From NCBI RefSeq assembly GCF_003340475.1, contig NZ_QBKA01000002.1, positions 381,501 through 445,500 of the forward strand: a stretch of DNA of 64,000 nucleotides. Direction: 5' to 3'. The notes under the pieces are model-generated. The model did not search any database, was not told the origin of the DNA, and worked only from the letters and a program-made list of their open reading frames with translations. This document shows, one piece after another, positions 1 through 64,000 of this stretch. How positions within the stretch are numbered: position 1 is the stretch's first letter; every line of letters begins with the position of its first letter. Both the position numbers and the translations under genes were made by a program. This DNA comes from Alteripontixanthobacter maritimus. GTDB taxonomy: Bacteria > Pseudomonadota > Alphaproteobacteria > Sphingomonadales > Sphingomonadaceae.

Positions 1-496
1 CGATTTCACTGGCCTCAAAGTACTCATCTGCGGCGATATCCTGCACAGCCGGGTCGCGCGTTCCAACATATTGTGTCTTACTGCGCTGGGGGCCGATGTC
101 CGGCTATGCGCTCCGCCCGCCCTGATGCCCGACGGTGTGGAAGCGATGGGCGCGAGCGTCTTTCACAATTTCGAAACCGCGCTGGACGGGGCGGATGTCG
201 TGATGATGCTGCGCCTGCAGACCGAGCGAATGAACGGACAGTTCATTCCGAGCCCGCGCGAATACCATTATCTGTTCGGCCTTACCAAGGCGCGGCTGGC
301 GCTGGCGGCAAGCGACGCACTGATAATGCATCCCGGGCCGATGAACCGGGGCGTGGAAATCGACAGCGAAGTGGCGGACTTGCTCGACCGGTCGATCATC
401 ACCCGGCAGGTTGAAATGGGCGTGGCGCTGCGGATGGCTTGCCTCGACGTGCTGACTAGAAAGGCGCGCGGTATCGAGGGGTGGGCATCGCAATGA
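1..496 (+). CDS. pyrB: Aspartate carbamoyltransferase catalytic subunit (partial, 3' end)
   Basis: C-terminal part of the enzyme that condenses carbamoyl phosphate with aspartate in de novo pyrimidine synthesis. The reading frame is open from base 2, so the 5' part with the carbamoyl-phosphate loop lies outside the window; 164 codons are visible. Family hallmarks seen are [12 protein letters not shown] near the left edge and [12 protein letters not shown] around base 330, both typical of the aspartate-binding half of bacterial PyrB. The stop at 494-496 overlaps the ATG of the next gene by four bases (ATGA), which implies translational coupling. This matches the pyrB-pyrC' arrangement known from pseudomonads, where the two proteins form one holoenzyme. 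Confidence 0.97.
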
Positions 497-1725
497 AACA
501 GGCAGCACCGCTGACGATTACCAACGCGCAGCTCGTTACGCCGAACGGGATCGAATATGGTGCGATCCGGCTTGCGGAAGGGCGCATAGCTGCCTTGGGC
601 GCGGTATCGGCAGCACCGGGGGACCACGCACATGATGCGCGCGGGAAGCTTGTCACGCCCGGCCTCATTGATTTCGGCGTCTTCGCGATAGACAAGCCCG
701 CGCTGCATTTCGGCGGCATCACCCGTGCAGCCCTGATGCCGGACCAATCGCCAATGCTCGATCTGCCGAGCCGCGTGAGCTATATTGCCAAAAGCGGTAA
801 ACCCGACCTGTGGGTGCATCCGCTGGCCGCCGCTACGCGCGGACTGGAAGGCGCGGAACTGGCCGAAATCGGATTGATGCGGGAAGCGGGCGCGCGCGGC
901 ATCGCAACCGGGCGGCGGTGGATTGCCGATAGCGGGATAATGTTGCGGCTGCTGCGTTACGCCGCGATGCTGGATATGGTGGTCGTGACCCATGCCGAAG
1001 ATGGCGGTCTGGTCGGCGACGCTGCAGCGACTTCCGGGGAGATGGCCACCCGGCTCGGCCTGCCGGGAGCACCGGCAGAGGCCGAGGCGCTGGCGGTTGC
1101 GCGTGACATTGCACTGGCCGAGATGTCCGGCGCACGATTGCATATCCGGCAGGTGACTACCCGCGCGGCTCTCGATCTTGTGCGTGCGGCCAAGTCGCGC
1201 GGTGCTGCGGTAACGGCGGGTGTTACCCCGGCGCACTTCATGCTGTCCGACCTCGAGACGCAGGGCTTCCGCACCTTCATGCGCCTTTCCCCACCCTTGC
1301 GCAGCGAAGATGATCGGCAGGCGGTGCGCGAAGGCATCGCAGACGGCACCATCGACCTCATCGCATCCGGCCATGATCCGCGCGGTCCCGAAGACAAACG
1401 CCTGCCCTTCGCCGATGCAGAGCCCGGCATGGCCGGGGCGGAGACTTTGCTCGCCAGCACGTTGTCACTGGTGCGTGACGAGGTGGTGGACCACGCTCGC
1501 GCCATTGCCTTGCTGACTTCGGCCCCGGCCGCCTTGCTGGGCGTGGAAGCCGGCGTGCTGGCAACCGGAATGGAAGCGGACGTTGCCATCATCGATCCCG
1601 ACAAGCCGTGGATCGTGGACACCGACCGGATGGCGGCGAGCGCGGGCAACACGCCGTTCGACGGGCAGCCAATGCAGGGGCGCGTAACCGCCCTGTTCAA
1701 AGGCGGTGTGCAAGTGGGTGATTGA
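493..1725 (+). CDS. pyrC': Dihydroorotase-like non-catalytic ATCase subunit
   Basis: Amidohydrolase-fold protein of 410 residues. A longer GTG start at 481 is possible, but ATG 493 gives the usual ATGA overlap with pyrB. True type I dihydroorotases carry an HxH metal motif after the conserved PGLID; here the sequence is PGLIDFGVF, with no histidine pair. The later metal or catalytic motif ATDHAPH is ASGHDPR, so the catalytic aspartate is glycine. The VVTHAEDGG and EPGMAGAET segments are kept, showing the fold is intact. In Pseudomonas, PyrC' of this kind has no dihydroorotase activity but is needed to assemble active PyrB. By inference this copy is structural and a catalytic pyrC should lie elsewhere. 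A tool that labels it plain dihydroorotase would be misleading. Confidence 0.88.
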
Positions 1726-1773
1726 CGTCAGACTGACGGGCGGCACGCCGGTCCGAGCGTAATTGCAAGCGGG

Positions 1774-1831
1774 CAAAGAAAAACCCCTCCCGGCCAGAAC
1801 TCTTGCGAGCAATGTTCGGAAGGGGCTTTCC
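1774..1831. terminator. Possible bidirectional terminator between convergent genes
   Basis: An imperfect inverted repeat lies between pyrC' and the convergent SPOR lipoprotein gene. AACCCCTCCCG at about 1780 faces GTTCGGAAGGGG at about 1812-1823, with short A- and T-rich edges on either side. The pairing has mismatches, so this is a weak call that rests mainly on position. Confidence 0.35.
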
Positions 1832-1853
1832 ACTCGGTGGAGCGTTGCGGGCT

Positions 1854-3254
1854 TTAGCGTTTTGCCACCCGAATTCCAGTATCTATTGCGCCGGGCAGTG
1901 GTTTACCTTCCGCCCACGTGATGCAGCCATGGCCCTTGGCCTTCACGCTGGAGCACATCGATGCGGCCGCCCGCGGTGCCAGGCCGCCCGCATTCACGCG
2001 GTAATAAGTCTTCCCGCGCACACGTGCCTTGGTGATGACCATCTCATAATTCGCCAAGCTTGCGTCGCGGGCGGTGTAGATACCCCAAGCGCGCTTAGCA
2101 CCCTGTTCGCTGCGGAAACTGCCTAACTGCACAAGATGCGTGCCGCTGGCGGACGCAGGAATGGCGCGGCTGGCGGTACGTTTGCGCGCTGGCTTAGGCG
2201 CTGCGCCATAGCGTACCGGCATGGCTTGCACGACTGGCTTGGATACGAAATCGGCCGCAGCTGCGGCGACTTCCACGAAGTTCCTGCCGGTCGGTGCCGG
2301 AGCCTTGAAGGCATCGCGGAAAGTGGCCGGACGTGCGGTATCGGGCGTTGCGGTCGCGACCGGGGCAGCCTTGGCAACGGGCATTGCGCGCAGCGGCGGC
2401 AAAGCGGGAGCATTCATTGCAGCTGTCGGTGGTAGCTCGCCGCCTTCAGGCGGAGCCATCACTGATGCGGAAGCCTGTTCGGGCAGGGTGGCGGCAGCTT
2501 GCGCTACCATCTGTTCCAGCCCGGGATTGTTGGCGAGCGCGAGCTGCGCAGGTTGCCCACTATCGGCCGCGATCGGAACGGATAGCAAGGCCGCCACACG
2601 TTCGCGCGATTTATCGGGATGCGCCTGATGCGCCCACTCCGCGATCCGTGCGTCCAGCTTGTCGCCTGCCACGTCTTCTGCGGCCATGATCCGTGCCCCG
2701 CGCCAGTTGCCTTGCAAGGCGTAAGCATAGGCAAGGTTCTGGCGGGTCTTTGCGTCGGATTGCTGGCGGATCGCATTGCCCAGAATGTGGACACCGCGAT
2801 CGGGATTGCCGGCCAGAGCGTAAGCGAGGCCGAGGTCGGCGGGCGCGATCTGCTCGCTCCAATCATCTAGCACGGCGATCGCTGCGGCGTTCTGGCCTGC
2901 TGCGATGGAAGCCAGTGCAAAACTCAGTGCGGTGCGCGAGGTAGTGTCACCAAGCGCCATTGCATCGTCGAATGTCTGCGCTGCGGAAACAAAGCGGCCC
3001 TGATCCATGTAGACCGCGCCGAGCATGGTCCGGTAAGCGGCATTGCGCGGTTCGGCGAGCACTGCGGCCTCGGCAAACTCGAGCGCTTTTTCCGATTTGC
3101 CCTTGGCCAGTGCCTGCTGTGCCTTGCTGGCCGACAGATCGGCGCGCGGTGCTGCCTTGGTGGCGCACCCTGCCAGAGCGATCGAGGCGAGTGCGGTCGA
3201 TGCGACAAGCGCGATCATCCGGCTTTTCGAACTTGAGTGTGGCTGGCGGTTCAT
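1854..3254 (-). CDS. TPR-repeat lipoprotein with C-terminal SPOR domain
   Basis: A 466-residue exported protein. The N-terminus has a signal sequence ending in a lipobox (LAGC, Cys30), so it is probably lipid-anchored. Residues 42 to about 190 are Ala-rich helical repeats of TPR type with Ala/Gly pairs at the expected spacing. A Pro/Ala-rich linker follows (about 230-365), then a SPOR domain at about 372-450 that starts THLVQLGSF. SPOR domains bind glycan strands stripped of stem peptides at division sites, so a periplasmic septal role is likely. The ATG is preceded by GGGGAA at good spacing. It begins 22 bases after the ribbon-helix-helix gene and is probably the last gene of a parA-led operon. 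Its partner in the complex is unknown. Confidence 0.85.
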   Translation of the reverse strand: MNRQPHSSSKSRMIALVASTALASIALAGCATKAAPRADLSASKAQQALAKGKSEKALEFAEAAVLAEPRNAAYRTMLGAVYMDQGRFVSAAQTFDDAMALGDTTSRTALSFALASIAAGQNAAAIAVLDDWSEQIAPADLGLAYALAGNPDRGVHILGNAIRQQSDAKTRQNLAYAYALQGNWRGARIMAAEDVAGDKLDARIAEWAHQAHPDKSRERVAALLSVPIAADSGQPAQLALANNPGLEQMVAQAAATLPEQASASVMAPPEGGELPPTAAMNAPALPPLRAMPVAKAAPVATATPDTARPATFRDAFKAPAPTGRNFVEVAAAAADFVSKPVVQAMPVRYGAAPKPARKRTASRAIPASASGTHLVQLGSFRSEQGAKRAWGIYTARDASLANYEMVITKARVRGKTYYRVNAGGLAPRAAASMCSSVKAKGHGCITWAEGKPLPGAIDTGIRVAKR

Positions 3255-3276
3255 TGAATTATTCCCCGTTGCAAAA

Positions 3277-4098
3277 TCATGATTTGGTCATCTGCGAAGC
3301 GAATTTGTCGATGTCGGGCATGTCGCCCAGCAGTGCATCGAGTGCTTCGGTCAATAAGGCCTGCGCGCTGCGATTGTGCAGCGTGCTGGCAAGGCGCAGC
3401 TTCAGATGACGGTCCGCGTCAAGACGAAGTGTGAAGGCGGCCCGTTTGCCGCGGCTGAAAGCAGTGCGACGGGCAGGCGCGTCGCGCTGCGGTACGATCC
3501 GTTCTATCGGACCATCGGCTGTCTCTATGTCCGGAATGCTTGCCGACTTTACGGTGCTTTCCTGCGGGCGATCATCCGATGATACGGGTATGGACTTGAT
3601 CCGGCCGAACGGAGCGGCGGTGCCCGGATCCGGCTCGACGGACAGATCATTTGCGGGCGCAGGTTCTACTTTCGTAGGTGCTTCCCGTACGGGCGTTTCC
3701 TGAATAAGCGCTTCTTTTGCTACCGGCTCGTTCGCCGCCATGCGGTGGGCCAGGCTTTCCAGCTGCTGGCGTACCTGAGGGCTGTCTTTACGCGCCAGCT
3801 GCGCTTCCGCCTCGCGGTCGTGCGCCCGGGCCTCGGCTTCCGCTTCGGGATTGACAGGCGCGGGTGTCAGAATACTGAGATGGGCCTGATCGACCGTGGG
3901 GGCCTCGTCTTCGCCCATGTCGTTCCAGCCAAGATCTTCCAGCGCTTCGTTCCTGTCATGGGCGTCCATGTCGTGCGCGGCATTGCCCGAGCCGTTCATT
4001 GCTGACAGCGGAGCGAGTTGCGGGCGCATGGCCGGTTTCGCGCCGCCCTTGCGGGCAAGCAGCGTCGGGCTGAGCGAGGCAAATGAACTTTCGGACAA
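3277..4098 (-). CDS. Acidic linker protein with C-terminal ribbon-helix-helix-like domain
   Basis: A 273-residue protein with two parts. Residues 1 to about 215 are Ala/Glu/Pro-rich, low in hydrophobics and likely disordered. The last 55 residues are basic then amphipathic (RAAFTLRLDADRHLKLRLAS) and look like a ribbon-helix-helix DNA-binding fold, the type used by ParG- and CopG-like partners of ParA ATPases. The start is TTG at 4098 with AAGGGATC upstream. It sits 24 bases after the ParA-like gene, so a ParA partner role is an inference from order and fold. I do not recognise a named family for the N-terminal part. It might instead be a repressor of the operon. Confidence 0.7.
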   Translation of the reverse strand: MSESSFASLSPTLLARKGGAKPAMRPQLAPLSAMNGSGNAAHDMDAHDRNEALEDLGWNDMGEDEAPTVDQAHLSILTPAPVNPEAEAEARAHDREAEAQLARKDSPQVRQQLESLAHRMAANEPVAKEALIQETPVREAPTKVEPAPANDLSVEPDPGTAAPFGRIKSIPVSSDDRPQESTVKSASIPDIETADGPIERIVPQRDAPARRTAFSRGKRAAFTLRLDADRHLKLRLASTLHNRSAQALLTEALDALLGDMPDIDKFASQMTKS

Positions 4099-4122
4099 TG
4101 GGGCGATCCCTTCTATTCGCGC

Positions 4123-4842
4123 TTACTGCGCGACGCGGCGGCCGAAACCTCCGCCTGCGGGACGGTAATTACCCTGTGCCTGCGGCGCCGTTCCGGGCGC
4201 TGCGAAGACAGTGCGGCGGAAGTTCTTCTCCAGCCGGTCGGAAACGTAGTTCCACAGCGCGGTCACTTCGGCGGCGCTACGGCTTTCCGGATCGACTTCC
4301 ATCACGGTGCGGCCATCGATCATCGATGCAGCAAAATCCGTGCGGTGGTGGAGAGTAATGGGTGCGACCGTGCCATGCTGGCTGAGCGCAACGGCGGCCT
4401 CGGACGTGATCTTGGCCTTGGGCGTTGCGGCGTTGACCACGAACACCAGCGGTTTGCCGGCCCGCTCGCAAAGGTCGACCGTGGCGCCCACGGCGCGCAG
4501 ATCGTGCGGACTGGGGCGGGTGGGGACGACGATCAGTTCGGCCACACTGATCACACTCTGGATAGCGAGGGTGATGGCCGGCGGGGTGTCGATGACCGCC
4601 AGTTTGAAGCCCTGCTGGCGCAATACCTGCAGATCGTTTGCCAAACGTTGTACGGTAGTCTGGGCGAAAGCGGGATATTCCGCCTCGCGTTCGTTCCACC
4701 AATCGGCCAGCGACCCTTGCGGATCGATGTCGATCAGGACGACTGGCCCTGCGCCCGCCCTTTGTGCCTGCACGGCCAGATGCCCCGACAAGGTAGTCTT
4801 GCCCGATCCGCCTTTTTGCGAAGCCATTGCCAATACACGCAA
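4123..4842 (-). CDS. ParA/MinD-family ATPase, orphan
   Basis: A 239-residue P-loop ATPase of the ParA/Soj class. The deviant Walker A motif is KGGSGKTT at residues 10-17, the switch region is DIDPQGS near residue 40, and the Walker B-like segment is LAVIDTPP. It has no N-terminal helix-turn-helix, so it resembles the small chromosomal ParAs that position cargo rather than plasmid type Ia proteins. There is no parB or parS next to it, and no gidAB context, so it is not the chromosome segregation ParA. Downstream genes are a ribbon-helix-helix protein and a TPR/SPOR lipoprotein. The likely role is intracellular positioning linked to division or the envelope; this is inference. Confidence 0.88.
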   Translation of the reverse strand: MRVLAMASQKGGSGKTTLSGHLAVQAQRAGAGPVVLIDIDPQGSLADWWNEREAEYPAFAQTTVQRLANDLQVLRQQGFKLAVIDTPPAITLAIQSVISVAELIVVPTRPSPHDLRAVGATVDLCERAGKPLVFVVNAATPKAKITSEAAVALSQHGTVAPITLHHRTDFAASMIDGRTVMEVDPESRSAAEVTALWNYVSDRLEKNFRRTVFAAPGTAPQAQGNYRPAGGGFGRRVAQ

Positions 4843-4977
4843 AGGATATCCCCCGGTTCGTCCGCTGAGTGTCTCCGCCCATTGCGAAGTTCGAAGGGTG
4901 AATTCGCAGCATACCCCTAATTTTGGGTTAATAACGACAGGACAAGATGGGCTTTTCAGCCATTGCCCGGGTACAAT

Positions 4978-5006
4978 TTGCCCGTGTGCAGGTGGGGCTG
5001 TATGAT
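4978..5006 (+). promoter_or_regulatory. Putative sigma70-type promoter for the Sel1/SPOR gene
   Basis: TTGCCC at 4978-4983 and TATGAT at 5001-5006 are separated by 17 bases, a near-consensus housekeeping promoter. Transcription would start near 5013, about 120 bases before the chosen ATG at 5133. The 290-base gap from 4843 holds this site and must also hold the divergent parA promoter, which I cannot place. Confidence 0.45.
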
Positions 5007-5132
5007 GGCAGCCTGTATATATTTTCGCAGGAAACTCTTTGCTAACGCATCGTTCACTATAGCAAACTGCATTTGCGGGTCATTCGAGGATCCGCCCCAG
5101 GGCAGGGTTTGCCGAACAGAATAGGGGCCGTG

Positions 5133-6386
5133 ATGACTATTTGGGCGCGCGGAATTCGCCGATCGATGCTGACAAGAAGCTTGTTGGCAGGAGCGTTAGT
5201 GGCAGGGGCCTTCATGACGCCCGGCGCGGCGCAGGCCGACGTGAAGGCCGGCGTAGATGCGTGGGCGCGGGGCGACTGGAATGCGGCCGTGGCTCAATGG
5301 CAAACCTTGGCTGTTGCGGGCGACGCCGACGCGCAATTCAATATGGCCCAGGCATACCGGCTTGGGCGCGGGGTCGAACAGAGCACCGCCAAGGCGGAGG
5401 CGCTATATGCCGCCGCAGCAAAGCAGGGACATATCAAGGCGGCGGATAATTACGGGCTGCTCCTGTTTCAGGATGGTCGCCGCGAAGAGGCCATACCCTA
5501 TGTGCGCGCCGCATCGGACAGGGGTGATCCACGCGCGCAATATCTGCTCGGCATAGCGCATTTCAACGGCGATCTGGTGGAGAAGGATTGGGTCCGCGCC
5601 TATGCACTTCTGACGCTCGCCAACCAGACCGGCCTGCCACAGGCCGGACCCGCCATCAGGCAGATGGACGATTTCATCCCGCTGGATCAACGAAGCGAAG
5701 CACAGACGCTCGCTCGCACTCTGGAAGCCAAATCCAAGCGCAACCGCGCGAGCCAGCTTGCCGCTGCCGACCTAGGCAATGGAACTGCTGTTACGGCTGC
5801 CACGCCCGCGCGTATCGCAGCAAACACGCCTGCACCCGGCGGACCGGCCGCTACCACTCAGGCCGACTTGCCGCGCCAGCCCACTGCCAGCGGGGCAAAT
5901 GTCCCGCGTCAGATTGCCAGCATGGCGGTATCGCCGTCGGTGGCCGCAGCGCAGGCTGCAGTTGAAGAGGCGGTCCGCGTAACAGGTACCAGCACACCGG
6001 CAAATGCCGGCGCGGACTATGCCCGAAGCAGTACCCGTATTGCATCCCGTCCTTCTGTGGTGGCAGCAGCGTCCCCCGCCGCTACTCCGACAACGGCCCC
6101 GACGCGCCAGGCTGCTGTCCGGCCCGCACCAGCCCCTGTAACAAGCGTGGCCAGCGCCGCCGGGCCTTGGCGCGTACAATTGGGGGCGTTCGGGGTGGCC
6201 GGTAATGCGGACCGGCTATGGACCAAAGTGTCCCGCCGGGCCGAACTTTCCGGCAAAACCAGGTTCCTCGTGCCGGCAGGTCGCCTGACCAAATTGCAGG
6301 CTGGCGGCTTTACCACCAGGTCCAGCGCACAAGCCACGTGCAACACTCTGAAGCGCAGCGGACAACCCTGTATCGTGACGAAGTAA
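5133..6386 (+). CDS. Secreted Sel1-repeat protein with C-terminal SPOR domain
   Basis: A 417-residue periplasmic protein. ATG 5133 has AGGGG at the right distance; an upstream TTG at 5073 would add residues without a signal, and ATG 5166 is a second candidate. The signal peptide probably ends GAAQA near residue 35. Sel1/TPR-like repeats follow (about 40-210), with motifs such as AQFNMAQAYRLGRG and AQYLLGIAHFNG. A Thr/Ala/Pro-rich linker is next, then a SPOR domain (about 340-417) starting WRVQLGAFG. The architecture mirrors the divergent TPR/SPOR lipoprotein at 1854-3254, so both probably act on septal peptidoglycan. The sequence suggests no enzyme activity. Confidence 0.85.
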   Translation: MTIWARGIRRSMLTRSLLAGALVAGAFMTPGAAQADVKAGVDAWARGDWNAAVAQWQTLAVAGDADAQFNMAQAYRLGRGVEQSTAKAEALYAAAAKQGHIKAADNYGLLLFQDGRREEAIPYVRAASDRGDPRAQYLLGIAHFNGDLVEKDWVRAYALLTLANQTGLPQAGPAIRQMDDFIPLDQRSEAQTLARTLEAKSKRNRASQLAAADLGNGTAVTAATPARIAANTPAPGGPAATTQADLPRQPTASGANVPRQIASMAVSPSVAAAQAAVEEAVRVTGTSTPANAGADYARSSTRIASRPSVVAAASPAATPTTAPTRQAAVRPAPAPVTSVASAAGPWRVQLGAFGVAGNADRLWTKVSRRAELSGKTRFLVPAGRLTKLQAGGFTTRSSAQATCNTLKRSGQPCIVTK

Positions 6387-6526
6387 CCGAACTTCGCTCC
6401 GTCTGCCGGTGTCTCACCGGTCGGCTGCAATCGGCTTTTGAACGAAACGAGCTCCTCGAACTGCGGATGCTTGCGCTACCGCGCCGGACCACATAGGCCG
6501 CACACGGTTCAAGCGGGGGCATAGCG

Positions 6527-7855
6527 ATTACCAACGAAGCGAAACCCGACAGTCCGATAGTCGCCGCACTGTATGATGCGCCCGCTACGCCGGATCTGCC
6601 TGCGCAATCGCCTGCCAGTCAGGGCGAGCGGCTGATCGGGCTCGATTTTATCCGCGGTGTGGCGGTACTCGGCATCCTGTTTGCGAACATTACGGCTTTT
6701 GGACACCCTTTTCTTGCATACACTTGGCCTGCGGCGCTGCCCGATGGTGGCACCGCTGCGGATAGCTGGGTCTGGCTGTTCCAGTTCGTCGCAGTGGACG
6801 GCAAGTTTCGCGGGATATTCACCGTCCTGTTCGGGGCCGGGTTGTTTTTGTTCATGGAGCGGGTCTGGGCCAAAGGCGGCTCACGCTGGCTGCAGGCACG
6901 GCGGCTTGGCTGGTTGCTCGCGTTCGGACTGGCGCATTTCTTCCTGCTGTTCTTCGGCGACATCCTGACAGCCTACGCCATCTGGGGGCTAGTGGCGCTG
7001 TCCATGCTGAAGCTCGAGGCCAAGACGCAATTCTGGACCGGCATAATCCTGTACATCTTGTTCGGCCTAATTTTGATGTTGGCATCATCGGGGCAGGCAT
7101 TGCCCGAGCTCATGCCGCAATTCTGTGTCCAGGCCGCAGAGATGTGCGACCAGTTGGATATCGAACGTGGGCGGATGATATCCGACATGGCGGCGCAGCA
7201 GTCGGCCTACGGAGCGGGTTCTTACGCCGATATGCTCTCCTACCGCGCGACGGAGCAATGGTCGCTTCTGGCGAAAGGAGCAGGATTTGGCTTTACCGAA
7301 ACGCTGCCGCTCATCCTGATTGGAGTGGCATTCTATCGCTGGGGCGTGTTCGATGGCCGCGCGCCGCGGGCGAAATTGGTCAGACTGGGCTGGGCAGGGG
7401 TGCTTGTCGGCTCTGCCATCACGCTTGGCTTGGGGCTGTGGGTGATGAGCCGGGACTTCCCGTTCTGGACCACCAGCTTCGTGTTCTTCGGCGCATCCGG
7501 CCTGCCGCGCCTGCCGGTAGTGTTGGGTCTCGTCTGCCTGCTTGGCGTATATGGACCCCAGCTTGCCAAAGGCGCGCTGGGTCAACGGTTCGTGGCCGCA
7601 GGGCGTATGGCGTTTTCGAACTACATCGGCACCTCGGCGCTCATGCTGCCGGTGTTCGGTAGTTGGGGCCTTGGCCTGTTTGGCGAGCTTTCACGGCTTG
7701 AACTGCTGGGCATCGTGCTGGCGGTGTGGGCGTTGATGCTGCTGTGGTCGAAGCCATGGCTGGAAGTATTTCGCTATGGCCCGCTGGAATGGCTCTGGCG
7801 CTGTCTGACCTATTGGACGCTGGTACCGATGCGGCTTGAGCGCGCCGCAGATTAA
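6527..7855 (+). CDS. DUF418 family integral membrane protein, non-canonical start
   Basis: Polytopic inner-membrane protein with about ten hydrophobic segments. The N-terminal motif GERLIGLDFIRGVAVLGILFAN and the C-terminal MAFSNYIGTS with a Trp-rich end are typical of DUF418 proteins, whose role is unknown. The first ATG, GTG or TTG in frame is GTG 6659, which lies inside the conserved first segment and would cut it. The frame is open back to 6497. ATT at 6527 gives a 442-residue protein starting TNEAKPDS, with GGGGG at 6515-6519 as a ribosome-binding site. Either a rare ATT start is used or the sequence has an error near the start. It converges with and overlaps the next gene by four bases. 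Confidence 0.8.
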   Translation: MTNEAKPDSPIVAALYDAPATPDLPAQSPASQGERLIGLDFIRGVAVLGILFANITAFGHPFLAYTWPAALPDGGTAADSWVWLFQFVAVDGKFRGIFTVLFGAGLFLFMERVWAKGGSRWLQARRLGWLLAFGLAHFFLLFFGDILTAYAIWGLVALSMLKLEAKTQFWTGIILYILFGLILMLASSGQALPELMPQFCVQAAEMCDQLDIERGRMISDMAAQQSAYGAGSYADMLSYRATEQWSLLAKGAGFGFTETLPLILIGVAFYRWGVFDGRAPRAKLVRLGWAGVLVGSAITLGLGLWVMSRDFPFWTTSFVFFGASGLPRLPVVLGLVCLLGVYGPQLAKGALGQRFVAAGRMAFSNYIGTSALMLPVFGSWGLGLFGELSRLELLGIVLAVWALMLLWSKPWLEVFRYGPLEWLWRCLTYWTLVPMRLERAAD

Positions 7856-8397
7856 TCCGCAGCGTCCAGTTCGCGCTCCACTTCGTCCTCCGCGCGTTCC
7901 ATGCGGCGGCGCGCCTTCGCTTCTTTCAGACGTTCACGGTTGCGATGCGCGGCTACCCGCGTTTCCATGGCGAACAATCCCAGGCCGGTAACCAGGAACG
8001 CCATCGTGACGATCCAGGCCAGCGCTGTAAGCTGGCCGATTTGCGGAGTGATGAAAGCCGATATGAACAACAGCGCGATGACCACGCTGATAGTCAGCGC
8101 CGCCAGCGTACTGAACAGCACCGCGCTCTGCGCAAAATTGCGGCGCTGCTCAAGCGAGGGAAGGTCACCGACCAGACTGCCGGCGCGCCCTTCCTCGTCC
8201 ATCCGGGTGATCCGTTCGATCCTGTCCGCCACCCAGATCAGCCGGTTGGTCATCACGTTCATGATTGCACCGATAGCGGCCAACAGGAAAGCCGGGGCCA
8301 GCGACAGCTGCACCACGGATTGCACCCGCAAGGTGCTGGAAGTGCGTTCGAGAATGTCGGAAGGATTGATGTCAGTCGCGAGAAGCAGTTCAAGCAT
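7852..8397 (-). CDS. DUF2721 family membrane protein
   Basis: A 181-residue protein with three hydrophobic helices (about 28-52, 95-117 and 122-145) and a charged C-terminal tail rich in Arg, Glu and Lys that is probably helical. The segment APAFLLAAIGAIMNVMTNRL followed by VADRIER is characteristic of DUF2721. Function is unknown; it is an inner-membrane protein. It starts 12 bases after der on the same strand, so the two are probably co-transcribed, and its stop overlaps the end of the convergent DUF418 gene. Confidence 0.85.
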   Translation of the reverse strand: MLELLLATDINPSDILERTSSTLRVQSVVQLSLAPAFLLAAIGAIMNVMTNRLIWVADRIERITRMDEEGRAGSLVGDLPSLEQRRNFAQSAVLFSTLAALTISVVIALLFISAFITPQIGQLTALAWIVTMAFLVTGLGLFAMETRVAAHRNRERLKEAKARRRMERAEDEVERELDAAD

Positions 8398-8409
8398 GGG
8401 AATTGCCGA

Positions 8410-9798
8410 TCAGTTTTTCTTGAACGGGTTCTTCGGACTTTTGAGAACGACGCGCACCGGAACCGCCTGAAAGCCGAGCTCGCGGCGGATGCCGTTCACC
8501 AGATAGCGCTCGTAACTGGTCGGAAGCGCATCCAGGCGCGTGCCGAATACCACGAAGCGCGGGGGCCGGGTGCCGGCCTGGGTAATGTAGCGCAGCTTGA
8601 TCCGGCGGCCCTTTGGTGCAGGCGGAGGATTGGCAATCAGCGCATCGTCGAACCAACGATTGAGAGCGCCGGTCGGCACACGCTTCGACCAGGTTTCGCG
8701 GATTTCGAACGCCGCACCCAGCATCTGGTCGATGCCCTTTCCGGTCAGCGCGCTGACCGCAAATAACGGCATACCGTGGACCTGCGACAAGCCCTCTTCC
8801 AAGGCAAAACGGATACCATTGAACAGTGAGCTGGCGTCCTCCGCAATGTCCCATTTGTTGATGGCCACGATCAATGCGCGGCCTTCCTCGATCGCCATGC
8901 TGGCGATCTTCAAATCCTGATGTTCCAGCCCCTGCGTCGCATCGAGCAGCAGCACAACCACTTCGGCAAAATCGACCGCCCGCTTCGCATCGGCAACCGA
9001 CATCTTTTCCAGCTTCTCGGTCACGTTGCGTTTCTTGCGCATTCCAGCGGTGTCGATCAGGCGGATTTCGCGCACATCACCGGTGGCCGGGTCTTTCCAT
9101 TCCCAATCGACCGCAATCGAATCGCGGGTAATGCCCGCTTCCGGCCCGGTCAGCAGGCGATCTTCGCCCAGCATCCGGTTGATGAGCGTGGATTTCCCGG
9201 CGTTCGGACGGCCGACAATGGCAAGCTTTAACGGCTGTGCGAGCAGTTCCTCGTCGGACAGTTCTTCGGTGGTCGGCGGGGTGTGCGCGGCTTCTTCGGC
9301 CTTAGCACCGATGACGGGCCACAGCCCTTCGAACAATTCGGCGATGCCCTCACCATGTTCGGCGGAAATGGGGGCAGGCTCTCCAAAACCAAGGGCGTAG
9401 GTTTCCAGAATGCCGCTATCGCCTTCCTTGCCCTCCGCCTTGTTGGCAACCATCACCACCGGCACGTCGTTTGTCCGCAGGTAACGCGCAATTTCCTCGT
9501 CGAGCGGGGTCACCCCGGCGCGCGAATCGATTACGAACAACACCGCATCCGCGCCTTCCAGGCTGGCTTCCGTCTGCTTGCGCATTCGGCCCGGCAGGCT
9601 GGCCGCGTCCTCGTCCTCCCACCCGGCGGTATCGATGACGTCGAATTCCATATTCGCGATAGAGGCCTGCCCAACGCGGCGGTCACGCGTGACGCCCGGC
9701 TGGTCGTCGACGAGCGCAAGCCGCTTGCCTACCAGCCTGTTGAAAAGCGTGGACTTGCCGACATTCGGACGGCCGATGATAATAACTTGGGGACGCAT
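8410..9798 (-). CDS. der: Ribosome biogenesis GTPase Der (EngA)
   Basis: A 462-residue tandem-G-domain GTPase for late assembly of the 50S subunit. G-domain 1 has GRPNVGKS at residues 9-16, DTAGW near 57 and ANKAEGK at about 118-124. G-domain 2 has GRPNAGKS at 196-203, DTAGMRKK near 249 and NKWD. A C-terminal KH-like domain ends in KSPKNPFKKN. The frame is open for 91 more codons upstream, but ATG 9798 starts MRPQVIIIGRPN, the family's N-terminus, so the longer form is rejected. DUF2721 follows 12 bases downstream. Confidence 0.97.
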   Translation of the reverse strand: MRPQVIIIGRPNVGKSTLFNRLVGKRLALVDDQPGVTRDRRVGQASIANMEFDVIDTAGWEDEDAASLPGRMRKQTEASLEGADAVLFVIDSRAGVTPLDEEIARYLRTNDVPVVMVANKAEGKEGDSGILETYALGFGEPAPISAEHGEGIAELFEGLWPVIGAKAEEAAHTPPTTEELSDEELLAQPLKLAIVGRPNAGKSTLINRMLGEDRLLTGPEAGITRDSIAVDWEWKDPATGDVREIRLIDTAGMRKKRNVTEKLEKMSVADAKRAVDFAEVVVLLLDATQGLEHQDLKIASMAIEEGRALIVAINKWDIAEDASSLFNGIRFALEEGLSQVHGMPLFAVSALTGKGIDQMLGAAFEIRETWSKRVPTGALNRWFDDALIANPPPAPKGRRIKLRYITQAGTRPPRFVVFGTRLDALPTSYERYLVNGIRRELGFQAVPVRVVLKSPKNPFKKN

Positions 9799-9940
9799 AA
9801 TGCGCGCCAAGTGGGCGCTATGGTGCGAATTGGCAAGCTTAGTGGTCGGTGAGCCAAGGGAATTGACGAGGGCCAAGATGGCCAATCGTCCCGCATGGTG
9901 AATTCGGGTTAACCACTTTTGGGGGGATGGTTTAAACCCC

Positions 9941-10780
9941 ATGCGGCAAATAACTGCCGGAATGAAACTGCCGGTCCTCAAATTCGTTCCCGCGCTTTTA
10001 ATCAGCGCTGTCGCAATCACCATTTCAGGGGTTGCGCCGCAAGCTGCGGAAGCTTCGGATAACCGGCGCAATGCTGGCGCGATCCGGTCTGGGGAGCTGC
10101 CGCCCTATCTCCAATGCGTGCCTTATGCGCGCCAGATTTCCGGCATTCGAATTTTCGGCGACGCGCATACCTGGTGGAGCCAGGCCGCGGGGCGGTTCGA
10201 ACGAGGCACGCGTCCGCGTATCGGTGCCGTTATGGCGTTCCAGCCGCACCGCAAGATGCGGCTCGGCCATGTCGCTGCGGTTAGCCGAGTGATCGATTCG
10301 CGCACCGTACTGCTCAAACATTCCAACTGGTCGCCCATTAACGGCAGGCGCGGTCAGATCGAGGACGATGTACGCGCAATCGACGTGTCGCCGAACAATG
10401 ATTGGAGCCAGGTTCGGGTGTGGTATCACCCGCTACAGGCGCTGGGCAAAACCGCGTGGCCGGTTCACGGGTTCATATACAACGGCAATCACAAAGGGGG
10501 TGCGAAACCCGGCCGGCAGTTCGACAGCAAGCGCATCGCCCGGGTGGCGCCCTTCAAGCCTGCCGCGTTGCATCCGGCCCGCGCACAATCCAGCCGCGCT
10601 TTTTTAAGCGCGTTCGGCAATCTCGACGCGGTGAAGAAACCGGCCACACGTTCCGCCGTTCGCAATGTGCGTACGGCACCGCATACGGCTCCTCCGGCGC
10701 GCATTGTCAAAGCCATGCTGAAGCCGAAGAGCCAGTCGCAGCAGGACCGCGTGGCAGCTGCCATTTCTCGCTACGACTGA
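9941..10780 (+). CDS. Secreted CHAP-domain protein
   Basis: A 279-residue exported protein. The hydrophobic signal (residues 8-36) ends near QAAEA. A CHAP amidase/peptidase domain covers about 50-150, with Cys59 in LQCVPYAR, His110 in RLGHVAAVS and Asn129 in KHSNWS as the expected catalytic set. CHAP enzymes cut amide bonds in peptidoglycan stem peptides. The C-terminal 130 residues are basic and Ala/Pro-rich without a recognised domain; they might bind the wall. A second ATG at 9962 would also leave a full signal peptide. It is transcribed away from der. Its substrate here is inferred from the family. Confidence 0.82.
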   Translation: MRQITAGMKLPVLKFVPALLISAVAITISGVAPQAAEASDNRRNAGAIRSGELPPYLQCVPYARQISGIRIFGDAHTWWSQAAGRFERGTRPRIGAVMAFQPHRKMRLGHVAAVSRVIDSRTVLLKHSNWSPINGRRGQIEDDVRAIDVSPNNDWSQVRVWYHPLQALGKTAWPVHGFIYNGNHKGGAKPGRQFDSKRIARVAPFKPAALHPARAQSSRAFLSAFGNLDAVKKPATRSAVRNVRTAPHTAPPARIVKAMLKPKSQSQQDRVAAAISRYD

Positions 10781-10808
10781 CCGTGCGCGGCACCAAAGCC
10801 GCACCAGT

Positions 10809-11144
10809 TCAGGCTTTTGCGACAGGCGGACTGTCGCCCAGATCCTCGAACCAAGCTTCGACGGAGCCGTTCAGCTTCAGTGTCAGCGGCTGACCTTTGC
10901 GGTCCATCGTCTTGCCGGCCTGCACGCGCACCCAACCTTCGGCAATATCGTATTCTTCGATATCGGTGCGGACACGATCCTTGAACCGGATGCCGACGCC
11001 GCGCTGCAGGGCAGGTTCGTTGAAATGCTTGCTGCGCGGATTGACCGACAGCTGCATGGGCGGAACGTCGGGTGTGTTCGCGCCTTCTGTGACGCTGTCT
11101 GTCGCATTGGTTTCGGAAGCGGTTTCGGAATTGTTCTCGGTCAT
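10809..11144 (-). CDS. DUF3297 family small protein
   Basis: A 111-residue cytoplasmic protein. The first 28 residues are Ser/Thr/Glu/Asn-rich and probably disordered. The conserved core from about 32 has LSVNPRSKHFNE, then GIRFKDRVRTDIEEYDIAEGWVR and a short Lys/Gly turn ending in SVEAWFEDL, typical of DUF3297. Some databases wrongly label this family glutathione peroxidase; there is no Cys or Sec. Function is unknown. It is a single gene converging with the CHAP gene. Confidence 0.82.
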   Translation of the reverse strand: MTENNSETASETNATDSVTEGANTPDVPPMQLSVNPRSKHFNEPALQRGVGIRFKDRVRTDIEEYDIAEGWVRVQAGKTMDRKGQPLTLKLNGSVEAWFEDLGDSPPVAKA

Positions 11145-11212
11145 AGGGCGCGCACCTAATCCCGCCTGCCGTGTTGGGCAAGACTTATGGGGCAGGGTGC
11201 GCCAAGGATCGC

Positions 11213-11239
11213 TTGCCCTTTTGCGCCCGCCATTATAGA
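11213..11239 (+). promoter_or_regulatory. Possible promoter upstream of tRNA-Leu
   Basis: TTGCCC at 11213-11218 and TATAGA at 11234-11239 are separated by 15 bases, slightly short. The site lies 56 bases before the tRNA. It could also drive trigger factor transcription through the tRNA. Weak call. Confidence 0.3.
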
Positions 11240-11294
11240 GGCGGCGACTTCACCGCGGGGGCGTTTGCCCTCGCGTTTTGTTTCGTTCAAGCTC

Positions 11295-11379
11295 GCGGGC
11301 GTGGCGGAATTGGTAGACGCGCTGGTTTTAGGTACCAGTATCGCAAGATGTGGGGGTTCGAGTCCCTTCGCCCGCACCA
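11295..11379 (+). tRNA. tRNA-Leu (anticodon UAG)
   Basis: An 85-base class II tRNA with encoded CCA. The acceptor stem pairs GCGGGCG (11295-11301) with CGCCCGC (11369-11375), followed by discriminator A and CCA. The anticodon arm CTGGT-TTTAGGT-ACCAG puts TAG at the anticodon position, reading CUN codons. The T arm is GGGGG-TTCGAGT-CCCTT with the usual TTCGA, and the long variable arm has the stem TCGCAAGATG expected for Leu. Trigger factor follows at 11484. Confidence 0.97.
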
Positions 11380-11483
11380 GTTTCAGCTTCCGCTGGCCCG
11401 TTCCGCGCCCGGCCGTCAATCTGGCTGGGACAATCGCAGTTCATTGCAGTTCACAGCATTTCACAAAGGTTCCAAACCGCGCC

Positions 11484-13070
11484 ATGCAGATCAAAGAGAC
11501 CGCCAGCGAAGGCCTCAAGCACTCCTACGAAGTGACCATTCCCGCCAAGGATATCGAAGCCAAGATCGATGCCGAAGTGAAGAAGATCGCGCCGCAGGTG
11601 CAGATGCCCGGCTTCCGTCCCGGCAAGGTGCCGGCAAATCTGGTGCGCAAGATGCACGGCGAACAGCTGCATGGTCAGGTCGTGAACGACATGATCCGCG
11701 ATTCGGTCGACGGTCTGATCAAGGACAAGAAGCTGCGCCCCGCGATGCAGCCCAATGTGCAGTTCGGTGACGGGTATGAGCAGGGCAAGGATGCCACGCT
11801 GACCGTGGATCTGGAAACACTGCCCGACATTTCTGCTCCCGATACCGATGGGATGAAGCTTGAAAAACTGAATGTGCCGGTGACGGACGAGCAGGTGGAC
11901 GAATCGCTCCAGAACATCGCCGCGCAGCAAAAAAGCTACAAGGACGCGCCGAAATCGAAAAAGGCTGGCGACGGCGATCAGCTGATCATCGATTTCACCG
12001 GCAGCGTGGACGGTGTTGAATTCGAAGGCGGCAAGGCCGAAGCGGCTCCGCTCGTTATCGGGTCCGGGCAGTTCATCCCCGGCTTCGAAGAACAGCTTAC
12101 GGGTGCGAAAACCGGCGATGAGAAAACCATCACCGTAACCTTCCCCGAAGATTATCCGGCCGAGAATCTGAAGGGCAAGGAAGCCCAGTTCGCCATCGTG
12201 GTGCAGCAGGTAAAGGTCGAGGACGAAACCAAGCTCGACGACGAATTCGCCAAGCAACTCGGCCTCGACGGTATCGACAAGCTGAAGGAATTGCTGCGCG
12301 GCCAGCTGGAGCAGGAAACTGCCGGCCTCACCCGCACACAGATGAAGCGGCAGTTGCTCGACAAGCTGGCTTCGGGGCATGACTTCGAGGTGCCGCAGGG
12401 CATGGTCGATGCCGAGTTCGAACAGATCTGGCAGCAGCTTCAGCAGGAAGCCGCACGGGACGAGAACCCGGAAGAAACCATGAAGGAAATCGAGAGCGAG
12501 AAGGACGAGTATCGCTCCATCGCCGAACGCCGTGTGCGCCTCGGCCTGCTGCTATCCGAGATTGGCCAGAAAAACGGCGTACAGGTCACCCAGCAGGAAA
12601 TGCAGACGCTGATCCAGCAGGCTGTGCAGCAGTACCCGGAAGACCAGCGCGAACGCTTCCTGGAAATCATCCGCACGAACGAAATGGCCGCCGCCCAGCT
12701 GCGCGCGCCGCTTTATGAAGACAAGGTCGTCGATTTCCTGTTCGACAAGGCTGACATCACAGACCGCGAAGTGACGCGCGAGGAGCTGGAAGCCGCCATC
12801 GAAGCGGACGAGGCGGAAGACGCCAAGCCTGCCAAGAAGAAGGCTGCGCCAAAGAAGAAGGCCGCGGCGAAGAAGGCCGATGGCAAGAAAGAAGCGCCAG
12901 AAAAGGGTGCGGCCAAATCGGGCGACGACAAGAAGGCGCCTGCCAAGAAGCCGGCAGCCAAGAAATCGCCGGCGAAAAAAGCTGATGGCGAGGCCTCCGT
13001 GAAAAAGCCTGCGGCCAAAAAGGCTCCCGTCAAGAAGCCTGCCGCGAAGAAGGCGGCTACCAAAAAATAG
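11484..13070 (+). CDS. tig: Trigger factor with long Lys/Ala/Pro-rich tail
   Basis: Ribosome-associated chaperone and prolyl isomerase, 528 residues. The ribosome-binding domain is N-terminal (residues 1 to about 140) with the family FRPGKVPANLV signature loop. An FKBP-like domain with DQLIIDFTGSVDG and FIPGFEEQL spans about 150-240, and the helical C-terminal domain runs to about 445. After that come roughly 80 residues of repeated PAKK and AAKK blocks, like histone H1 or the tails of some alphaproteobacterial proteins; the standard protein is about 430-450 residues. The frame extends upstream through the tRNA, but ATG 11484 (MQIKETASEGLKHSYEV) is the family start. Confidence 0.96.
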   Translation: MQIKETASEGLKHSYEVTIPAKDIEAKIDAEVKKIAPQVQMPGFRPGKVPANLVRKMHGEQLHGQVVNDMIRDSVDGLIKDKKLRPAMQPNVQFGDGYEQGKDATLTVDLETLPDISAPDTDGMKLEKLNVPVTDEQVDESLQNIAAQQKSYKDAPKSKKAGDGDQLIIDFTGSVDGVEFEGGKAEAAPLVIGSGQFIPGFEEQLTGAKTGDEKTITVTFPEDYPAENLKGKEAQFAIVVQQVKVEDETKLDDEFAKQLGLDGIDKLKELLRGQLEQETAGLTRTQMKRQLLDKLASGHDFEVPQGMVDAEFEQIWQQLQQEAARDENPEETMKEIESEKDEYRSIAERRVRLGLLLSEIGQKNGVQVTQQEMQTLIQQAVQQYPEDQRERFLEIIRTNEMAAAQLRAPLYEDKVVDFLFDKADITDREVTREELEAAIEADEAEDAKPAKKKAAPKKKAAAKKADGKKEAPEKGAAKSGDDKKAPAKKPAAKKSPAKKADGEASVKKPAAKKAPVKKPAAKKAATKK

Positions 13071-13093
13071 CGCAGCGTTCCGGCGTTGCCGAG

Positions 13094-13136
13094 CGGCCCG
13101 CTATTCCCTTTCGGAATAGCGGGCCGTTCTTATTTT
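13094..13136 (+). terminator. Intrinsic terminator of tig
   Basis: A perfect 14-base-pair stem, CGGCCCGCTATTCC at 13094-13107 with GGAATAGCGGGCCG at 13113-13126, loop CTTTC, followed by TTCTTATTTT. It lies 24 bases after the tig stop. Confidence 0.92.
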
Positions 13137-13234
13137 GCACGTGGACGGGTTGGATGGACTGCTATCTGGCTGTCGTTTCTCGAATGTCAGCCCAGATACC
13201 TGTCAGGAAAGCATCTCGTCGGCATTCCCGTACC

Positions 13235-14572
13235 CTATCGCGCGTCGGGCGAATGGCCCATCATGTCCTCTTCCTGCCCATGATGGATATGGGCCTTGCG
13301 CCGTTCGACCCAACGGATGATCGGCCCAGCGCTCATGCCGTGGATCACTATGGAGGCGAGGATGGTAAAAGATACCGTTGCCCACAGGACTGGCAATTGC
13401 GGAAAGGTGGCATGGGTCTGGCCGTAAGCGAGGTAATAGATCGACCCCATGCCGCGCACGCCGAGGAACGCGATTGCCAATTTACCGGGCCATTGGGACC
13501 GGCAGTTCAGCTCAGCGAGTAAGCCGGAAAGCGGGCGGATGACGAAGATCAGCGTCAGGCCGACCAGCGCGGCAGGCCAGGTCAGCGCGCTGAGTACCCC
13601 GCTTGCCAGCATTGCGCCGAACCCGAAGAGAACCGCCACCAGCACGATCTGTTCGATCTGGTCGATGAAGTGGTGGGTGATCTTGTGATAACGGCTGCGC
13701 GCCTCCCGCTGGCGGGCCGTAACCGCGCCGACGAACACGGCGAGGAAGCCGTATCCTTCGACCACTTCGGCCAATCCATAGGCGAGCAACAGCGTGCCGA
13801 GCACCACCAGCCCTTCGCTGGTCGAGTATTTAGGTGCGTCGCTTTCCACATCCTCCATCGGTGCGTCGGCTTCGCGTTCGAACACGTACCATGCGCCCCA
13901 GCGGCCTACTGCGTAGCCCACGATGCAGCCTACCGCGATACGCCAGATTACGTCGAACGCGGTCCATTGCAGTAGGGTGTAATTGAGGTCGCTGCCCAAT
14001 GCGGTAATCCCGACCAGCGCGATGGCGAGATAGGTGAAAGGAAAGGCCAGTCCGTCATTCACACCGGCCTCCACCGTCAGCGAAAATCGCACGTCGTGGC
14101 GCTTGTTCTCACCAGGCGGGCCAACCTGCACGCTGCGGGCGAGCACTGGATCGGTCGGGGCCAGGGCCGCACCAAGCAACACGGCGGAAGCAGGAGCAAG
14201 GCCCAATGCCCACCAGCCAAGCAACGCCACCAGCGCGATGGTCAGCGGCATGGCGATTGCCAGCAGCGGCCAGATCTGGCTCCAGTTTTTCCAGCTGACC
14301 GGCCGGTCGATCGCAATCCCCGCTGCCATCAGCGAAGCGATCACGATAAACTCCGTCACATATTCCAGCGCAATGGCATCGAACCCGTCCATGGCCGGAT
14401 TGAGTACCGGCAAGCCTATCGGAAGCGAGAAAACGAGAAATCCTGCAGCCACATAGACCAGCGGCAGGGACAGCCAGTATTTCGCCAGCTTCCGTTCCAG
14501 GCCTACGGCAAGCACCAGTCCCACCCCAAACAGGATGAACAGCAGGATGCGCGGATCGAAATCCAGTGGCAT
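13235..14572 (-). CDS. Cation:proton antiporter, CPA1 (NhaP-like)
   Basis: A 445-residue polytopic inner-membrane protein with about 12 hydrophobic segments. The CPA signatures are LAPTDPVLARSVQVGPP (TDP unwound helix) and EAGVNDGLAFPF (the ND pair that binds Na+ or K+ and protons). The family exchanges Na+ or K+ for H+. A soluble linker with acidic residues follows the middle, and a His-rich short tail (KAHIHHGQEEDMMGH) ends the protein. Its ATG overlaps the TGA of the upstream amidase gene by one base, so the two are translationally coupled. The cation preferred cannot be read from the sequence. Confidence 0.9.
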   Translation of the reverse strand: MPLDFDPRILLFILFGVGLVLAVGLERKLAKYWLSLPLVYVAAGFLVFSLPIGLPVLNPAMDGFDAIALEYVTEFIVIASLMAAGIAIDRPVSWKNWSQIWPLLAIAMPLTIALVALLGWWALGLAPASAVLLGAALAPTDPVLARSVQVGPPGENKRHDVRFSLTVEAGVNDGLAFPFTYLAIALVGITALGSDLNYTLLQWTAFDVIWRIAVGCIVGYAVGRWGAWYVFEREADAPMEDVESDAPKYSTSEGLVVLGTLLLAYGLAEVVEGYGFLAVFVGAVTARQREARSRYHKITHHFIDQIEQIVLVAVLFGFGAMLASGVLSALTWPAALVGLTLIFVIRPLSGLLAELNCRSQWPGKLAIAFLGVRGMGSIYYLAYGQTHATFPQLPVLWATVSFTILASIVIHGMSAGPIIRWVERRKAHIHHGQEEDMMGHSPDAR

Positions 14573-16176
14573 CAGTTAGACCCCGCGTCGGAGCGCCAGG
14601 GCTGATAGGTCGGTTCTGGAAGATCAGCGGAACGCGCGCGCTCGTAAGCCGCACCTGCTTTCAACACGGTATGATCGTCCCACTTCGCGCCCAGCAGGCT
14701 GAGGCCGACGGGCAGGCCCTCCACGTGGCCCATGGGCACCGTCAGATGCGGTGAGCCAGCGATGGCGGCGGGCGATCCGAATCCGATGCTGCCGTTGAAA
14801 GCATCCCCGTTTACGAGGTCGCTGACCCATGCCGGACCCCGGGTGGGAGCCACCAGCAGCGCGACATTGTGCTGCTCCATCAGTGTCTCGGTCGTTTCAG
14901 GGCCGGCAAGGCGTAAGGCCGTGGCGCGATCCTTGCGGTATTGATCGGCGTCCGTCTTCGCGTCGGCATCGATGAATATGCTTTGCCCGAACCAGCGCAG
15001 TTCGCGATCCGCATTGGCTGTGTTGAAGGCGATCAGGTCGGCCAGGCTACGCGGTGTGTCGCGGCCTTCGATATCCGGGATGGAGCGTAGATATTTGCCC
15101 ATCTCCTCCCGCAATTCGTACAATAACACGCCGTAGCTGGCGCCATACATGGCCGCATCCGGTTCGAACTCGATATCCACCAGCACCGCGCCTGCACGCT
15201 CCATATCGGCCAATGCGGTTTCGAACACCGCAGCCACGCGCGGATCGTCGCCGGTCTGTCTGCGCATCACGCCGATGCGCATGCCGCCAAGCGATGCGGT
15301 GTCGAGCCCGGAGGCGTAGTCCGTGTTCCGGTCGATGCGCGGCGAGAGGGTGATGCTATCCTCCTCGTCCGGCCCGGCCATGGCGCCCAGCAGCATGGCG
15401 GCGTCCTTGACGCTGCGCGCCATCGGACCGGCAGTATCCTGCGTGCTGGAGATCGGTACGATGTGGCGGCGGCTGATAACGCCGACGCTGGGCTTGAAGC
15501 CTACCACACCGTTCATGCTGGCGGGGCAGGTGATGGATCCGTTGGTCTCGGTGCCGATTGCGGCCCAGGCGAAGCCCGCCGCAACCGCCGCCCCGCTGCC
15601 CGAAGACGATCCGCAGGAATTGCGATCGGTGGCGTGGGGGTTCTTCACCAGCCCACCCACTGCGCTCCACCCGCTGGTGGAGTCATTGTCGCGGATATTG
15701 GCCCATTCGCTCAAGTTTGTCTTGCCCAGAACAACAGCACCTGCGCGGCGCATGTTGGCGATCAGCGGCGCGTCGCGGCCGGTCATATTGCCTGCCAGCG
15801 CCAGACTGCCGGCGGTCGTGGGCAGCTCGCGCGTTTCGATGTTGTCTTTCACCAGCACCGTCCGCCCGGCGAGCGGGAGGCCCGCCATCTGAGCCATGTT
15901 GGCATCCTGCGCTGCGTTAGGATTGACCGCGATGACTGCATTCAGTTGCGGGCCGGCATCGTCCAGCAGGGCAATGCGGCGCATATAGCGGGTCGCTTCG
16001 TCATAGGCATTGCGGTCCAGCATCACCGGTTCGTTGAACCGTTCGTAACTGGCGACCTGCCGCGCGGCGGAAGGGGCAGGATTGTCGATCGTCGTAAAGC
16101 TGACGCAGCCGCCCATTGTCAGAGCGATTGCGGTTGCGATTGTCTTGGTGAAGCGGGCGGGCGTCTGGAAGGTCAT
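14572..16176 (-). CDS. Amidase-signature family hydrolase, exported
   Basis: A 534-residue Ser-Ser-Lys amidase. Catalytic residues fit Lys110 (VLVKDN), the cis-Ser at about 191 (CGSSSGSG) and nucleophile Ser214 (NGSITCPAS). The N-terminus has a hydrophobic stretch ending MGGCVSF, a probable lipobox at Cys24, so the enzyme is probably outside the cytoplasm. It is clearly distinct from GatA at 54204, which is cytoplasmic and shorter. The likely reaction is hydrolysis of a carboxamide; the substrate is unknown. Its stop overlaps the antiporter start, and a TonB-dependent receptor lies 62 bases upstream on the same strand, so an uptake-and-cleave unit is possible but unproven. Confidence 0.88.
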   Translation of the reverse strand: MTFQTPARFTKTIATAIALTMGGCVSFTTIDNPAPSAARQVASYERFNEPVMLDRNAYDEATRYMRRIALLDDAGPQLNAVIAVNPNAAQDANMAQMAGLPLAGRTVLVKDNIETRELPTTAGSLALAGNMTGRDAPLIANMRRAGAVVLGKTNLSEWANIRDNDSTSGWSAVGGLVKNPHATDRNSCGSSSGSGAAVAAGFAWAAIGTETNGSITCPASMNGVVGFKPSVGVISRRHIVPISSTQDTAGPMARSVKDAAMLLGAMAGPDEEDSITLSPRIDRNTDYASGLDTASLGGMRIGVMRRQTGDDPRVAAVFETALADMERAGAVLVDIEFEPDAAMYGASYGVLLYELREEMGKYLRSIPDIEGRDTPRSLADLIAFNTANADRELRWFGQSIFIDADAKTDADQYRKDRATALRLAGPETTETLMEQHNVALLVAPTRGPAWVSDLVNGDAFNGSIGFGSPAAIAGSPHLTVPMGHVEGLPVGLSLLGAKWDDHTVLKAGAAYERARSADLPEPTYQPWRSDAGSN

Positions 16177-16238
16177 CGATGCACCATGGCAGGCCGCCCC
16201 GGCGATGCAAGCATGACCCGCGTCCGCTAGCCTGAAAG

Positions 16239-18392
16239 TCAGAAATTGCCGTTGATGCTCAAGGATATGATCTGCCCGAACTCCCGATCGCCGCGCTCGA
16301 TGAAAGCGATGTCGCCATCGGGACGCGGGGTTAGGAACACGGTGCGGTCGATGCGTTCGGTTGCACCCAACAGATTATTGGCGTTGAAACGGACGGTGGT
16401 GCCCAGCACATCCTTGTTCTCTACGAATAACCCGGCAAAGACCGGCCCTTCGTCCTGCAGGCCGATTTCCAGCTGGCGAAATCGCGGTAACCTCTTGGTG
16501 TAGGACGCATCCCAGCCATAGGCCCAGTCGGATGCGGGAATATCGTGACGGTACCGCAGGCTGAACTGCCTTGTCCGGGCGCCCGAAAATTCACGTATCA
16601 AGCCGGTGGACGGATCTTCGATGCTGCTGAAATCGGCTTCCGCTTCCACATCGATCTGCGCCCCGTCGATGCCCAGCGGTTTGAGGTTGATGGTGGCTTC
16701 CAGCTCGATTTCGCTGGACGTGGCCCCGTCCACATTACCGCGTCCTTCGCCGCCACCGGGCAGGGGCACCAGGTCGACGAAGTCCTCGAATTGCTGATGT
16801 TCCGCTCGCAAGGTCAGCGATCCCCACGGCCCTAATGTCTTGCGTGCCTCAACCGAATATTGCCACGCCTGAAAGGGGCGCAGTTCGTTATTGCCGTCGC
16901 GCCCGTTATCATCGTCGAGCGATACGCGGGCCAGGAAATCCCCGAAGGACAACTGCCCGACGCGGCGGCGTATCTCACCGGAGATATCGAGCGTATTGCT
17001 AGGTTTCCATGCAAGGCTGGCGGACCCTTTGGGGCGTCTGTCGGATCGCTGATTGGCAGCGGAACCGGTCTGACTGATCGTGGAGAACTCCATCCCTAGC
17101 GTTGCCTGCAGGGCCAGCCGTTCGGCAATCTGGTGGCTACCGCTCAACGCAATATCGTAGCGATCTTCGGTTACGCCGCCCGACCCTTGCGGGAAATCGA
17201 CAGGTTGCAACTCACCCGCCGCGTCGAGCGTAAACAGGCTGGCCACGTTATCGAGCCGGTTGAACGCCGCTTCGCCCGACAACTGCCAATCCGTGTCCAG
17301 CACGTTGAAGCCATACTCGGCGCGGCCGATGCGTTCGCCTTCCTTCGTCAGTTGGGCAAAACGGCCACCCGTCGCCGTACTGCCGTCCGCAAAGCTGGTG
17401 ATCACGGTTTCGCCGAAATCTTCCTTGTCGAACCGCTCCAACCCGATCAGCTTCAGTCGCCCGCCGGCCAGCGCAAACTCCACATCCGCGCCGATTTCGT
17501 ATTCGTAACCCGTTTCTTTGAGGTCGCGGATCTCCACACGATCGGCGAAACCCGGGCCGAATTGCTTCTCCTGCCCGTCAATGCCGAACCACGCCTGCGC
17601 ATATCGCAGATTGAGATTGGCGACCGCGCTGCCTGGCAAATCGTAAGTCAGGTTCACCGTGCCAACCGGCTTGTCGAATGCACCGAACGATTCGCGCTGC
17701 TGCGTTTCGAGCAGCACGCCATCCGCATCGGACACGAAGGTAGGGCCGATTGCGCCGAACCGCCGGTTCGGATTGTCCAGCGCAAGCGTAAAGTCGAGCG
17801 GTCCGGTCGACCCGGTCAATGAAACCTCGCCGCCATACCATGCGAAGCGATCGGTGCGCGGCCGGTATTGCGTGCGATATTCGAATTGGCCGGACAGCCC
17901 GCCGCCGACCACGATGACATTGGCGACCTGGCCCGTCAGGCCGGGAATATCCAGCCTGGTGCCATCGACAATCTCGATCCGCGCAACCCTGTCTGCGGGA
18001 ATGCGGCCAAGCTGGGCGGTGATATCGTCGGACTTGCTCGACAGCCGCTCTCCATTGACCAGCACATTGGTGTCAGCCTGACCGAGACCACGCTGGCTGT
18101 CTCCGCCACCGCCGCCGCCGCCGGAGATGCTGAAACCGGGTATTTCGCGAAGCATATCGAGCGCATTGCGCGGCGCAAAACGTTCAAAGAACCCTGGTTC
18201 GTATATATCGCCCGCCGCATCTGCGACATTGGCTCCCGGAGCGCCGTCGCCGACACCAGCGGCCTCGTCGACCGGTTCGGCCTCGCTGCCGATTGCTGCG
18301 GTGTCCTGCGCAGACGCTGGTGCTGCAAGCAACGCGCCGCCCAGCGCCAGCCAACAGGCATGACGCGGCCACGCGGAAACCTTTATGGTCAC
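16239..18392 (-). CDS. TonB-dependent outer-membrane receptor
   Basis: A 717-residue protein. The signal peptide ends near APASAQ (residue 28). A plug domain at about 68-165 has the typical DMLREIPGF, a short run of seven glycines, then NVLVNGERLSSK and RIEIVDG. The remaining residues look like alternating beta-strands of a 22-strand barrel and end in a terminal Phe (SINGNF), the outer-membrane insertion signal. Energy comes from TonB. The ligand cannot be deduced. The receptor is the first gene of a minus-strand group with amidase and antiporter. I see no TonB box with confidence. Confidence 0.92.
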   Translation of the reverse strand: MTIKVSAWPRHACWLALGGALLAAPASAQDTAAIGSEAEPVDEAAGVGDGAPGANVADAAGDIYEPGFFERFAPRNALDMLREIPGFSISGGGGGGGDSQRGLGQADTNVLVNGERLSSKSDDITAQLGRIPADRVARIEIVDGTRLDIPGLTGQVANVIVVGGGLSGQFEYRTQYRPRTDRFAWYGGEVSLTGSTGPLDFTLALDNPNRRFGAIGPTFVSDADGVLLETQQRESFGAFDKPVGTVNLTYDLPGSAVANLNLRYAQAWFGIDGQEKQFGPGFADRVEIRDLKETGYEYEIGADVEFALAGGRLKLIGLERFDKEDFGETVITSFADGSTATGGRFAQLTKEGERIGRAEYGFNVLDTDWQLSGEAAFNRLDNVASLFTLDAAGELQPVDFPQGSGGVTEDRYDIALSGSHQIAERLALQATLGMEFSTISQTGSAANQRSDRRPKGSASLAWKPSNTLDISGEIRRRVGQLSFGDFLARVSLDDDNGRDGNNELRPFQAWQYSVEARKTLGPWGSLTLRAEHQQFEDFVDLVPLPGGGEGRGNVDGATSSEIELEATINLKPLGIDGAQIDVEAEADFSSIEDPSTGLIREFSGARTRQFSLRYRHDIPASDWAYGWDASYTKRLPRFRQLEIGLQDEGPVFAGLFVENKDVLGTTVRFNANNLLGATERIDRTVFLTPRPDGDIAFIERGDREFGQIISLSINGNF

Positions 18393-18567
18393 CCAATCTT
18401 TCGGCGGTAATGAAATAATGCGGTCCTTCTACGCGTGGGCATTGCACCCATACGCATCCGGCCGCGAAGTGGCCATCGACGTGCGACATTTCGCGTGCGA
18501 CGAATGGCGGCTGGTCGGGTTGCTGCATCTTGCTGCTTGTGCGCCGCGACGGGTGCAATTGGTTAAG

Positions 18568-18594
18568 GCCCTTGAACAAGACAAGCCCAAGGGC
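18568..18594 (+). promoter_or_regulatory. Inverted repeat upstream of clpP
   Basis: GCCCTTG (18568-18574) and CAAGGGC (18588-18594) form a 7-base inverted repeat with a 13-base spacer, 80 bases before the clpP ATG. The left arm contains CTTGAA, which resembles the -35 of RpoH promoters, but no clear -10 follows. The 282-base gap 18393-18674 between the divergent receptor and clpP holds no other gene that I can see. Confidence 0.3.
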
Positions 18595-18674
18595 AACATA
18601 GGCATTCAACGCGATATGACCGCACTTCCAGCGCGCGTACACCTGCGCGCTTCCAGCCAAGGACCATTCCCTTT

Positions 18675-19394
18675 ATGATCGATCTTTTCGGCGGTAACGC
18701 CCATGCTTCTCAGGGCCAGTTTGAACGCGACCCCGTAACCGGCGCGCTGGTGCCGATGGTGGTCGAACAGACCAGCCGGGGCGAACGCAGCTTCGACATT
18801 TTCAGCCGCCTGCTGCGCGAGCGCATCGTCTTTGTCACCGGCCAGGTCGAAGACGGCATGGCTTCGCTCATCACGGCGCAGTTGCTTTATCTGGAAAGCG
18901 AAAATCCGTCGAAGCCGATTTCGATGTACATCAATTCGCCCGGCGGCGTTGTGACGGCTGGCATGGCGATCCATGACACGATGCAATACATCAAGCCGCG
19001 CGTCAGCACCGTCTGCATGGGTCAGGCCGCATCCATGGGTAGCTTCCTGCTGGCTGCGGGTGAGCCCGGCATGCGCGTGGCGCTGCCCAATGCCCGTATC
19101 ATGGTGCACCAGCCGTCTGGCGGTGCCCGCGGCATGGCGTCCGACATTGAAATTCAGGCGCGCGAGATCCTGCGGATCCGCAAGCGCATGAACGACCTTT
19201 ACGTCGAATATACCGGCCGCAGCTTGACCGAGATCGAAAAGGCGATGGATCGCGACACGTTCCTCGAAGCCGACGAAGCCAAGAAATTCGGCATCGTGGA
19301 CAAGGTCTACGAGACACGGCCGGAAAACGAGGAAGAAGATCCCAATCCCCCGACCAAGGATGCGGATAAGGGCGCGGGCGGGGCGCCCGAATAA
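18675..19394 (+). CDS. clpP: ATP-dependent Clp protease proteolytic subunit
   Basis: A 239-residue serine peptidase that forms the double heptamer of ClpXP and ClpAP. The catalytic triad is Ser120 (GQAASMGS), His145 (IMVHQPSGG) and Asp194 (MDRDTF). The [12 protein letters not shown] handle and the [11 protein letters not shown] strand are typical. The C-terminal tail, from about residue 217, is acidic and Pro/Gly-rich, longer than the 207-residue E. coli enzyme. ATG 18675 is used; a shorter start inside would lose the N-terminal axial loop. clpX follows after 208 bases with strong hairpins between them. Confidence 0.97.
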
Positions 19395-19410
19395 ACATCC
19401 TGAATTCTTA

Positions 19411-19475
19411 CTGCCGACAACTTTTTGCCGGCAGGGGGCCCCGAGGGGCATGGATCTTTTCGAAACCATGCCCCT
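19411..19475 (+). terminator. Two hairpins in the clpP-clpX gap
   Basis: CTGCCG at 19411-19416 pairs with CGGCAG at 19428-19433. AGGGGCATGG at 19444-19453 pairs with CCATGCCCCT at 19466-19475. Neither is followed by a T-run on the plus strand, so they may stabilise or process the clpP transcript, or attenuate read-through into clpX, rather than stop it fully. Confidence 0.5.
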
Positions 19476-19602
19476 TCAGCCTGTATCAAGGCGGGCCGGC
19501 TATGCCGGTTCGATTGCAATCTGAACTGTCCGCTTTAAAACCGGGCGAATCTCCAGCACGCAGCCACCAGGGATCGCGGCTGCGGGGGAACGGGAACGAT
19601 AT

Positions 19603-20880
19603 ATGACGAAACTCACCGGATCGGACAGTAAAAGTACGCTGTATTGCAGCTTCTGCGGGAAGTCCCAGCACGAAGTGCGCAAGCTGATCGCCGGGCCGAC
19701 CGTGTTCATTTGCGATGAATGCGTCGAACTGTGCAACGACATCATCCGGGAAGAAACGAAGGCCGGCCTGTCCGGGCGCAAGGAAGGCGACGTTCCCGCG
19801 CCGCGTGAAATCTTCGAAACACTGAACGATTATGTCATCGGGCAGGACCGCGCGAAACGCGTGTTGTCGGTGGCCGTCCACAACCATTACAAGCGCCTGA
19901 AGCACGCCGGAAAGTCGGGCGATGTGGAACTGGCGAAGTCCAACATCCTGCTCGTCGGCCCGACCGGCTGCGGCAAGACGTTGCTGGCGCAGACGCTGGC
20001 GCGCACCTTCGACGTGCCGTTCACGATGGCCGACGCGACCACTTTGACCGAGGCCGGTTATGTGGGCGAGGATGTGGAGAACATCATCCTTAAGTTGCTG
20101 CAGGCAAGCGATTACAACGTCGAGAAGGCGCAGCACGGTATCGTCTATATCGACGAGATCGACAAGATTACGCGCAAGGCCGAAAATCCCTCGATCACCC
20201 GCGATGTTTCGGGTGAGGGCGTGCAGCAGGCGTTGCTCAAGCTGATGGAGGGTACCACGGCTTCGGTGCCTCCACAGGGCGGGCGCAAGCATCCGCAACA
20301 GGAATTCCTGCAGGTGGACACGACCAACATCCTGTTCATCTGCGGCGGCGCGTTCTCGGGTCTGGAAAAGATCATTGCCGACCGTTTACAGAAACGCTCC
20401 ATCGGTTTTGGCGCGCATGTCGCCGACCCTGACAAGCGCCAGGTGGGCGAGCTCCTCGAAAAGGGCGAGCCGGAAGATCTGCTGAAATTCGGGCTGATCC
20501 CCGAATTTGTCGGCCGTTTGCCGGTAATCGCCACCTTGCGCGATCTCGATGTGGACGCGCTCGTCACCATTCTGACCGAACCGAAAAACGCGCTGGCAAA
20601 ACAATATGCCAAGCTGTTCGAACTGGAAGACGTGGACCTGACTTTCACCGACGATGCTCTGAAGGCAATCGCCGAACGTGCCATCAAGCGCAAGACCGGC
20701 GCACGCGGGCTGCGTTCGATCGTGGAAGGCATGCTGCTCGACACTATGTTCGACCTCCCGAGCATGGAAGGTGTCACCGAAGTGGTCGTGGACGAAGATG
20801 TGGTCGAGGGCCGCAAGGAACCCGTTCGCGTTCATTCCAACGACGATGATGGCGGAAAGACCAAGGACGAAGCTGCCTAA
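19603..20880 (+). CDS. clpX: ATP-dependent Clp protease ATPase subunit
   Basis: A 425-residue AAA+ unfoldase. Zinc ligands are Cys15, Cys18, Cys37 and Cys40 in LYCSFCGK and FICDEC. Walker A GPTGCGKT is at 119-126, Walker B is VYIDEIDK near residue 185, and the IGFGAHV loop follows. The pore loop GYVGEDVE is present. ClpX unfolds tagged substrates and feeds ClpP; in alphaproteobacteria it also turns over the cell-cycle regulator CtrA, which fits the chpT gene at 25730. The ATG has GGGGGAACGGGAACG upstream. Confidence 0.97.
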
Positions 20881-20901
20881 TTTGTTTGGGACCCTGCGGG
20901 C

Positions 20902-20919
20902 GGGGGCCATCCGGCCCCC
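20902..20919. terminator. Stem-loop after clpX
   Basis: GGGGGCC (20902-20908) and GGCCCCC (20913-20919) form a 7-base stem with loop ATCC between clpX and the convergent CDF gene. No T-run follows; it might act as a weak two-way terminator. Confidence 0.45.
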
Positions 20920-21065
20920 TCGCCTCCTCGCATAAGCTCGGGCGGCCGTTCGGCCTTGCGAGCCTGCGCAGGCTCGAACCATTCCTGGCAATTATTAGTA
21001 CTGCATTACCTATTCCGCTCGGCACGAGAAGGGTGTGCGCGCGGGATTTAGTCTGGGAACCCTAG

Positions 21066-22019
21066 CTAACACCCCGTCCGGCAATCTCGCTCCTGTTCGA
21101 TCTGGATCGTTGCATGGCCGATACGGTGGTGGGCGCGCAATTCGTCGGACAGGGTGCGCAAGAACGTATCGCCGGGATGGCCGGCGGGCATCACGAGATG
21201 CGCCGTCAGCGCGGTTTCCGTCGTGCTCATCGGCCAGATATGCAGGTCGTGAACCGCCTCCACCCCGTCGAGCCCAGCCAGCCAGCGTTCCACTTGCGGC
21301 TGTTCTATACCCGCCGGTACGCCGAGCAGGCCCAGCTTGAGGCTATCTTTCGCCAGCCCCCACGTACCCCAGCCAATGACGGCCACGATAATCAGACTGA
21401 CCATCGGATCGATCCACCGCGCATCGGTGTAGAGAATCAGTATGCCGGCCAGCACCACCCCGACCGAAACCAGCGCGTCGGCTGCCATGTGCAGAAACGC
21501 CCCGCGAATATTGAGATCGTCTTCGCGTCCGCGCAGGAACAGCAGGGCTGTACCCAGATTGATGACGATTCCGATGCCCGCAACGATAATCATGGTCATG
21601 CCCTGAACCGGCGGTGGTTCAGCCAGCCGGTGCAGCGTCTCGTACAAGATTGCGCCCATCGCCACGAACAGCAGCGCCGCATTGACGAGGGCGGCCAGAA
21701 TGGTGGAGCTCTTGTAACCATAGGTGAAGCGCGCGGTCGGCGGTTTCTTCGCCGCGATGCTTGCGCCCCACGCCAGGATCAGCGCCAACACGTCCGACAG
21801 ATTGTGCCCGGCATCCGCGACCAGTGCCATTGAGCCGGAGAGGAACCCATAAGTCGCCTCGATAATGACGAACACCGTGTTGAGCACGATCCCGATGGCA
21901 AATGCGCGCCCGAAATCCGCCGGCGCATGGCTGTGACCATGTCCGTGCCCGTGCCCGCGTCCATCCCTTTGAACCGCGTGTCCGCCATGGTCGTGGCTAT
22001 GTGCGTGACCTGCCCCCAT
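21066..22019 (-). CDS. Cation diffusion facilitator (Zn2+/Co2+-type efflux)
   Basis: A 317-residue CDF transporter of the CzcD/ZitB group. The N-terminus is His-rich with many HxH pairs (HAHSHDHGGH and GHGHGHGHSH), likely metal-binding. The site in the second helix is DAGHNLSD (HxxxD), and a later HMAADALVSVG carries HxxxD, the A-site for Zn2+. Six transmembrane segments are present, plus a C-terminal cytoplasmic domain ending with Cys residues. It exports divalent metal using the proton gradient. It starts 5 bases after mtgA on the same strand, so it is probably co-transcribed. Confidence 0.9.
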   Translation of the reverse strand: MGAGHAHSHDHGGHAVQRDGRGHGHGHGHSHAPADFGRAFAIGIVLNTVFVIIEATYGFLSGSMALVADAGHNLSDVLALILAWGASIAAKKPPTARFTYGYKSSTILAALVNAALLFVAMGAILYETLHRLAEPPPVQGMTMIIVAGIGIVINLGTALLFLRGREDDLNIRGAFLHMAADALVSVGVVLAGILILYTDARWIDPMVSLIIVAVIGWGTWGLAKDSLKLGLLGVPAGIEQPQVERWLAGLDGVEAVHDLHIWPMSTTETALTAHLVMPAGHPGDTFLRTLSDELRAHHRIGHATIQIEQERDCRTGC

Positions 22020-22024
22020 CGTTT

Positions 22025-22693
22025 CTACTCGTAAACGCAGGCGTCGAGGGCGTCGCGCTGGACCACGCCGATGCGAGCGGCGATCGTATTGCCGTGGCGG
22101 CGCAACCAGCCCGATGGATTTGCCACACTACGCTGTTTCGGCTGCGGCAGGGCGGCGGCCATGCGGGCGGCCTCGGTCGGAGAAAGATTATCGGCGGAGT
22201 GATTGAAGTAGCGCTGCGCACCGGCTTCCACGCCGTATGTACCAATGCCGGTTTCCGCCACGTTGAGATAAACTTCCATGATGCGCCGCTTGCCCCAGAT
22301 ATTTTCGATGAGGAAGGTGAACCAGGCCTCCAGCCCCTTGCGAACATAACCGCCACCTTGCCATAGAAACACATTCTTGGCGGTTTGCTGACTGATGGTG
22401 GAGCCGCCGCGAATGCGCCCGCCCCGGGCGTTTTCGGCTGCGGCCTTCATGATGGCTTCACGGTCGAACCCGTCATGCGAACAGAATTTGCCGTCCTCGG
22501 CGGCAATTACCGCGCGGACCATATCGCGATCGGTGCTGGCGAGCGATTCCCAATCCTTCGTCGCACCATTCTCGTCCATCGCCATGGTCGCGGTGTATGG
22601 CACTGGTACAAAGCGGAACAGGATTACGGCCAGCAGGCTGAACCCGATGAAATAGATCACAAGTTTTACAAGGAATTTCAGAAGCCAGCCCAT
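22025..22693 (-). CDS. mtgA: Monofunctional peptidoglycan glycosyltransferase
   Basis: A 222-residue inner-membrane enzyme of family GT51 that polymerises lipid II into glycan strands. A single membrane anchor covers residues 8-30. The catalytic Glu66 lies in AVIAAEDGKFCSHDGFD, then GGSTISQQTAKN and RKGLEAWFTFLIE follow as the GT51 motifs. There is no transpeptidase domain. The ATG at 22693 is well supported by the short basic start before the anchor. It is followed at once by the CDF transporter. Confidence 0.95.
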   Translation of the reverse strand: MGWLLKFLVKLVIYFIGFSLLAVILFRFVPVPYTATMAMDENGATKDWESLASTDRDMVRAVIAAEDGKFCSHDGFDREAIMKAAAENARGGRIRGGSTISQQTAKNVFLWQGGGYVRKGLEAWFTFLIENIWGKRRIMEVYLNVAETGIGTYGVEAGAQRYFNHSADNLSPTEAARMAAALPQPKQRSVANPSGWLRRHGNTIAARIGVVQRDALDACVYE

Positions 22694-22732
22694 GGCGAGG
22701 GGCTACCCGATATCGGGAGCTGGATGCAACAA

Positions 22733-22763
22733 GCCCCCGCACTCCGTAGTGGAGGGCGGGGGC
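22733..22763 (-). terminator. Intrinsic terminator of rpoH
   Basis: GCCCCCGCACTCC (22733-22745) pairs with GGAGGGCGGGGGC (22751-22763), loop GTAGT; on the minus strand TTGTTG follows. It lies 23 bases downstream of the rpoH stop and before mtgA. The T-run is imperfect. Confidence 0.75.
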
Positions 22764-22786
22764 CTGTTTGCTGATCGGGTACCTGT

Positions 22787-23689
22787 TTACGCAGCGCTGG
22801 GCAGCAACCGCTCACCCGCAATTCGCTGCATCGCCTTCTGCAGCTTCTCGAATGCGCGCACCTCGATCTGGCGAATGCGTTCGCGGCTGACGTCGTAAAC
22901 CTTGGACAGTTCTTCCAGCGTTTGCGGATCTTCCGTCAGGCGGCGTTCCGTCAGGATGTGCTGTTCGCGGTCGTTCAGCGCATCCATCGCTTCGTTCAGC
23001 ATATCATGGCGATAGGCCGCCTCCTGTGCCTCGCCCACGATCGTGTCCTGCAGCGGACGGTCGTCCGTCAGCCAGTCCTGCCAAGATCCGCCGCCATCTT
23101 CATCGCCGCGCATCTGCACGTTGAGGGAGGCATCGCCGCCCATCATCATGCGGCGGTTCATGTTGATGACTTCCTGTTCCGGGACGCCCAGATCGGTTGC
23201 GATCTTGGTCACGTCATCGGGGTGCAGGTCGGTATCTTCGAAAGCCTCCAGCTGCTTTTTCATCCGGCGCAGGTTGAAAAACAGCTTCTTCTGCGCCGCA
23301 GTGGTGCCCATTTTGACGAGCGACCAGCTGCGCAGGATGAATTCCTGCATACTCGCCTTGATCCACCACATGGCATAGGTCGCCAGGCGGAAACCGCGAT
23401 CGGGTTCGAATTTCTTGACGCCCTGCATTAGCCCGACATTCCCTTCGGAAATAAGGTCTGAAACGGGCAGGCCGTATCCGCGATAGCCCATGGCAATCTT
23501 GGCCACGAGCCGCAGGTGGCTGGAAACCAGCTGGGCCGCAGCCTCAGGGTCTTCATGTTCGGCATAGCGCTTGGCAAGCATGTATTCCTGCTCTGCCGTC
23601 AGCACGGGATATTTCTTGATCTCGGACAGATACCGGTTGAGGCTCTGTTCACCGCTCAAAGCGGGGATCGTTTTTTTTGCGTTACTCAC
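22787..23689 (-). CDS. rpoH: RNA polymerase heat-shock sigma factor
   Basis: Sigma-32 family, 300 residues from GTG 23689; an upstream ATG at 23743 would add 18 residues unlike the family. GTG 23689 has AGGGA five bases upstream. Region 2 has NVGLMQGVKKFEPDRGFRLATYAMWWIKASMQEFI with the aromatic core, and the RpoH box-like segment FFNLRRMKKQLEAFED follows. Region 4 ends with the helix-turn-helix around VYDVSRERIRQIEVRAFEKL. It directs core polymerase to heat-shock promoters, plausibly including clpPX, tig and others nearby. Alphaproteobacteria often have two copies. Confidence 0.96.
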   Translation of the reverse strand: MSNAKKTIPALSGEQSLNRYLSEIKKYPVLTAEQEYMLAKRYAEHEDPEAAAQLVSSHLRLVAKIAMGYRGYGLPVSDLISEGNVGLMQGVKKFEPDRGFRLATYAMWWIKASMQEFILRSWSLVKMGTTAAQKKLFFNLRRMKKQLEAFEDTDLHPDDVTKIATDLGVPEQEVINMNRRMMMGGDASLNVQMRGDEDGGGSWQDWLTDDRPLQDTIVGEAQEAAYRHDMLNEAMDALNDREQHILTERRLTEDPQTLEELSKVYDVSRERIRQIEVRAFEKLQKAMQRIAGERLLPSAA

Positions 23690-23811
23690 GTTTTCCCTAA
23701 CCTTTCCAGTGTCAGCCTCGCTCGCAAGACCCCTGATGGGCATCTGTGCTTTCAGGCTACGGGGTATGTATAGTTACATCCGGCGAACATTTCGCCTGCT
23801 TTTCGTCGATT

Positions 23812-25095
23812 TCAACGAGCGGTTTCGTCGATAAGTTCCTGCATATCGGGCGGCAGGTCGGCCGAAAAGCTGACCGTTTCGCCGCTGGCAGGGTGGATGA
23901 AGCCGAGCTCCGCCGCGTGCAGCGCCTGTCGGGTAAAATCCAACCGTTCGATGATCCGGCCGAGCCCATGCGCCAATCGTGCAGGTGCCATGCCGTAGAC
24001 TTGATCCCCTAATAGCGGATTGCCGATTGACGAACAGTGAACGCGGACCTGGTGTGTGCGCCCTGTTTCGAGCCGGCATTCGAGCAACGCGCAGCCCGGC
24101 ATGGTTTGCAGCGTCTTATAATGAGTTACGGCATGTTTTCCGCGCGTTACGCCGGGTGCGAGCACCGCCATTTTCTTGCGGTTCCGCTCACTTCGCCCGA
24201 GCCTGCCGGCGATCGTTCCGGCAGCCGGATCGGGGTGCCCGGCGCACACGGCGAGGTAGCGGCGATGGATGGAATGATCGGCAAACTGGGCTGCCAATCC
24301 TTCATGCGCGGCATCCGTTTTTGCTACGACCAGCAGGCCCGACGTGTCCTTGTCGATCCGGTGGACAATACCGGGGCGGGCCACTCCGTTGATACCCGAC
24401 AATTCTCCTTTGCAGTGGTAAAGCAAAGCATTCACCAGCGTGCCGGTGCGGTTCCCGGCTGCGGGGTGCACCACCAGTCCCGCAGGCTTGTCGACCACCA
24501 GGAGATGTTCGTCCTCGTAAACGATGGCAAGCGGGATCTCTTCCGGCTGCGCGACCGGATCGACGGGCGGGGGGAGGGTAACGATGTAGGACATCCCTTC
24601 GCGCGCTTTTGCGGCTGGCGAAGTGGCGGGCTTGTTATCGATGGTAATGGCACCGGCGGCGATCAGCGATTTCACGCGTTCACGCGAAAGGCCTGTGACC
24701 TCGGCCAGAGCCTTGTCCAGGCGGCCTGATGTGGCAAGCGTTCCATTCAAGGTCGTACCAGTAACTCGTGGATTTGTATGACTTACCTCCGTTCGCCCTA
24801 AGCTTGTCGAAGGGCTGCCCTTACTTTCAGCCAGAACTGAAATCGCCTCCCAATCGCCGCGTATCAAAGCCAGCTTTTTCGCCCGCGACCAACCCTTGAT
24901 CCTGCGTTCGGCCTCAAGCGCTTCCACACGCGACACCATTTCCTGCGACCATACCAATTCCACGGGCGCGAAATCTCTTGTGAAACCAGATACCGAACCA
25001 GATTGATGCTGTGCAATTCGGCGCTCCAAATCATCCGTGTGACCTGTGTAGATACGTCCGCCCCGGCAGTGTAGCATATAAGTCCAGAATGGCAT
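23812..25095 (-). CDS. rluD: GIY-YIG nuclease domain fused to RluD-type pseudouridine synthase
   Basis: One open frame of 427 residues with two unrelated parts. Residues 1-90 are a GIY-YIG domain: TYMLHC and IYTGHT at the start, Arg26, and a Glu-rich helix around 58-67. Residues 117-427 are a full-length RluD-family synthase with an S4 domain (about 123-170) and catalytic Asp248 in HRIDKDTSG. RluD modifies helix 69 of 23S rRNA. Between them, residues 92-102 are encoded by a palindromic repeat. The synthase has no good ATG of its own; TTG 24750 (Leu116) is a candidate start with no clear Shine-Dalgarno. So the join may be a real fusion or a GIY-YIG insertion that erased the old start. Confidence 0.85.
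   Translation of the reverse strand: MPFWTYMLHCRGGRIYTGHTDDLERRIAQHQSGSVSGFTRDFAPVELVWSQEMVSRVEALEAERRIKGWSRAKKLALIRGDWEAISVLAESKGSPSTSLGRTEVSHTNPRVTGTTLNGTLATSGRLDKALAEVTGLSRERVKSLIAAGAITIDNKPATSPAAKAREGMSYIVTLPPPVDPVAQPEEIPLAIVYEDEHLLVVDKPAGLVVHPAAGNRTGTLVNALLYHCKGELSGINGVARPGIVHRIDKDTSGLLVVAKTDAAHEGLAAQFADHSIHRRYLAVCAGHPDPAAGTIAGRLGRSERNRKKMAVLAPGVTRGKHAVTHYKTLQTMPGCALLECRLETGRTHQVRVHCSSIGNPLLGDQVYGMAPARLAHGLGRIIERLDFTRQALHAAELGFIHPASGETVSFSADLPPDMQELIDETAR
24791..24822 (+). repeat. Palindromic repeat, copy 1 (inside the fused gene)
   Basis: A 32-base element whose core reads CCCTAAGCTTGTCGAAGGGC. Its reverse complement matches copy 2 at 25112-25143 at 31 of 32 positions. It lies within the linker of the fused gene at 23812-25095 and encodes residues 92-102. 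The core resembles a dispersed repeat I recall from many sphingomonad genomes (from memory, not searched). Confidence 0.85.
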
Positions 25096-25111
25096 CCTGC
25101 GCTGCTAAGTG

Positions 25112-25143
25112 AAGGGCAGCCCTTCGACAAGCTCAGGGCGAAC
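25112..25143 (+). repeat. Palindromic repeat, copy 2 (between divergent genes)
   Basis: A 32-base element with core CCCTTCGACAAGCTCAGGGC in the 63-base gap between the GIY-YIG ATG (25095) and the JAMM gene (25159). It is the inverted partner of copy 1, with one mismatch, so the GIY-YIG coding block sits exactly between two inverted copies. Confidence 0.85.
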
Positions 25144-25158
25144 GGGAAGGGTTTTGGT

Positions 25159-25551
25159 TTGCAGATCGACAAGGCGATAATCGCGGCCATTGCGAGCCAC
25201 GCCGCCACCGCCCATCCGCGCGAATGCTGTGGCCTGCTCCTCGGCCCGGCCTCCGAACACATTACCGCCATCCAGCCCGCACGCAACGTGGCGGCGGACC
25301 CTGCACGACACTTCGAAATAGACCCGCAAACCCTCTTCGAAGCTATTCGCGCGGAGCGGGATGGCGGGATGGAAATCGTAGGGTATTACCATTCGCACCC
25401 CAACGGCCTTGCCGAGCCATCTGCCACCGATGCGGCGCAAGCGGCCCGTGATGGCAAAGTCTGGGCCATCATTGCCCGCGGCAAAATTGGGCTGTGGCAT
25501 GACACCCCCGCCGGTTTCGTCCCGCTTTCGTATCGCATAGCGGATGATTAG
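25159..25551 (+). CDS. JAMM/MPN metalloprotease-like protein
   Basis: A 130-residue Mov34/MPN protein. The JAMM zinc site is complete: Glu22, then His78-x-His80-x7-Ser88-x2-Asp91 in YYHSHPNGLAEPSATD. Bacterial members cut isopeptide or C-terminal extensions, for example on ThiS- or MoaD-like carriers, or act in sulfur transfer; no such carrier is next to this gene. The start is TTG 25159 with GGGAAGGG upstream; no ATG is near. The palindromic repeat ends 15 bases before the start and may have changed its leader. Confidence 0.85.
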   Translation: MQIDKAIIAAIASHAATAHPRECCGLLLGPASEHITAIQPARNVAADPARHFEIDPQTLFEAIRAERDGGMEIVGYYHSHPNGLAEPSATDAAQAARDGKVWAIIARGKIGLWHDTPAGFVPLSYRIADD

Positions 25552-25729
25552 ACGAAGGACCGATCACGCCCGCCCTTCCATCCGCCGCACTAGCCGCGCC
25601 TTCCAGCGTAAAGGTTGGGCCCACCTGCCGAAAGCTGCGTGGCTCCAGACGTAGTTTGCGCTAGGCCGGTTTTCTCGTAACGGATATGTCACATTCGTAA
25701 CTCTCTTACAGGACTTCGCGCCCCCCGCC

Positions 25730-26401
25730 ATGAACGATACGTCTCTCGAACTCGCCAGCCAGCTGTGTTCGCGGCTGTGCCACGACCTGCTGTCGCCTGT
25801 CGGCGCGCTGAATAACGGGCTGGAACTGCTCGCCGACGAGAAGGACCCGGACATGCGCGCCCGGTGCTTCGAATTGCTGGAGCAAAGCGCCAGGACCAGC
25901 GCGGACAAGTTAAAATTCTTCCGTCTCGCTTTCGGTGCGGCGGGCGGGTTTGGCGAGATGGTGGATGTGGCCGAACCGAAAGCTCTGGTCGAGGCACTGA
26001 TTGGCGAGAACAAGCGGGTCGAGGCGCGTTGGGCACTGGCGGACGATAAATTGCCCAAGGCGGCGGTGAAGGTCCTTTTGAACTTTAGCCAGATGGCACT
26101 CGATGCGCTTGTACGCGGGGGCACGCTGGATATCGGCGCAGAGAATACCGGGGGCGCGACCGAGCTGGTGGTGCGTGCCACCGGCCCGAAAGTCGCCTTC
26201 GACGAAGTGATCGGTAAGGCGCTGCAAGGCGATCTGCCGGCAACGGAAATGTCCGGCCGCACGGCGCCAGCCCACATGCTTGCGCTGATGGCGCGGCAGG
26301 TTGGCGGCGGCTTGCAATATGCGCTGACCGAGCAGGATGACGATACCCGCGCGCTGGTGCTGGGCGCAGTGCTGCCCCAGCCCGAAGGGATGATCGGCTG
26401 A
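25730..26401 (+). CDS. chpT: Histidine phosphotransferase ChpT
   Basis: A 223-residue protein of the alphaproteobacterial phosphorelay, passing phosphate from CckA to CtrA and CpdR. The phosphoacceptor is His18 in LCSRLCHDLLSPVGALNNG, in the first helix of the dimerisation hairpin. The C-terminal half is a degenerate kinase-like ATPase domain without nucleotide-binding boxes (no N, G1 or G2 motifs), as in ChpT. Its stop TGA overlaps the ATG of the amidase by one base. In this group the relay usually controls motility and cell-cycle genes. Confidence 0.88.
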   Translation: MNDTSLELASQLCSRLCHDLLSPVGALNNGLELLADEKDPDMRARCFELLEQSARTSADKLKFFRLAFGAAGGFGEMVDVAEPKALVEALIGENKRVEARWALADDKLPKAAVKVLLNFSQMALDALVRGGTLDIGAENTGGATELVVRATGPKVAFDEVIGKALQGDLPATEMSGRTAPAHMLALMARQVGGGLQYALTEQDDDTRALVLGAVLPQPEGMIG

Positions 26402-27183
26402 TGACCACCCGTCCAGGCGACGACATTCCTGAACCGGCGGCTCTGGTAGTGCCCACGCATACCGGCGCAGATACCGGTCTGGCAGAGCTGGTGCATCAGG
26501 AACGGCCATCGCCCAATTTCGACGAGCGTACCGCGCCGATCGATACGCTGGTAATCCATTACACCGAAATGGACGGTCCCGACCTGGCCCTGACCCGGAT
26601 GTGCGATCCCGAGGCGGGAGTGTCCGCCCATTATCTTATCAGCGAGGCCGGCGAAGTGTTCCGCCTGGTGCAGGAAGACAAGCGCGCCTGGCACGCAGGC
26701 GTGTCCTGTTGGCGTGGCAATACCGATGTAAACAATACCAGTATCGGGATCGAGCTGGACCACCCCGGCCATCGCCATGGCTACCGCGAGTTTTCCGAAA
26801 CGCAGTTCCTCGCGCTGGTGCCGCTGGTGGCGCGGATCGTGAAGGAACATGGCATTCCGCGCGCCAATGTCGTCGGGCATTCCGATGTCGCTCCGCAGCG
26901 CAAGATCGATCCGGGCGAGCTGTTTCCGTGGGACCGGCTGGCGGAATACGGCCTGTGCCTTCCGCGCCCGGCAAAACTGGAGCTGGGCGATCCGTTCGAC
27001 AATGACGGGGCGTTCTATCTGGCGCTGGAGCGGTTCGGTTACGATATCGCCGATGGCCGCAAGGCGGTGGAGGCGTTCCAGCGGCGCTGGCGTCCCGAAC
27101 GCATCGATGGCGAGATCGACGGGCAGGTGCGCGCCATCCTGTTCCAATTATTGTTGGACCGGGACGAGGGACGCACTAGATAG
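26401..27183 (+). CDS. N-acetylmuramoyl-L-alanine amidase (AmpD/AmiD type)
   Basis: A 260-residue Zn amidase of family Amidase_2 with a C-terminal peptidoglycan-binding-type domain. Zinc ligands fit His53 (LVIHYTEM), His160 (VVGHSDVAPQ) and Asp170 (RKIDPG). The catalytic Glu is probably Glu118 in SIGIELDHPG. No signal peptide is visible, which favours an AmpD-like cytoplasmic role in recycling anhydro-muropeptides, though the C-terminal helical domain (about 195-255) also occurs in AmiD. It overlaps chpT by one base. Its last codons contain the putative rnpB promoter. Confidence 0.9.
   Translation: MTTRPGDDIPEPAALVVPTHTGADTGLAELVHQERPSPNFDERTAPIDTLVIHYTEMDGPDLALTRMCDPEAGVSAHYLISEAGEVFRLVQEDKRAWHAGVSCWRGNTDVNNTSIGIELDHPGHRHGYREFSETQFLALVPLVARIVKEHGIPRANVVGHSDVAPQRKIDPGELFPWDRLAEYGLCLPRPAKLELGDPFDNDGAFYLALERFGYDIADGRKAVEAFQRRWRPERIDGEIDGQVRAILFQLLLDRDEGRTR
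27154..27182 (+). promoter_or_regulatory. Putative rnpB promoter within the amidase gene
   Basis: TTGGAC (27154-27159), 17-base spacer, TAGATA (27177-27182). Transcription would begin near 27189-27190, exactly where the RNase P RNA should start. The site overlaps the final codons of the amidase. Confidence 0.55.
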
Positions 27184-27189
27184 CGAGGC

Positions 27190-27619
<430 letters not shown>

Positions 27620-27677
27620 TTCTTTTGGCGCATGACAGGTTCAGATGAAGAAAGGTGTGCGCCGAACGCAGCTCCCT

Positions 27678-29111
27678 TTACGAAACGCTATCGGCCGGTT
27701 GATCTCGAATCAGCAGAACTGCCGCTGCGGCACCCGCGATGGCCAGCGCGGCCCCGGCCCATGCCGCAATAGATAGTGTATCAGCAATAGCCTGCGCCGC
27801 CAGCACCGGGCCGAGCAGTGCGGTTGCCACTAATCCGGCGACGCGGGAAATGGCGTTGTTGACCCCCGACGCCACACCGACATAGCGCGCTTCCACCGCG
27901 TTCATGACGGCAGTTGTCAAAGGCGCGACACTGATCGCCATGCCAAGCGCCATCACGACCAAGCCGGGCAGGATGCCGGTCCAGTAATCCATCTGTGGGC
28001 CAACAAGCAGCGCGAACAGGACGAAGCCCGCCGCCACCATCAGCGGTCCTGCTGTCAGCGTTATGCGTGTGCCGATCCGGCTCGCCACGCCACCGATGCT
28101 GCGCGACAAGACGCCCATAATCAGGGGGAAGGGCATCATCGCGGCCCCCGCCATCGTGGCGCTGTATCCAAAATCGCGGATCAGCATGAACGGCAGCACC
28201 ACCAGCATTCCGCCCAATGCCGCATACAGCGCCAGCGTAAGCAGCGAGATACCCGTGAATGTGCGCGAGGCGAATATAACCAGCGGCATCATTGCCTCGC
28301 CCGCACGCGAGTGTTCGGTCCACAGGAACGCCGCCGTCAGAGCAATCCCGCCAATGCCCGGGATCAGTATCTGTGGAGCAGCGACGCCCTGTTCCGGCGC
28401 AGCAATCAAGGCGTAGACCAGCCCGGCCAGCGCCAGAGTGGCAAACCCTGCACCTGTAAAGTCGAGCGGTTTACGATCGTCATCGCTTTCCTTTGATTCC
28501 GCCATGGCGCGGCGGCCGATGATCCAAGCCATGACCGCTGGTGGGGCGACGATGGCGAAAGCCCAGCGCCAGTCCAGATAATCCACAACCAGCCCGCCCA
28601 GCAGCGGTGCCACCGCGCCTGCGATCGCACCAGCCGCAGCCCAAGTTCCGATAGCCTTGCCCTGTTCTTCACCCGAAAAACTGTCCGCCAGGATCGCCAG
28701 ACTGTTTGGAGCGAGCAGTGCCGCGCCAATGCCTTGCAAGAACCGTGTGGCCAGCAAGATCGGCAGAGTGGGTGCAGCGGCGCAGGCAAGGCAGCCGGCG
28801 GTAAACAGCAACAGCCCGATCATGAAAACCCGCTTGCGTCCGTAATGATCTCCCAGCGCTCCACCTACCAGGACGAACGCGCCCAGCGGCAGCAGGTAAG
28901 CGTTGACGATCCATTGCAGCCCGGCGGCATCGGTGGCGAACTCAGCTTGCATCGAAGGCAGCGCGACATTGACGATCGACCCGATTACGAATGCAAGCGA
29001 TGAGCCGAGCACGGTAGCAATCAGGGTTCCGCGCTGCGACGGGCAGGGTTGGCTTGTCTTGCGGCCCGCCGGTATCTCGTCACAAGGGGGAAGGAGTGCT
29101 GTGGCCATCAC
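27678..29111 (-). CDS. MFS transporter, DHA2 (14-helix drug:H+ antiporter) type
   Basis: A 477-residue inner-membrane protein with about 14 hydrophobic segments. The MFS signature between helices 2 and 3 is GGALGDHYGRKRVFMIG. Motif C of drug:H+ antiporters fits GAIAGAVAPLLGGLVVDYLDWRWAF. The DHA2 family exports drugs or metabolites using the proton gradient. No regulator is adjacent, and the substrate is unknown. An ATG at 29108 is an equal start. It converges with rnpB. Confidence 0.88.
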   Translation of the reverse strand: MMATALLPPCDEIPAGRKTSQPCPSQRGTLIATVLGSSLAFVIGSIVNVALPSMQAEFATDAAGLQWIVNAYLLPLGAFVLVGGALGDHYGRKRVFMIGLLLFTAGCLACAAAPTLPILLATRFLQGIGAALLAPNSLAILADSFSGEEQGKAIGTWAAAGAIAGAVAPLLGGLVVDYLDWRWAFAIVAPPAVMAWIIGRRAMAESKESDDDRKPLDFTGAGFATLALAGLVYALIAAPEQGVAAPQILIPGIGGIALTAAFLWTEHSRAGEAMMPLVIFASRTFTGISLLTLALYAALGGMLVVLPFMLIRDFGYSATMAGAAMMPFPLIMGVLSRSIGGVASRIGTRITLTAGPLMVAAGFVLFALLVGPQMDYWTGILPGLVVMALGMAISVAPLTTAVMNAVEARYVGVASGVNNAISRVAGLVATALLGPVLAAQAIADTLSIAAWAGAALAIAGAAAAVLLIRDQPADSVS

Positions 29112-29203
29112 CGGAACCCTATAAGAGAGGATACAAGTCCGCTAGGAGCGAATGGGGGCTGTAATGCCATGGGCCCAAGCGCGGGCCGTGAGAGGGGCAC
29201 ACA

Positions 29204-29587
29204 ATGATTGGACGCAAAGCAGGCGCCGCGATGGTCGCCGTCAGCATGGGGTTTAGCGGTTGCAGTACCAGCGACCAGTCAGAAGCTTACATCGTACCGC
29301 CGAAACCCATCGAGATGTCGGAGTGGGCACGGGACATACAGATGAACTACCCCGCTGCCGCTCTGCTTGCCGAAGAACAAGGCGTGGTTCGGATGCAGGT
29401 CGATCTGGGCATCGGCGGCCGGGTGACGGAGTGCCGGGTCACTGGATCCAGCGGATCGGCGACGCTCGACAGGGCAGCTTGTGCGGGAATGTTGCGCTTC
29501 GCCAGGTTCGAACCGGCGCGTAACGAGCAGGGGGCGCCGGTGGTTTACTCGTTGGGACAATCGATACGGTACGTGTTACCTGACTGA
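29204..29587 (+). CDS. Lipoprotein with TonB C-terminal-like domain
   Basis: A 127-residue exported protein. The signal sequence ends in a lipobox-like FSGC near residue 20. The rest is a TonB C-terminal-like fold: MNYPAAALLAEEQGVVRMQVDLG, then TECRVTGSSGSATLD and FARFEPARNEQGAPV, which is the family pattern. It has no membrane anchor plus proline linker like true TonB, so it may interact with receptors or be a stand-alone domain of unknown role. GAGAGGGG precedes the ATG. Confidence 0.78.
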   Translation: MIGRKAGAAMVAVSMGFSGCSTSDQSEAYIVPPKPIEMSEWARDIQMNYPAAALLAEEQGVVRMQVDLGIGGRVTECRVTGSSGSATLDRAACAGMLRFARFEPARNEQGAPVVYSLGQSIRYVLPD

Positions 29588-29661
29588 TCGACGCGGCAAC
29601 GCGGCAATGCGATGGGGCTAGGCGGGGTGGAATGCACGCCTATGGCAAGGGTTGGAACCGC

Positions 29662-30450
29662 ATGACACAAACCTTACAAACATATCGCAGCACCGCGCAG
29701 CGCGCCGCCATCGTGCTGGCTGTATTCTTCCAGATCGGCAGCACTTTTTTGCCGAATCTCGGCTTTGGCGAGCCTATCGGGGACCGCTCGGATGATGTTC
29801 GCACTTTGATTACCCCTGCCGGCTGGGCATTTGCGATCTGGGGGCCGCTGTTTTTCGGTTCCATCGTGTTCGCAATCTACCAAGCGTTACCGAAGCAGCA
29901 TCACAACGCCCTCCTCAAACGCATAGGATGGTTCGCTGCCGCCGCTCTTGCCGGGAACGGGGTGTGGGCTACCTGGACAACGTTGAACGAAATTTCCGCG
30001 CCTTCGGCTGTAATCATTGCAGCGACGCTGGTGTGTTTTTTGATTGTGCTGCGCGTATTCGTGCGTTGGGCAGACCGTTTCACGACGGGCGAGCGATGGT
30101 GCGCTGTTCTGCCGTTGAGCGCGCTCGCGGCATGGCTGACAGCTGCAACGATCGTAAATATCTCCGCAAGCCTGAAGTATCACGGCGTGGACGCGGGCGA
30201 TGCGGCTGCCTCGATCACGGCTGCGATTATTGTGGTCGGCGGGGTAATTGCTGCGTTTGCGATTCTGCGAAGCGAGGGCAACCCCTGGTATACGCTGGTA
30301 TTCCTATGGGCGCTGCTGGCAATCTATCTCAAGGGCGGGCAAGAGGCGCAGCCTGTGGCGCTTGCGGCGTTCGGGTCGGGCCTGCTGGTGATGCTGGCCG
30401 CGCTCGCACGATTGCGAAATCCGGCCAACCGGGCGCACTGGTTCGGTTAG
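29662..30450 (+). CDS. TspO/MBR-like polytopic membrane protein
   Basis: A 262-residue membrane protein with about seven hydrophobic segments. The segment TPAGWAFAIWGPLFFGSIVFA and the Trp residues in the helices resemble the tryptophan-rich sensory protein group. ATG 29662 (MTQTLQTY) has AAGGG about 11 bases upstream; ATG 29632 is an alternative adding ten residues. The family binds tetrapyrroles or sterols in some members, but key residues are not clear here, so ligand and role are left open. Confidence 0.65.
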   Translation: MTQTLQTYRSTAQRAAIVLAVFFQIGSTFLPNLGFGEPIGDRSDDVRTLITPAGWAFAIWGPLFFGSIVFAIYQALPKQHHNALLKRIGWFAAAALAGNGVWATWTTLNEISAPSAVIIAATLVCFLIVLRVFVRWADRFTTGERWCAVLPLSALAAWLTAATIVNISASLKYHGVDAGDAAASITAAIIVVGGVIAAFAILRSEGNPWYTLVFLWALLAIYLKGGQEAQPVALAAFGSGLLVMLAALARLRNPANRAHWFG

Positions 30451-30462
30451 ACCGCCGCTGGC

Positions 30463-31773
30463 TCAGGCGCGGCCGATACTATGGTAATCGAACCCGCGTG
30501 CGCGTACTTCGTCCGGGTTGTAAATGTTACGCAAATCCACCAGCACCGGCGCCTTCGCCAGTTCCTTGACCCGCGCAAGATCGAGCGCGCGGAAGGCGTC
30601 CCATTCGGTTACGATCGTCACCGCATCCGCGTTTTCGATAGCAGCGTAGGGATCGTCCGCCATGTGCACTTTGGGTAGCAGCGGCCGGGCCAGTTCCATG
30701 CCTTCGGGATCGTAGGCGGAAACCTCTACCCCGGCATCAATCAGCGTCTGGGCCACGGCAATCGCCGGGCTGTCCCGCATATCGTCGGTATCCGGCTTGA
30801 AGGTAAGGCCGAGCAGCGCGACCTTTTTCCCGCGCGCATTGTCCATGCCGCCGATGGCGTCGAGCACCTTGCGGCCCATGGCACGCTTGCGGCTGTCGTT
30901 CACCTTGACCACTGCTTCCACGATGCGAACGGGGCTGTCGTAATCCTCGGCGGTTTTAAGAAGAGCCAGCGTATCCTTGGGGAAACACGACCCGCCATAG
31001 CCCGGCCCGGCGTGCAGGAACTTCGGCCCAATGCGCCCGTCGCTGCCGATGCCGCGGCTTACATCCTGCACGTCTGCCCCCACTTTTTCGCACAGATCGG
31101 CCATCTCGTTGATAAAAGTGATCTTGGTGGCGAGGAAGGCGTTGGCGGCGTATTTGATCAGTTCCGCGCTGCGGCGGCTGGTGAACATGATGGGCGATTC
31201 ATTGAGGAAGAGCGGGCGATAGACCTCGTTCATGATCTCGCGACCGAAGTCGGTTTCCGCGCCGATCACGATGCGGTCGGGCCGCTTGAAATCGCCGATG
31301 GCCGCACCTTCGCGCAGGAATTCGGGGTTGGATACGACTGCGACCTGAAAGGGTGTGTTACTGTCCGCCAGAATCCGCTCGACCTCATCTCCCGTACCTA
31401 CCGGTACCGTCGATTTGGTGACCACTACCGCATCGCCGCTCACATGCTCGGCCACTTCGCGCGCAACGGCATGGACATAGGACAGATCGGCATGGCCATC
31501 GCCGCGGCGGCTGGGTGTGCCGACTGCGATGAAGATGGCCTTGGCCCCGTCGATCCCTTCGGCCAGATCGGTCGTGAAGGTCAGGCGGCCCGACGCGACA
31601 TTGCTGGCAACCAGCGCGTCCAGGCCAGGCTCGTAAATTGGCATCACACCTTCGTGCAGGCGGTCGATCTTGGACTGGTCCTTGTCGATGCAGACCACAT
31701 CGTGCCCGAAATCGGCAAAGCAGGCCCCTGAAACCAGACCTACATATCCCGAACCCACCATTGCGATTTTCAT
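30463..31773 (-). CDS. ugd: UDP-glucose 6-dehydrogenase
   Basis: A 436-residue enzyme that oxidises UDP-glucose to UDP-glucuronate with two NAD+. The Rossmann motif GSGYVGLVSG is at 7-16, the KSTVPVGTG loop follows, and the catalytic Cys263 lies in GYGGSCFPKD. A glucuronate-using pathway is not in the window; the acid is a precursor of exopolysaccharide, or of glycosphingolipids in sphingomonads. It starts 48 bases after the phosphatase on the same strand with AGGGAAA before the ATG. Confidence 0.95.
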   Translation of the reverse strand: MKIAMVGSGYVGLVSGACFADFGHDVVCIDKDQSKIDRLHEGVMPIYEPGLDALVASNVASGRLTFTTDLAEGIDGAKAIFIAVGTPSRRGDGHADLSYVHAVAREVAEHVSGDAVVVTKSTVPVGTGDEVERILADSNTPFQVAVVSNPEFLREGAAIGDFKRPDRIVIGAETDFGREIMNEVYRPLFLNESPIMFTSRRSAELIKYAANAFLATKITFINEMADLCEKVGADVQDVSRGIGSDGRIGPKFLHAGPGYGGSCFPKDTLALLKTAEDYDSPVRIVEAVVKVNDSRKRAMGRKVLDAIGGMDNARGKKVALLGLTFKPDTDDMRDSPAIAVAQTLIDAGVEVSAYDPEGMELARPLLPKVHMADDPYAAIENADAVTIVTEWDAFRALDLARVKELAKAPVLVDLRNIYNPDEVRARGFDYHSIGRA

Positions 31774-31821
31774 CGGCGTTTCCCTGTTTGTTACAAGCGA
31801 CCTGCGCGGCCCGTTATGAAA

Positions 31822-32637
31822 TCATGCGGTAGTGGACGCCAATGTCCGTGCCTTTTCAATGACAACGCTACCGTCCCGCTGCGCCGCCTGGATATAGCGC
31901 CGTTCGGTTCCCTCCAACACCAGCGCGGTCAGACGACCGAAACGGAAGGCCCCTGTATCGATACCGATCCGGTTGGGTTGTTCGTCAACATCCTCGAAGA
32001 TCGTATGGCCATGGACGACCATATGATCATGCGGTGCCGCGTAGCGCAGGAAGGGTTCACGAATCCACAACATGTCCTGACGCCGCTGTTCCGTCAGCTT
32101 TTTGCCCGGTGCGATCCCGGCATGGACGAACAGATAATCGCCAAGCTGGACGAAATCCTCGAACGAACGGAGGAAATCGCGATCCTGCACCGGGACCAGG
32201 GCATCCATGCGTTTCTGCAACTCACCCATGGACAGCTTGTTGTAATCCTTGCGGTCGATCCCGTAGCTCAGCACAGTTTCGCGTCCGCCATGTTTCAGGA
32301 AATGACGCAAGGTCTCTTTATTCTCGAACCCGTCGAGGAACATTTCTTCGTGATTGCCGGCAAGGATGCGGACATTGCGGTCCTGTTGCCATTGCCGGGC
32401 ACGCGCGACCACGCCGGCGCTGTCGGGTCCGCGATCGACCAGGTCCCCCAGCAGGATGAAGGTTGTTTCTGCGGGGGTTTGTTCGCGATCATCGGCCTCG
32501 ATTGCACCGATAAGCGCGTCGAACAGATCGAGGCAGCCGTGAATATCGCCGATGACATAGGCGCGCTCCCCTGCTGGCATGGCAGGCAAAGGTGCCGGTT
32601 CGGCGCGGGAGAAGAAGGAGCGGATGGTATCGAGCAT
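31822..32637 (-). CDS. Metallophosphoesterase, PP1/PP2A-type Ser/Thr phosphatase
   Basis: A 271-residue protein from ATG 32637 (MLDTIRSFF); a GTG at 32661 would add eight residues but lacks a well-spaced ribosome-binding site. The metal motifs are complete: GDIHG, GDLVDRG, GNHE, then HAG and HGHT, the order of the PPP/ApaH group. Bacterial members act on phosphoproteins or dinucleoside polyphosphates; the substrate is unknown. It precedes ugd and is probably co-transcribed. Confidence 0.88.
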   Translation of the reverse strand: MLDTIRSFFSRAEPAPLPAMPAGERAYVIGDIHGCLDLFDALIGAIEADDREQTPAETTFILLGDLVDRGPDSAGVVARARQWQQDRNVRILAGNHEEMFLDGFENKETLRHFLKHGGRETVLSYGIDRKDYNKLSMGELQKRMDALVPVQDRDFLRSFEDFVQLGDYLFVHAGIAPGKKLTEQRRQDMLWIREPFLRYAAPHDHMVVHGHTIFEDVDEQPNRIGIDTGAFRFGRLTALVLEGTERRYIQAAQRDGSVVIEKARTLASTTA

Positions 32638-32924
32638 GGTTATGATCCGGCGCGACTTCACGCTCCGGAGCGACGCATTTAGGGGGTCGAGCGGTGCCGG
32701 GCAAGGCGCGGAGTCATACCGTTCATAATCAGTTTGGTTGGTAGCGTTCTTAGGCGATGCAAAAAGTCCACACTCGCAATGCTCACCGAATTATTGTTAC
32801 GATCCACTCTTGTGCAGCGCAACATAACGCTGCACACATACTGTGAATTCGTCAGAGATCGCAGGATACCATGCGGCCGGCGAGTACGCAGGCGGGACGA
32901 GAACCTAGCAAAGAGGAATTTGCC

Positions 32925-33719
32925 ATGCTCACGTCCAACCGCAGCCTGACCGCTGCCACACTCCTTTCCGCTGCACTGATCGCTACGCCCGCGATGGCGC
33001 AGGAAGCGTCCGACAAGAATACACCATTTTCCGATGCAGGCGCGGAAACGTCGCCGCCGGGCCCGGTCGAAGTGTCCGGCAACGTTGCCGTGGTTTCCGA
33101 CTACCGATTCCGCGGGATATCGTTCAGCGGCGGCGATTTCGCGCTGCAGGGCGGGATCGACGTAACCCACGAAAGCGGTTTCTATGTCGGCACCTGGGGT
33201 TCCACCATCGACGCAAATGCCGGCATCGGAGAGTTGGAGCTGGACGTCTATGGCGGTTATTCCACCAGCATTTCCGAAGGCGTCGATATCGATGTCGGGC
33301 TGCTATATTACCTCTATCCGGCCAACGACACCGCAACCGACACCGACTATTTCGAACCTTATGCCTCCATCGGTACTACGCTGGGCCCTGTCGGTGCCAC
33401 GTTCGGGGTGGCCTATGCCTGGGACGGCCAGAACGCGCTGGGCAATAGCGACAACCTCTATCTCTATACCGACTTCGAAGCAGGCATTCCGACCACGCCG
33501 ATCACGCTGACCGCGCATCTTGGTTACACCGACGGCGTGTTCTCGGTCGATGAGGACGATACCAGCTGGGACTATTCGGTGGGGGCTTCCGCAACGGTTC
33601 TGGGCGGTCTGGCCGTTGGCGTGTCTTATGTCGGCGTGGAGGATGGCGGGGTGCCGAACATCCTGAAGAACGACTTCACCGAAGACGCGCTGGTTTTTTC
33701 GCTGGGGTACGAGTTTTAG
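32925..33719 (+). CDS. TorF-family putative porin
   Basis: A 264-residue outer-membrane protein. ATG 32925 (MLTSNRSLT) has AGAGGAA upstream; an in-frame extension from 32871 has no signal-like start and is rejected. The signal peptide ends PAMA|QEA. The mature part is an alternating-strand barrel with the TIGR02001 pattern VSDYRFRGISFS near the start, and ends with LGYEF, a terminal Phe. It may be a porin for small solutes. Alone in its transcription unit; the 263-base gap 32662-32924 before it has no gene that I can see. Confidence 0.85.
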   Translation: MLTSNRSLTAATLLSAALIATPAMAQEASDKNTPFSDAGAETSPPGPVEVSGNVAVVSDYRFRGISFSGGDFALQGGIDVTHESGFYVGTWGSTIDANAGIGELELDVYGGYSTSISEGVDIDVGLLYYLYPANDTATDTDYFEPYASIGTTLGPVGATFGVAYAWDGQNALGNSDNLYLYTDFEAGIPTTPITLTAHLGYTDGVFSVDEDDTSWDYSVGASATVLGGLAVGVSYVGVEDGGVPNILKNDFTEDALVFSLGYEF

Positions 33720-33808
33720 ACACTTCGTTTCGAGCTATAGTTGATGGGGCTGGCGGCGTGAACCGCGAGCCCCTTTTGCTTTGGACAGGTGCGCGGTAGA
33801 AGGCACAC

Positions 33809-34246
33809 ATGACACAGTTCCTCCATACGATGCTGCGTGTTTCCGATCCTCGGGCCGCGCTGGATTTCTTCGCCTTGTTCGGGGTGGAAGAAGTGCGCCG
33901 GTTCGAAGTCGAGCAGGGGCGCTTCACCCTGATCTTTCTCGCTGCGCAGGGGCAGGAGGACGTGGCCGAAATCGAACTGACCTATAATTGGCCACCCGAG
34001 GACGGAAGCCCGCCCGAAACCTACGATGGGGGGCGCAATTTCGGTCATCTGGCGTTCCGCGTGGACGACATCTACGCCACATGCGAGCAGATCATGGCAG
34101 CCGGTCACACGATCCACCGCCCTCCGCGCGATGGGCACATGGCATTCATCAAATCGCCGGACGGCATTTCCATCGAATTGCTGCAGGAAGGCAATCTGCC
34201 ACCTAAGGAACCTTGGGCAAGTATGGAAAGTAGCGGCAGCTGGTAG
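33809..34246 (+). CDS. gloA: Lactoylglutathione lyase (glyoxalase I)
   Basis: A 145-residue VOC-fold enzyme that converts the methylglyoxal-glutathione hemithioacetal to S-lactoylglutathione. The four metal ligands fit His6, Glu56, His80 and Glu123 (FLHTM, AEIELTYN, NFGHLAF and ISIELLQ). The ELTYNW motif is characteristic of GloA. It works with a glyoxalase II elsewhere. Ni2+ or Zn2+ use is not readable, though the length fits the Ni-type group. Confidence 0.93.
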   Translation: MTQFLHTMLRVSDPRAALDFFALFGVEEVRRFEVEQGRFTLIFLAAQGQEDVAEIELTYNWPPEDGSPPETYDGGRNFGHLAFRVDDIYATCEQIMAAGHTIHRPPRDGHMAFIKSPDGISIELLQEGNLPPKEPWASMESSGSW

Positions 34247-34305
34247 GGTTCCGATGGCCGGGTTGTCGGCCAAATGGGCAGTAAACCCCGCCAGTCAAAC
34301 GCAGC

Positions 34306-35505
34306 CTACCCGACTTGCGCGTTGGGCCGGTCTGTCGTGAGGCGAAGGATGACGTAACCCATTACTGCCGAAATCGCCGAGCCAAGCAGAATTCCGATCT
34401 TCGCCCGCTCGATCAGTTCGCGCTGCCCCTCGAAGGCCAGCTCGCCGATGAATAGCGACATAGTGAAGCCGATCCCGCACAGGATCGATATGCCCCAGAT
34501 TTCCGTCCAGTTTGCATTGGGGGGTCGTTTGGCGAAGCCGATCTTGTCCACGATCCAGATGATCGAAAAGATCCCGACCTGTTTGCCCACGACCAGACCT
34601 GCCGCGATGCCCAGTGGCAAGGCTGCAAACACGCCGTCCAGCCCGACACCGGCAAGGCTGACACCGGCATTTGCGAAGCCGAAGACAGGCACGATCAGAT
34701 AGGCGCTCCACGGGGCAAGCTGGTGTTCCAGTTTCTCCAGCAAGCTGTTCCCGTCGCGGCGCCGCATCGGCACCGTAAGCGCGGCGACGACGCCTGCGAT
34801 AGTGGCATGTACGCCGCTGTTCAGCACAGTGAACCAAAGGACCAGCGCCATCAGGATGTAGGGCCATATGCTGGAAACCTTCATCCGGTTCATGCCGATC
34901 ATCACGCCCAGCACGACCAGCGAGACGACGATCCACATCATTTTGATATTGGCGGTATAGAACAACGCGATAATTACCACGGCGCCGATATCGTCCACGA
35001 TCGCAACAGTGAGCAAAAACAGCCGGAGCGAGGCTGGAACGCGGGTGCCCAACAGACCCAGCACGCCCATTGCGAAGGCGATGTCGGTGGCCGCGGGAAT
35101 GGCCCAGCCACGCGTGTATTCGGGGTTGCCGCCGGTAACCATCAGATAGACGATTGCGGGCGCCGCCATGCCGGCGACCGCAGCGATGGCCGGGAGACGC
35201 CGCTGTTCCGGGGTGGAAAGCTGGCCGGCAATCAGTTCGCGTTTCACTTCGAGCCCGACGACGAAAAAGAAGATCGCCATCAAGCCGTCATTGATCCAGA
35301 GATGCAGATTGTCGAGCTTGGCAATCGGCGTCCAGGCCAGCGAGCCGTAGAACAAATCGCGATATTCACCGTAGAACGGTGAATTGGCTGCCAGCATGGC
35401 GGCCGCCGCCACGAGGATGAGCAACACGCCCGCCGACGAGTCGCTGACGAACAGCGCCTTGACCGGTGCGAAGGCGGAACGGATTATTTTTACAGGCTTG
35501 GCCAT
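34306..35505 (-). CDS. nhaA: Na+/H+ antiporter NhaA
   Basis: A 399-residue pH-regulated antiporter with about 12 transmembrane helices. The start at ATG 35505 (MAKPVKIIRSAF) has AGGACGCGGGGAT upstream; 55 upstream codons are rejected. Signatures are IFFFVVGLEVKRELIAGQLS, AIPAATDIAFAMGVL with the two Asp of the ion site (TDIAFA and VAIVDDIGA), and the CGIGFTMSLFIGEL region. It swaps Na+ out for two protons in, a trait of marine bacteria. Confidence 0.95.
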   Translation of the reverse strand: MAKPVKIIRSAFAPVKALFVSDSSAGVLLILVAAAAMLAANSPFYGEYRDLFYGSLAWTPIAKLDNLHLWINDGLMAIFFFVVGLEVKRELIAGQLSTPEQRRLPAIAAVAGMAAPAIVYLMVTGGNPEYTRGWAIPAATDIAFAMGVLGLLGTRVPASLRLFLLTVAIVDDIGAVVIIALFYTANIKMMWIVVSLVVLGVMIGMNRMKVSSIWPYILMALVLWFTVLNSGVHATIAGVVAALTVPMRRRDGNSLLEKLEHQLAPWSAYLIVPVFGFANAGVSLAGVGLDGVFAALPLGIAAGLVVGKQVGIFSIIWIVDKIGFAKRPPNANWTEIWGISILCGIGFTMSLFIGELAFEGQRELIERAKIGILLGSAISAVMGYVILRLTTDRPNAQVG

Positions 35506-35619
35506 ATCCCCGCGTCCTTTTCGCAAATGTAATTGCGTTGCAAGCCTTGCGGACAATCGATACCCCCACAAAAGCGGAAGGAACGGCTTCCGGGGTTGCA
35601 CGGTTCGGGGGCGTATCAA

Positions 35620-37104
35620 TTGGGGATCGGCACATTTGGCGCCTGGGAATGGTTCGTTCTGTTCGGCCACGAACTGCTGTTCTTCGCCTCGGTTTTTTTC
35701 CTGATTGGCGCTATCGACGAATTTGGCGTGGACCTCGCCTGGCTATGGCTGAGACTGACCGGGCGGGCCCGAAGCCCGGTTATCGATACGACGGATATCA
35801 ACCGTCGCGAATTGTCGGGCAAGGCGGCCGTATTCATTCCTGCTTGGGATGAAGCCGCCGTCATCGGGACCACGATTCGCCATGCTCTGACAGTCTGGCA
35901 ACATTCTCAATTGCGGCTTTATATCGGGTGCTACCGCAACGATGCCGATACGATCGAGGCGATTGTAGCAGCGGCTGCCGGCGATCCGCGCCTGCGGCTG
36001 GTAATCCATGACCGCGACGGTCCCAGCACCAAGGCCGACTGCCTGAACCGGTTGTTTGGCGCGCTGACGATGGACGAGACCCGCTGGGGCGAGCAGGCAC
36101 ATATGGTGGTGTTGCAAGATGCCGAAGACATGGTCGACCCAGCGGGACTGGCCCTTCTCGACGCTGCGCTTGGTGTTGCCGCGCCTGACACGCAAAACAA
36201 AGCTGGACTGGCTGGCGGGGCAGGCCTGGCGCAATTGCCGGTGATCCCCATACCGCAGGCAAACTCCCCCTGGATTGCGGGCCATTATTGCGAAGAATTT
36301 GCCGAAGCACATGGCAAGGCCATGGTTGTGCGTGACGCACTGGGTGCCGGCGTACCTGCGGCAGGTGTCGGCTGCGGAATAGCGCGTCCACTGCTGGACC
36401 GCTTGCAACGCGAACGCAGCCGCGAAGCTCATGGCGGGGTTTTATCGAGCCCCGGCCCGTTCGCAGCCGAATGCCTGACGGAGGATTACGAACTCGGCCT
36501 CAATATTGCTGCAATGGGCGTGCCGACAACGTTTGTGCGCGCTCGCACCGCCGAGGGCGCGCTGATCGGTACGCGCGCCTGTTTCCCCGGTGACCTGACC
36601 AGCGCAGTGCGGCAAAAGACCCGCTGGATACACGGAATTGCGTTTCAGGGCTGGGACCGTTTGGGATGGAGCGGCAGCGCGGTCGAAACATGGATGAGGC
36701 TGCGCGACCGGCGCGGGCCACTTGCTGCACTGACATTATGTTCCGCTTACCTGCTGCTCGTGCTGTCTGCCATCGGGTGGGTACTGGTACTGGCGGGCGT
36801 GGGAGAAGCGCCGCCCGTGCCCGATACGGTCGTGCTGCTGCTTTGGGTCAACACGGCCAGCTTTGCATGGCGTACGGCTTGGCGCTTTGCCTTTGCCGCC
36901 CGTCAATACGGTTTTGGCGAAGGCATACGTGCGGTGCTGCGTATTCCGGTGGCCAACATTATCGCCATTATGGCAGGCAGACGGGCGTTTGCTGCATACC
37001 TCCGCAGTCTGCGCGGTCATGCCGTGCGCTGGGACAAGACCACGCACACCGCGCATCCGGCCGCCATCCTCGATGCGCCTGTCGGGGTGAGCGCAGCGCA
37101 ATGA
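35620..37104 (+). CDS. NfrB-like membrane glycosyltransferase
   Basis: A 494-residue GT2-type processive glycosyltransferase. TTG 35620 with GGGGGC upstream gives a protein that begins with a membrane helix (GAWEWFVLFGHELLFFASVF); an earlier TTG at 35533 adds residues unlike the family. The cytoplasmic domain has FIPAWDEAAVIG, the donor-site Asp residues (VVLQDAEDMV), TEDYELG and the polymerase-type RQKTRWIHG. Membrane helices follow. It resembles NfrB, the phage N4 receptor partner that exports a glycan, but lacks the C-terminal c-di-GMP-binding MshEN domain of E. coli NfrB. It overlaps the next gene by four bases. Confidence 0.82.
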   Translation: MGIGTFGAWEWFVLFGHELLFFASVFFLIGAIDEFGVDLAWLWLRLTGRARSPVIDTTDINRRELSGKAAVFIPAWDEAAVIGTTIRHALTVWQHSQLRLYIGCYRNDADTIEAIVAAAAGDPRLRLVIHDRDGPSTKADCLNRLFGALTMDETRWGEQAHMVVLQDAEDMVDPAGLALLDAALGVAAPDTQNKAGLAGGAGLAQLPVIPIPQANSPWIAGHYCEEFAEAHGKAMVVRDALGAGVPAAGVGCGIARPLLDRLQRERSREAHGGVLSSPGPFAAECLTEDYELGLNIAAMGVPTTFVRARTAEGALIGTRACFPGDLTSAVRQKTRWIHGIAFQGWDRLGWSGSAVETWMRLRDRRGPLAALTLCSAYLLLVLSAIGWVLVLAGVGEAPPVPDTVVLLLWVNTASFAWRTAWRFAFAARQYGFGEGIRAVLRIPVANIIAIMAGRRAFAAYLRSLRGHAVRWDKTTHTAHPAAILDAPVGVSAAQ

Positions 37105-38306
37105 TACTTGGAAGAAAGAACAGCCGCGGTCAGCCGATTCTCGTGCTCGGTGTGCTTCTTGGTGGTTGGATCATGGTTCGCGCGGCCGTGTGGAACTCAC
37201 CCTTTCCGGCAACAGCAATCGATTGGGTAGCCCCTGTAGTCTTTGCCGAGGCGCAGGTGGATCGCCCAGCCTTACGCGCTGCTTCCCCTGTGCGGTCCAC
37301 GATAGTGTCCCGAGCCGGCGGTGGGGCCGTTCAAGAAACGCTATTGCCAAATCCTAAAGCCGGGCAGCAACTGCTTGAAGTATGGCGCTTGCTTAAGGCA
37401 GATCACAGCCAGACGCCTGGAGGACCCTTCAGTTTCGCCGGTGTTCCAGCCGCTGATTTCCCGGGTATGGGACAGATGCTAAACGCACAAACCGCGCTGA
37501 TGGCAGCCGGAATGAATGGCCGTCAGCCCTCGGGACTGTCCGCAGCGCCTGTCAGATTTGGCAAGAGTAACCCGGCTGGACCGGCAGGCTGGCTCGCCTC
37601 TACCATACAGAACGCGCAGCCGGGTCAGGCTCAGGACCGGTGGTCGCTGGATAGCTGGTTGTTCGTGCGGCAGGGAAGCGGCGGCGTTGGATCGGCCCAA
37701 GCGGGACCCGGTATGGGGGCCTATGGCGGAAGTCAGGCGGGGGCGGTGTTAAGATACCGGCTGAGGCCTAATAGCCGGTTCCGGCCTGCATTCTATGCGC
37801 GTGCCACATCAGCGCTGGGTACGGCTGCGGATTTTGATGATCGGATCGAAGCGGCAGGTGGCCTGTCCTTGCGTCCGCTACCTTCGCTCCCTCTGGCAGC
37901 TTATGCCGAAGCGCGCGTCAGCCGGATCGCCGGGCAAACCGAGCTTCGCCCTGCAGCCTTCGTCGTAACCGAATTAGCGCCGCAATCGCTCCCTCTTGGT
38001 ATGACTGCGGAAACTTACGGGCAGGCGGGCTATGTTGGCGGTGCGTTCGCGACGGCGTTCGCCGATGGACAGGTCCGCGTGACCGGCGATGCCGCCAGCT
38101 TCGATCTGGGCAAGCTACGCGCAGGCGCGGGCGCATGGGGCGGCGCGCAGAAGGGCGCATATCGCATCGATATCGGCCCTACCGCGCATCTCGATATGCG
38201 TTTGGGCGGGGCCGCCGCGCGGATCGCCGCCAGCTACCGGGTGCGAGTGGCGGGAGATGCCGTTCCCGATACAGGGGCCGCGATTACGCTTTCTACAAGC
38301 TTCTGA
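37101..38306 (+). CDS. NfrA C-terminal-like outer-membrane protein
   Basis: A 401-residue exported protein. ATG 37101 overlaps the upstream stop (ATGA); a longer frame from 36666 is only the overlap region. The first 25 residues contain a hydrophobic signal or anchor (ILVLGVLLGGWIMV). The C-terminal 200 residues look like antiparallel beta-strands ending in LSTSF, consistent with an outer-membrane barrel and similar to the C-terminal domain of bacteriophage N4 adsorption protein NfrA. E. coli NfrA is over 900 residues and has an N-terminal TPR part that is absent here. Position next to the NfrB-like gene supports a glycan secretion pore. Confidence 0.72.
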   Translation: MILGRKNSRGQPILVLGVLLGGWIMVRAAVWNSPFPATAIDWVAPVVFAEAQVDRPALRAASPVRSTIVSRAGGGAVQETLLPNPKAGQQLLEVWRLLKADHSQTPGGPFSFAGVPAADFPGMGQMLNAQTALMAAGMNGRQPSGLSAAPVRFGKSNPAGPAGWLASTIQNAQPGQAQDRWSLDSWLFVRQGSGGVGSAQAGPGMGAYGGSQAGAVLRYRLRPNSRFRPAFYARATSALGTAADFDDRIEAAGGLSLRPLPSLPLAAYAEARVSRIAGQTELRPAAFVVTELAPQSLPLGMTAETYGQAGYVGGAFATAFADGQVRVTGDAASFDLGKLRAGAGAWGGAQKGAYRIDIGPTAHLDMRLGGAAARIAASYRVRVAGDAVPDTGAAITLSTSF

Positions 38307-38386
38307 CAGTCATAGTTGAGCGTTCAATTTTGTCCGCGCTCGCTATGCCGCTTCCCCGATTACCCGCCGTCCGTTAGGGCGCGGTG

Positions 38387-39301
38387 ATGGACGTTTATCT
38401 TCCCATTGCGAACTTGTCCGTAAACGGCCTCTTCATTGTCGCTCTGGGTGCGCTGACGGGGGTTCTGTCCGGACTGTTTGGCGTGGGTGGGGGGTTCCTG
38501 ACCACTCCGTTGTTGATCTTCTATGGCGTGCCGCCGACCGTGGCTGCCGCCAGTGCATCGACCCAGGTGACCGGCGCGAGCGTTTCGGGTGTGCTGGCTC
38601 ACAATCGGCGCGGCGGGGTCGATTACCAGATGGGCGGAGTACTTGTCGCAGGCGGCATTGTCGGCGCGGTTTTCGGTGCACTGTTATTCCGGTTTTTTAC
38701 CGCAATCGGCCAGATCGACGTGGTCATCAACATCCTGTATGTCGTGATGTTGGGTACGATCGGATCACTGATGATGCGCGAGGCTTGGCAGGCCATCCGC
38801 GGACCGCGCGATGGAGAAAAACCACGCGTGGCCAAGCGCCGGCACCACCCGCTGGTCGCGGTCCTGCCGCTGCGCTGGCGATTCTACAAATCCGGCCTTT
38901 ACATTTCCCCTCTCGCCCCCCTGCTGCTGGGCGTGATCGTAGGCACGCTGACCTTGCTGATGGGCGTGGGCGGCGGGTTTATTCTTATTCCCGCCATGCT
39001 CTATATCCTCGGCATGAGCGCCAAGGTCGTGGTGGGTACATCGCTGTTCAATATTCTGTTCGTCACCATGGCGACGACGATGGTTCACGCGCTGACCACC
39101 AAATCGGTCGATATCGTTCTGGCTGGTTATTTGTTGCTGGGATCGGTCATAGGCGCGCAATTCGGTACGCAGATCGCGCAGAAAGCCAAACCTGAAATTC
39201 TGCGCTTCATTCTGGCAGCGATCGTGCTGGCCGTGGCCGTCCGAATGCTGATCGGTCTGAGTTATCAACCCGATGAAATCTTTACGGTGGTCGGCCTGTG
39301 A
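38387..39301 (+). CDS. TauE/SafE-family sulfite/organosulfonate exporter
   Basis: A 304-residue membrane protein with about eight helices and an internal repeat. The two GVGGG motifs (LFGVGGGFLTTPLL and LMGVGGGFILIPAM) are diagnostic for TauE/SafE. GTG 38384 and ATG 38387 are both possible. It exports a sulfur-containing anion in known members; here the substrate is unknown. Its TGA overlaps the GTG start of the TIGR02186 gene by four bases (GTGA), so the two are coupled. Confidence 0.88.
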   Translation: MDVYLPIANLSVNGLFIVALGALTGVLSGLFGVGGGFLTTPLLIFYGVPPTVAAASASTQVTGASVSGVLAHNRRGGVDYQMGGVLVAGGIVGAVFGALLFRFFTAIGQIDVVINILYVVMLGTIGSLMMREAWQAIRGPRDGEKPRVAKRRHHPLVAVLPLRWRFYKSGLYISPLAPLLLGVIVGTLTLLMGVGGGFILIPAMLYILGMSAKVVVGTSLFNILFVTMATTMVHALTTKSVDIVLAGYLLLGSVIGAQFGTQIAQKAKPEILRFILAAIVLAVAVRMLIGLSYQPDEIFTVVGL

Positions 39302-40083
39302 AGGGACTGCTGGTCATCCTCGCGCTGCTGCTGACGCTGATTCAGCCTGCCAACGCTCAAACCGCGCCGCCGCGCCCGGATCGTGATCCCGTGCTGGTGC
39401 CGCAGGTCTCGCAGCCCGAAGTGCGCGTGCGGCAGGGTTTCACGGGTACGGAATTGTTGTTGTTCGGGGCTGTGCTCGACCCACGCGGGCAGCGAGGTAG
39501 CGATTACGATATCGTAGTCGTGCTGAAAGGCCCGACCGAGGCGATCCGCATTCGCGAAAAGGAACAGATCGGCGGTATCTGGATCAATGCCGAAAGCACC
39601 GATTTCCGCAGCGCGCCGTCATTCTTCGCAGTCGCTTCGTCGCGGCCGTTGGACCAGATCGTGGATGAACGCACGGCGGCAATTTTCGAGCTGGGCCTCG
39701 ATTACCTGCAGCTTTCGCCCAGTGGTCTGATCGATCCGGAAGCTCAGGCGAAATTCACCGAAGGCCTGGTCGATCTTCGCCGGCGGCAGGGCCTGTTCAA
39801 GGAAGATATGGACGGCGTGACCATCAAGGAACGGGTTCTGTATCAGGCGCGCATCCAGTTGCCATCCAATGTCACGACAGGCCTGTATACGGCAGAAACC
39901 TTTGCAGTATCGGGCGGACAGGTAATCGCCAGCGCGGTTGCCGATGTGGAAGTGAAGAAGGTGGGATTCGAACGCTTCGTCGAGGTGAATGCCCAAACGC
40001 GCGGCTTCTGGTACGGTCTGATTGCGGTCATGCTGTCCATCGCCATGGGCTGGATCGCGGGTCGTCTGTTTGCGATGGTATGA
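39298..40083 (+). CDS. TIGR02186 family membrane protein
   Basis: A 261-residue protein with a signal peptide (residues 1-20), a periplasmic beta-rich domain and one C-terminal helix (about 240-258). GTG 39298 is the start. Sequence features such as GSDYDIVVVLKGP, ESTDFRSAPSFFAVASSRPL and QLPSNVTTGLYTAE are characteristic of TIGR02186, found in alphaproteobacteria next to TauE exporters. A role as partner of the exporter is inferred from this conserved pairing; there is no biochemical role known to me. Confidence 0.82.
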   Translation: MKGLLVILALLLTLIQPANAQTAPPRPDRDPVLVPQVSQPEVRVRQGFTGTELLLFGAVLDPRGQRGSDYDIVVVLKGPTEAIRIREKEQIGGIWINAESTDFRSAPSFFAVASSRPLDQIVDERTAAIFELGLDYLQLSPSGLIDPEAQAKFTEGLVDLRRRQGLFKEDMDGVTIKERVLYQARIQLPSNVTTGLYTAETFAVSGGQVIASAVADVEVKKVGFERFVEVNAQTRGFWYGLIAVMLSIAMGWIAGRLFAMV

Positions 40084-40156
40084 TGCGGACGACAGGCGTC
40101 GGTCAGGCGTCGCACGGGCGTGCCCGGTAATGCGCGCAGTTTTTCCTACTATTGAC

Positions 40157-40173
40157 GCGAAGTTAACCTTCGC
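40157..40173. repeat. Short palindrome upstream of the HerA-like gene
   Basis: GCGAAGTTAACCTTCGC, a near-perfect 17-base dyad centred on GTTAAC, 46 bases before the ATG at 40219. It could be an operator; TTAA-containing sites are also used by CtrA, but the second half-site spacing does not fit. Confidence 0.35.
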
Positions 40174-40218
40174 ATCGTAGCGATCGTCCCAGCGATTTTA
40201 TGCGTATGGGGCGTAAGC

Positions 40219-41952
40219 ATGAACGATATGAGCAACCAGAATTTTGCCGCAGCGGGTCAGGCCCATGCCGGGACCGAACCGCGACCGGCACCGGCGCAAC
40301 CGCAGATACAAACACCTGCAGAGCCGCAAGCCGTAACGGCTCCAGCAGACAACGCCAGCCAGCCGATCGGTGTCGTGCTGGAGATCAGCGGGGCCGGATC
40401 GCAAATCGCCATCGACCTTGAGCGCCTGAACGAATGCATGGCTGACGAAGATCCATCGATCGCCCTGGCCGGGCAGGTCGGTAGCCAGATCAAGATCCGC
40501 GTTGGCGATAGCTGGCTGCTCGCCAATGTCCGCAACCAGCGTCAGGACCGGCGGCAGGGCGGCGGCATTATTGCCAATATCGATTTCCTGGGTGAGGGTG
40601 CGGAGGAAAAGCTGACGGGCCGTATCCATTCCTTCCGGCGCGGTGTCACCCGCTATCCGGTGCCGGGGGCATTGATCTATCCGGCCACTACTGCCGATCT
40701 GAAACAAATCTACGCTAGCGACGGCCGGTCCAACATCCAGATTGGCAAGGTCTACCCGACGAAGGACATTCGCGCCGGATTGTATATCGATGCCATGCTG
40801 GGCAAACATTTCGCGCTGCTTGGGTCGACCGGTACCGGTAAATCCACCAGTGCCGCCTTGATCCTGCACCGCATTTGCGAAGCAGCGCCGCAGGGTCACA
40901 TCGTAATGATCGATCCGCATGGCGAATATTCGGCCGCGTTCAAGACTAATGGCCAGCTGCTCGACGTGTCGAACCTCAACATGCCGTACTGGTTGATGAA
41001 CTTTCAGGAACATTGCGAAGTCTTGCTGACCTCGACGGGGAACGAGCGGCAGGTGGACGCCGATATTCTCGCCAAGTGTTTGCTGCGTGCCCGTTCGAAA
41101 AATCGGCTGGCGGAAAGCATCGGCCAGATCACGGTCGACGCGCCGATCCCTTATCTGCTCAGCGATCTGTCGAACGAAATCCAGAACGAGATGGGTCAGC
41201 TCGACAAGGCTACGTCCAGCGCGCCCTATATGCGGGTGAAAAACAAACTCGAGGAAGTGAAAAACGATCCGCGCTACCAGTTCATGTTTTCCGGCATGCT
41301 GGTGGGTGACACTATGGCCGATTTCCTTTCCAGAATATTTCGGATGCCCAGCGCCGGCAAACCGATTTCAATCATCGATGTGTCGGGCGTGCCGTCCGAC
41401 ATTACGTCGACCGTGGTGGCCGTGCTCAGCCGGTTGGTGTTCGACTTCGCCATTTGGGGGCGTGAGGAAAAGACCACGCCGATCCTGCTCGTGTGCGAGG
41501 AAGCCCATCGGTATGTGCCAAGCGAGGCCAAGGCCGATGGCAGCAGCGTTGGCGATATCCTGTCCAAGATCGCCAAGGAAGGCCGGAAATATGGCATTTC
41601 GCTGGGCCTCATCACCCAGCGCCCTTCCGATCTGGCCGAAGGGGTGCTGTCGCAATGCGGCACCATCATCTCGATGCGCCTGAACAACGACCGCGACCAG
41701 GCCTTTGTGAAGGCCGCCATGCCGGAAGGCGCGCGCGGGTTTCTCGATTCCATCCCTGCGCTGCGCAATCGGGAATGCATCATTTGCGGTGAAGGTGTGG
41801 CTATCCCGATCAGGGTCAGTTTCGACAATCTTGAAGAGATCAAGCGTCCCGCTTCCGAAGATCCCAGCTTTACCGAGCTGTGGCAGCAATCGGGCGGCGA
41901 GGAAGACGCGGTGGAGCGGATCGTTCAGCGCTGGCGCAGCCAGAACAAGTAA
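40219..41952 (+). CDS. HerA-like hexameric ATPase
   Basis: A 577-residue ATPase of the FtsK-HerA superfamily. Residues 1-48 are Ala/Gln/Pro-rich and likely disordered. A HAS-barrel-type beta domain covers about 50-180. The motor domain has Walker A GSTGTGKST (202-210), Walker B LVCEEAHRY (near 430), and sensor-type segments ITQRPSDLAEGVLSQCGT and RLNNDRDQAF. HerA proteins work with NurA nuclease in DNA end resection in archaea, or move DNA in bacteria; there is no NurA here. Function is uncertain: DNA translocation is the best guess from the family. Confidence 0.82.
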   Translation: MNDMSNQNFAAAGQAHAGTEPRPAPAQPQIQTPAEPQAVTAPADNASQPIGVVLEISGAGSQIAIDLERLNECMADEDPSIALAGQVGSQIKIRVGDSWLLANVRNQRQDRRQGGGIIANIDFLGEGAEEKLTGRIHSFRRGVTRYPVPGALIYPATTADLKQIYASDGRSNIQIGKVYPTKDIRAGLYIDAMLGKHFALLGSTGTGKSTSAALILHRICEAAPQGHIVMIDPHGEYSAAFKTNGQLLDVSNLNMPYWLMNFQEHCEVLLTSTGNERQVDADILAKCLLRARSKNRLAESIGQITVDAPIPYLLSDLSNEIQNEMGQLDKATSSAPYMRVKNKLEEVKNDPRYQFMFSGMLVGDTMADFLSRIFRMPSAGKPISIIDVSGVPSDITSTVVAVLSRLVFDFAIWGREEKTTPILLVCEEAHRYVPSEAKADGSSVGDILSKIAKEGRKYGISLGLITQRPSDLAEGVLSQCGTIISMRLNNDRDQAFVKAAMPEGARGFLDSIPALRNRECIICGEGVAIPIRVSFDNLEEIKRPASEDPSFTELWQQSGGEEDAVERIVQRWRSQNK

Positions 41953-41958
41953 GCTCCA

Positions 41959-42705
41959 TCAGGTGCCGCGTGTATCCCCGAACAGGTGGATGTGCAGGCG
42001 GTCGCTCAGACGGAAACCGTGTTCGAGACATAGTGGCACCAGCCACTCCTCGCGCGCGCGGAGCGTCTCGCTGGCCGTACCCTCGGGCATCAGAAACACG
42101 CGCGCCGGGGGTATACCGAACCGGCGGACCAATGCGGCTGCCTCGTCCACATCTGCGGGGCTGGCGCATACGAACTTGAAGAACGCCCGCGGTTCGGCGG
42201 CATAGGCGGCCATCCGATCCGGCAAGATCGCAGCCGCCGGGTCGTTGCCGCTATGGGCAAGTTTCGGGCTGACGTTGTACTGGTCAATGCGCGCATCCAG
42301 TGCAGGCGGTGCCGTGGTGGTACCATTGGTTTCCACTTCCACGGTCAAATTGGGAAGCAGGCAAGCCAGACGTTCCAGCATTCGGCTCAACGCGGACGCT
42401 TGCAGCAACGGTTCGCCGCCGGTGACAATAAGGCGGTCCTGTCCCAGTCCGGCAATACGCGCCGCGACGTCAGCCTCATCCAACGTCAGCTGGTTTGCCT
42501 TGCGCGCAAAGGTTTCTCCGCTGCGGTGAGGGCGATCGTCGCCGGCAAAATGCCATGTATAAGCGGTATCGCACCAGACGCAGGCGAGGTTGCAGCGCGA
42601 CAGCCGCACGAATGTGCAGGGGCTGCCCGCGCTTGGCCCTTCACCCTGCACCGAGGCGAAGATTTCTGGTTCGCCGGGGGCCTGTGTGGCAAGGACCAGC
42701 GGCAT
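41959..42705 (-). CDS. queE: 7-carboxy-7-deazaguanine synthase
   Basis: A 248-residue radical-SAM enzyme of queuosine synthesis, converting carboxytetrahydropterin to CDG. The 4Fe-4S cluster is held by Cys38, Cys42 and Cys45 in RCNLACVWCDTAY; GEGPSAG and TGGEPLLQ are the other family motifs. The start is ATG 42705 (MPLVLATQAPGEPEIF), not the longer frame that runs over the valS end. It begins seven bases after the valS stop and is translated from the same message. Confidence 0.93.
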   Translation of the reverse strand: MPLVLATQAPGEPEIFASVQGEGPSAGSPCTFVRLSRCNLACVWCDTAYTWHFAGDDRPHRSGETFARKANQLTLDEADVAARIAGLGQDRLIVTGGEPLLQASALSRMLERLACLLPNLTVEVETNGTTTAPPALDARIDQYNVSPKLAHSGNDPAAAILPDRMAAYAAEPRAFFKFVCASPADVDEAAALVRRFGIPPARVFLMPEGTASETLRAREEWLVPLCLEHGFRLSDRLHIHLFGDTRGT

Positions 42706-42712
42706 CGCCTGC

Positions 42713-45469
42713 TTAGCCCAACCGGGCCAGCGCGTTTTGCAGCCGGTCCATTTCCGCGGCATGATGCGCCCGGTCGGCGTGCGCCTTCTCCACCGCTTCG
42801 GGTTTGGCGCGGTCGACAAAATTCGCGTTGGAAAGCCTGCCGTCGAGCGACTTTACTTCCTTTTCCGAAACAGCCAGCGCCTTTTCAAGCCGCGCTTTTT
42901 CAGCGTCGATATCGATGACGCCTTCCAGCGGTACGATCACGACATCGCCTGCTGCACCGATCTGCATGGCGGGTCCGTCCGGAGCGTCGCCGACCGTCAT
43001 CGGCGTCAACCGGGCGAGCCGTTCGATGGCGGCGGCGCTGCGATCGATCACACGCTGGGCTGTCGCCGAAGGGGCCGGGATGAACGCTGCCAGCTTGGCT
43101 CCGGGCGATATCCCAAGTTCGTTTTTCGCGCCGCGCACCGCCGTCGTCAGTGCGATCACCCAATCGATGGACTCGACCGCCTCGGCATCCACCTCGGCCT
43201 GCGGCTCAGGCCACTTGGCGGTGATGATCGGATAGTCGCCGCGGTCGCCCTGCTTCGACCAGAGTTCTTCCGTCACGAACGGCATGAACGGGTGCAGCAT
43301 GACCAAAATCTGGTCGAGCGCCCAACCAGCCACCGCGCGGGTTTCCTGCGCGACAGGATTGTCGCCTTCGCCTTGCAACACCGGCCCTTCGACTGGGCTC
43401 AGGACAGGCTTGATCAGTTCCAGATACCAGTCGCAGAACCGATCCCAGGTGAAATGGTAAATCAGACTTGCCGCCGCATCGAAGCGCAGGTCGGCCAGCG
43501 CCTGTTCCAGCGCGGTGACGGTTTTGGCGACCTCCCCAATGATCCAGCTGTTGACTGCCAGTTTTGCCGCAGGAGCCGCAATCTGCGTGCTCGCGCCAAT
43601 GCCGTTTGATTGGCAGAAGCGGGCGGCATTCCACAACTTCGTGGCGAAGTTGCGATACCCCTCCACCCGCTTTTCGTCCATCTTGATGTCGCGGCCCTGG
43701 CTTTCCATCGATGCCATGAAGAAGCGAAGCGCATCGGCACCGTATTGGTCGATCAGGCCCAGCGGGTTCACGACATTGCCTTTGGACTTGGACATTTTCT
43801 GGCCATCGGCAGCGCGCACCAGCCCGTGCAGATACAGCTTCGGCCAAGGGTTCTGCCCGGTCAGGTGCCGACCCATCATCATCATCCGCGCATCCCAGAA
43901 GAACAGGATGTCGAAGCCGGAAATCAAAAGGTCGTTGGGATAATGTTTCTGCACAAGGTCGGTGCTTTCCGGCCAGCCAAGCGTGGCAAAGGGCCACAAA
44001 GCGCTGGAGAACCATGTGTCGAGCACGTCTTCGTCCTGCGACAGCGATATTCCTTCGCCCGCCAGAGCCTGCGCTTCGGCCTCGGTTTCAGCCACGAAGA
44101 CATTACCGTCAGCGTCGAACCAGGCGGGAATCCGGTGGCCCCACCATAACTGACGCGACACGCACCATGGCTGGATGTTGTCCATCCAGTTGAAGAACGT
44201 CTTTTCCCAGCTCTTGGGCACGATCTCGACTTCGCCGGACTTCACCGCCTCGATTGGTGCCTTGGCCAGCGTCTCTGCGTCGACATACCATTGATCGGTC
44301 AGCCATGGTTCGATGACCACACCGCCGCGGTCGCCGAAAGGAGTGGCGATGGTACGCGGTTCGGCGTCATGTTCGACCTCCTCGCCATCCTTGTTTTTCG
44401 TCCTGTGCGGGATGAGGAAACCGTCGGCTTTCAACCGCGCGACAACCGCTTCGCGCGCGCCATCCATGCCGTCCCGCCTGAACCGGTGGAGGCCGATGAA
44501 TTCCTGCGGGATCAGCCCGTCCGCTACTTGCGTGACGTTTGCTTCGCCATCCAGCATGTTGAGCATGTCGGCTGGTGCAAACCCCGCTCGCTTGCCGACG
44601 TCGAAATCGTTGAAATCATGGCCCGGCGTAATCTTGACCGCCCCCGAACCCAGTTCCGGATCGGCATGCTCATCCGCCACGATAGGTACGCGCCTGCCGG
44701 TTATGGGCAGCACTACGTGTTTGCCGACAACACTGGCATAGCGTTCGTCCGACGGGTGCACCGCCACGGCCATATCGGCCAGCATGGTTTCGGGCCGCGT
44801 CGTGGCAACTTCGATGAAGTCCTCGCCGGAATCCAGCGTGGCTCCGTCCGCCAGTGGGTAGCGAAAATGCCAGAAGCTGCCCTTGACGTCCTGAGTCTCG
44901 ACCTCGAGATCGGAAATAGCGGTTTTCAGCTTCGGGTCCCAGTTTACCAGCCGTTTGTCGCGGTAGATCAGGCCGTCCTTGTGCAGGCGCACAAACACTT
45001 GGGTGACTGCGGCGGAGAAGTGCGGGTCCATGGTGAACTGTTCCCTGGACCAGTCCATCGAACAGCCCAGCCGCCGCAGCTGCTGCGTAATCGTGCCGCC
45101 GCTTTCCTCCTTCCATTCCCACACCTTGGCCACGAAATCCTCGCGGCTGTAATTGGTGCGCTTGTCCTGCTTTTCCTCCAGTTGGCGCTCCACCACCATT
45201 TGCGTAGCGATACCGGCATGATCGGTGCCGACGACCCACAGCGCATCCTTGCCGCGTAGCCGCTCGTACCGGATCATGATATCCTGCAACGTGTTGTCGA
45301 GCGCGTGGCCGATATGCAGGCTGCCCGTTACGTTGGGCGGCGGATTGACGATAGTGTATGGCTCCGCATCGGTGCGGTCGGGGCGGAACAGGCCGTTCGC
45401 TTCCCAATGCTGGTACCAGTGCGCCTCGATGGCGGAGGGATTGAATGTGGTGGAAAGCTCGGTTGTCAT
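42713..45469 (-). CDS. valS: Valyl-tRNA synthetase
   Basis: A 918-residue class I synthetase. The HIGH motif is LHIGHALDN (52-55), with PPPNVTGS before it, and KMSKSKG lies near residue 560. An editing domain is present in the middle (about 210-380), and the C-terminal coiled coil (about 855-915) is complete. Near residues 687-697 the sequence [15 protein letters not shown] is encoded by a palindromic repeat that looks inserted in frame within the anticodon-binding domain. The start is ATG 45469. Confidence 0.96.
43380..43411 (+). repeat. Palindromic repeat inside valS
   Basis: The core, CCCTTCGACTGGGCTCAGGA, shares CCCTTCGAC and GCTCAGG with the repeats at 24791 and 25112 but differs in the middle. 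It is read in frame by valS on the minus strand as part of LSPVEGP. It is likely another subtype of the same dispersed repeat family. Confidence 0.7.
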
Positions 45470-45610
45470 GGCCGCGCCATGCCAGCCGCGCCGCCGCTTC
45501 GCAACGCGAAAGCGCGCTGCTGCGCCCTATCCTTCAGCCGTTATCCATCGGCGCGCATAAGGGCGTCGCCGCTTGGCAAGCCGATGAATTCGCGGCATAG
45601 GCAGGCGGAT

Positions 45611-46735
45611 ATGGCGGGTGCAGCAAGTTTCACGGTTGTCGAAGACGGCGAGGGCGGCTCCGCAGTACATCTGTCGGGCCCGTATCTGGTGTCCACAATC
45701 GGCGCAGTCGATCATGATTTGCGCGAGCTCGACCACGGGTCCGGCGGCGGCATTTCCCGCGTGGACCTTTCTAAGATTACGGAAATCGACACGGTCGGCG
45801 CATGGGCGGCCAGCCGTCTGGCAAGCGAACACGATGCCGCGATCGTCGGCGCGAACGAGCGGGCAGACCGGCTGCTCCACGCGGTCGGGCAGAGCGAAAA
45901 CGATGCCGATCTCCGCCCTGATCGGCCAATGGTTTTCACCCGCGTTGCGCATACGACCGGCGAAATTATGGCAGATTTCCGCGTCGGGCTCCGGCAGATC
46001 GTCGGGTTCCTAGGGCAGTTGCTGCTCGCGACACTCAGCATCATCCGTCATCCCCGCCGGTTCCGCGTCAAGGCGTTCGTGCGGCAGATGGAACTGGTCG
46101 GCGTCAGCGCACTACCTATTGTCGGGCTAATGAGCTTCCTGATCGGTATCGTCATCGCACAACAAGGGGCGACACAGCTTGCGGCTTTCGGTGCGGAAAC
46201 CCTCACCGTTAATCTGGTGGGCCGTATAACGTTACGCGAACTGGGCGTGCTAATGACCGCGATCATGGTCGCGGGCCGGTCTGGTTCCGCTTTCGCCGCG
46301 CAGATCGGCACGATGAAGCTGACCGAGGAAGTCGACGCAATGCGAACCATCGGCATTTCCCCGACCGAGGCATTGATTATCCCGCGTATCATGGCGTCGG
46401 TATTGATGATGCCGCTGCTGGGCTTCTACGCCGCCTGCATGGCAATCGTCGGCGGCGCAGTGGTGGCCGACCTGTCGCTGGGCATCCCGTTTTTGAACTT
46501 CCTCCAGCGTATTCAGGAGGTTGTACCGACTTACGATCTGTGGGTCGGATTGATCAAGGCACCGGTGTTCGGGCTGATCGTGGCCATCGCCGGTTGCTAT
46601 CAGGGGATGCAGGTGGAAGGCGATTCCGAACAGGTCGGCGCGCGCACGACCAAAGCGGTGGTGCAGGCCATCTTCACCGTCATCGTGCTGGATGCGTTTT
46701 TCGCAGTGTTCTTCACGAATGTGGGCTGGGAATAG
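45611..46735 (+). CDS. mlaE: MlaE-family ABC permease with N-terminal STAS domain
   Basis: A 374-residue inner-membrane permease of the lipid transport system that keeps outer-membrane lipid asymmetry. The first 110 residues form a STAS-like domain (VHLSGPYLVSTIGAV, ISRVDLSKITEIDTVGAWA), normally a separate MlaB protein in E. coli. The permease part has about six helices with GVLMTAIMVAGRSGSAFAAQIGTMK, the MlaE signature. ATG 45611 (AGGCGG upstream) is preferred; ATG 45584 adds nine residues. It is followed after five bases by mlaF. Confidence 0.9.
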   Translation: MAGAASFTVVEDGEGGSAVHLSGPYLVSTIGAVDHDLRELDHGSGGGISRVDLSKITEIDTVGAWAASRLASEHDAAIVGANERADRLLHAVGQSENDADLRPDRPMVFTRVAHTTGEIMADFRVGLRQIVGFLGQLLLATLSIIRHPRRFRVKAFVRQMELVGVSALPIVGLMSFLIGIVIAQQGATQLAAFGAETLTVNLVGRITLRELGVLMTAIMVAGRSGSAFAAQIGTMKLTEEVDAMRTIGISPTEALIIPRIMASVLMMPLLGFYAACMAIVGGAVVADLSLGIPFLNFLQRIQEVVPTYDLWVGLIKAPVFGLIVAIAGCYQGMQVEGDSEQVGARTTKAVVQAIFTVIVLDAFFAVFFTNVGWE

Positions 46736-46740
46736 GGGCC

Positions 46741-47694
46741 ATGGACAAGGCGGACATCACCCAGACCGACATAGATCAGAACGGCAACGACCAGAACGGC
46801 ATCGTCCAGGCTGGTGTTGAGGAATACCAGTATGATCCGGAAAATCCCGGACGTCATGAACGGTTTCGCGGCAAGCATCCGGTAGTGGTCGAGGGACTGG
46901 TGAATCGCTTCGGTGACTTTGCGGTCCATGAAGGGTTGGACCTTAAGGTCAATCGCGGGGAGATTCTTGGCGTGGTGGGCGGGTCCGGCACCGGCAAGTC
47001 GGTTCTGATGCGTTCGGTCATCGGCCTCCAGCAACCGGAAGCCGGCAGTGTCGAGGTGTTTGGCCGGTCCATTACATCGGCAGAACCGGACGAGGATATC
47101 GGCGTCCGCAACCGCTGGGGCGTATTGTTCCAGGGCGGGGCGCTGTTTTCCACGCTGACGGTGGGCGAGAACGTGCAGGTTCCACTGAAGCAGTTCTATC
47201 CCGAGCTGGAGCCGGACACGCTGCGTCAGATCGCGCAATACAAGGTCGTGATGAGCGGGCTGCCTCCCGAGGCGGCGGCGAAATATCCCTCGGAACTGTC
47301 CGGCGGGATGAAGAAGCGTGCCGGCCTCGCCCGCGCGCTGGCGCTGGATCCTGAACTGCTGTTTCTGGACGAACCGACAGCCGGGCTCGATCCGATCGGC
47401 GCTGCCAAGTTCGACCAGCTGACCCGCGAATTGCAGGAAACGCTTGGTCTGACGGTGTTTCTCATCACCCATGACCTCGATACGCTATACGAGATTTGTG
47501 ACCGGGTTGCGGTGCTGGCCGATAAGCAGGTCATCGCCGTGGGCACCATTCCCGAACTACTGGAAACGGAACACCCGTGGATCCAGGAATATTTCAACGG
47601 TCCGCGTGGGCGGGCAGCACAGGCGAGCAAAAGCCGCGCCGACAGGCACCAGCACCTCGCGGGCGTAGACAACACTGCGCCGGGCGGGGCATAG
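46741..47694 (+). CDS. mlaF: Mla lipid-transport ABC ATPase
   Basis: A 317-residue ATPase subunit. Walker A GGSGTGKS is at 80-87, the Q-loop is FQGGALFS, the signature is LSGGMKKRAGLARAL and Walker B is LLFLDEPTAGLD. The first 45 residues are an Asp/Gln/Asn-rich extension with repeated DQNG and lack homologues in E. coli MlaF. The C-terminus is basic. ATG 46741 is used, because an upstream frame runs through the mlaE end. It drives lipid extraction by MlaE and MlaD. Confidence 0.93.
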   Translation: MDKADITQTDIDQNGNDQNGIVQAGVEEYQYDPENPGRHERFRGKHPVVVEGLVNRFGDFAVHEGLDLKVNRGEILGVVGGSGTGKSVLMRSVIGLQQPEAGSVEVFGRSITSAEPDEDIGVRNRWGVLFQGGALFSTLTVGENVQVPLKQFYPELEPDTLRQIAQYKVVMSGLPPEAAAKYPSELSGGMKKRAGLARALALDPELLFLDEPTAGLDPIGAAKFDQLTRELQETLGLTVFLITHDLDTLYEICDRVAVLADKQVIAVGTIPELLETEHPWIQEYFNGPRGRAAQASKSRADRHQHLAGVDNTAPGGA

Positions 47695-47704
47695 GACAAA
47701 CGAC

Positions 47705-48673
47705 ATGGAAACACGGGCAAATCACGTTTGGGTCGGCGCCGTAACGCTGCTGCTGCTGGGCGCTCTGGCACTCTTCATCGTGTGGCTCGCCCGGCTGGGG
47801 CAGGGCGACCAGAAGGAGTACGACATCTTCTTCAAACAGTCCGTCGCAGGGCTCGCCAAGGGATCGCAGGTGACGTTTGCCGGTGTGCCTGTGGGCCAGG
47901 TGAGCGACATCAACCTGTCCGAGCGCGATCCCAGCTACGTACGGGTGCGGGTGAAGGTGCAAGAGGAAGTGCCAATCCTGGTGGGTACGTTCGCCACCAT
48001 GCAATCCAGCTTCACCGGCGTATCGACCATCCTGCTCGATGGCGCGCGCAAGGATGCGCCCGAAATCACGTGCGAGACGACCGCCTGCACCGAAGGCGTG
48101 CCGATCATTCCGCCCAAGGCAGGTGGCTTTGGCGAAATCCTTGCCAATGCCCCACTCCTGCTGGAACGGGTTGCCACCCTGACCGAGCGGATGACGCAGT
48201 TGCTGGATGAGCGAAACCAGGGCGAGATCGCCGGAATCCTCGCCAACACCAACAAGATGACAAACGATTTCGCGCGCGCCACACCGCAGGTAGAGCGGAC
48301 GCTGGCCGAATTGCAGGTCACCTTGCGAGAAGCGAGCGAGGCACTGGACGGGTTTGAATCCGTAACTCGTTCGTCCGACCGGTTGCTCAATCAGGAAGGC
48401 GCGGCGCTTGCCGGCGAATTGCGCAAGACGCTCGCCACCGCAAACGCTACGCTCGGGACTGCGGACGAGGCTGCCAAAACGCTCAATCGAACGCTGGCTT
48501 CCGCGCAGCCTGCCATGAACCAGCTCAACACGAAAACGCTGCCGGCAGCCAATGAAACGCTGGAAAGCCTGCAGGCCACCAGCAAAGCGCTGAGAAACAT
48601 CACCGAGAAGCTGGAAACCGAGGGTGCAAGTTCGCTCCTCGCAAGCCAGCCGACACCGGATTACGAACCATGA
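47705..48673 (+). CDS. mlaD: MlaD/MCE-family lipid-binding protein
   Basis: A 322-residue protein with one N-terminal membrane anchor (about 9-27) and one MCE domain (about 38-118) with FKQSVAGLAKGSQVTFAGVPVG. The long C-terminal part (about 140-310) is a predicted coiled coil with many Ala/Leu/Thr heptads, so it could form a hexameric needle or tube across the periplasm. E. coli MlaD is only 183 residues. No disulfide partner is obvious. Ends with ATGA overlap region leading to the lipoprotein gene. Confidence 0.9.
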   Translation: METRANHVWVGAVTLLLLGALALFIVWLARLGQGDQKEYDIFFKQSVAGLAKGSQVTFAGVPVGQVSDINLSERDPSYVRVRVKVQEEVPILVGTFATMQSSFTGVSTILLDGARKDAPEITCETTACTEGVPIIPPKAGGFGEILANAPLLLERVATLTERMTQLLDERNQGEIAGILANTNKMTNDFARATPQVERTLAELQVTLREASEALDGFESVTRSSDRLLNQEGAALAGELRKTLATANATLGTADEAAKTLNRTLASAQPAMNQLNTKTLPAANETLESLQATSKALRNITEKLETEGASSLLASQPTPDYEP

Positions 48674-48738
48674 TTGCCACCTCGACCGCGCACGCTACCG
48701 CCCCGAACAGGACGCGATCCACCATAGGAAGGCCCGCT

Positions 48739-49323
48739 ATGCGACGTTTCGCCGCCACCTTAGCCATTACCGCCAGCCTGGCACTGTCGGGTTGCATCAG
48801 TTTCGGGCCGGACGTGCCGGATAACCTACTGACCTTGACGCCGACTGCGGTGGCACCTGCCGGCGCTGGTACGGTAGGTACCGCCGCGCAGGCCATCGAA
48901 ATCGGCGAACTGGAAGCGCCCGCCAAACTTTCGGTTACGCGCGTTCCAGTTCAGGTCGACGCGACGAAGGTCGCTTATCTGAAGGACGCTGTCTGGGTCG
49001 AACGCCCCGTGCATCTGTTCCGCGGCCTTGTAGCTGAAACTATCCGCACCCGCAGTGGCCGGGTGGTGGTCGATGGCGATAGTTCCGGCATCAGCCCCGA
49101 ATCCATCGTTACCGGCACTTTGCGCGAATTCGGCTACGACGCGCCGACAAGCTCGGTGGTGGTGCGGTTCGATGCAGTACGCCAAGGCGGACCGGGCGCA
49201 GTGCAGACCCGCCGTTTCGAAACGCGCGTGACAGGCGTTTTGCCCGAAGCCGGTCCCGTGGGTGAAGCGCTTAACGTGGCCGCGAATGATATTGCCGAAC
49301 AAGTCGCGGATTGGGTCGGCTGA
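48739..49323 (+). CDS. ABC-type transport auxiliary lipoprotein (PqiC/YmbA-like)
   Basis: A 194-residue lipoprotein. ATG 48739 (AGGAAGG upstream) gives a proper signal peptide with lipobox LSGC; ATG 48670, overlapping the mlaD stop, would add 23 residues. The C-terminal domain follows the pattern of the auxiliary lipoprotein family that works with MCE transporters, for example AVWVERPVHLFRGLVAETI and VTGTLREFGYDA. It probably anchors the transporter to the outer membrane. A separate mlaA or mlaC is not in the window. Confidence 0.82.
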   Translation: MRRFAATLAITASLALSGCISFGPDVPDNLLTLTPTAVAPAGAGTVGTAAQAIEIGELEAPAKLSVTRVPVQVDATKVAYLKDAVWVERPVHLFRGLVAETIRTRSGRVVVDGDSSGISPESIVTGTLREFGYDAPTSSVVVRFDAVRQGGPGAVQTRRFETRVTGVLPEAGPVGEALNVAANDIAEQVADWVG

Positions 49324-49371
49324 CGCGTAATAGGAAGCGTCCTTCGGGGCGCCTTGTTCGGCAAAACCAGT

Positions 49372-50076
49372 TCAGGAAGACTGGGTGGCGATCAGTTTCG
49401 CGAAAAGAGCAGCGCGCCTGAACGCTTCGCGCCGTTCTGCATTGCGCTGTTCGGCCTCCTCGTCCCGACCCCAAAGCCGCGCCTGCCATTCCTCCTCGAG
49501 ATGCGCCGCGCTCCACAGGGCATCGATATCGCTACCGGGTTTCATCGCGGCAATTCCAATACAAAGCGAGGCCGCGAGCGAGGCGGCGGTATGCAATGCC
49601 GTAAGTTCGAACTGCCCCAGGGCCAGCAGGCGGCGGTGCAGCGTTGCAATCGTTTCATCCGGCTGGGCATGGTGCATAATTCCGCTGACCCGCGCGAAGC
49701 GCACGCCCTCCGCATCCTCGAACGCCGTCAGCAGCGGATCCCAGACCTTCTCCTGTTCGGCCAGCAAGGCATCCCCCGGATCGGCGCGGTAACACAGCGT
49801 ATCGGTTTCCGCGAAAGCGAGCGTCTTTGCCGCCAGCGCTGGCCTGTCGGCGGCGGCAACATCCAGCGCGAAGTCGGTCATGTCGCGCATGGGGAAGCGG
49901 GCAAGGTCCAGCGTCTCGCCCTGATCACGCCATTCCTGCGCCAGAGCCTCCGCCAGAGCGTGCGACGGGACGTTCTGCGCCGCGCCGCCCTGCCTACGGA
50001 TCGCGCGGCCGTCCAGCAGCACCTGCCATCCATCCTTGCTGTCCGACACCGAAACCGTTTTGTAAAATCGCTTCAT
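49372..50076 (-). CDS. ATP12-family F1-ATPase assembly chaperone
   Basis: A 234-residue protein. ATG 50076 (MKRFYKTVSV) overlaps the previous stop by ATGA; a GTG at 50094 would add six residues. Features WQVLLDGRAIRR, the VWDPLLTAFEDA segment and SLCIGIAAM are characteristic of ATP12, which protects the F1 alpha subunit during assembly in mitochondria and alphaproteobacteria. Last gene of a five-gene overlapping operon from crcB. Confidence 0.9.
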   Translation of the reverse strand: MKRFYKTVSVSDSKDGWQVLLDGRAIRRQGGAAQNVPSHALAEALAQEWRDQGETLDLARFPMRDMTDFALDVAAADRPALAAKTLAFAETDTLCYRADPGDALLAEQEKVWDPLLTAFEDAEGVRFARVSGIMHHAQPDETIATLHRRLLALGQFELTALHTAASLAASLCIGIAAMKPGSDIDALWSAAHLEEEWQARLWGRDEEAEQRNAERREAFRRAALFAKLIATQSS

Positions 50077-50288
50077 CGAGGTGGGCTTTTCCACCGGCGG
50101 GCGAGGATAAGCGGCAGGGCGGAAAATCCGAACGCGCCCGCGACTATCATGCCCCAGCCAAGCGCGTGTGGCAGCGCAATCCGTTCCATCACTACGAGCA
50201 GGCCGATCAAAACCAGCGCTACGCCGCCAAGCCGCAAGAGCCCGATTGCGAAGAAGCGTGCCTTGGCAGGATCATTGCCCCCGGTCAC
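50073..50288 (-). CDS. Small two-helix membrane protein
   Basis: A 71-residue protein with two hydrophobic helices (about 12-33 and 42-62) and a basic C-terminus (LARRWKSPPR). It is squeezed between the HAD phosphatase and ATP12 with four-base overlaps at both ends. It has no family I recognise; the conserved placement in the operon suggests a real gene. Confidence 0.75.
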   Translation of the reverse strand: MTGGNDPAKARFFAIGLLRLGGVALVLIGLLVVMERIALPHALGWGMIVAGAFGFSALPLILARRWKSPPR

Positions 50289-50941
50289 GCCAGCATAGCC
50301 TTCAATTCGTCCATCGTCTCCGCCACATCCTGCGCACCATAGGCCGTCAGTTCGTCAGCAGTGTGATAGCCCCATGCCACGCCCAATGCGCGCACCTGCG
50401 CCCCGCGCGCCATTTCCATATCGAAACTGGTGTCGCCGATCATGATAGCGTCGGCAGGTGTGGCGCCCGCATCGAACAACGCGGCTTCCAACATGGCCGG
50501 ATGCGGTTTGGACGGGTGGCGGTCGGCGGTCTGCAGGCTGACAAACCAATCGCGAATGTCATGGGTTTCAAGACAGGAAATCAGGCCCCGGTCAGACTTG
50601 CCGGTGGCAACAGCCAGCGTCCAGCCATCGGCGCGTAACCCCGCCAGCAATTCGCGCATCCCGTCATATAGCGGTTCTTCCAGTCGACCTTCTGTGCGGG
50701 CGCTGCGGAAGCTGTCCTTGTAGGCTTCCACGATGCGATCCCGCATCGGTCGCTCCAGATCGGGCCGAAGGTTGCTGATAGCCTGCGGCAGGCTGAGACC
50801 CACGGCACGGCGGATGTCATTGCGCGCGGGAGCGGGCTGGTCGGCCTGTGCGAATGCGTATTCCATGCTGTCGCAAATCGCCGACTGACCATCGACCAGC
50901 GTGCCGTCGCAATCGAATACGGCGAGCCTGACGCCGTCCAT
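50285..50941 (-). CDS. HAD-IA family hydrolase (phosphoglycolate phosphatase-like)
   Basis: A 218-residue HAD phosphatase. Motif I is FDCDGTLVDG (nucleophile Asp10), motif II TGKS near 114, motif III KPHP and motif IV GDTSFDMEMA. The cap domain is alpha-helical, as in Gph and pyrophosphatase PpaX. The substrate could be phosphoglycolate or another sugar phosphate. The ATG overlaps the RluA stop by one base. Confidence 0.88.
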   Translation of the reverse strand: MDGVRLAVFDCDGTLVDGQSAICDSMEYAFAQADQPAPARNDIRRAVGLSLPQAISNLRPDLERPMRDRIVEAYKDSFRSARTEGRLEEPLYDGMRELLAGLRADGWTLAVATGKSDRGLISCLETHDIRDWFVSLQTADRHPSKPHPAMLEAALFDAGATPADAIMIGDTSFDMEMARGAQVRALGVAWGYHTADELTAYGAQDVAETMDELKAMLA

Positions 50942-52242
50942 CAGCGGCGCTTTTTCGGCGAGGGTTTGCGCCCGCGAGGCTTGGCAGGTTTGCCGCCTTT
51001 CGCAGCAGTTGCCACCGCACCGCGCGAGCGGCGATCGCCACGCTGCGATTTGCGGAACTGCTTAGCGTGCTGTTTGGCAGCCTGTTTCTTCTCGGCTTTG
51101 GTACGCTCTGCCGGTCCCTGTTCGGGCTGCGCATCGCTCATCGCGGGATCGAACCCGATCTGTTCCATGCTCGCGGCAAAGTGTTCGGGCAACGGCGCCA
51201 CAACGTCCATTTTGAAGCCGGCCGGATGATCGATAATCAGGCGGCGGGCATGAAGATGCAGCTTGCGGCTGATGCTGCCGGTCAGCATGGCGTCCTGCCC
51301 GCCATATTTGCCATCGCCGACGATCGGGTGGCCGATAGCCGCCATATGGACACGAAGCTGGTGGGTACGGCCGGTCAGCGGTTGCAATTCCACCCATGAC
51401 ACGCGGTGCCCGGCTTTCTCGACCACGCGATAACGGGTCTTGGCGGACTGGCCCGCTTCTTCGTCGACATGCATTTTCTCGCCGCCCGATCCGGGTTGCT
51501 TGGCGAGCGGTGCGTCGATCGTGCCTTCGCGCACTTCGGGCACACCGACGACCAGGGCCCAATAGATCTTCTTGGCCCGCTGGGTGGAAAAGCGGCGGCT
51601 GAAAAACGATGCGCTGCCCGGTGTTCGCGCAGTAAGAAGAACGCCGCTGGTATCCTTGTCCAGCCGGTGGACGAGGCGCGGGCGGGGTGTTTCCTCGCCT
51701 TCCGTCTCGTCACCTTCGGGCACGAACGCATCCAGCATTCCATCGACATGTTTCGTCGTGCCGGTGCCGCCTTGCGTGGCAAGGCCGGGCACCTTGTTGA
51801 AAACGATGGCGGCGTCGTCCTCGTGCAGCACCATGGCCTTGATCTCGGCGCGGTCGGCTTCGGTCAACGGGCGGCGGACGCGCGGCTTGCGCGTGGTGGT
51901 TTCACCGCCGGGTGGTACGCGCAGGACCTGGCCTTCCTTCAGCCGATCCTCCGGCTTGGCGCGGCTACCATCCACGCGCAGCTGGCCGGTTCGCGCCCAG
52001 CGGGACACCATGGCGAAGCCGACCTTCGGCAAATGGCGTTTGAACCAGCGGTCGAGACGAATACCGGTATCGTCCGGGCCGACGGTAAACTGCCGCACAT
52101 TGTCCGACGGTTTTGGGTCCGACGGTTTTGGGTCCGACGGTTTTGGGTCCGACGGTTTTGGGTCGGACGGTTTGGGGTTGGACGGCTTACCGGTCTTGCC
52201 TGCCTCGGTTTCGCCCATCTTAGTGTCAGGGGTATCGGTCAT
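50941..52242 (-). CDS. RluA-family pseudouridine synthase with tandem-repeat N-terminus
   Basis: A 433-residue synthase. The first 48 residues are low-complexity, with five to six copies of KPSDP encoded by a 15-base DNA repeat. An S4 domain follows (about 55-100), then the catalytic domain with Asp in HRLDKDTSGVLLTAR near residue 196. The C-terminal tail is Lys/Arg/Ala-rich and basic. RluC/RluA-type enzymes act on 23S or 16S rRNA. It is the second synthase of this family in the window after the fused RluD. It overlaps crcB by four bases and the HAD gene by one. Confidence 0.9.
   Translation of the reverse strand: MTDTPDTKMGETEAGKTGKPSNPKPSDPKPSDPKPSDPKPSDPKPSDNVRQFTVGPDDTGIRLDRWFKRHLPKVGFAMVSRWARTGQLRVDGSRAKPEDRLKEGQVLRVPPGGETTTRKPRVRRPLTEADRAEIKAMVLHEDDAAIVFNKVPGLATQGGTGTTKHVDGMLDAFVPEGDETEGEETPRPRLVHRLDKDTSGVLLTARTPGSASFFSRRFSTQRAKKIYWALVVGVPEVREGTIDAPLAKQPGSGGEKMHVDEEAGQSAKTRYRVVEKAGHRVSWVELQPLTGRTHQLRVHMAAIGHPIVGDGKYGGQDAMLTGSISRKLHLHARRLIIDHPAGFKMDVVAPLPEHFAASMEQIGFDPAMSDAQPEQGPAERTKAEKKQAAKQHAKQFRKSQRGDRRSRGAVATAAKGGKPAKPRGRKPSPKKRR
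52102..52191 (+). repeat. Tandem 15-base repeat in the RluA gene
   Basis: GTCCGACGGTTTTGG repeats head to tail from 52102: four exact copies to 52161, then two diverged copies to 52191. Because the unit is a multiple of three, copy number changes keep the frame and alter only the length of the KPSDP run. Confidence 0.9.
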
Positions 52243-52646
52243 GCTGTGGCCCTTATGCCGATAAGGCCAAGATATAATGCGCCCAGACCGGCCGCCACGG
52301 ATACTGCCGCATAGATCATGGCCAGCCCGGCCTGCCCGCGCTCGATCAGGCCGAGCATCTCAATGCTGAAACTGGAAAAGGTAGTGAACCCGCCAAGCAA
52401 ACCCACGCCCAGCAGCAAGCGCCAGCTCTCTCCGCCGTCGCCCTGCCGCGCGAGCCAACCGACCAGCACACCCATGGCAAGGCTGCCGGCGACGTTCGCT
52501 GTCAGTGTAGCCCAAGGAAACGCGTCCATTACGCGCGGTCCGGCCATGGCTGTCATCCCCCGACCGAGAGAATAACGGACCGCAGCCCCCACCGCGCCGC
52601 CGATGGCGACGTACAGGGTTGCGGCAATTGGTGGCAGGGCGCTCAT
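52239..52646 (-). CDS. crcB: Fluoride exporter CrcB (Fluc)
   Basis: A 135-residue membrane protein with four helices; it forms a dual-topology dimer that exports F-. The signature GGFTTFSSFSIE is present, as is VGGAVGAAVRY-like N-terminal packing (GGAVGAAVRYSLG). It starts the minus-strand operon and overlaps the RluA gene by four bases. I looked for a fluoride riboswitch upstream (52647-52760) and do not see its conserved pattern. Confidence 0.92.
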   Translation of the reverse strand: MSALPPIAATLYVAIGGAVGAAVRYSLGRGMTAMAGPRVMDAFPWATLTANVAGSLAMGVLVGWLARQGDGGESWRLLLGVGLLGGFTTFSSFSIEMLGLIERGQAGLAMIYAAVSVAAGLGALYLGLIGIRATA

Positions 52647-52776
52647 GCACGGCCCTTAGACAGTCGCCGCGATTGGCGAAACCCTGTATGACGTTTGCGG
52701 CGCGTCGATGCTGTTCGATATTGGCCCCAATGTTATTGCCAAGCGGGCGCAGAATCGCTATGCCCTGCCTCGTCAG

Positions 52777-52808
52777 GTGCCGCTCCGTCTTTGGCGCGGC
52801 GCTTTTTT
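52777..52808 (+). terminator. Possible attenuator or small-RNA terminator before rpsU
   Basis: GTGCCGC (52777-52783, with a wobble) pairs with GCGGCGC (52796-52802) and is followed by six T at 52803-52808. No gene ends just before it on the plus strand, so it may end a small RNA, or attenuate an rpsU leader that starts further upstream. The 272-base gap 52647-52918 has no coding gene that I can see. Confidence 0.4.
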
Positions 52809-52918
52809 GTTGGAAATTCAAGGCCTCGTCCCGCGTGTGGCACACTCGCGGGGTTTGGCCTGTTGCGGCGTAAAGGGCCTCTGGCCCCGGGTCGAAAGTT
52901 CGAAAGGCAGATTACTCG

Positions 52919-53122
52919 ATGCAGATCATGGTTCGCGATAACAATGTCGATCAGGCCCTCCGTGCGCTCAAGAAGAAGCTGCAACGCGAAGGTGTTTATC
53001 GCGAAATGAAGCTGCGCCGCCATTACGAAAAGCCGAGCGAGAAGCGCGCCCGTGAAAAGGCTGCTGCCGTGCGGCGTGCCCGCAAGCTGGAACGCAAGCG
53101 TATGGAACGCGACGGGGTATAG
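52919..53122 (+). CDS. rpsU: 30S ribosomal protein S21
   Basis: A 67-residue basic protein. It has the family start [24 protein letters not shown], then [22 protein letters not shown]21 binds near the anti-Shine-Dalgarno end of 16S rRNA. GAAAGGCAG precedes the ATG. A terminator follows. Confidence 0.97.
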
Positions 53123-53185
53123 AATTTACGCCGTCCGGCACGCGCGACACCTGCCGGTGTTGCTTGCGCGCCATGCATAAATAAG

Positions 53186-53219
53186 CGAAAGGGCGCGGGA
53201 GAAATCCTGCGCCCTTTCG
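53186..53219 (+). terminator. Intrinsic terminator of rpsU
   Basis: CGAAAGGGCGC (53186-53196) pairs with GCGCCCTTTCG (53209-53219); the loop region has extra GGG/CCT pairing. It lies between rpsU and the FKBP gene. The T-run is short, so termination may be partial. Confidence 0.75.
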
Positions 53220-53290
53220 CGTTGCCCGGCCTTTCCAGAGGCATGCGGCGCGAACCGCATCCGATACAGTATCCGATACAAAGGCTCACC

Positions 53291-53896
53291 ATGACCGAGA
53301 TTACCCGCGTACCGCTCCAGCCGATCGCCAAGGGGTCGCTGACCAAATTGTGGCTCGGCGTGGCGGCTGTCCTGCTGCTTGCGGCAGGGCTTGCCTGGGC
53401 CGCAGCGCCCAAGGGTCTGACGGTCGACACTCTGGTCGAGGGAACGGGCGACTTTGCGCAGCCGGGTGACGTGGTGTTCGTGGAATATGTCGGCAAACTG
53501 GCCGATGGCGAGGAATTCGACCGCTCTCGCCCGCTGCCGATCCCGCCAGGCCTGCTGCCCGAGGGTACTCCCTTCCCGTTGGAGGAAGGCGCGACCATTC
53601 CCGGTTTTTACGAAGGGCTGCAAAAGGTTCGCAAGGGCGGTAAATACGTCCTCAATATCCCCAGCGAAATGGCCTATGGGGCCGAACCGCCCGAGGGCGC
53701 CCCGATTCCGCCCAATGCCGATCTGACGTTCGAAGTCGAAGTGAACGAGATCATGTCACAGGCCGACTTCGAACAGAAGGTCATGGCTATTCAGCAGGCC
53801 ATGGCACAGCAGGGGCCGCCGCCGGGAGCCGACGGAGGCCCGAATGCGCCCGCCAATCCGCAACCTGTGCCGCAATCCCCACCGCAAGGGCAGTAA
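53291..53896 (+). CDS. FKBP-type peptidyl-prolyl isomerase, membrane-anchored
   Basis: A 201-residue protein from ATG 53291 ([15 protein letters not shown]); a longer start at 53222 would not fit. One N-terminal helix (about 18-41) anchors it, and the FKBP domain follows (about 55-155) with the motifs [32 protein letters not shown] and [10 protein letters not shown]. The tail is Gln/Pro/Gly-rich. It helps folding of exported proteins. gatC follows six bases later. Confidence 0.88.
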
Positions 53897-53901
53897 GCGC
53901 C

Positions 53902-54204
53902 ATGTCCGTGGACAAGGCGCAGGTCGCCAAGATCGCCAGCTTGGCCCGCATCGCGATGGGCGACGCCGAACTGGAACGCATGGTGCCGGAACTCAACAAC
54001 ATCCTTGGCTGGGTGGAACAGCTGGGCGAGGTCGACGTGTCCGAAGTCGAACCGATGACCGCTGTCATGCCCATGGCGCAGCGCCTGCGCGATGACGTGA
54101 TCGACGCCGATCCGCTGACCGGCGGGGGCGTGCAGGGCAAGGTTCTCGCCAACGCTCCTGCCGCAGAACACGGCTTCTTCGGCGTGCCCAAGGTGATCGA
54201 ATAA
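53902..54204 (+). CDS. gatC: Glu-tRNA(Gln)/Asp-tRNA(Asn) amidotransferase subunit C
   Basis: A 100-residue subunit that bridges GatA and Gat[20 protein letters not shown] and [18 protein letters not shown] are the family features. It is the first of the gat genes and overlaps gatA (TAATG). Confidence 0.95.
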
Positions 54205-55688
54205 TGACCGACCTTACCGAACTCACCGTCGCCGAATTGCGCGATGGTATCCGCGCGGGTGACTTCACCGCTGTCGAAGCAGCCGAGGCCTTCAACGCAA
54301 ATGTCGCCGCAGCGGACGCCCTCAACGCGTTTATCGTCAAGACGCCGGAAATTGCCTTGAAAGCGGCCGCGCTGGTCGATGCGGACCGCGCCGCGGGTAA
54401 GGATCTGGGCGTGATGGGCGGAGTGCCGATCGGCATGAAGGACCTGTTCGCCACGCGCGGCGTGCAGACCACCGCCGCCAGCCATATCCTCGAAGGTTTC
54501 ACGCCCGAATATGAAAGCACCGTCAGCCACAATCTGTGGAGCGCGGGCGCAACCATGCTGGGCAAGCTCAATCTCGACCAGTTTGCGATGGGGTCCTCCA
54601 ACGAAACGTCCTATTTCGGTAATGTGACATCGCCCTGGAGGAAAGCCGGTGGCGGGAACGAAGCCATGAGCCCCGGCGGTTCCTCTGGCGGATCGTCCAC
54701 CGCTGTTGCCGCACGACTGGCCCCCGCAGCTACCGGTACCGATACCGGCGGCTCGATCCGCCAGCCGGCTGCCTTTGCCGGAATTTGCGGTATCAAGCCG
54801 ACCTATGGCCGGTGCAGCCGTTGGGGCGTGGTGGCGTTTGCCAGCAGCCTCGACCAGGCCGGGCCGATGGCGCGGACCGTTCGCGATTGCGCGATCATGT
54901 TGGGCGCGATGGCAGGCTTCGACCCGAAGGATTCCACCAGCCTCGACGAGCCCGTGCCCGATTGGGAAGCTGCATTGAATGCCGACCTCAAGGGCAAGCG
55001 GGTGGGCATCGCACGCGAATACCGGATGGACGGGATGGACGCCGAGATCGAGGCAAGCTGGGAGCAGGGCAAGCAGATGCTGCGCGATGCCGGGGCCGAA
55101 ATCGTCGATGTCAGCCTGCCGCACACGAAATACGCGCTGCCCGGCTATTACATCATCGCGCCCGCCGAAGCCTCCAGCAATCTCGCCCGCTATGACGGGG
55201 TACGGTATGGCCTGCGCGATCTGCCGGAAGGCGCAGGCTTGCAGGACATGTACGCCGCGACCCGCGCCGCTGGGTTTGGCGACGAGGTCAAGCGCCGCGT
55301 TCTGATCGGCACTTATGTGCTGAGCGCCGGCTTCTACGACGCCTATTACACGCAGGCGCAAAAGGTCCGCGCGCTGGTCGCTCGCGATTTCGAGCGGGCG
55401 TGGGAGCATTGCGACCTGATCCTCGCGCCGACCACGCCATCCGCGAGTTTTCCGTTGGGTTCAAAGGACGACGATCCCATCGGGATGTATTTGAACGACG
55501 TGTTCGCTGTGCCAGCGTCACTTGCTGGCTTGCCTGCGATGAGCGTGCCGGTCGACGTGAACGCAGATGGGCTGCCGCTGGGCTTGCAGATCATCGGCAA
55601 GCCGCTCGACGAGCAGGCTGTGCTGGACGCCGGGCTGGCACTTGAACAACGCGCCGGCTTTACCGCGCGGGCGGAGAAGTGGTGGTGA
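54204..55688 (+). CDS. gatA: Glu-tRNA(Gln)/Asp-tRNA(Asn) amidotransferase subunit A
   Basis: A 494-residue amidase-signature protein that releases ammonia from glutamine. The catalytic triad is Lys79 (PIGMKDLF), cis-Ser160 (PGGSSGGS) and Ser184 (TGGSIRQP). It works with GatB and GatC to convert Glu-tRNA(Gln) to Gln-tRNA(Gln), and so replaces a glutaminyl-tRNA synthetase. It stops at TGA 55686-55688 with a GTG of the small ORF overlapping it. Confidence 0.97.
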
Positions 55689-55813
55689 TCTGGGGTCTGT
55701 TACTTTCGTTCTCAGTACCCGCGGTGTTCCTGCTCGCGCGGTATCTGGAAAAACGCATTCCTCATGGCGAGGCACGTTTCGACGCAGACGGAAATTTGAA
55801 AAACGATGACTAG
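55685..55813 (+). CDS. Small ORF between gatA and gatB (42 residues)
   Basis: A short gene, GTG 55685 to TAG 55813. The protein starts [20 protein letters not shown], one hydrophobic helix, then a polar charged tail ([21 protein letters not shown]). It overlaps the gatA stop by four bases (GTGA) and the gatB start by eight bases, so translation of gatA could couple through it to gatB. I do not recognise it, and other genomes must show whether it is conserved. An alternative is that it is non-coding and gatB has a longer leader. Confidence 0.55.
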
Positions 55814-57305
55814 CTACCGCATCCACGGCGAAACCGGCGAATGGGAGGTCGTGATCGGCCTCGAGGTCCATGCGCAGGTCACGTCCAACGCCAAGCTGTT
55901 CTCCGGCGCTTCCACCGAATTCGGGGCGGAGCCCAACACGCAGGTCAGCCTCGTCGACGCAGCGATGCCCGGAATGCTGCCTGTGCCAAACCGCGAATGC
56001 ATCCGCCAGGCGGTGCGTACCGGCATGGCGATCGAGGCGCAGATCAACGCCTGGAGCCGGTTCGACCGCAAAAACTATTTTTATGCCGATCTTCCGCAGG
56101 GCTACCAGGTCAGCCAGCTGTACCACCCCATCGTGGGCGAGGGGCAGCTGACCATCGAGGCCGACGAAAAAGCCGGCATCCCCGCCGACAAGGTGATTGG
56201 AATCGAGCGCATTCATGTCGAACAGGATGCCGGTAAGTTGATGCACGATCAGCATCCCACCATGTCCTATGTCGATCTCAACCGCAGCGGTGTGGCATTG
56301 ATGGAAATCGTTTCCATGCCGCACATGACCTCGCCAGCAGAGGCCGGAGCCTATGTGCGCAAGCTGCGCTCCATCCTGCGCTATGTCGGCAGTTGCGACG
56401 GCAATATGGAGCAGGGCTCCATGCGCGCGGACGTGAATGTTTCGGTCAGAAAGGTCGGGGCGAAGGAATTGGGCACGCGCACGGAAACCAAAAACGTGAA
56501 CTCGGTCCGCTTCGTGATGGCAGTAATCGAGGGCGAAGCGTGCCGGCAGGTCGACCTGATTGAGGATGGCGGCACGGTGATGCAGGAAACGCGACTTTAC
56601 GATCCCGACCGCAACGAAACCCGATCCATGCGCTCCAAGGAAGACGCGCATGATTACCGTTATTTTCCCGACCCGGACCTGTTGCCAGTGGAGCTGGACG
56701 ACGCGTTCCTGACCGAATGTCGCGAAAGTCTGCCTGAACTGCCCGACGCCAAGCGCGCTCGATACACCGGCGAGCTCGGTATGAACGATTACAACGCCGC
56801 GCAATTGACAAGCGAAGTGGAAACTTTCGCACGCTTCGAAACTCTGCTGGCCGAGACTTCCAAGGCGCTCGGCAAACCGGAATCGGACGTGGCCACGCAA
56901 GTCGCGAACTGGACGCTGTCCGTCGCACCTGGCGTTATCAAGTCGCTGGGCGAGGAAGCGCAGCTGGAGCACAACACCGCCGCCGCGCAGGCGCAGATCC
57001 TGAAACTGGTCGAAAGCGGTGAAGTCAGTGGTGGCCAGTCCAAGGAAATCTACGAAATCCTCCTCAAGACCGGCCGCGATCCGGCCGAAATTGCCGACAT
57101 CGAAGGGCTGAAACAGCAAAGCGATACCGGCGCTATCGAGGCAGAAATCGACAAGATCCTCGCTGCCAATCAGGATAAGGTCGAACAGTATAAGGCCGGC
57201 AAGGACAAGCTGTTCGGTTTCTTCGTCGGGCAGACAATGAAGGCCATGCAGGGCAAAGCCAACCCGCAGGTCGTGAACGAATTGTTGCGTGCGAAGCTGG
57301 GGTAG
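55806..57305 (+). CDS. gatB: Asp/Glu-tRNA amidotransferase subunit B
   Basis: A 499-residue subunit that binds misacylated Glu- or Asp-tRNA and activates it for amidation. The N-terminal kinase-like cradle begins WEVVIGLEVHAQV and has the NRSGVALMEIVS segment; the C-terminal YqeY-like tail (about 345-495) ends in KANPQVVNELLRAKLG. The ATG at 55806 overlaps the small ORF. A hairpin with GACTGT and ACAGTC lies near 57338-57358 after the stop. Confidence 0.97.
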   Translation: MTSYRIHGETGEWEVVIGLEVHAQVTSNAKLFSGASTEFGAEPNTQVSLVDAAMPGMLPVPNRECIRQAVRTGMAIEAQINAWSRFDRKNYFYADLPQGYQVSQLYHPIVGEGQLTIEADEKAGIPADKVIGIERIHVEQDAGKLMHDQHPTMSYVDLNRSGVALMEIVSMPHMTSPAEAGAYVRKLRSILRYVGSCDGNMEQGSMRADVNVSVRKVGAKELGTRTETKNVNSVRFVMAVIEGEACRQVDLIEDGGTVMQETRLYDPDRNETRSMRSKEDAHDYRYFPDPDLLPVELDDAFLTECRESLPELPDAKRARYTGELGMNDYNAAQLTSEVETFARFETLLAETSKALGKPESDVATQVANWTLSVAPGVIKSLGEEAQLEHNTAAAQAQILKLVESGEVSGGQSKEIYEILLKTGRDPAEIADIEGLKQQSDTGAIEAEIDKILAANQDKVEQYKAGKDKLFGFFVGQTMKAMQGKANPQVVNELLRAKLG

Positions 57306-57414
57306 GCGAATGTTTAGGCGCTGTTGAGCGGGCAGCGGACTGTTTTTGGGGGACAGTCGAGAGCCAGTTGCCGACTTTCGGCAGCACGAGCGTCCTGCGC
57401 TTATCGGCGGGCTC

Positions 57415-58485
57415 TCAGTTCAATATCGTATCCGTACTGATAAGCTCGATATCATGCATAAGATCGAGATAGCTCTCGAAATAAGGTTTGTGCGACGCGC
57501 CGACCACCGACAATACGCGCCCCCCTGGTTTGGTCGCTCCGGCTGCGACGATATGAGAAACCATTCGCAGGTTCCGAACCTGATACCAGCTGTTGTAAGC
57601 GCGGCCATATTGCGTGCCTTCGCTGTCGTTCATGGCCTTGCGAAAATCGTTGTCGATTGCTGCGCGCTGCGTTTCCGGGCTGTTGTAAAAACGGTAGGCG
57701 GCGAAGATGTTACCCGCGGCGATATCTTTACCCGATTGCACATAGCCTTCTTTCGAAGCGGGATCGTTCGTAGCCCAAATGGCACCCATCCGAGCCCATA
57801 ATGCATCGCCATACGGTGCCAGCACGCGATCGGAACTGTGATCGTCGGCCGTAAATACTTGCTCCAATCCTAACCTTGCAGCGAGGCGTGCCGCAATCTG
57901 ACTGCTTTCATTCATCGAAGCCGAGCGTTTTTCAAGGAAAGCAACCGATGCCAGACCTAGCCCATCGCCGATACGCCGTTCGCTTTCATCGAGTCTCCAC
58001 CACTGCACAAGGGCGGAGTAAGGTTCGCCTGCAGCCAAGAACGCTGCCGCCAACTGGCGGCGCTCGTTCGGTTCAGGTCTTTCTGACCATTCCCACAGCA
58101 TCGTGCGAACCCGCGCAGCTGCTTCAGCCGCGTCAAGCCCGGACTCCGCGCGAAACGGTGCGGGATCTTGGCAGTAGTTCTCTATCGCGGCTGAATATTC
58201 GGACGGGTAGGTGCGCATCATCTCGCACGTTTCACCCGGCATCCCCTCGATAGTGATGACCGTAGGATCGTACCGGGCTAGCCGATCGAGCAGAGGCTCG
58301 ATATGCCGCGGCTCGAGACCGTCGATCGCTGTAAGATGCGCCGAGCCCAGCACCATCACCTGAGTAGGCTCGACGGTTAGGACTTCATCCACGCCGCGAA
58401 GATCAATCGCCGGGACCTGTGCATATACTGGACCTGTCGATACCGCAGCGAACAGTGCGCACATTACTCGCAAATGTTTCATCAC
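57415..58485 (-). CDS. DUF5694 protein, TIKI/TraB-like, exported
   Basis: A 356-residue exported protein. The signal peptide ends at about VYAQVP (residue 23). Two paired motifs of the TIKI/TraB/ChaN superfamily are seen: VMVLGSAHL near residue 45 and VVGASHKPYFESYL near 335, both with the GxxH pattern that binds metal in TIKI proteases. Conserved E in TIEGMP fits the third ligand. Function in bacteria is unknown; a metalloprotease or heme-related activity is possible. ATG 58485 or 58482 can start the protein. Confidence 0.7.
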   Translation of the reverse strand: MMKHLRVMCALFAAVSTGPVYAQVPAIDLRGVDEVLTVEPTQVMVLGSAHLTAIDGLEPRHIEPLLDRLARYDPTVITIEGMPGETCEMMRTYPSEYSAAIENYCQDPAPFRAESGLDAAEAAARVRTMLWEWSERPEPNERRQLAAAFLAAGEPYSALVQWWRLDESERRIGDGLGLASVAFLEKRSASMNESSQIAARLAARLGLEQVFTADDHSSDRVLAPYGDALWARMGAIWATNDPASKEGYVQSGKDIAAGNIFAAYRFYNSPETQRAAIDNDFRKAMNDSEGTQYGRAYNSWYQVRNLRMVSHIVAAGATKPGGRVLSVVGASHKPYFESYLDLMHDIELISTDTILN

Positions 58486-58592
58486 GGCCGCACGCCTTTC
58501 TTATCCGATCGACAGGCTATCAGTCTTAAAGATTATATTCGCACCCGTAAATGTCCGGCTTTGGGTTGTGAGCGGGCATTGGTGCAGCAACA

Positions 58593-58629
58593 AAAAAGCC
58601 CGCCGGAATCACTCCCGGCGGGCTTTTTC
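58593..58629. terminator. Bidirectional intrinsic terminator
   Basis: AAAAAAGCCCGCCGG (58593-58607) pairs with CCGGCGGGCTTTTT (58616-58629), loop AATCACTC. A and T runs at both ends let it work on both strands; on the minus strand it stops the small gene at 58651-58956 before it enters the DUF5694 gene. Confidence 0.92.
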
Positions 58630-58650
58630 GCTAATCGTGTCGCGTCAGGC

Positions 58651-58956
58651 TCAGCCCTGGCGTTCGCCGGTCATCGGCATGGAGCCGAAAGCGCCTGCGT
58701 TGACGTTGCCGGTCAACTGGTCGCCGTTCACTGTCGCTTCGCAATCGAGCGTCATCGGCATCGGGACCGTCATGTTCATTTTCCACATCAGCTTGTCGCC
58801 GTCGATCTTGCCGTCTTCGACTTCCATGCTGCCCATCTGGCCGGCATTGGTGCCGGTGAAGGTCTTGCCGTCATCGCCGGGGACTACGGTGAAGGTGCTC
58901 TTCTGGTCGCCCATCGGACTCTTGGTTACGCAATCATAGGTTCCGGCTACGGACAT
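58651..58956 (-). CDS. Small conserved-looking beta-rich protein, no named family
   Basis: A 101-residue protein from ATG 58956 (MSVAGTYDC) with AAAGGAGA upstream; an extension to 59007 is rejected. It has no signal peptide. The repeated pattern of polar and Gly/Thr/Met strands (GKTFTGTNAG, KIDGDKLMWKM, GDQLTGNVNAG) suggests an up-and-down beta-barrel or lipocalin-like fold. There are two Cys residues. Met is unusually frequent near the middle and end. I do not recognise a function. Confidence 0.75.
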   Translation of the reverse strand: MSVAGTYDCVTKSPMGDQKSTFTVVPGDDGKTFTGTNAGQMGSMEVEDGKIDGDKLMWKMNMTVPMPMTLDCEATVNGDQLTGNVNAGAFGSMPMTGERQG

Positions 58957-59089
58957 GGAAGTCTCCTTTGAAAAGGGTGTATAATAGGTCGTATGCGCCA
59001 GCCTCATCGGCCGTGCTTACATTAGTGTCAATTACCGACGCGCGCCATCGTTCCGCATTTGGTCGCGGCGCGCGCCGGTTTGGCAAGGA

Positions 59090-62014
59090 TTATTCGGCTT
59101 CGCGAATTTCCAGCGGCAGATCGAGTGCTTCCAGCTGCGGTGCGACAACGTCCTTGTCACCCACCACCACGAAGACAAGGTCGCTCTCGACGAACTCGCT
59201 GCGGGCGATCTGATCGAGCTCGGCTGCGGTGATAGCACGGTAGCGGTCCGCCAGATCCTCGTAATAGGTGTCGTCGCGGCCATACTTCACGATATTGACG
59301 AGACCCGCCAGCACTCCGCCGGAGGTCTCGAACTGTCCAGGTAGCTCGCGCACATTGCTGTTTACGATGCCTTGCAGTTCCTGTGCCGTCACGCCCTTGG
59401 TCGTCGTGAACTCGGTCAGGTCCTTGCGTAGTTCGGCGAGGGAATCGGCTGTGCGATCAGCCTGGACCGGTGCACTGATGAACATGGCGAGGCGGTCCGT
59501 CCCACTGCTCACGGAGCTGCGAACGCCATAGGACCAGCCCTTGGTCTCGCGCAGGTTCATGTTAATCCGGCTGAGGAAGTTGCCGCCAAATGCCTCATTG
59601 GCGGCTCGTGCCAGCACGGTGTCATCGGTCCCCTTGAGGTTCAGGACACGCGCCGCTGTAATGACCGATTGCGGCGAGTTGGGCCGGTCGATCAGCACCA
59701 CGCGCGGTTCCGGATCGGGGATCGCCACGTCGAAGTTCTTGGTCGGGAGGGGCTGGGGCGGCGCCTGCCAGTCACCGAATGTCCGTTCGAGCAATGCGGT
59801 GACTTCGCGCAGCGTGGTGTCGCCCACAACGAAGACCTTCGCATTGTCGGGTCGTAGCCATGTGTTGTGGAACGCCAGCAGATCGGTGCGGGTCAGCCCT
59901 TCCACCACATCCTTGTTACCCCGGCCGGAACTGGGAATGGCGTAAGGGTGGTCACCGAAGACCAGCGGCGCAAGCGCGCGGCTGGCGATGCTGTTGGGCG
60001 ATTTCAATTCCGACGATAGCCGGTTCAGTTGCTGCGCGCGAACCCGTTCCAGATCGGCAGGGGCGAGTGCGGGCTGACGGATATACTCCGCCAGCAGATC
60101 GAGCGAAGGCGCCAGATTGGGCGACAGCGCAGACAGCTGGAACGAGGTCCAGTCGGCATCCGCGAAGCCGTTGATCGAAGCACCCAACCGCTCCTGCGCG
60201 ATGGCCAGCTCCGAGGACGACTTGGTAGCCGTCCCTTCGTCCATCAGGCTGAGCAGCACCGATTGCGTGCCCAGACCGTCCATCGGATCGGCCGTGTAGC
60301 CTGCATCGAATGTCACGCGCACGGTGACCGCCGGTATGGCATCGCGGCGTGCGAAGTACACGTCCATGCCATTCGACAGCGTGGTGCGTTCGATATCGGG
60401 AAAGTCCAGCCCGGTCAGTGCTTTCGGTTCGGGAACGGTGCTGCGATCGACCTGTTGCAACATGGTGCCCATCGCAAGCTCGTCGCATTCACGGGAGGTG
60501 GGCTGACAATAGAACTCCATGCCCAGCGTGCCGGAGGCGATCGGGTCTACGATCGCACCACCTCGGTTTTCACCGCCTTCGGTGCGTTCGCCGGGGTTCA
60601 TCACCAGCTTGAATACCGGGCGGGTTAGCCATTTGCGCATTGCTGCCGTGACGGCGGCAGGCGTCGTAGCCGCGCTTTGCGCCAGTACCGTAGTGAGGTG
60701 GGCAGGGTTGCCGTGATACAGCTCACCCTCGGCCAAGACGGGGGCCTTGCCGCCGAAGCCGCCGACCGACTCCAGTCCGCGGATAACGCCGGCGATGGTC
60801 ACGGTCTTGGCGCGCAGCAATTCGTCTTCGGTCGGACCTTTGGCAATGAAATCCGCGATTTGAGCATCCAGCTTGGACGCCACTTCGGCGGGGTCCACAC
60901 CGGGCTTTACGTCGGCTTGGATAATGAAGGCACCGGCGTCTTCCAGACCGAACTGGAACGCGGAAACGGAGGTGGCGACGGGGTCGTTGCGCACCAGCTC
61001 GTCGTCAAGACGCGAACTGCTGAGGCCGCCTAGCACCGCGCCGGCCAATTGTAGCGGCACGCTTTCAGGATCGGTTTCGCCCGGCGTGGTCCACATGCGG
61101 TAGATACGGGTGGTGGAGATCTGGTCGGTTGTGACCACTTCCTTGTCTGCAGGCAGGGTGGGTATGGTGACTTCGGGATCGACCACTTCGGGACCGCGCG
61201 GAATGTCGCCGAACCATTTTTCGACCAGTGGGCGCGCAGTAGCAGCATCGATGTCGCCCGATAGCACCAGCACCGCGTTGTTCGGGCCGTAATGGTCGCG
61301 GAACCAGGTCTGCACATCGTCCATGGTGGCGGCGTTCAGATCGTCCATCGAGCCAATGGTGGAGTGGTGGTAGGGGTGGCCCTTGGGGAAGAGGTTTTCG
61401 AAGATTTCGTAACGCAGCAGGCCGTATGGCTGGTTGTCGCCCTGGCGTTTCTCGTTCTGGACCACGCCGCGCTGGTTATCGAGCACTTCCTGTGTAACCG
61501 CGCCAAGCAAATAACCCATCCGGTCGCTTTCCAGCATCAGTCCGGTTTCCAGCGCGCCGGTCGGCACCGTTTCGAAATAGTTCGTGCGGTCGGCATTGGT
61601 GGTGCCGTTGGTGCCGGTGGCACCGATCTGGCGCAGATATTCGAAGAAATCAGCCGGCGCGTTCTCCGTCCCGTTGAACATCAGATGTTCGAACAGATGC
61701 GCGAACCCGGTCTTGCCCTTCGGTTCGTGCTTGGAGCCGACATCGTACCACACGGACAGGGCGACCACGGGGGCCTTGCGATCCGTATGCGTTACCACTG
61801 TCAAACCGTTATCGAGCACGAACTTCTCGTGCGGGAGGTCAACCTGCGCAGTGAGCGCGGCCAGATCGGCCGGTTCCTGTGAAACAGGGGCTGTATCCGC
61901 CACCGCTGCATCTGCGATTGCGGCGCTGGTGGCGGTTTTATCAGCGGGAACGGTGGCGCATCCGGCAAGGGACAGCGCGGCGACGCTGGCGGACAGGGCG
62001 AGTTTCAAACGCAT
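59090..62014 (-). CDS. M16 family zinc metallopeptidase (double-domain)
   Basis: A 974-residue insulinase-type protease with two M16 halves. The active half has the inverted zinc motif HLFEH (His106, Glu109, His110) and a distal Glu in VVQNEKRQGDN near 187. The C-terminal half (about 540-960) is the inactive partner with degenerate motif. The N-terminus has a lipobox (LAGC, Cys19), so it is probably a periplasmic lipoprotein. It degrades peptides, perhaps short exported ones. It lies 66 bases after the penicillin acylase gene. Confidence 0.92.
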   Translation of the reverse strand: MRLKLALSASVAALSLAGCATVPADKTATSAAIADAAVADTAPVSQEPADLAALTAQVDLPHEKFVLDNGLTVVTHTDRKAPVVALSVWYDVGSKHEPKGKTGFAHLFEHLMFNGTENAPADFFEYLRQIGATGTNGTTNADRTNYFETVPTGALETGLMLESDRMGYLLGAVTQEVLDNQRGVVQNEKRQGDNQPYGLLRYEIFENLFPKGHPYHHSTIGSMDDLNAATMDDVQTWFRDHYGPNNAVLVLSGDIDAATARPLVEKWFGDIPRGPEVVDPEVTIPTLPADKEVVTTDQISTTRIYRMWTTPGETDPESVPLQLAGAVLGGLSSSRLDDELVRNDPVATSVSAFQFGLEDAGAFIIQADVKPGVDPAEVASKLDAQIADFIAKGPTEDELLRAKTVTIAGVIRGLESVGGFGGKAPVLAEGELYHGNPAHLTTVLAQSAATTPAAVTAAMRKWLTRPVFKLVMNPGERTEGGENRGGAIVDPIASGTLGMEFYCQPTSRECDELAMGTMLQQVDRSTVPEPKALTGLDFPDIERTTLSNGMDVYFARRDAIPAVTVRVTFDAGYTADPMDGLGTQSVLLSLMDEGTATKSSSELAIAQERLGASINGFADADWTSFQLSALSPNLAPSLDLLAEYIRQPALAPADLERVRAQQLNRLSSELKSPNSIASRALAPLVFGDHPYAIPSSGRGNKDVVEGLTRTDLLAFHNTWLRPDNAKVFVVGDTTLREVTALLERTFGDWQAPPQPLPTKNFDVAIPDPEPRVVLIDRPNSPQSVITAARVLNLKGTDDTVLARAANEAFGGNFLSRINMNLRETKGWSYGVRSSVSSGTDRLAMFISAPVQADRTADSLAELRKDLTEFTTTKGVTAQELQGIVNSNVRELPGQFETSGGVLAGLVNIVKYGRDDTYYEDLADRYRAITAAELDQIARSEFVESDLVFVVVGDKDVVAPQLEALDLPLEIREAE

Positions 62015-62080
62015 GATGTTTCCTCGAAGTTATAAGGCGGGGTGCAGGGCAGGGTGCAGGGCATAACGGTAGTTTCCGGG

Positions 62081-64000
62081 TCAGCGATGGCGGACGATTT
62101 TTCGACTAACCGCGTTCTTCAGCACATCGGCGCGGTAGAACCGCACGGGCTTCAGCTTGTGCTGGACAAAAAGCGACGCTTGATCGGCATAGTGCAGGCT
62201 GTTCGGACGGGTTGTGGCGGCGCCATAAGGCTGGATGGATTCCGACTTCAGCAATTCGCCGTCCTTCCATTCCACGAACTGGATGAAACTGTCGCCATGG
62301 CGAACCGACAAGCGGCCATCATCATCCACATCCCATAGAGTACTGGCCCGCAATGTATCGGAGCCGCCATCCAGCGGCAAATCGACCCGGTTATCGCCCG
62401 AACCCTGACGCAATCGCAGCAGTTTCGACATTGGTGGATCTAGCCTGCCGAAATGCTCCATCAAGTGATCGGCGGACCGCTGCAATTCTTCGCGTACATC
62501 GGGTATCGTGCCGTTCTGGTAATCCGCACCCATATATGGGCGGATCATCAGCAGGGCGAGCGCGTCGCCGCGTCCGACATTGTCTGCAAACAAATCCCAG
62601 CCATTGAGCAGCGCTTGCGCTTGGGCCAGCCGCGAACCGTCCTTCAGATCGAGCGCTGCGACCGCATCCAGCATATCGGCGACATAGCCGCTGCGATCGT
62701 AGCCGGTGTCGTACTTAATCCGTTCGAGGGTTTCGCGGTCGATCACATCAGCCTCCGCCATAAGCCTGGCCGCCCGCCGCGCGCGGTTGGTATCGCGCAG
62801 CTCGATCCCCATTTCCGGGGCAAAGTCGGTGAAGGTCACATCGCTGCCCGGACCTGCTGCATTGTCCGGTCGGTTGTTGGCGTTGAAGACCCAGCCGCTG
62901 GCCGGATTGACCACTTGCGGCAAAGCCTCGAAATCGACGGTGCCGTTCCATATCAGCGCGCTGTCGTTACCCGGCAATATGCCGCGCCAGTCGGGACGCT
63001 TCCCCGCAATCGTGGCGGGACGGTCGGGTATCGCGGCGTTGTAGTAATAGCCGATGTTCCCGGCCTCGTCGGCATAGATGAAATTGGTGCTTGGCACGTC
63101 GAGCCGCGCCAGGATCGCTTCCCATTCGGCGAAGCTAGTGGCCTTGTTCATGCGGTAATAGGCGTCCAGCGCGCCGAGCGAATCCATCCCGCCATAACGG
63201 ATGGCAAAGTGGCCATTGTCGTTGGCAATGACCGGGCCATGCACGCTGCGGAGGATGTCGCGCCGTACCGGAAGCACGACCGGGCCGAAGCGGACGGGCA
63301 GGGTAACGGTCCTGGTTTCAAGATCGCGCCATTCCCCGTCCAACCGGTACTGGCTGCCATCGTCGCTCATCTCCAGCCGATACACGTCTACCATATCTGG
63401 CTGGTTCACTGTGTTGGTCCAGCCCAGATGCTCGTTATGACCAAGAAAGGGGAAGGGGCTGCCGGGGAAGTTCGCGCCCGCATAATGCCAGCCTTCGCCG
63501 CTTTCCACGACCAGTTCGTACCAGGCGACACCGCCGCGCCACGGCTGGTGGCTGTTGGAAACCAGCCGCGTCACACCATCGCCCGATTTTTCAGGTGCGA
63601 TGGCAAAAGCGTTGGAGCCTGCAAAAGCAGCGTTCTCGCCCGCATGAAGCGGTAGCGGGCGCGTTCGGCCGCTCGCTTGCGTGTGCGCAATGGGTGGTGC
63701 TGGACGCACGCTTTCCGGCGCGGGTTCGTCGATATTAGGTGACTTTTGCGGGATCGGCGGGCCTTGCTCGCGGTTCAGCTTTTCACCCGCCACCAGCGGC
63801 CCGATAGTGTTGCCAAGGCCAAAGAACAGTGGCTGGCGCAAGGCGAAGCCGGTTGCGATGTCTTCGCCGTCCAATGGAAACAGCCGGTCGAGTTTTACTT
63901 CGCCGGGATTCTGCGTGGCGAAGTCGTTCATGCCAGCGGCGTAAGCTTCGAACAGCGCACGGGTATCTGCCGGGACGGAAGCGTAATTGCGCTGGGCCGT
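62081..64000 (-). CDS. Penicillin acylase family hydrolase (5' end outside window)
   Basis: An Ntn-hydrolase of the penicillin G acylase / acyl-homoserine-lactone acylase group. The frame is open to the right edge (codons before 63931 read TAQRNYASVPADTRALFEAYAAG), so at least 639 residues are visible and the signal peptide is outside. The autocatalytic cut is before Ser in AGSNAFAI (codon at 63614-63616), which becomes the N-terminal nucleophile of the beta subunit. The motif SNSHQPWRGGVAWYELVV follows. The substrate could be an acyl-homoserine lactone or amide; this is not readable. It is followed by the M16 protease. Confidence 0.92.
   Translation of the reverse strand, partial: TAQRNYASVPADTRALFEAYAAGMNDFATQNPGEVKLDRLFPLDGEDIATGFALRQPLFFGLGNTIGPLVAGEKLNREQGPPIPQKSPNIDEPAPESVRPAPPIAHTQASGRTRPLPLHAGENAAFAGSNAFAIAPEKSGDGVTRLVSNSHQPWRGGVAWYELVVESGEGWHYAGANFPGSPFPFLGHNEHLGWTNTVNQPDMVDVYRLEMSDDGSQYRLDGEWRDLETRTVTLPVRFGPVVLPVRRDILRSVHGPVIANDNGHFAIRYGGMDSLGALDAYYRMNKATSFAEWEAILARLDVPSTNFIYADEAGNIGYYYNAAIPDRPATIAGKRPDWRGILPGNDSALIWNGTVDFEALPQVVNPASGWVFNANNRPDNAAGPGSDVTFTDFAPEMGIELRDTNRARRAARLMAEADVIDRETLERIKYDTGYDRSGYVADMLDAVAALDLKDGSRLAQAQALLNGWDLFADNVGRGDALALLMIRPYMGADYQNGTIPDVREELQRSADHLMEHFGRLDPPMSKLLRLRQGSGDNRVDLPLDGGSDTLRASTLWDVDDDGRLSVRHGDSFIQFVEWKDGELLKSESIQPYGAATTRPNSLHYADQASLFVQHKLKPVRFYRADVLKNAVSRKIVRHR

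Follow-up and report, generated by a model that had tools for sequence, protein, structure and literature searches.

The genome of Alteripontixanthobacter maritimus carries a GIY-YIG nuclease gene that lies between two inverted palindromic repeats and is read in frame into rluD. The original prediction had suggested a new kind of repeat-nuclease pairing, and the pairing does reach far beyond the window, judging both by the counts of bracketed genes in other genomes and by a tree test of the class of repeat. The repeats are REP-like, and the best explanation that we can offer, which we consider probable, is that a REP-associated GIY-YIG nuclease acts as the mobiliser of REPs, being RAYT-like in its role but no RAYT.

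The repeat-bounded unit and its fusion to RluD

The window, by which we mean the whole stretch of 64,000 nucleotides that was analyzed, includes the following features.

23812 to 24771, minus strand: RluD part (S4 plus pseudouridine synthase), its own ATG missing; in-frame capture
24789 to 24822, plus strand: downstream REP, head-to-head with the upstream REP; coded linker SPSTSLGRTEV
24829 to 25095, minus strand: GIY-YIG nuclease coding part, residues 1-89, with Y6, Y16, R26, H30 and E63 invariant in alignment A1
23812 to 25095, minus strand: complete fused ORF of 427 aa, GIY-YIG::RluD
25112 to 25145, minus strand: upstream REP of the unit, tag CCGTTC plus hairpin GCCCT/AGGGC, with CTGCCCTT extension
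25159 to 25551, plus strand: JAB-domain gene, divergent, TTG start, on the far side of the insertion site

Pfam finds a GIY-YIG domain (residues 3-74), S4 and PseudoU_synth_2 in the 427-aa frame; the JAB domain is named after a Pfam match of the window gene's homologue in locus L064. The two arms (24789-24822 and 25112-25145) are 34 nt long and identical as inverted copies at 33 of 34 positions, which confirms and slightly extends the repeats of 32 nt (31/32) that had been reported as flanking the GIY-YIG block. A search with a 27-nt arm core, allowing up to 3 mismatches, finds these two arms as the sole matches in the window, for a chance expectation of 0.00. The repeats had been placed exactly outside the GIY-YIG block. 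This stands for the upstream arm, whose end is separated from the GIY-YIG ATG by 16 nt and which has the same placement in relatives, but for the 3′ arm it is only approximate, as that arm is itself translated.

The translated copy codes for the linker into RluD, as had been proposed, and the start codon of RluD is gone. At an unoccupied site, such as L199, RluD starts with MAEAEIITGT, and in an alignment made by hand the codon that matches its first M is AGT in the window. Past residue 85 of the fused ORF, the earliest in-frame start-like codon is a TTG at residue 116, for which we see no clear ribosome site by eye. A promoter and terminator scan gave no result above chance.

Occupied and unoccupied rluD/JAB sites

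The JAB gene of the unit's neighborhood is found in 132 of 149 family members, and its relatives led us to the unoccupied sites. Among the best 30 rluD/JAB loci, the unit is present in 5 (window included) and missing in 25, so that rluD without the unit, which the original prediction proposed to look for, is found. A fusion lacking the repeats, which would have refuted the prediction if common to all relatives, is not shared by them. Most of the unoccupied gaps (22 of 25) measure 14-66 bp, and one of these 22 contains a solo REP (L180). The remaining three measure 130 bp (with a REP remnant, L181), 141 bp and 749 bp. By eye, none of the 25 gaps has a REPIN, that is, a dispersed pair of REPs. 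The 749-bp gap (L204) looks like it carries an AbrB-like antitoxin and a gene that we take to be of the Fic/Doc type by its HPFADGNKRT motif; this site appears to accept other small cargo.

With further loci from the set of best relatives described below, and with copies of one assembly counted as one, there are 18 occupied sites, with 7 units facing rluD and 11 facing JAB. Because both orientations occur at the same place, the unit must have flipped or arrived more than once. A tree of the rluD/JAB units (72 columns, unresolved) has 12 changes vs. 15.6 when shuffled, with 3 of 500 shuffles as low, and its starred branches force at least 2 changes. In the JAB-ward sites that we inspected by eye, with no count taken, rluD, which lies 5′ of the unit there, seems to have retained its ATG. 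The insertion of the unit at rluD and the capture of that gene, as originally suggested, are thus supported by the 25 unoccupied loci out of 30, and by relatives with the unit in either orientation.

Duplication of a unit can be observed in the genome G025, in which two copies of the CGTC type described below (L036/L143) are 89.8% identical over 420 bp and have unrelated flanks. Their similarity extends about a dozen bases at most beyond the CGTC tags. No target duplication was recognized by eye, either at the rluD/JAB sites or at L036/L143.

GIY-YIG genes bracketed by repeats in other genomes

We say that a GIY-YIG gene has arms if an ungapped inverted repeat with a score of at least 16 connects the 260 nt upstream of it with the 330 nt downstream. 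L229 was left out for being too close to a contig end. In 29 Sphingomonadales genomes, the Pfam search led to 62 GIY-YIG places other than UvrC (L003 and L005 included), with 11 short or half matches (2 with an internal stop, including L004) excluded. UvrC was recognized by open frames longer than 600 aa and not by a family search, and 11 such UvrC-like matches were used for comparison. We find arms at 47 of the 62 places, but in none of the 241 shifted windows and none of the 11 UvrC domains. A random placement of the repeats with respect to GIY-YIG genes, which was one way in which the prediction could have failed, is not what we see.

A sample of 114 Alphaproteobacteria genomes has arms at 16 of 28 readable loci, and further loci from alphaproteobacterial genomes with multiple GIY-YIG genes have them at 5 of 20; the shifted-window control for both sets is 0 of 188. 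Genes with no arms above threshold thus amount to 15/62 in Sphingomonadales, 12/28 in the class sample and 15/20 in the multi-copy genomes. One alphaproteobacterial genome (G268, L238-L249) has 12 GIY-YIG matches at an E-value of 1e-9, two of them with arms scoring at least 16. In five loci (L221, L235, L237, L241 and L279), the arms are unusually long (45-102 nt), and some apparently contain two hairpins; it may be that whole REPINs, instead of single REPs, bracket some of the units.

Extending the search to 120 Pseudomonadota genomes, arms are present at 5 of 25 new loci, compared to 0 of 98 controls. The loci were scored with an HMM built from the Sphingomonadales genes; arms occur in 5 of the 9 loci scoring above 65 and in none of the 16 scoring below 62. 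We take those 16 to be YhbQ-like, by their motif. Beyond Pseudomonadota, we have one Chloroflexi record (L132), with the core on the upstream side only. In a set of the 80 best relatives of the window domain, which is biased because the query contained seven repeat-coded residues, the type-A core described below (with at most 2 mismatches) appears upstream in 46, downstream in 47, and on both sides, at similar offsets, in 38.

In-frame capture of the neighboring gene

At the rluD/JAB site, the unit runs in frame into the next gene in 17 of 18 cases (RluD 6/7, JAB 11/11). Frame alone would give 1/3, which for 17/18 results in a p-value of about 1e-7 if shared ancestry is ignored. We ran Pfam on nine fused frames, and the partner is RluD in one, JAB in one, a SpoU-type methylase in three, the MeaB GTPase in one and alanine racemase in one, while two have no second Pfam match. 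Frames of at least 180 aa are found in 5 of the 59 readable members of the 62-place set, and in 37 of 80 in the biased set of best relatives. Fusion is recurrent but not universal.

A recurrent fusion of GIY-YIG to a SpoU-type methylase, with a diverged REP in the linker, is seen in Sphingomonas/Sphingobium (L100-L136). It was identified by Pfam on L105, L129 and L031, and by a shared sequence motif in the others. This is possibly a stable domesticated fusion.

Structure of the repeats and their copies in the A. maritimus genome

The arms sort into two groups: type A (CCGTTC or related tags, CTGAG/CGAG hairpins) and the CGTC types. For type A, we have 144 arms from 83 loci. They have a conserved tag, which is CCGTTC in 105 of the 144, a stem of 5 bp, and a loop with the conserved sequence GAGC..GTCGA. 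There are 46 distinct stems, in which the paired positions are complementary in 84% of the cases vs. 62% when shuffled (maximum 70%). The stem varies with compensation, and the repeat is therefore a REP-like element, formed by a tag and a hairpin.

The A. maritimus genome (2.68 Mb) has 16 matches to a 17-nt core with at most 1 mismatch; a reversed control has 0. By eye, we assign four of these to a different repeat family, which leaves 12 REPs. The four members of that other family (L015, L017, L020 and L021, in G000) are similar copies that read AAACGGCAAGC..TGTCCTGAGCCTGTCGAAGGGGCCGAACGGCCG, with the REP core inside. Two of the 12 REPs flank the GIY-YIG gene, and the rest include three head-to-head pairs whose starts lie 58-64 bp from each other; across genomes, REPIN starts are about 43-71 bp apart. 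The nine REP arms that we inspected in this genome are tagged CCGCTC, the window unit being tagged CCGTTC. Beyond the hairpin, about 5 of the 9 closely resemble the unit ends by eye (YYGYnCTTnACTT-like) and the others do so loosely, a likeness that would be expected if REPINs are units that lack the gene. Tag and hairpin are common to the ends of the unit and the arms of REPINs, much as an insertion sequence and its short MITE derivatives have their terminal inverted repeats in common.

Two other places in this genome deserve mention. Two REP copies (L006 and L011, at G000:C2:19295 and 2578454) have identical flanks over the 120 nt inspected, which indicates a larger duplication around them. 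There is also another GIY-YIG gene (G000:C2:126736-126971; L003, L004), split between two frames; L003 has CGTC-like arms around it, and seems to be a unit of the other clade that has decayed.

Two nuclease clades and two superclasses of REPs

Do related nucleases go with related repeats? We assigned REP classes by regular expressions, which were revised once after arm inspection and before tree building. The tree includes 184 domains over 73 columns, with 94 of 180 inner branches open. For the A/CGTC label, we used 118 labelled rows, excluding 49 rows labelled as none and 17 as other. The label requires 1 change on the tree, compared to a shuffled mean of 34 and minimum of 25. When thinned to less than 70% identity (58 rows), it is 1 change vs. 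19.5 (minimum 13), and to less than 60% identity (22 rows), 1 vs. 6.1 (minimum 3); thinning to less than 50% leaves 7 rows, and 1 vs. 1.9 is uninformative. A label with four REP types requires 7 changes vs. 38 when shuffled. Nuclease clade and REP superclass co-diversify. One alignment column, corresponding to protein position 73, has a K in 100% of the A clade and a W in 98% of the CGTC clade.

In order to compare with published CGTC REPs, we used a strict definition with the criteria of PMC3733652: a CGTC or TGTC tag, a stem of 8-9 bp starting with A, a loop of 4-5 and a CC tail. These strict REPs are present in 54 of the 82 arm regions of the CGTC clade vs. 1 of 82 shifted regions, and on both sides of the gene in 24 of 41 loci vs. 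0 of 41. They are found in 0 of 154 arm regions of the A clade, and in 10 of 96 regions around genes with no arms above threshold. A looser definition finds 77 of the 82 CGTC-clade regions, yet also 28 of 82 in the background. The hairpins of the CGTC clade have a CGTC or TGTC tag in 66 of 77. As far as can be judged by sequence, this superclass fits the published CGTC REPs. The window itself has 0 CGTC REPs of the GCGAAnGC type.

Abundance of dispersed REPs

Counts of REPs per genome were obtained by pattern searches, and compared between lists of genomes assembled by hand. REPs of the CTGAAC...TTTCAG type number 6-58 per genome in the 9 genomes that have a gene bracketed by that type, vs. 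0-11 (median 0) in 20 genomes without one (p=1.2e-5). The link remains after removing the unit's own arms (p=1.8e-5), and after moving out one of the nine genomes (G016), the arms of which are in reverse sense (p=5.6e-5). In genome G001, 28 of 33 CTGAAC-type matches form pairs 62-71 bp apart, and two further matches are the ends of a GIY-YIG unit, 371 bp apart.

For type A, the abundance link has p=0.0014 (8 genomes vs. 21), and there are type-A-rich genomes with no bracketed gene of the type (G009 with 60 core matches, G007 with 27). For the GCGAAnGC type, of the CGTC superclass, the link fails (median 14 in 11 genomes vs. 7 in 18, p=0.08), and several genomes are rich in these repeats with no bracketed gene of the type, for instance G011 with 94 and G001 with 88. 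Abundance of REPs is thus linked to the presence of a bracketed gene for two of the three REP types tested.

The nuclease

In both clades, conservation reaches 98-100% for five residues (Y, Y, R, H and E), which we take to be the GIY-YIG active-site residues. The dN/dS ratio has a median of 0.085 and a maximum of 0.26 in 18 of 22 pairs, values that are rough because the 4 excluded pairs are saturated in dS and several others have dS >1. The nuclease gene is under purifying selection. Pfam finds no transposase domain, intron, intein or second domain in the unit.

A structure model of the GIY-YIG part has a mean pLDDT of 95.1. Foldseek reports two matches with E-value ≤0.001, both of them NMR structures of UPF0213 proteins, and UPF0213 proteins (1zg2, 1ywl) are also the nearest PDB relatives by sequence. 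With VIA-align 2, the top eight rows are At-HIGLE and Slx1 entries with Z-scores from 7.7 to 6.5, where a Z below 8 is weak alone and known GIY-YIG domains occupy most of the top rows; UPF0213, I-TevI and UvrC domains appear among others after the eighth. According to the model, the predicted fold would be nearest to Slx1-type domains. Slx1 acts on branched DNA (from the titles of its PDB entries), and by analogy a hairpin or cruciform would be a suitable substrate for a structure-specific nuclease.

How the elements may move, and the alternatives

We infer that the repeats are recognized and cut by the nuclease, and copied after it has acted. The REP-bounded GIY-YIG element would consist of a nuclease gene of 90-100 aa between two head-to-head REPs, each of them formed by a hairpin behind a conserved tag, which is CCGTTC in the window and CGTC in the sister clade. 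The nuclease most likely recognizes REPs of its own type in their hairpin or cruciform state, and would cut at or near the tag. Then, host repair or replication would copy the cut element to new places; we know of no strand-transfer activity of a bare GIY-YIG domain, so the copying must fall to the host. The dispersed REPINs, having similar ends and no gene, look like non-autonomous derivatives. When a unit lands beside a start codon, translation of its 3′ REP would yield a linker rich in Ser, Thr and Gly, and the gene that follows (rluD in the window) would survive as an in-frame fusion, which in turn would tie the host to keeping the nuclease. In favor of this account are the bracketing, the co-diversification of nuclease clade and REP superclass, the abundance link of two REP types, the purifying selection, the duplicated unit, the occupied and unoccupied sites, and the predicted fold. 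Weighing against it are the GIY-YIG genes that have no arms above threshold, the failed link of the GCGAAnGC type, the REP-rich genomes that have no bracketed gene, the CCGCTC tags of the dispersed arms in A. maritimus, the strand transfer that a bare GIY-YIG domain is not known to perform, and the target duplications that we looked for by eye and did not recognize.

We also lean, by a smaller degree of belief, toward a more general claim: that two large REP superclasses, the CGTC REPs included, have stand-alone GIY-YIG nucleases as their dedicated mobilisers. These nucleases would be a second and enzymatically unrelated counterpart of the REP/RAYT system, which spreads by structure-specific cutting and host copying rather than by transposase chemistry, and which secures itself by in-frame gene capture.

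The chief rival to the nuclease as mobiliser is homing, in which REPs and REPINs spread by some other route, and a GIY-YIG homing gene invades REPIN spacers using the arms as homology. GIY-YIG domains are classic homing nucleases, the unit resembles a REPIN with the spacer replaced, I-TevI domains are among the fold neighbors, and REP-rich genomes with no bracketed gene occur. A tree in which nuclease and repeat are cognate is expected under homing as well, so it does not decide between the two. The unoccupied rluD/JAB gaps tend to speak against homing, since by eye none of the 25 has a REPIN to invade, only the solo REP of L180 and the remnant of L181, though a REPIN may have stood at the site before the unit came. 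We regard homing as unlikely. Less likely still is a domesticated host function, with the nuclease serving to trim or resolve cruciforms of REPs or hairpins of mRNA, the flanking REPs being regulatory, and mobility a thing of the past. Low dN/dS, the fixed layout, the structure-specific nucleases among the fold neighbors and the fusions to housekeeping genes are all consistent with such a function. It is harder to reconcile with the patchy presence of the unit and its two orientations at one site, with its duplication in one genome, and with the A. maritimus copy that is split between two frames.

Two other explanations we give hardly any credence. GIY-YIG::RluD could be an ordinary two-domain enzyme, inherited vertically, for which the repeats are incidental; an open fused frame is indeed kept at 6 of 7 rluD-ward sites. 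But RluD adjoins JAB with no unit in 25 of 30 loci, the unit facing the opposite way is fused to JAB, units elsewhere are fused to a SpoU methylase, MeaB or alanine racemase, and unfused genes repeatedly have arms as well. This reading is refuted by the unoccupied sites and by those with the opposite orientation. Alternatively, REPs could be mobilised by a RAYT (a Y1 tyrosine transposase), with the GIY-YIG genes being passengers or preferred neighbors. RAYTs have been proposed to mobilise GTAG REPs, in the available text of PMC3116915 and PMC3733652. However, a search for the Y1 transposase (PF01797, E-value 0.001) finds none in 15 of 17 REP-bearing genomes, A. maritimus included, and the two loci with PF01797 matches have none of the five REP cores tested. 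Di Nocera et al. (PMC3733652), too, found no gene for a tyrosine transposase with CGTC repeats on its flanks.

If GIY-YIG nucleases do mobilise REPs, they provide a concrete and testable candidate for the mobiliser of the CGTC REPs, which the 2013 survey (PMC3733652, as far as its available text goes) left open. A CCGTTC-tagged class of REPs is added, and one residue (the K/W column) is suggested as tracking the repeat class that each nuclease serves. The repeat-coded peptides and the nuclease fusions found on housekeeping proteins of these genomes would also be accounted for.

Comparison with known systems

The unit shares features with several known systems. It has the same catalytic domain fold as the GIY-YIG homing endonucleases of the I-TevI type, but unlike them it is bracketed by its own dispersed repeats, and has no intron, intein or second domain according to Pfam. 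It differs from the UPF0213/YhbQ-like GIY-YIG proteins, as the 16 low-scoring YhbQ-like loci are not bracketed by repeats. In the Rickettsia palindromic elements, a palindrome is translated in frame within protein genes, and the window has such a palindrome read in frame inside a protein gene; this one differs in lying at one end of a nuclease-coding unit and in supplying the linker of a fusion.

As for previous reports, a term search for GIY-YIG finds no mention in the main text of PMC3733652, and there is none in the available parts of PMC5082802, nor of "GIY" in those of a 2025 survey of REPs (PMC12306157). No paper joining GIY-YIG genes and REPs is among the matches listed in the open-licence literature, which leaves preprints and most subscription journals outside; in one match that contains terms for both, these stand in unrelated places.

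According to the available text of Di Nocera et al. 2013 (PMC3733652), CGTC REPs, which include dRS3 and RPE-4/RPE-6, are found in all orders of Alphaproteobacteria and in five phyla, apparently without a dedicated transposase. The repeats of the sister clade match them in tag, stem of 8-9 bp, loop of 4-5 nt, CC(A) tail and head-to-head pairs. The window repeat, on the other hand, has a CCGTTC tag, a stem of 5 bp and a loop of 11 nt, and neither of the published tags matches it.

A close parallel is with the REP/REPIN-RAYT systems (TnpA-REP, REPtrons), described in PMC3116915 and PMC8266576 in the text available. As in those systems, a single gene is flanked by REPs that are also dispersed as head-to-head doublets, and the type of repeat and the type of enzyme go together. 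What sets the unit apart is that its tags are CCGTTC or CGTC instead of GTAG, and that its enzyme is a GIY-YIG nuclease and not an HUH tyrosine transposase.
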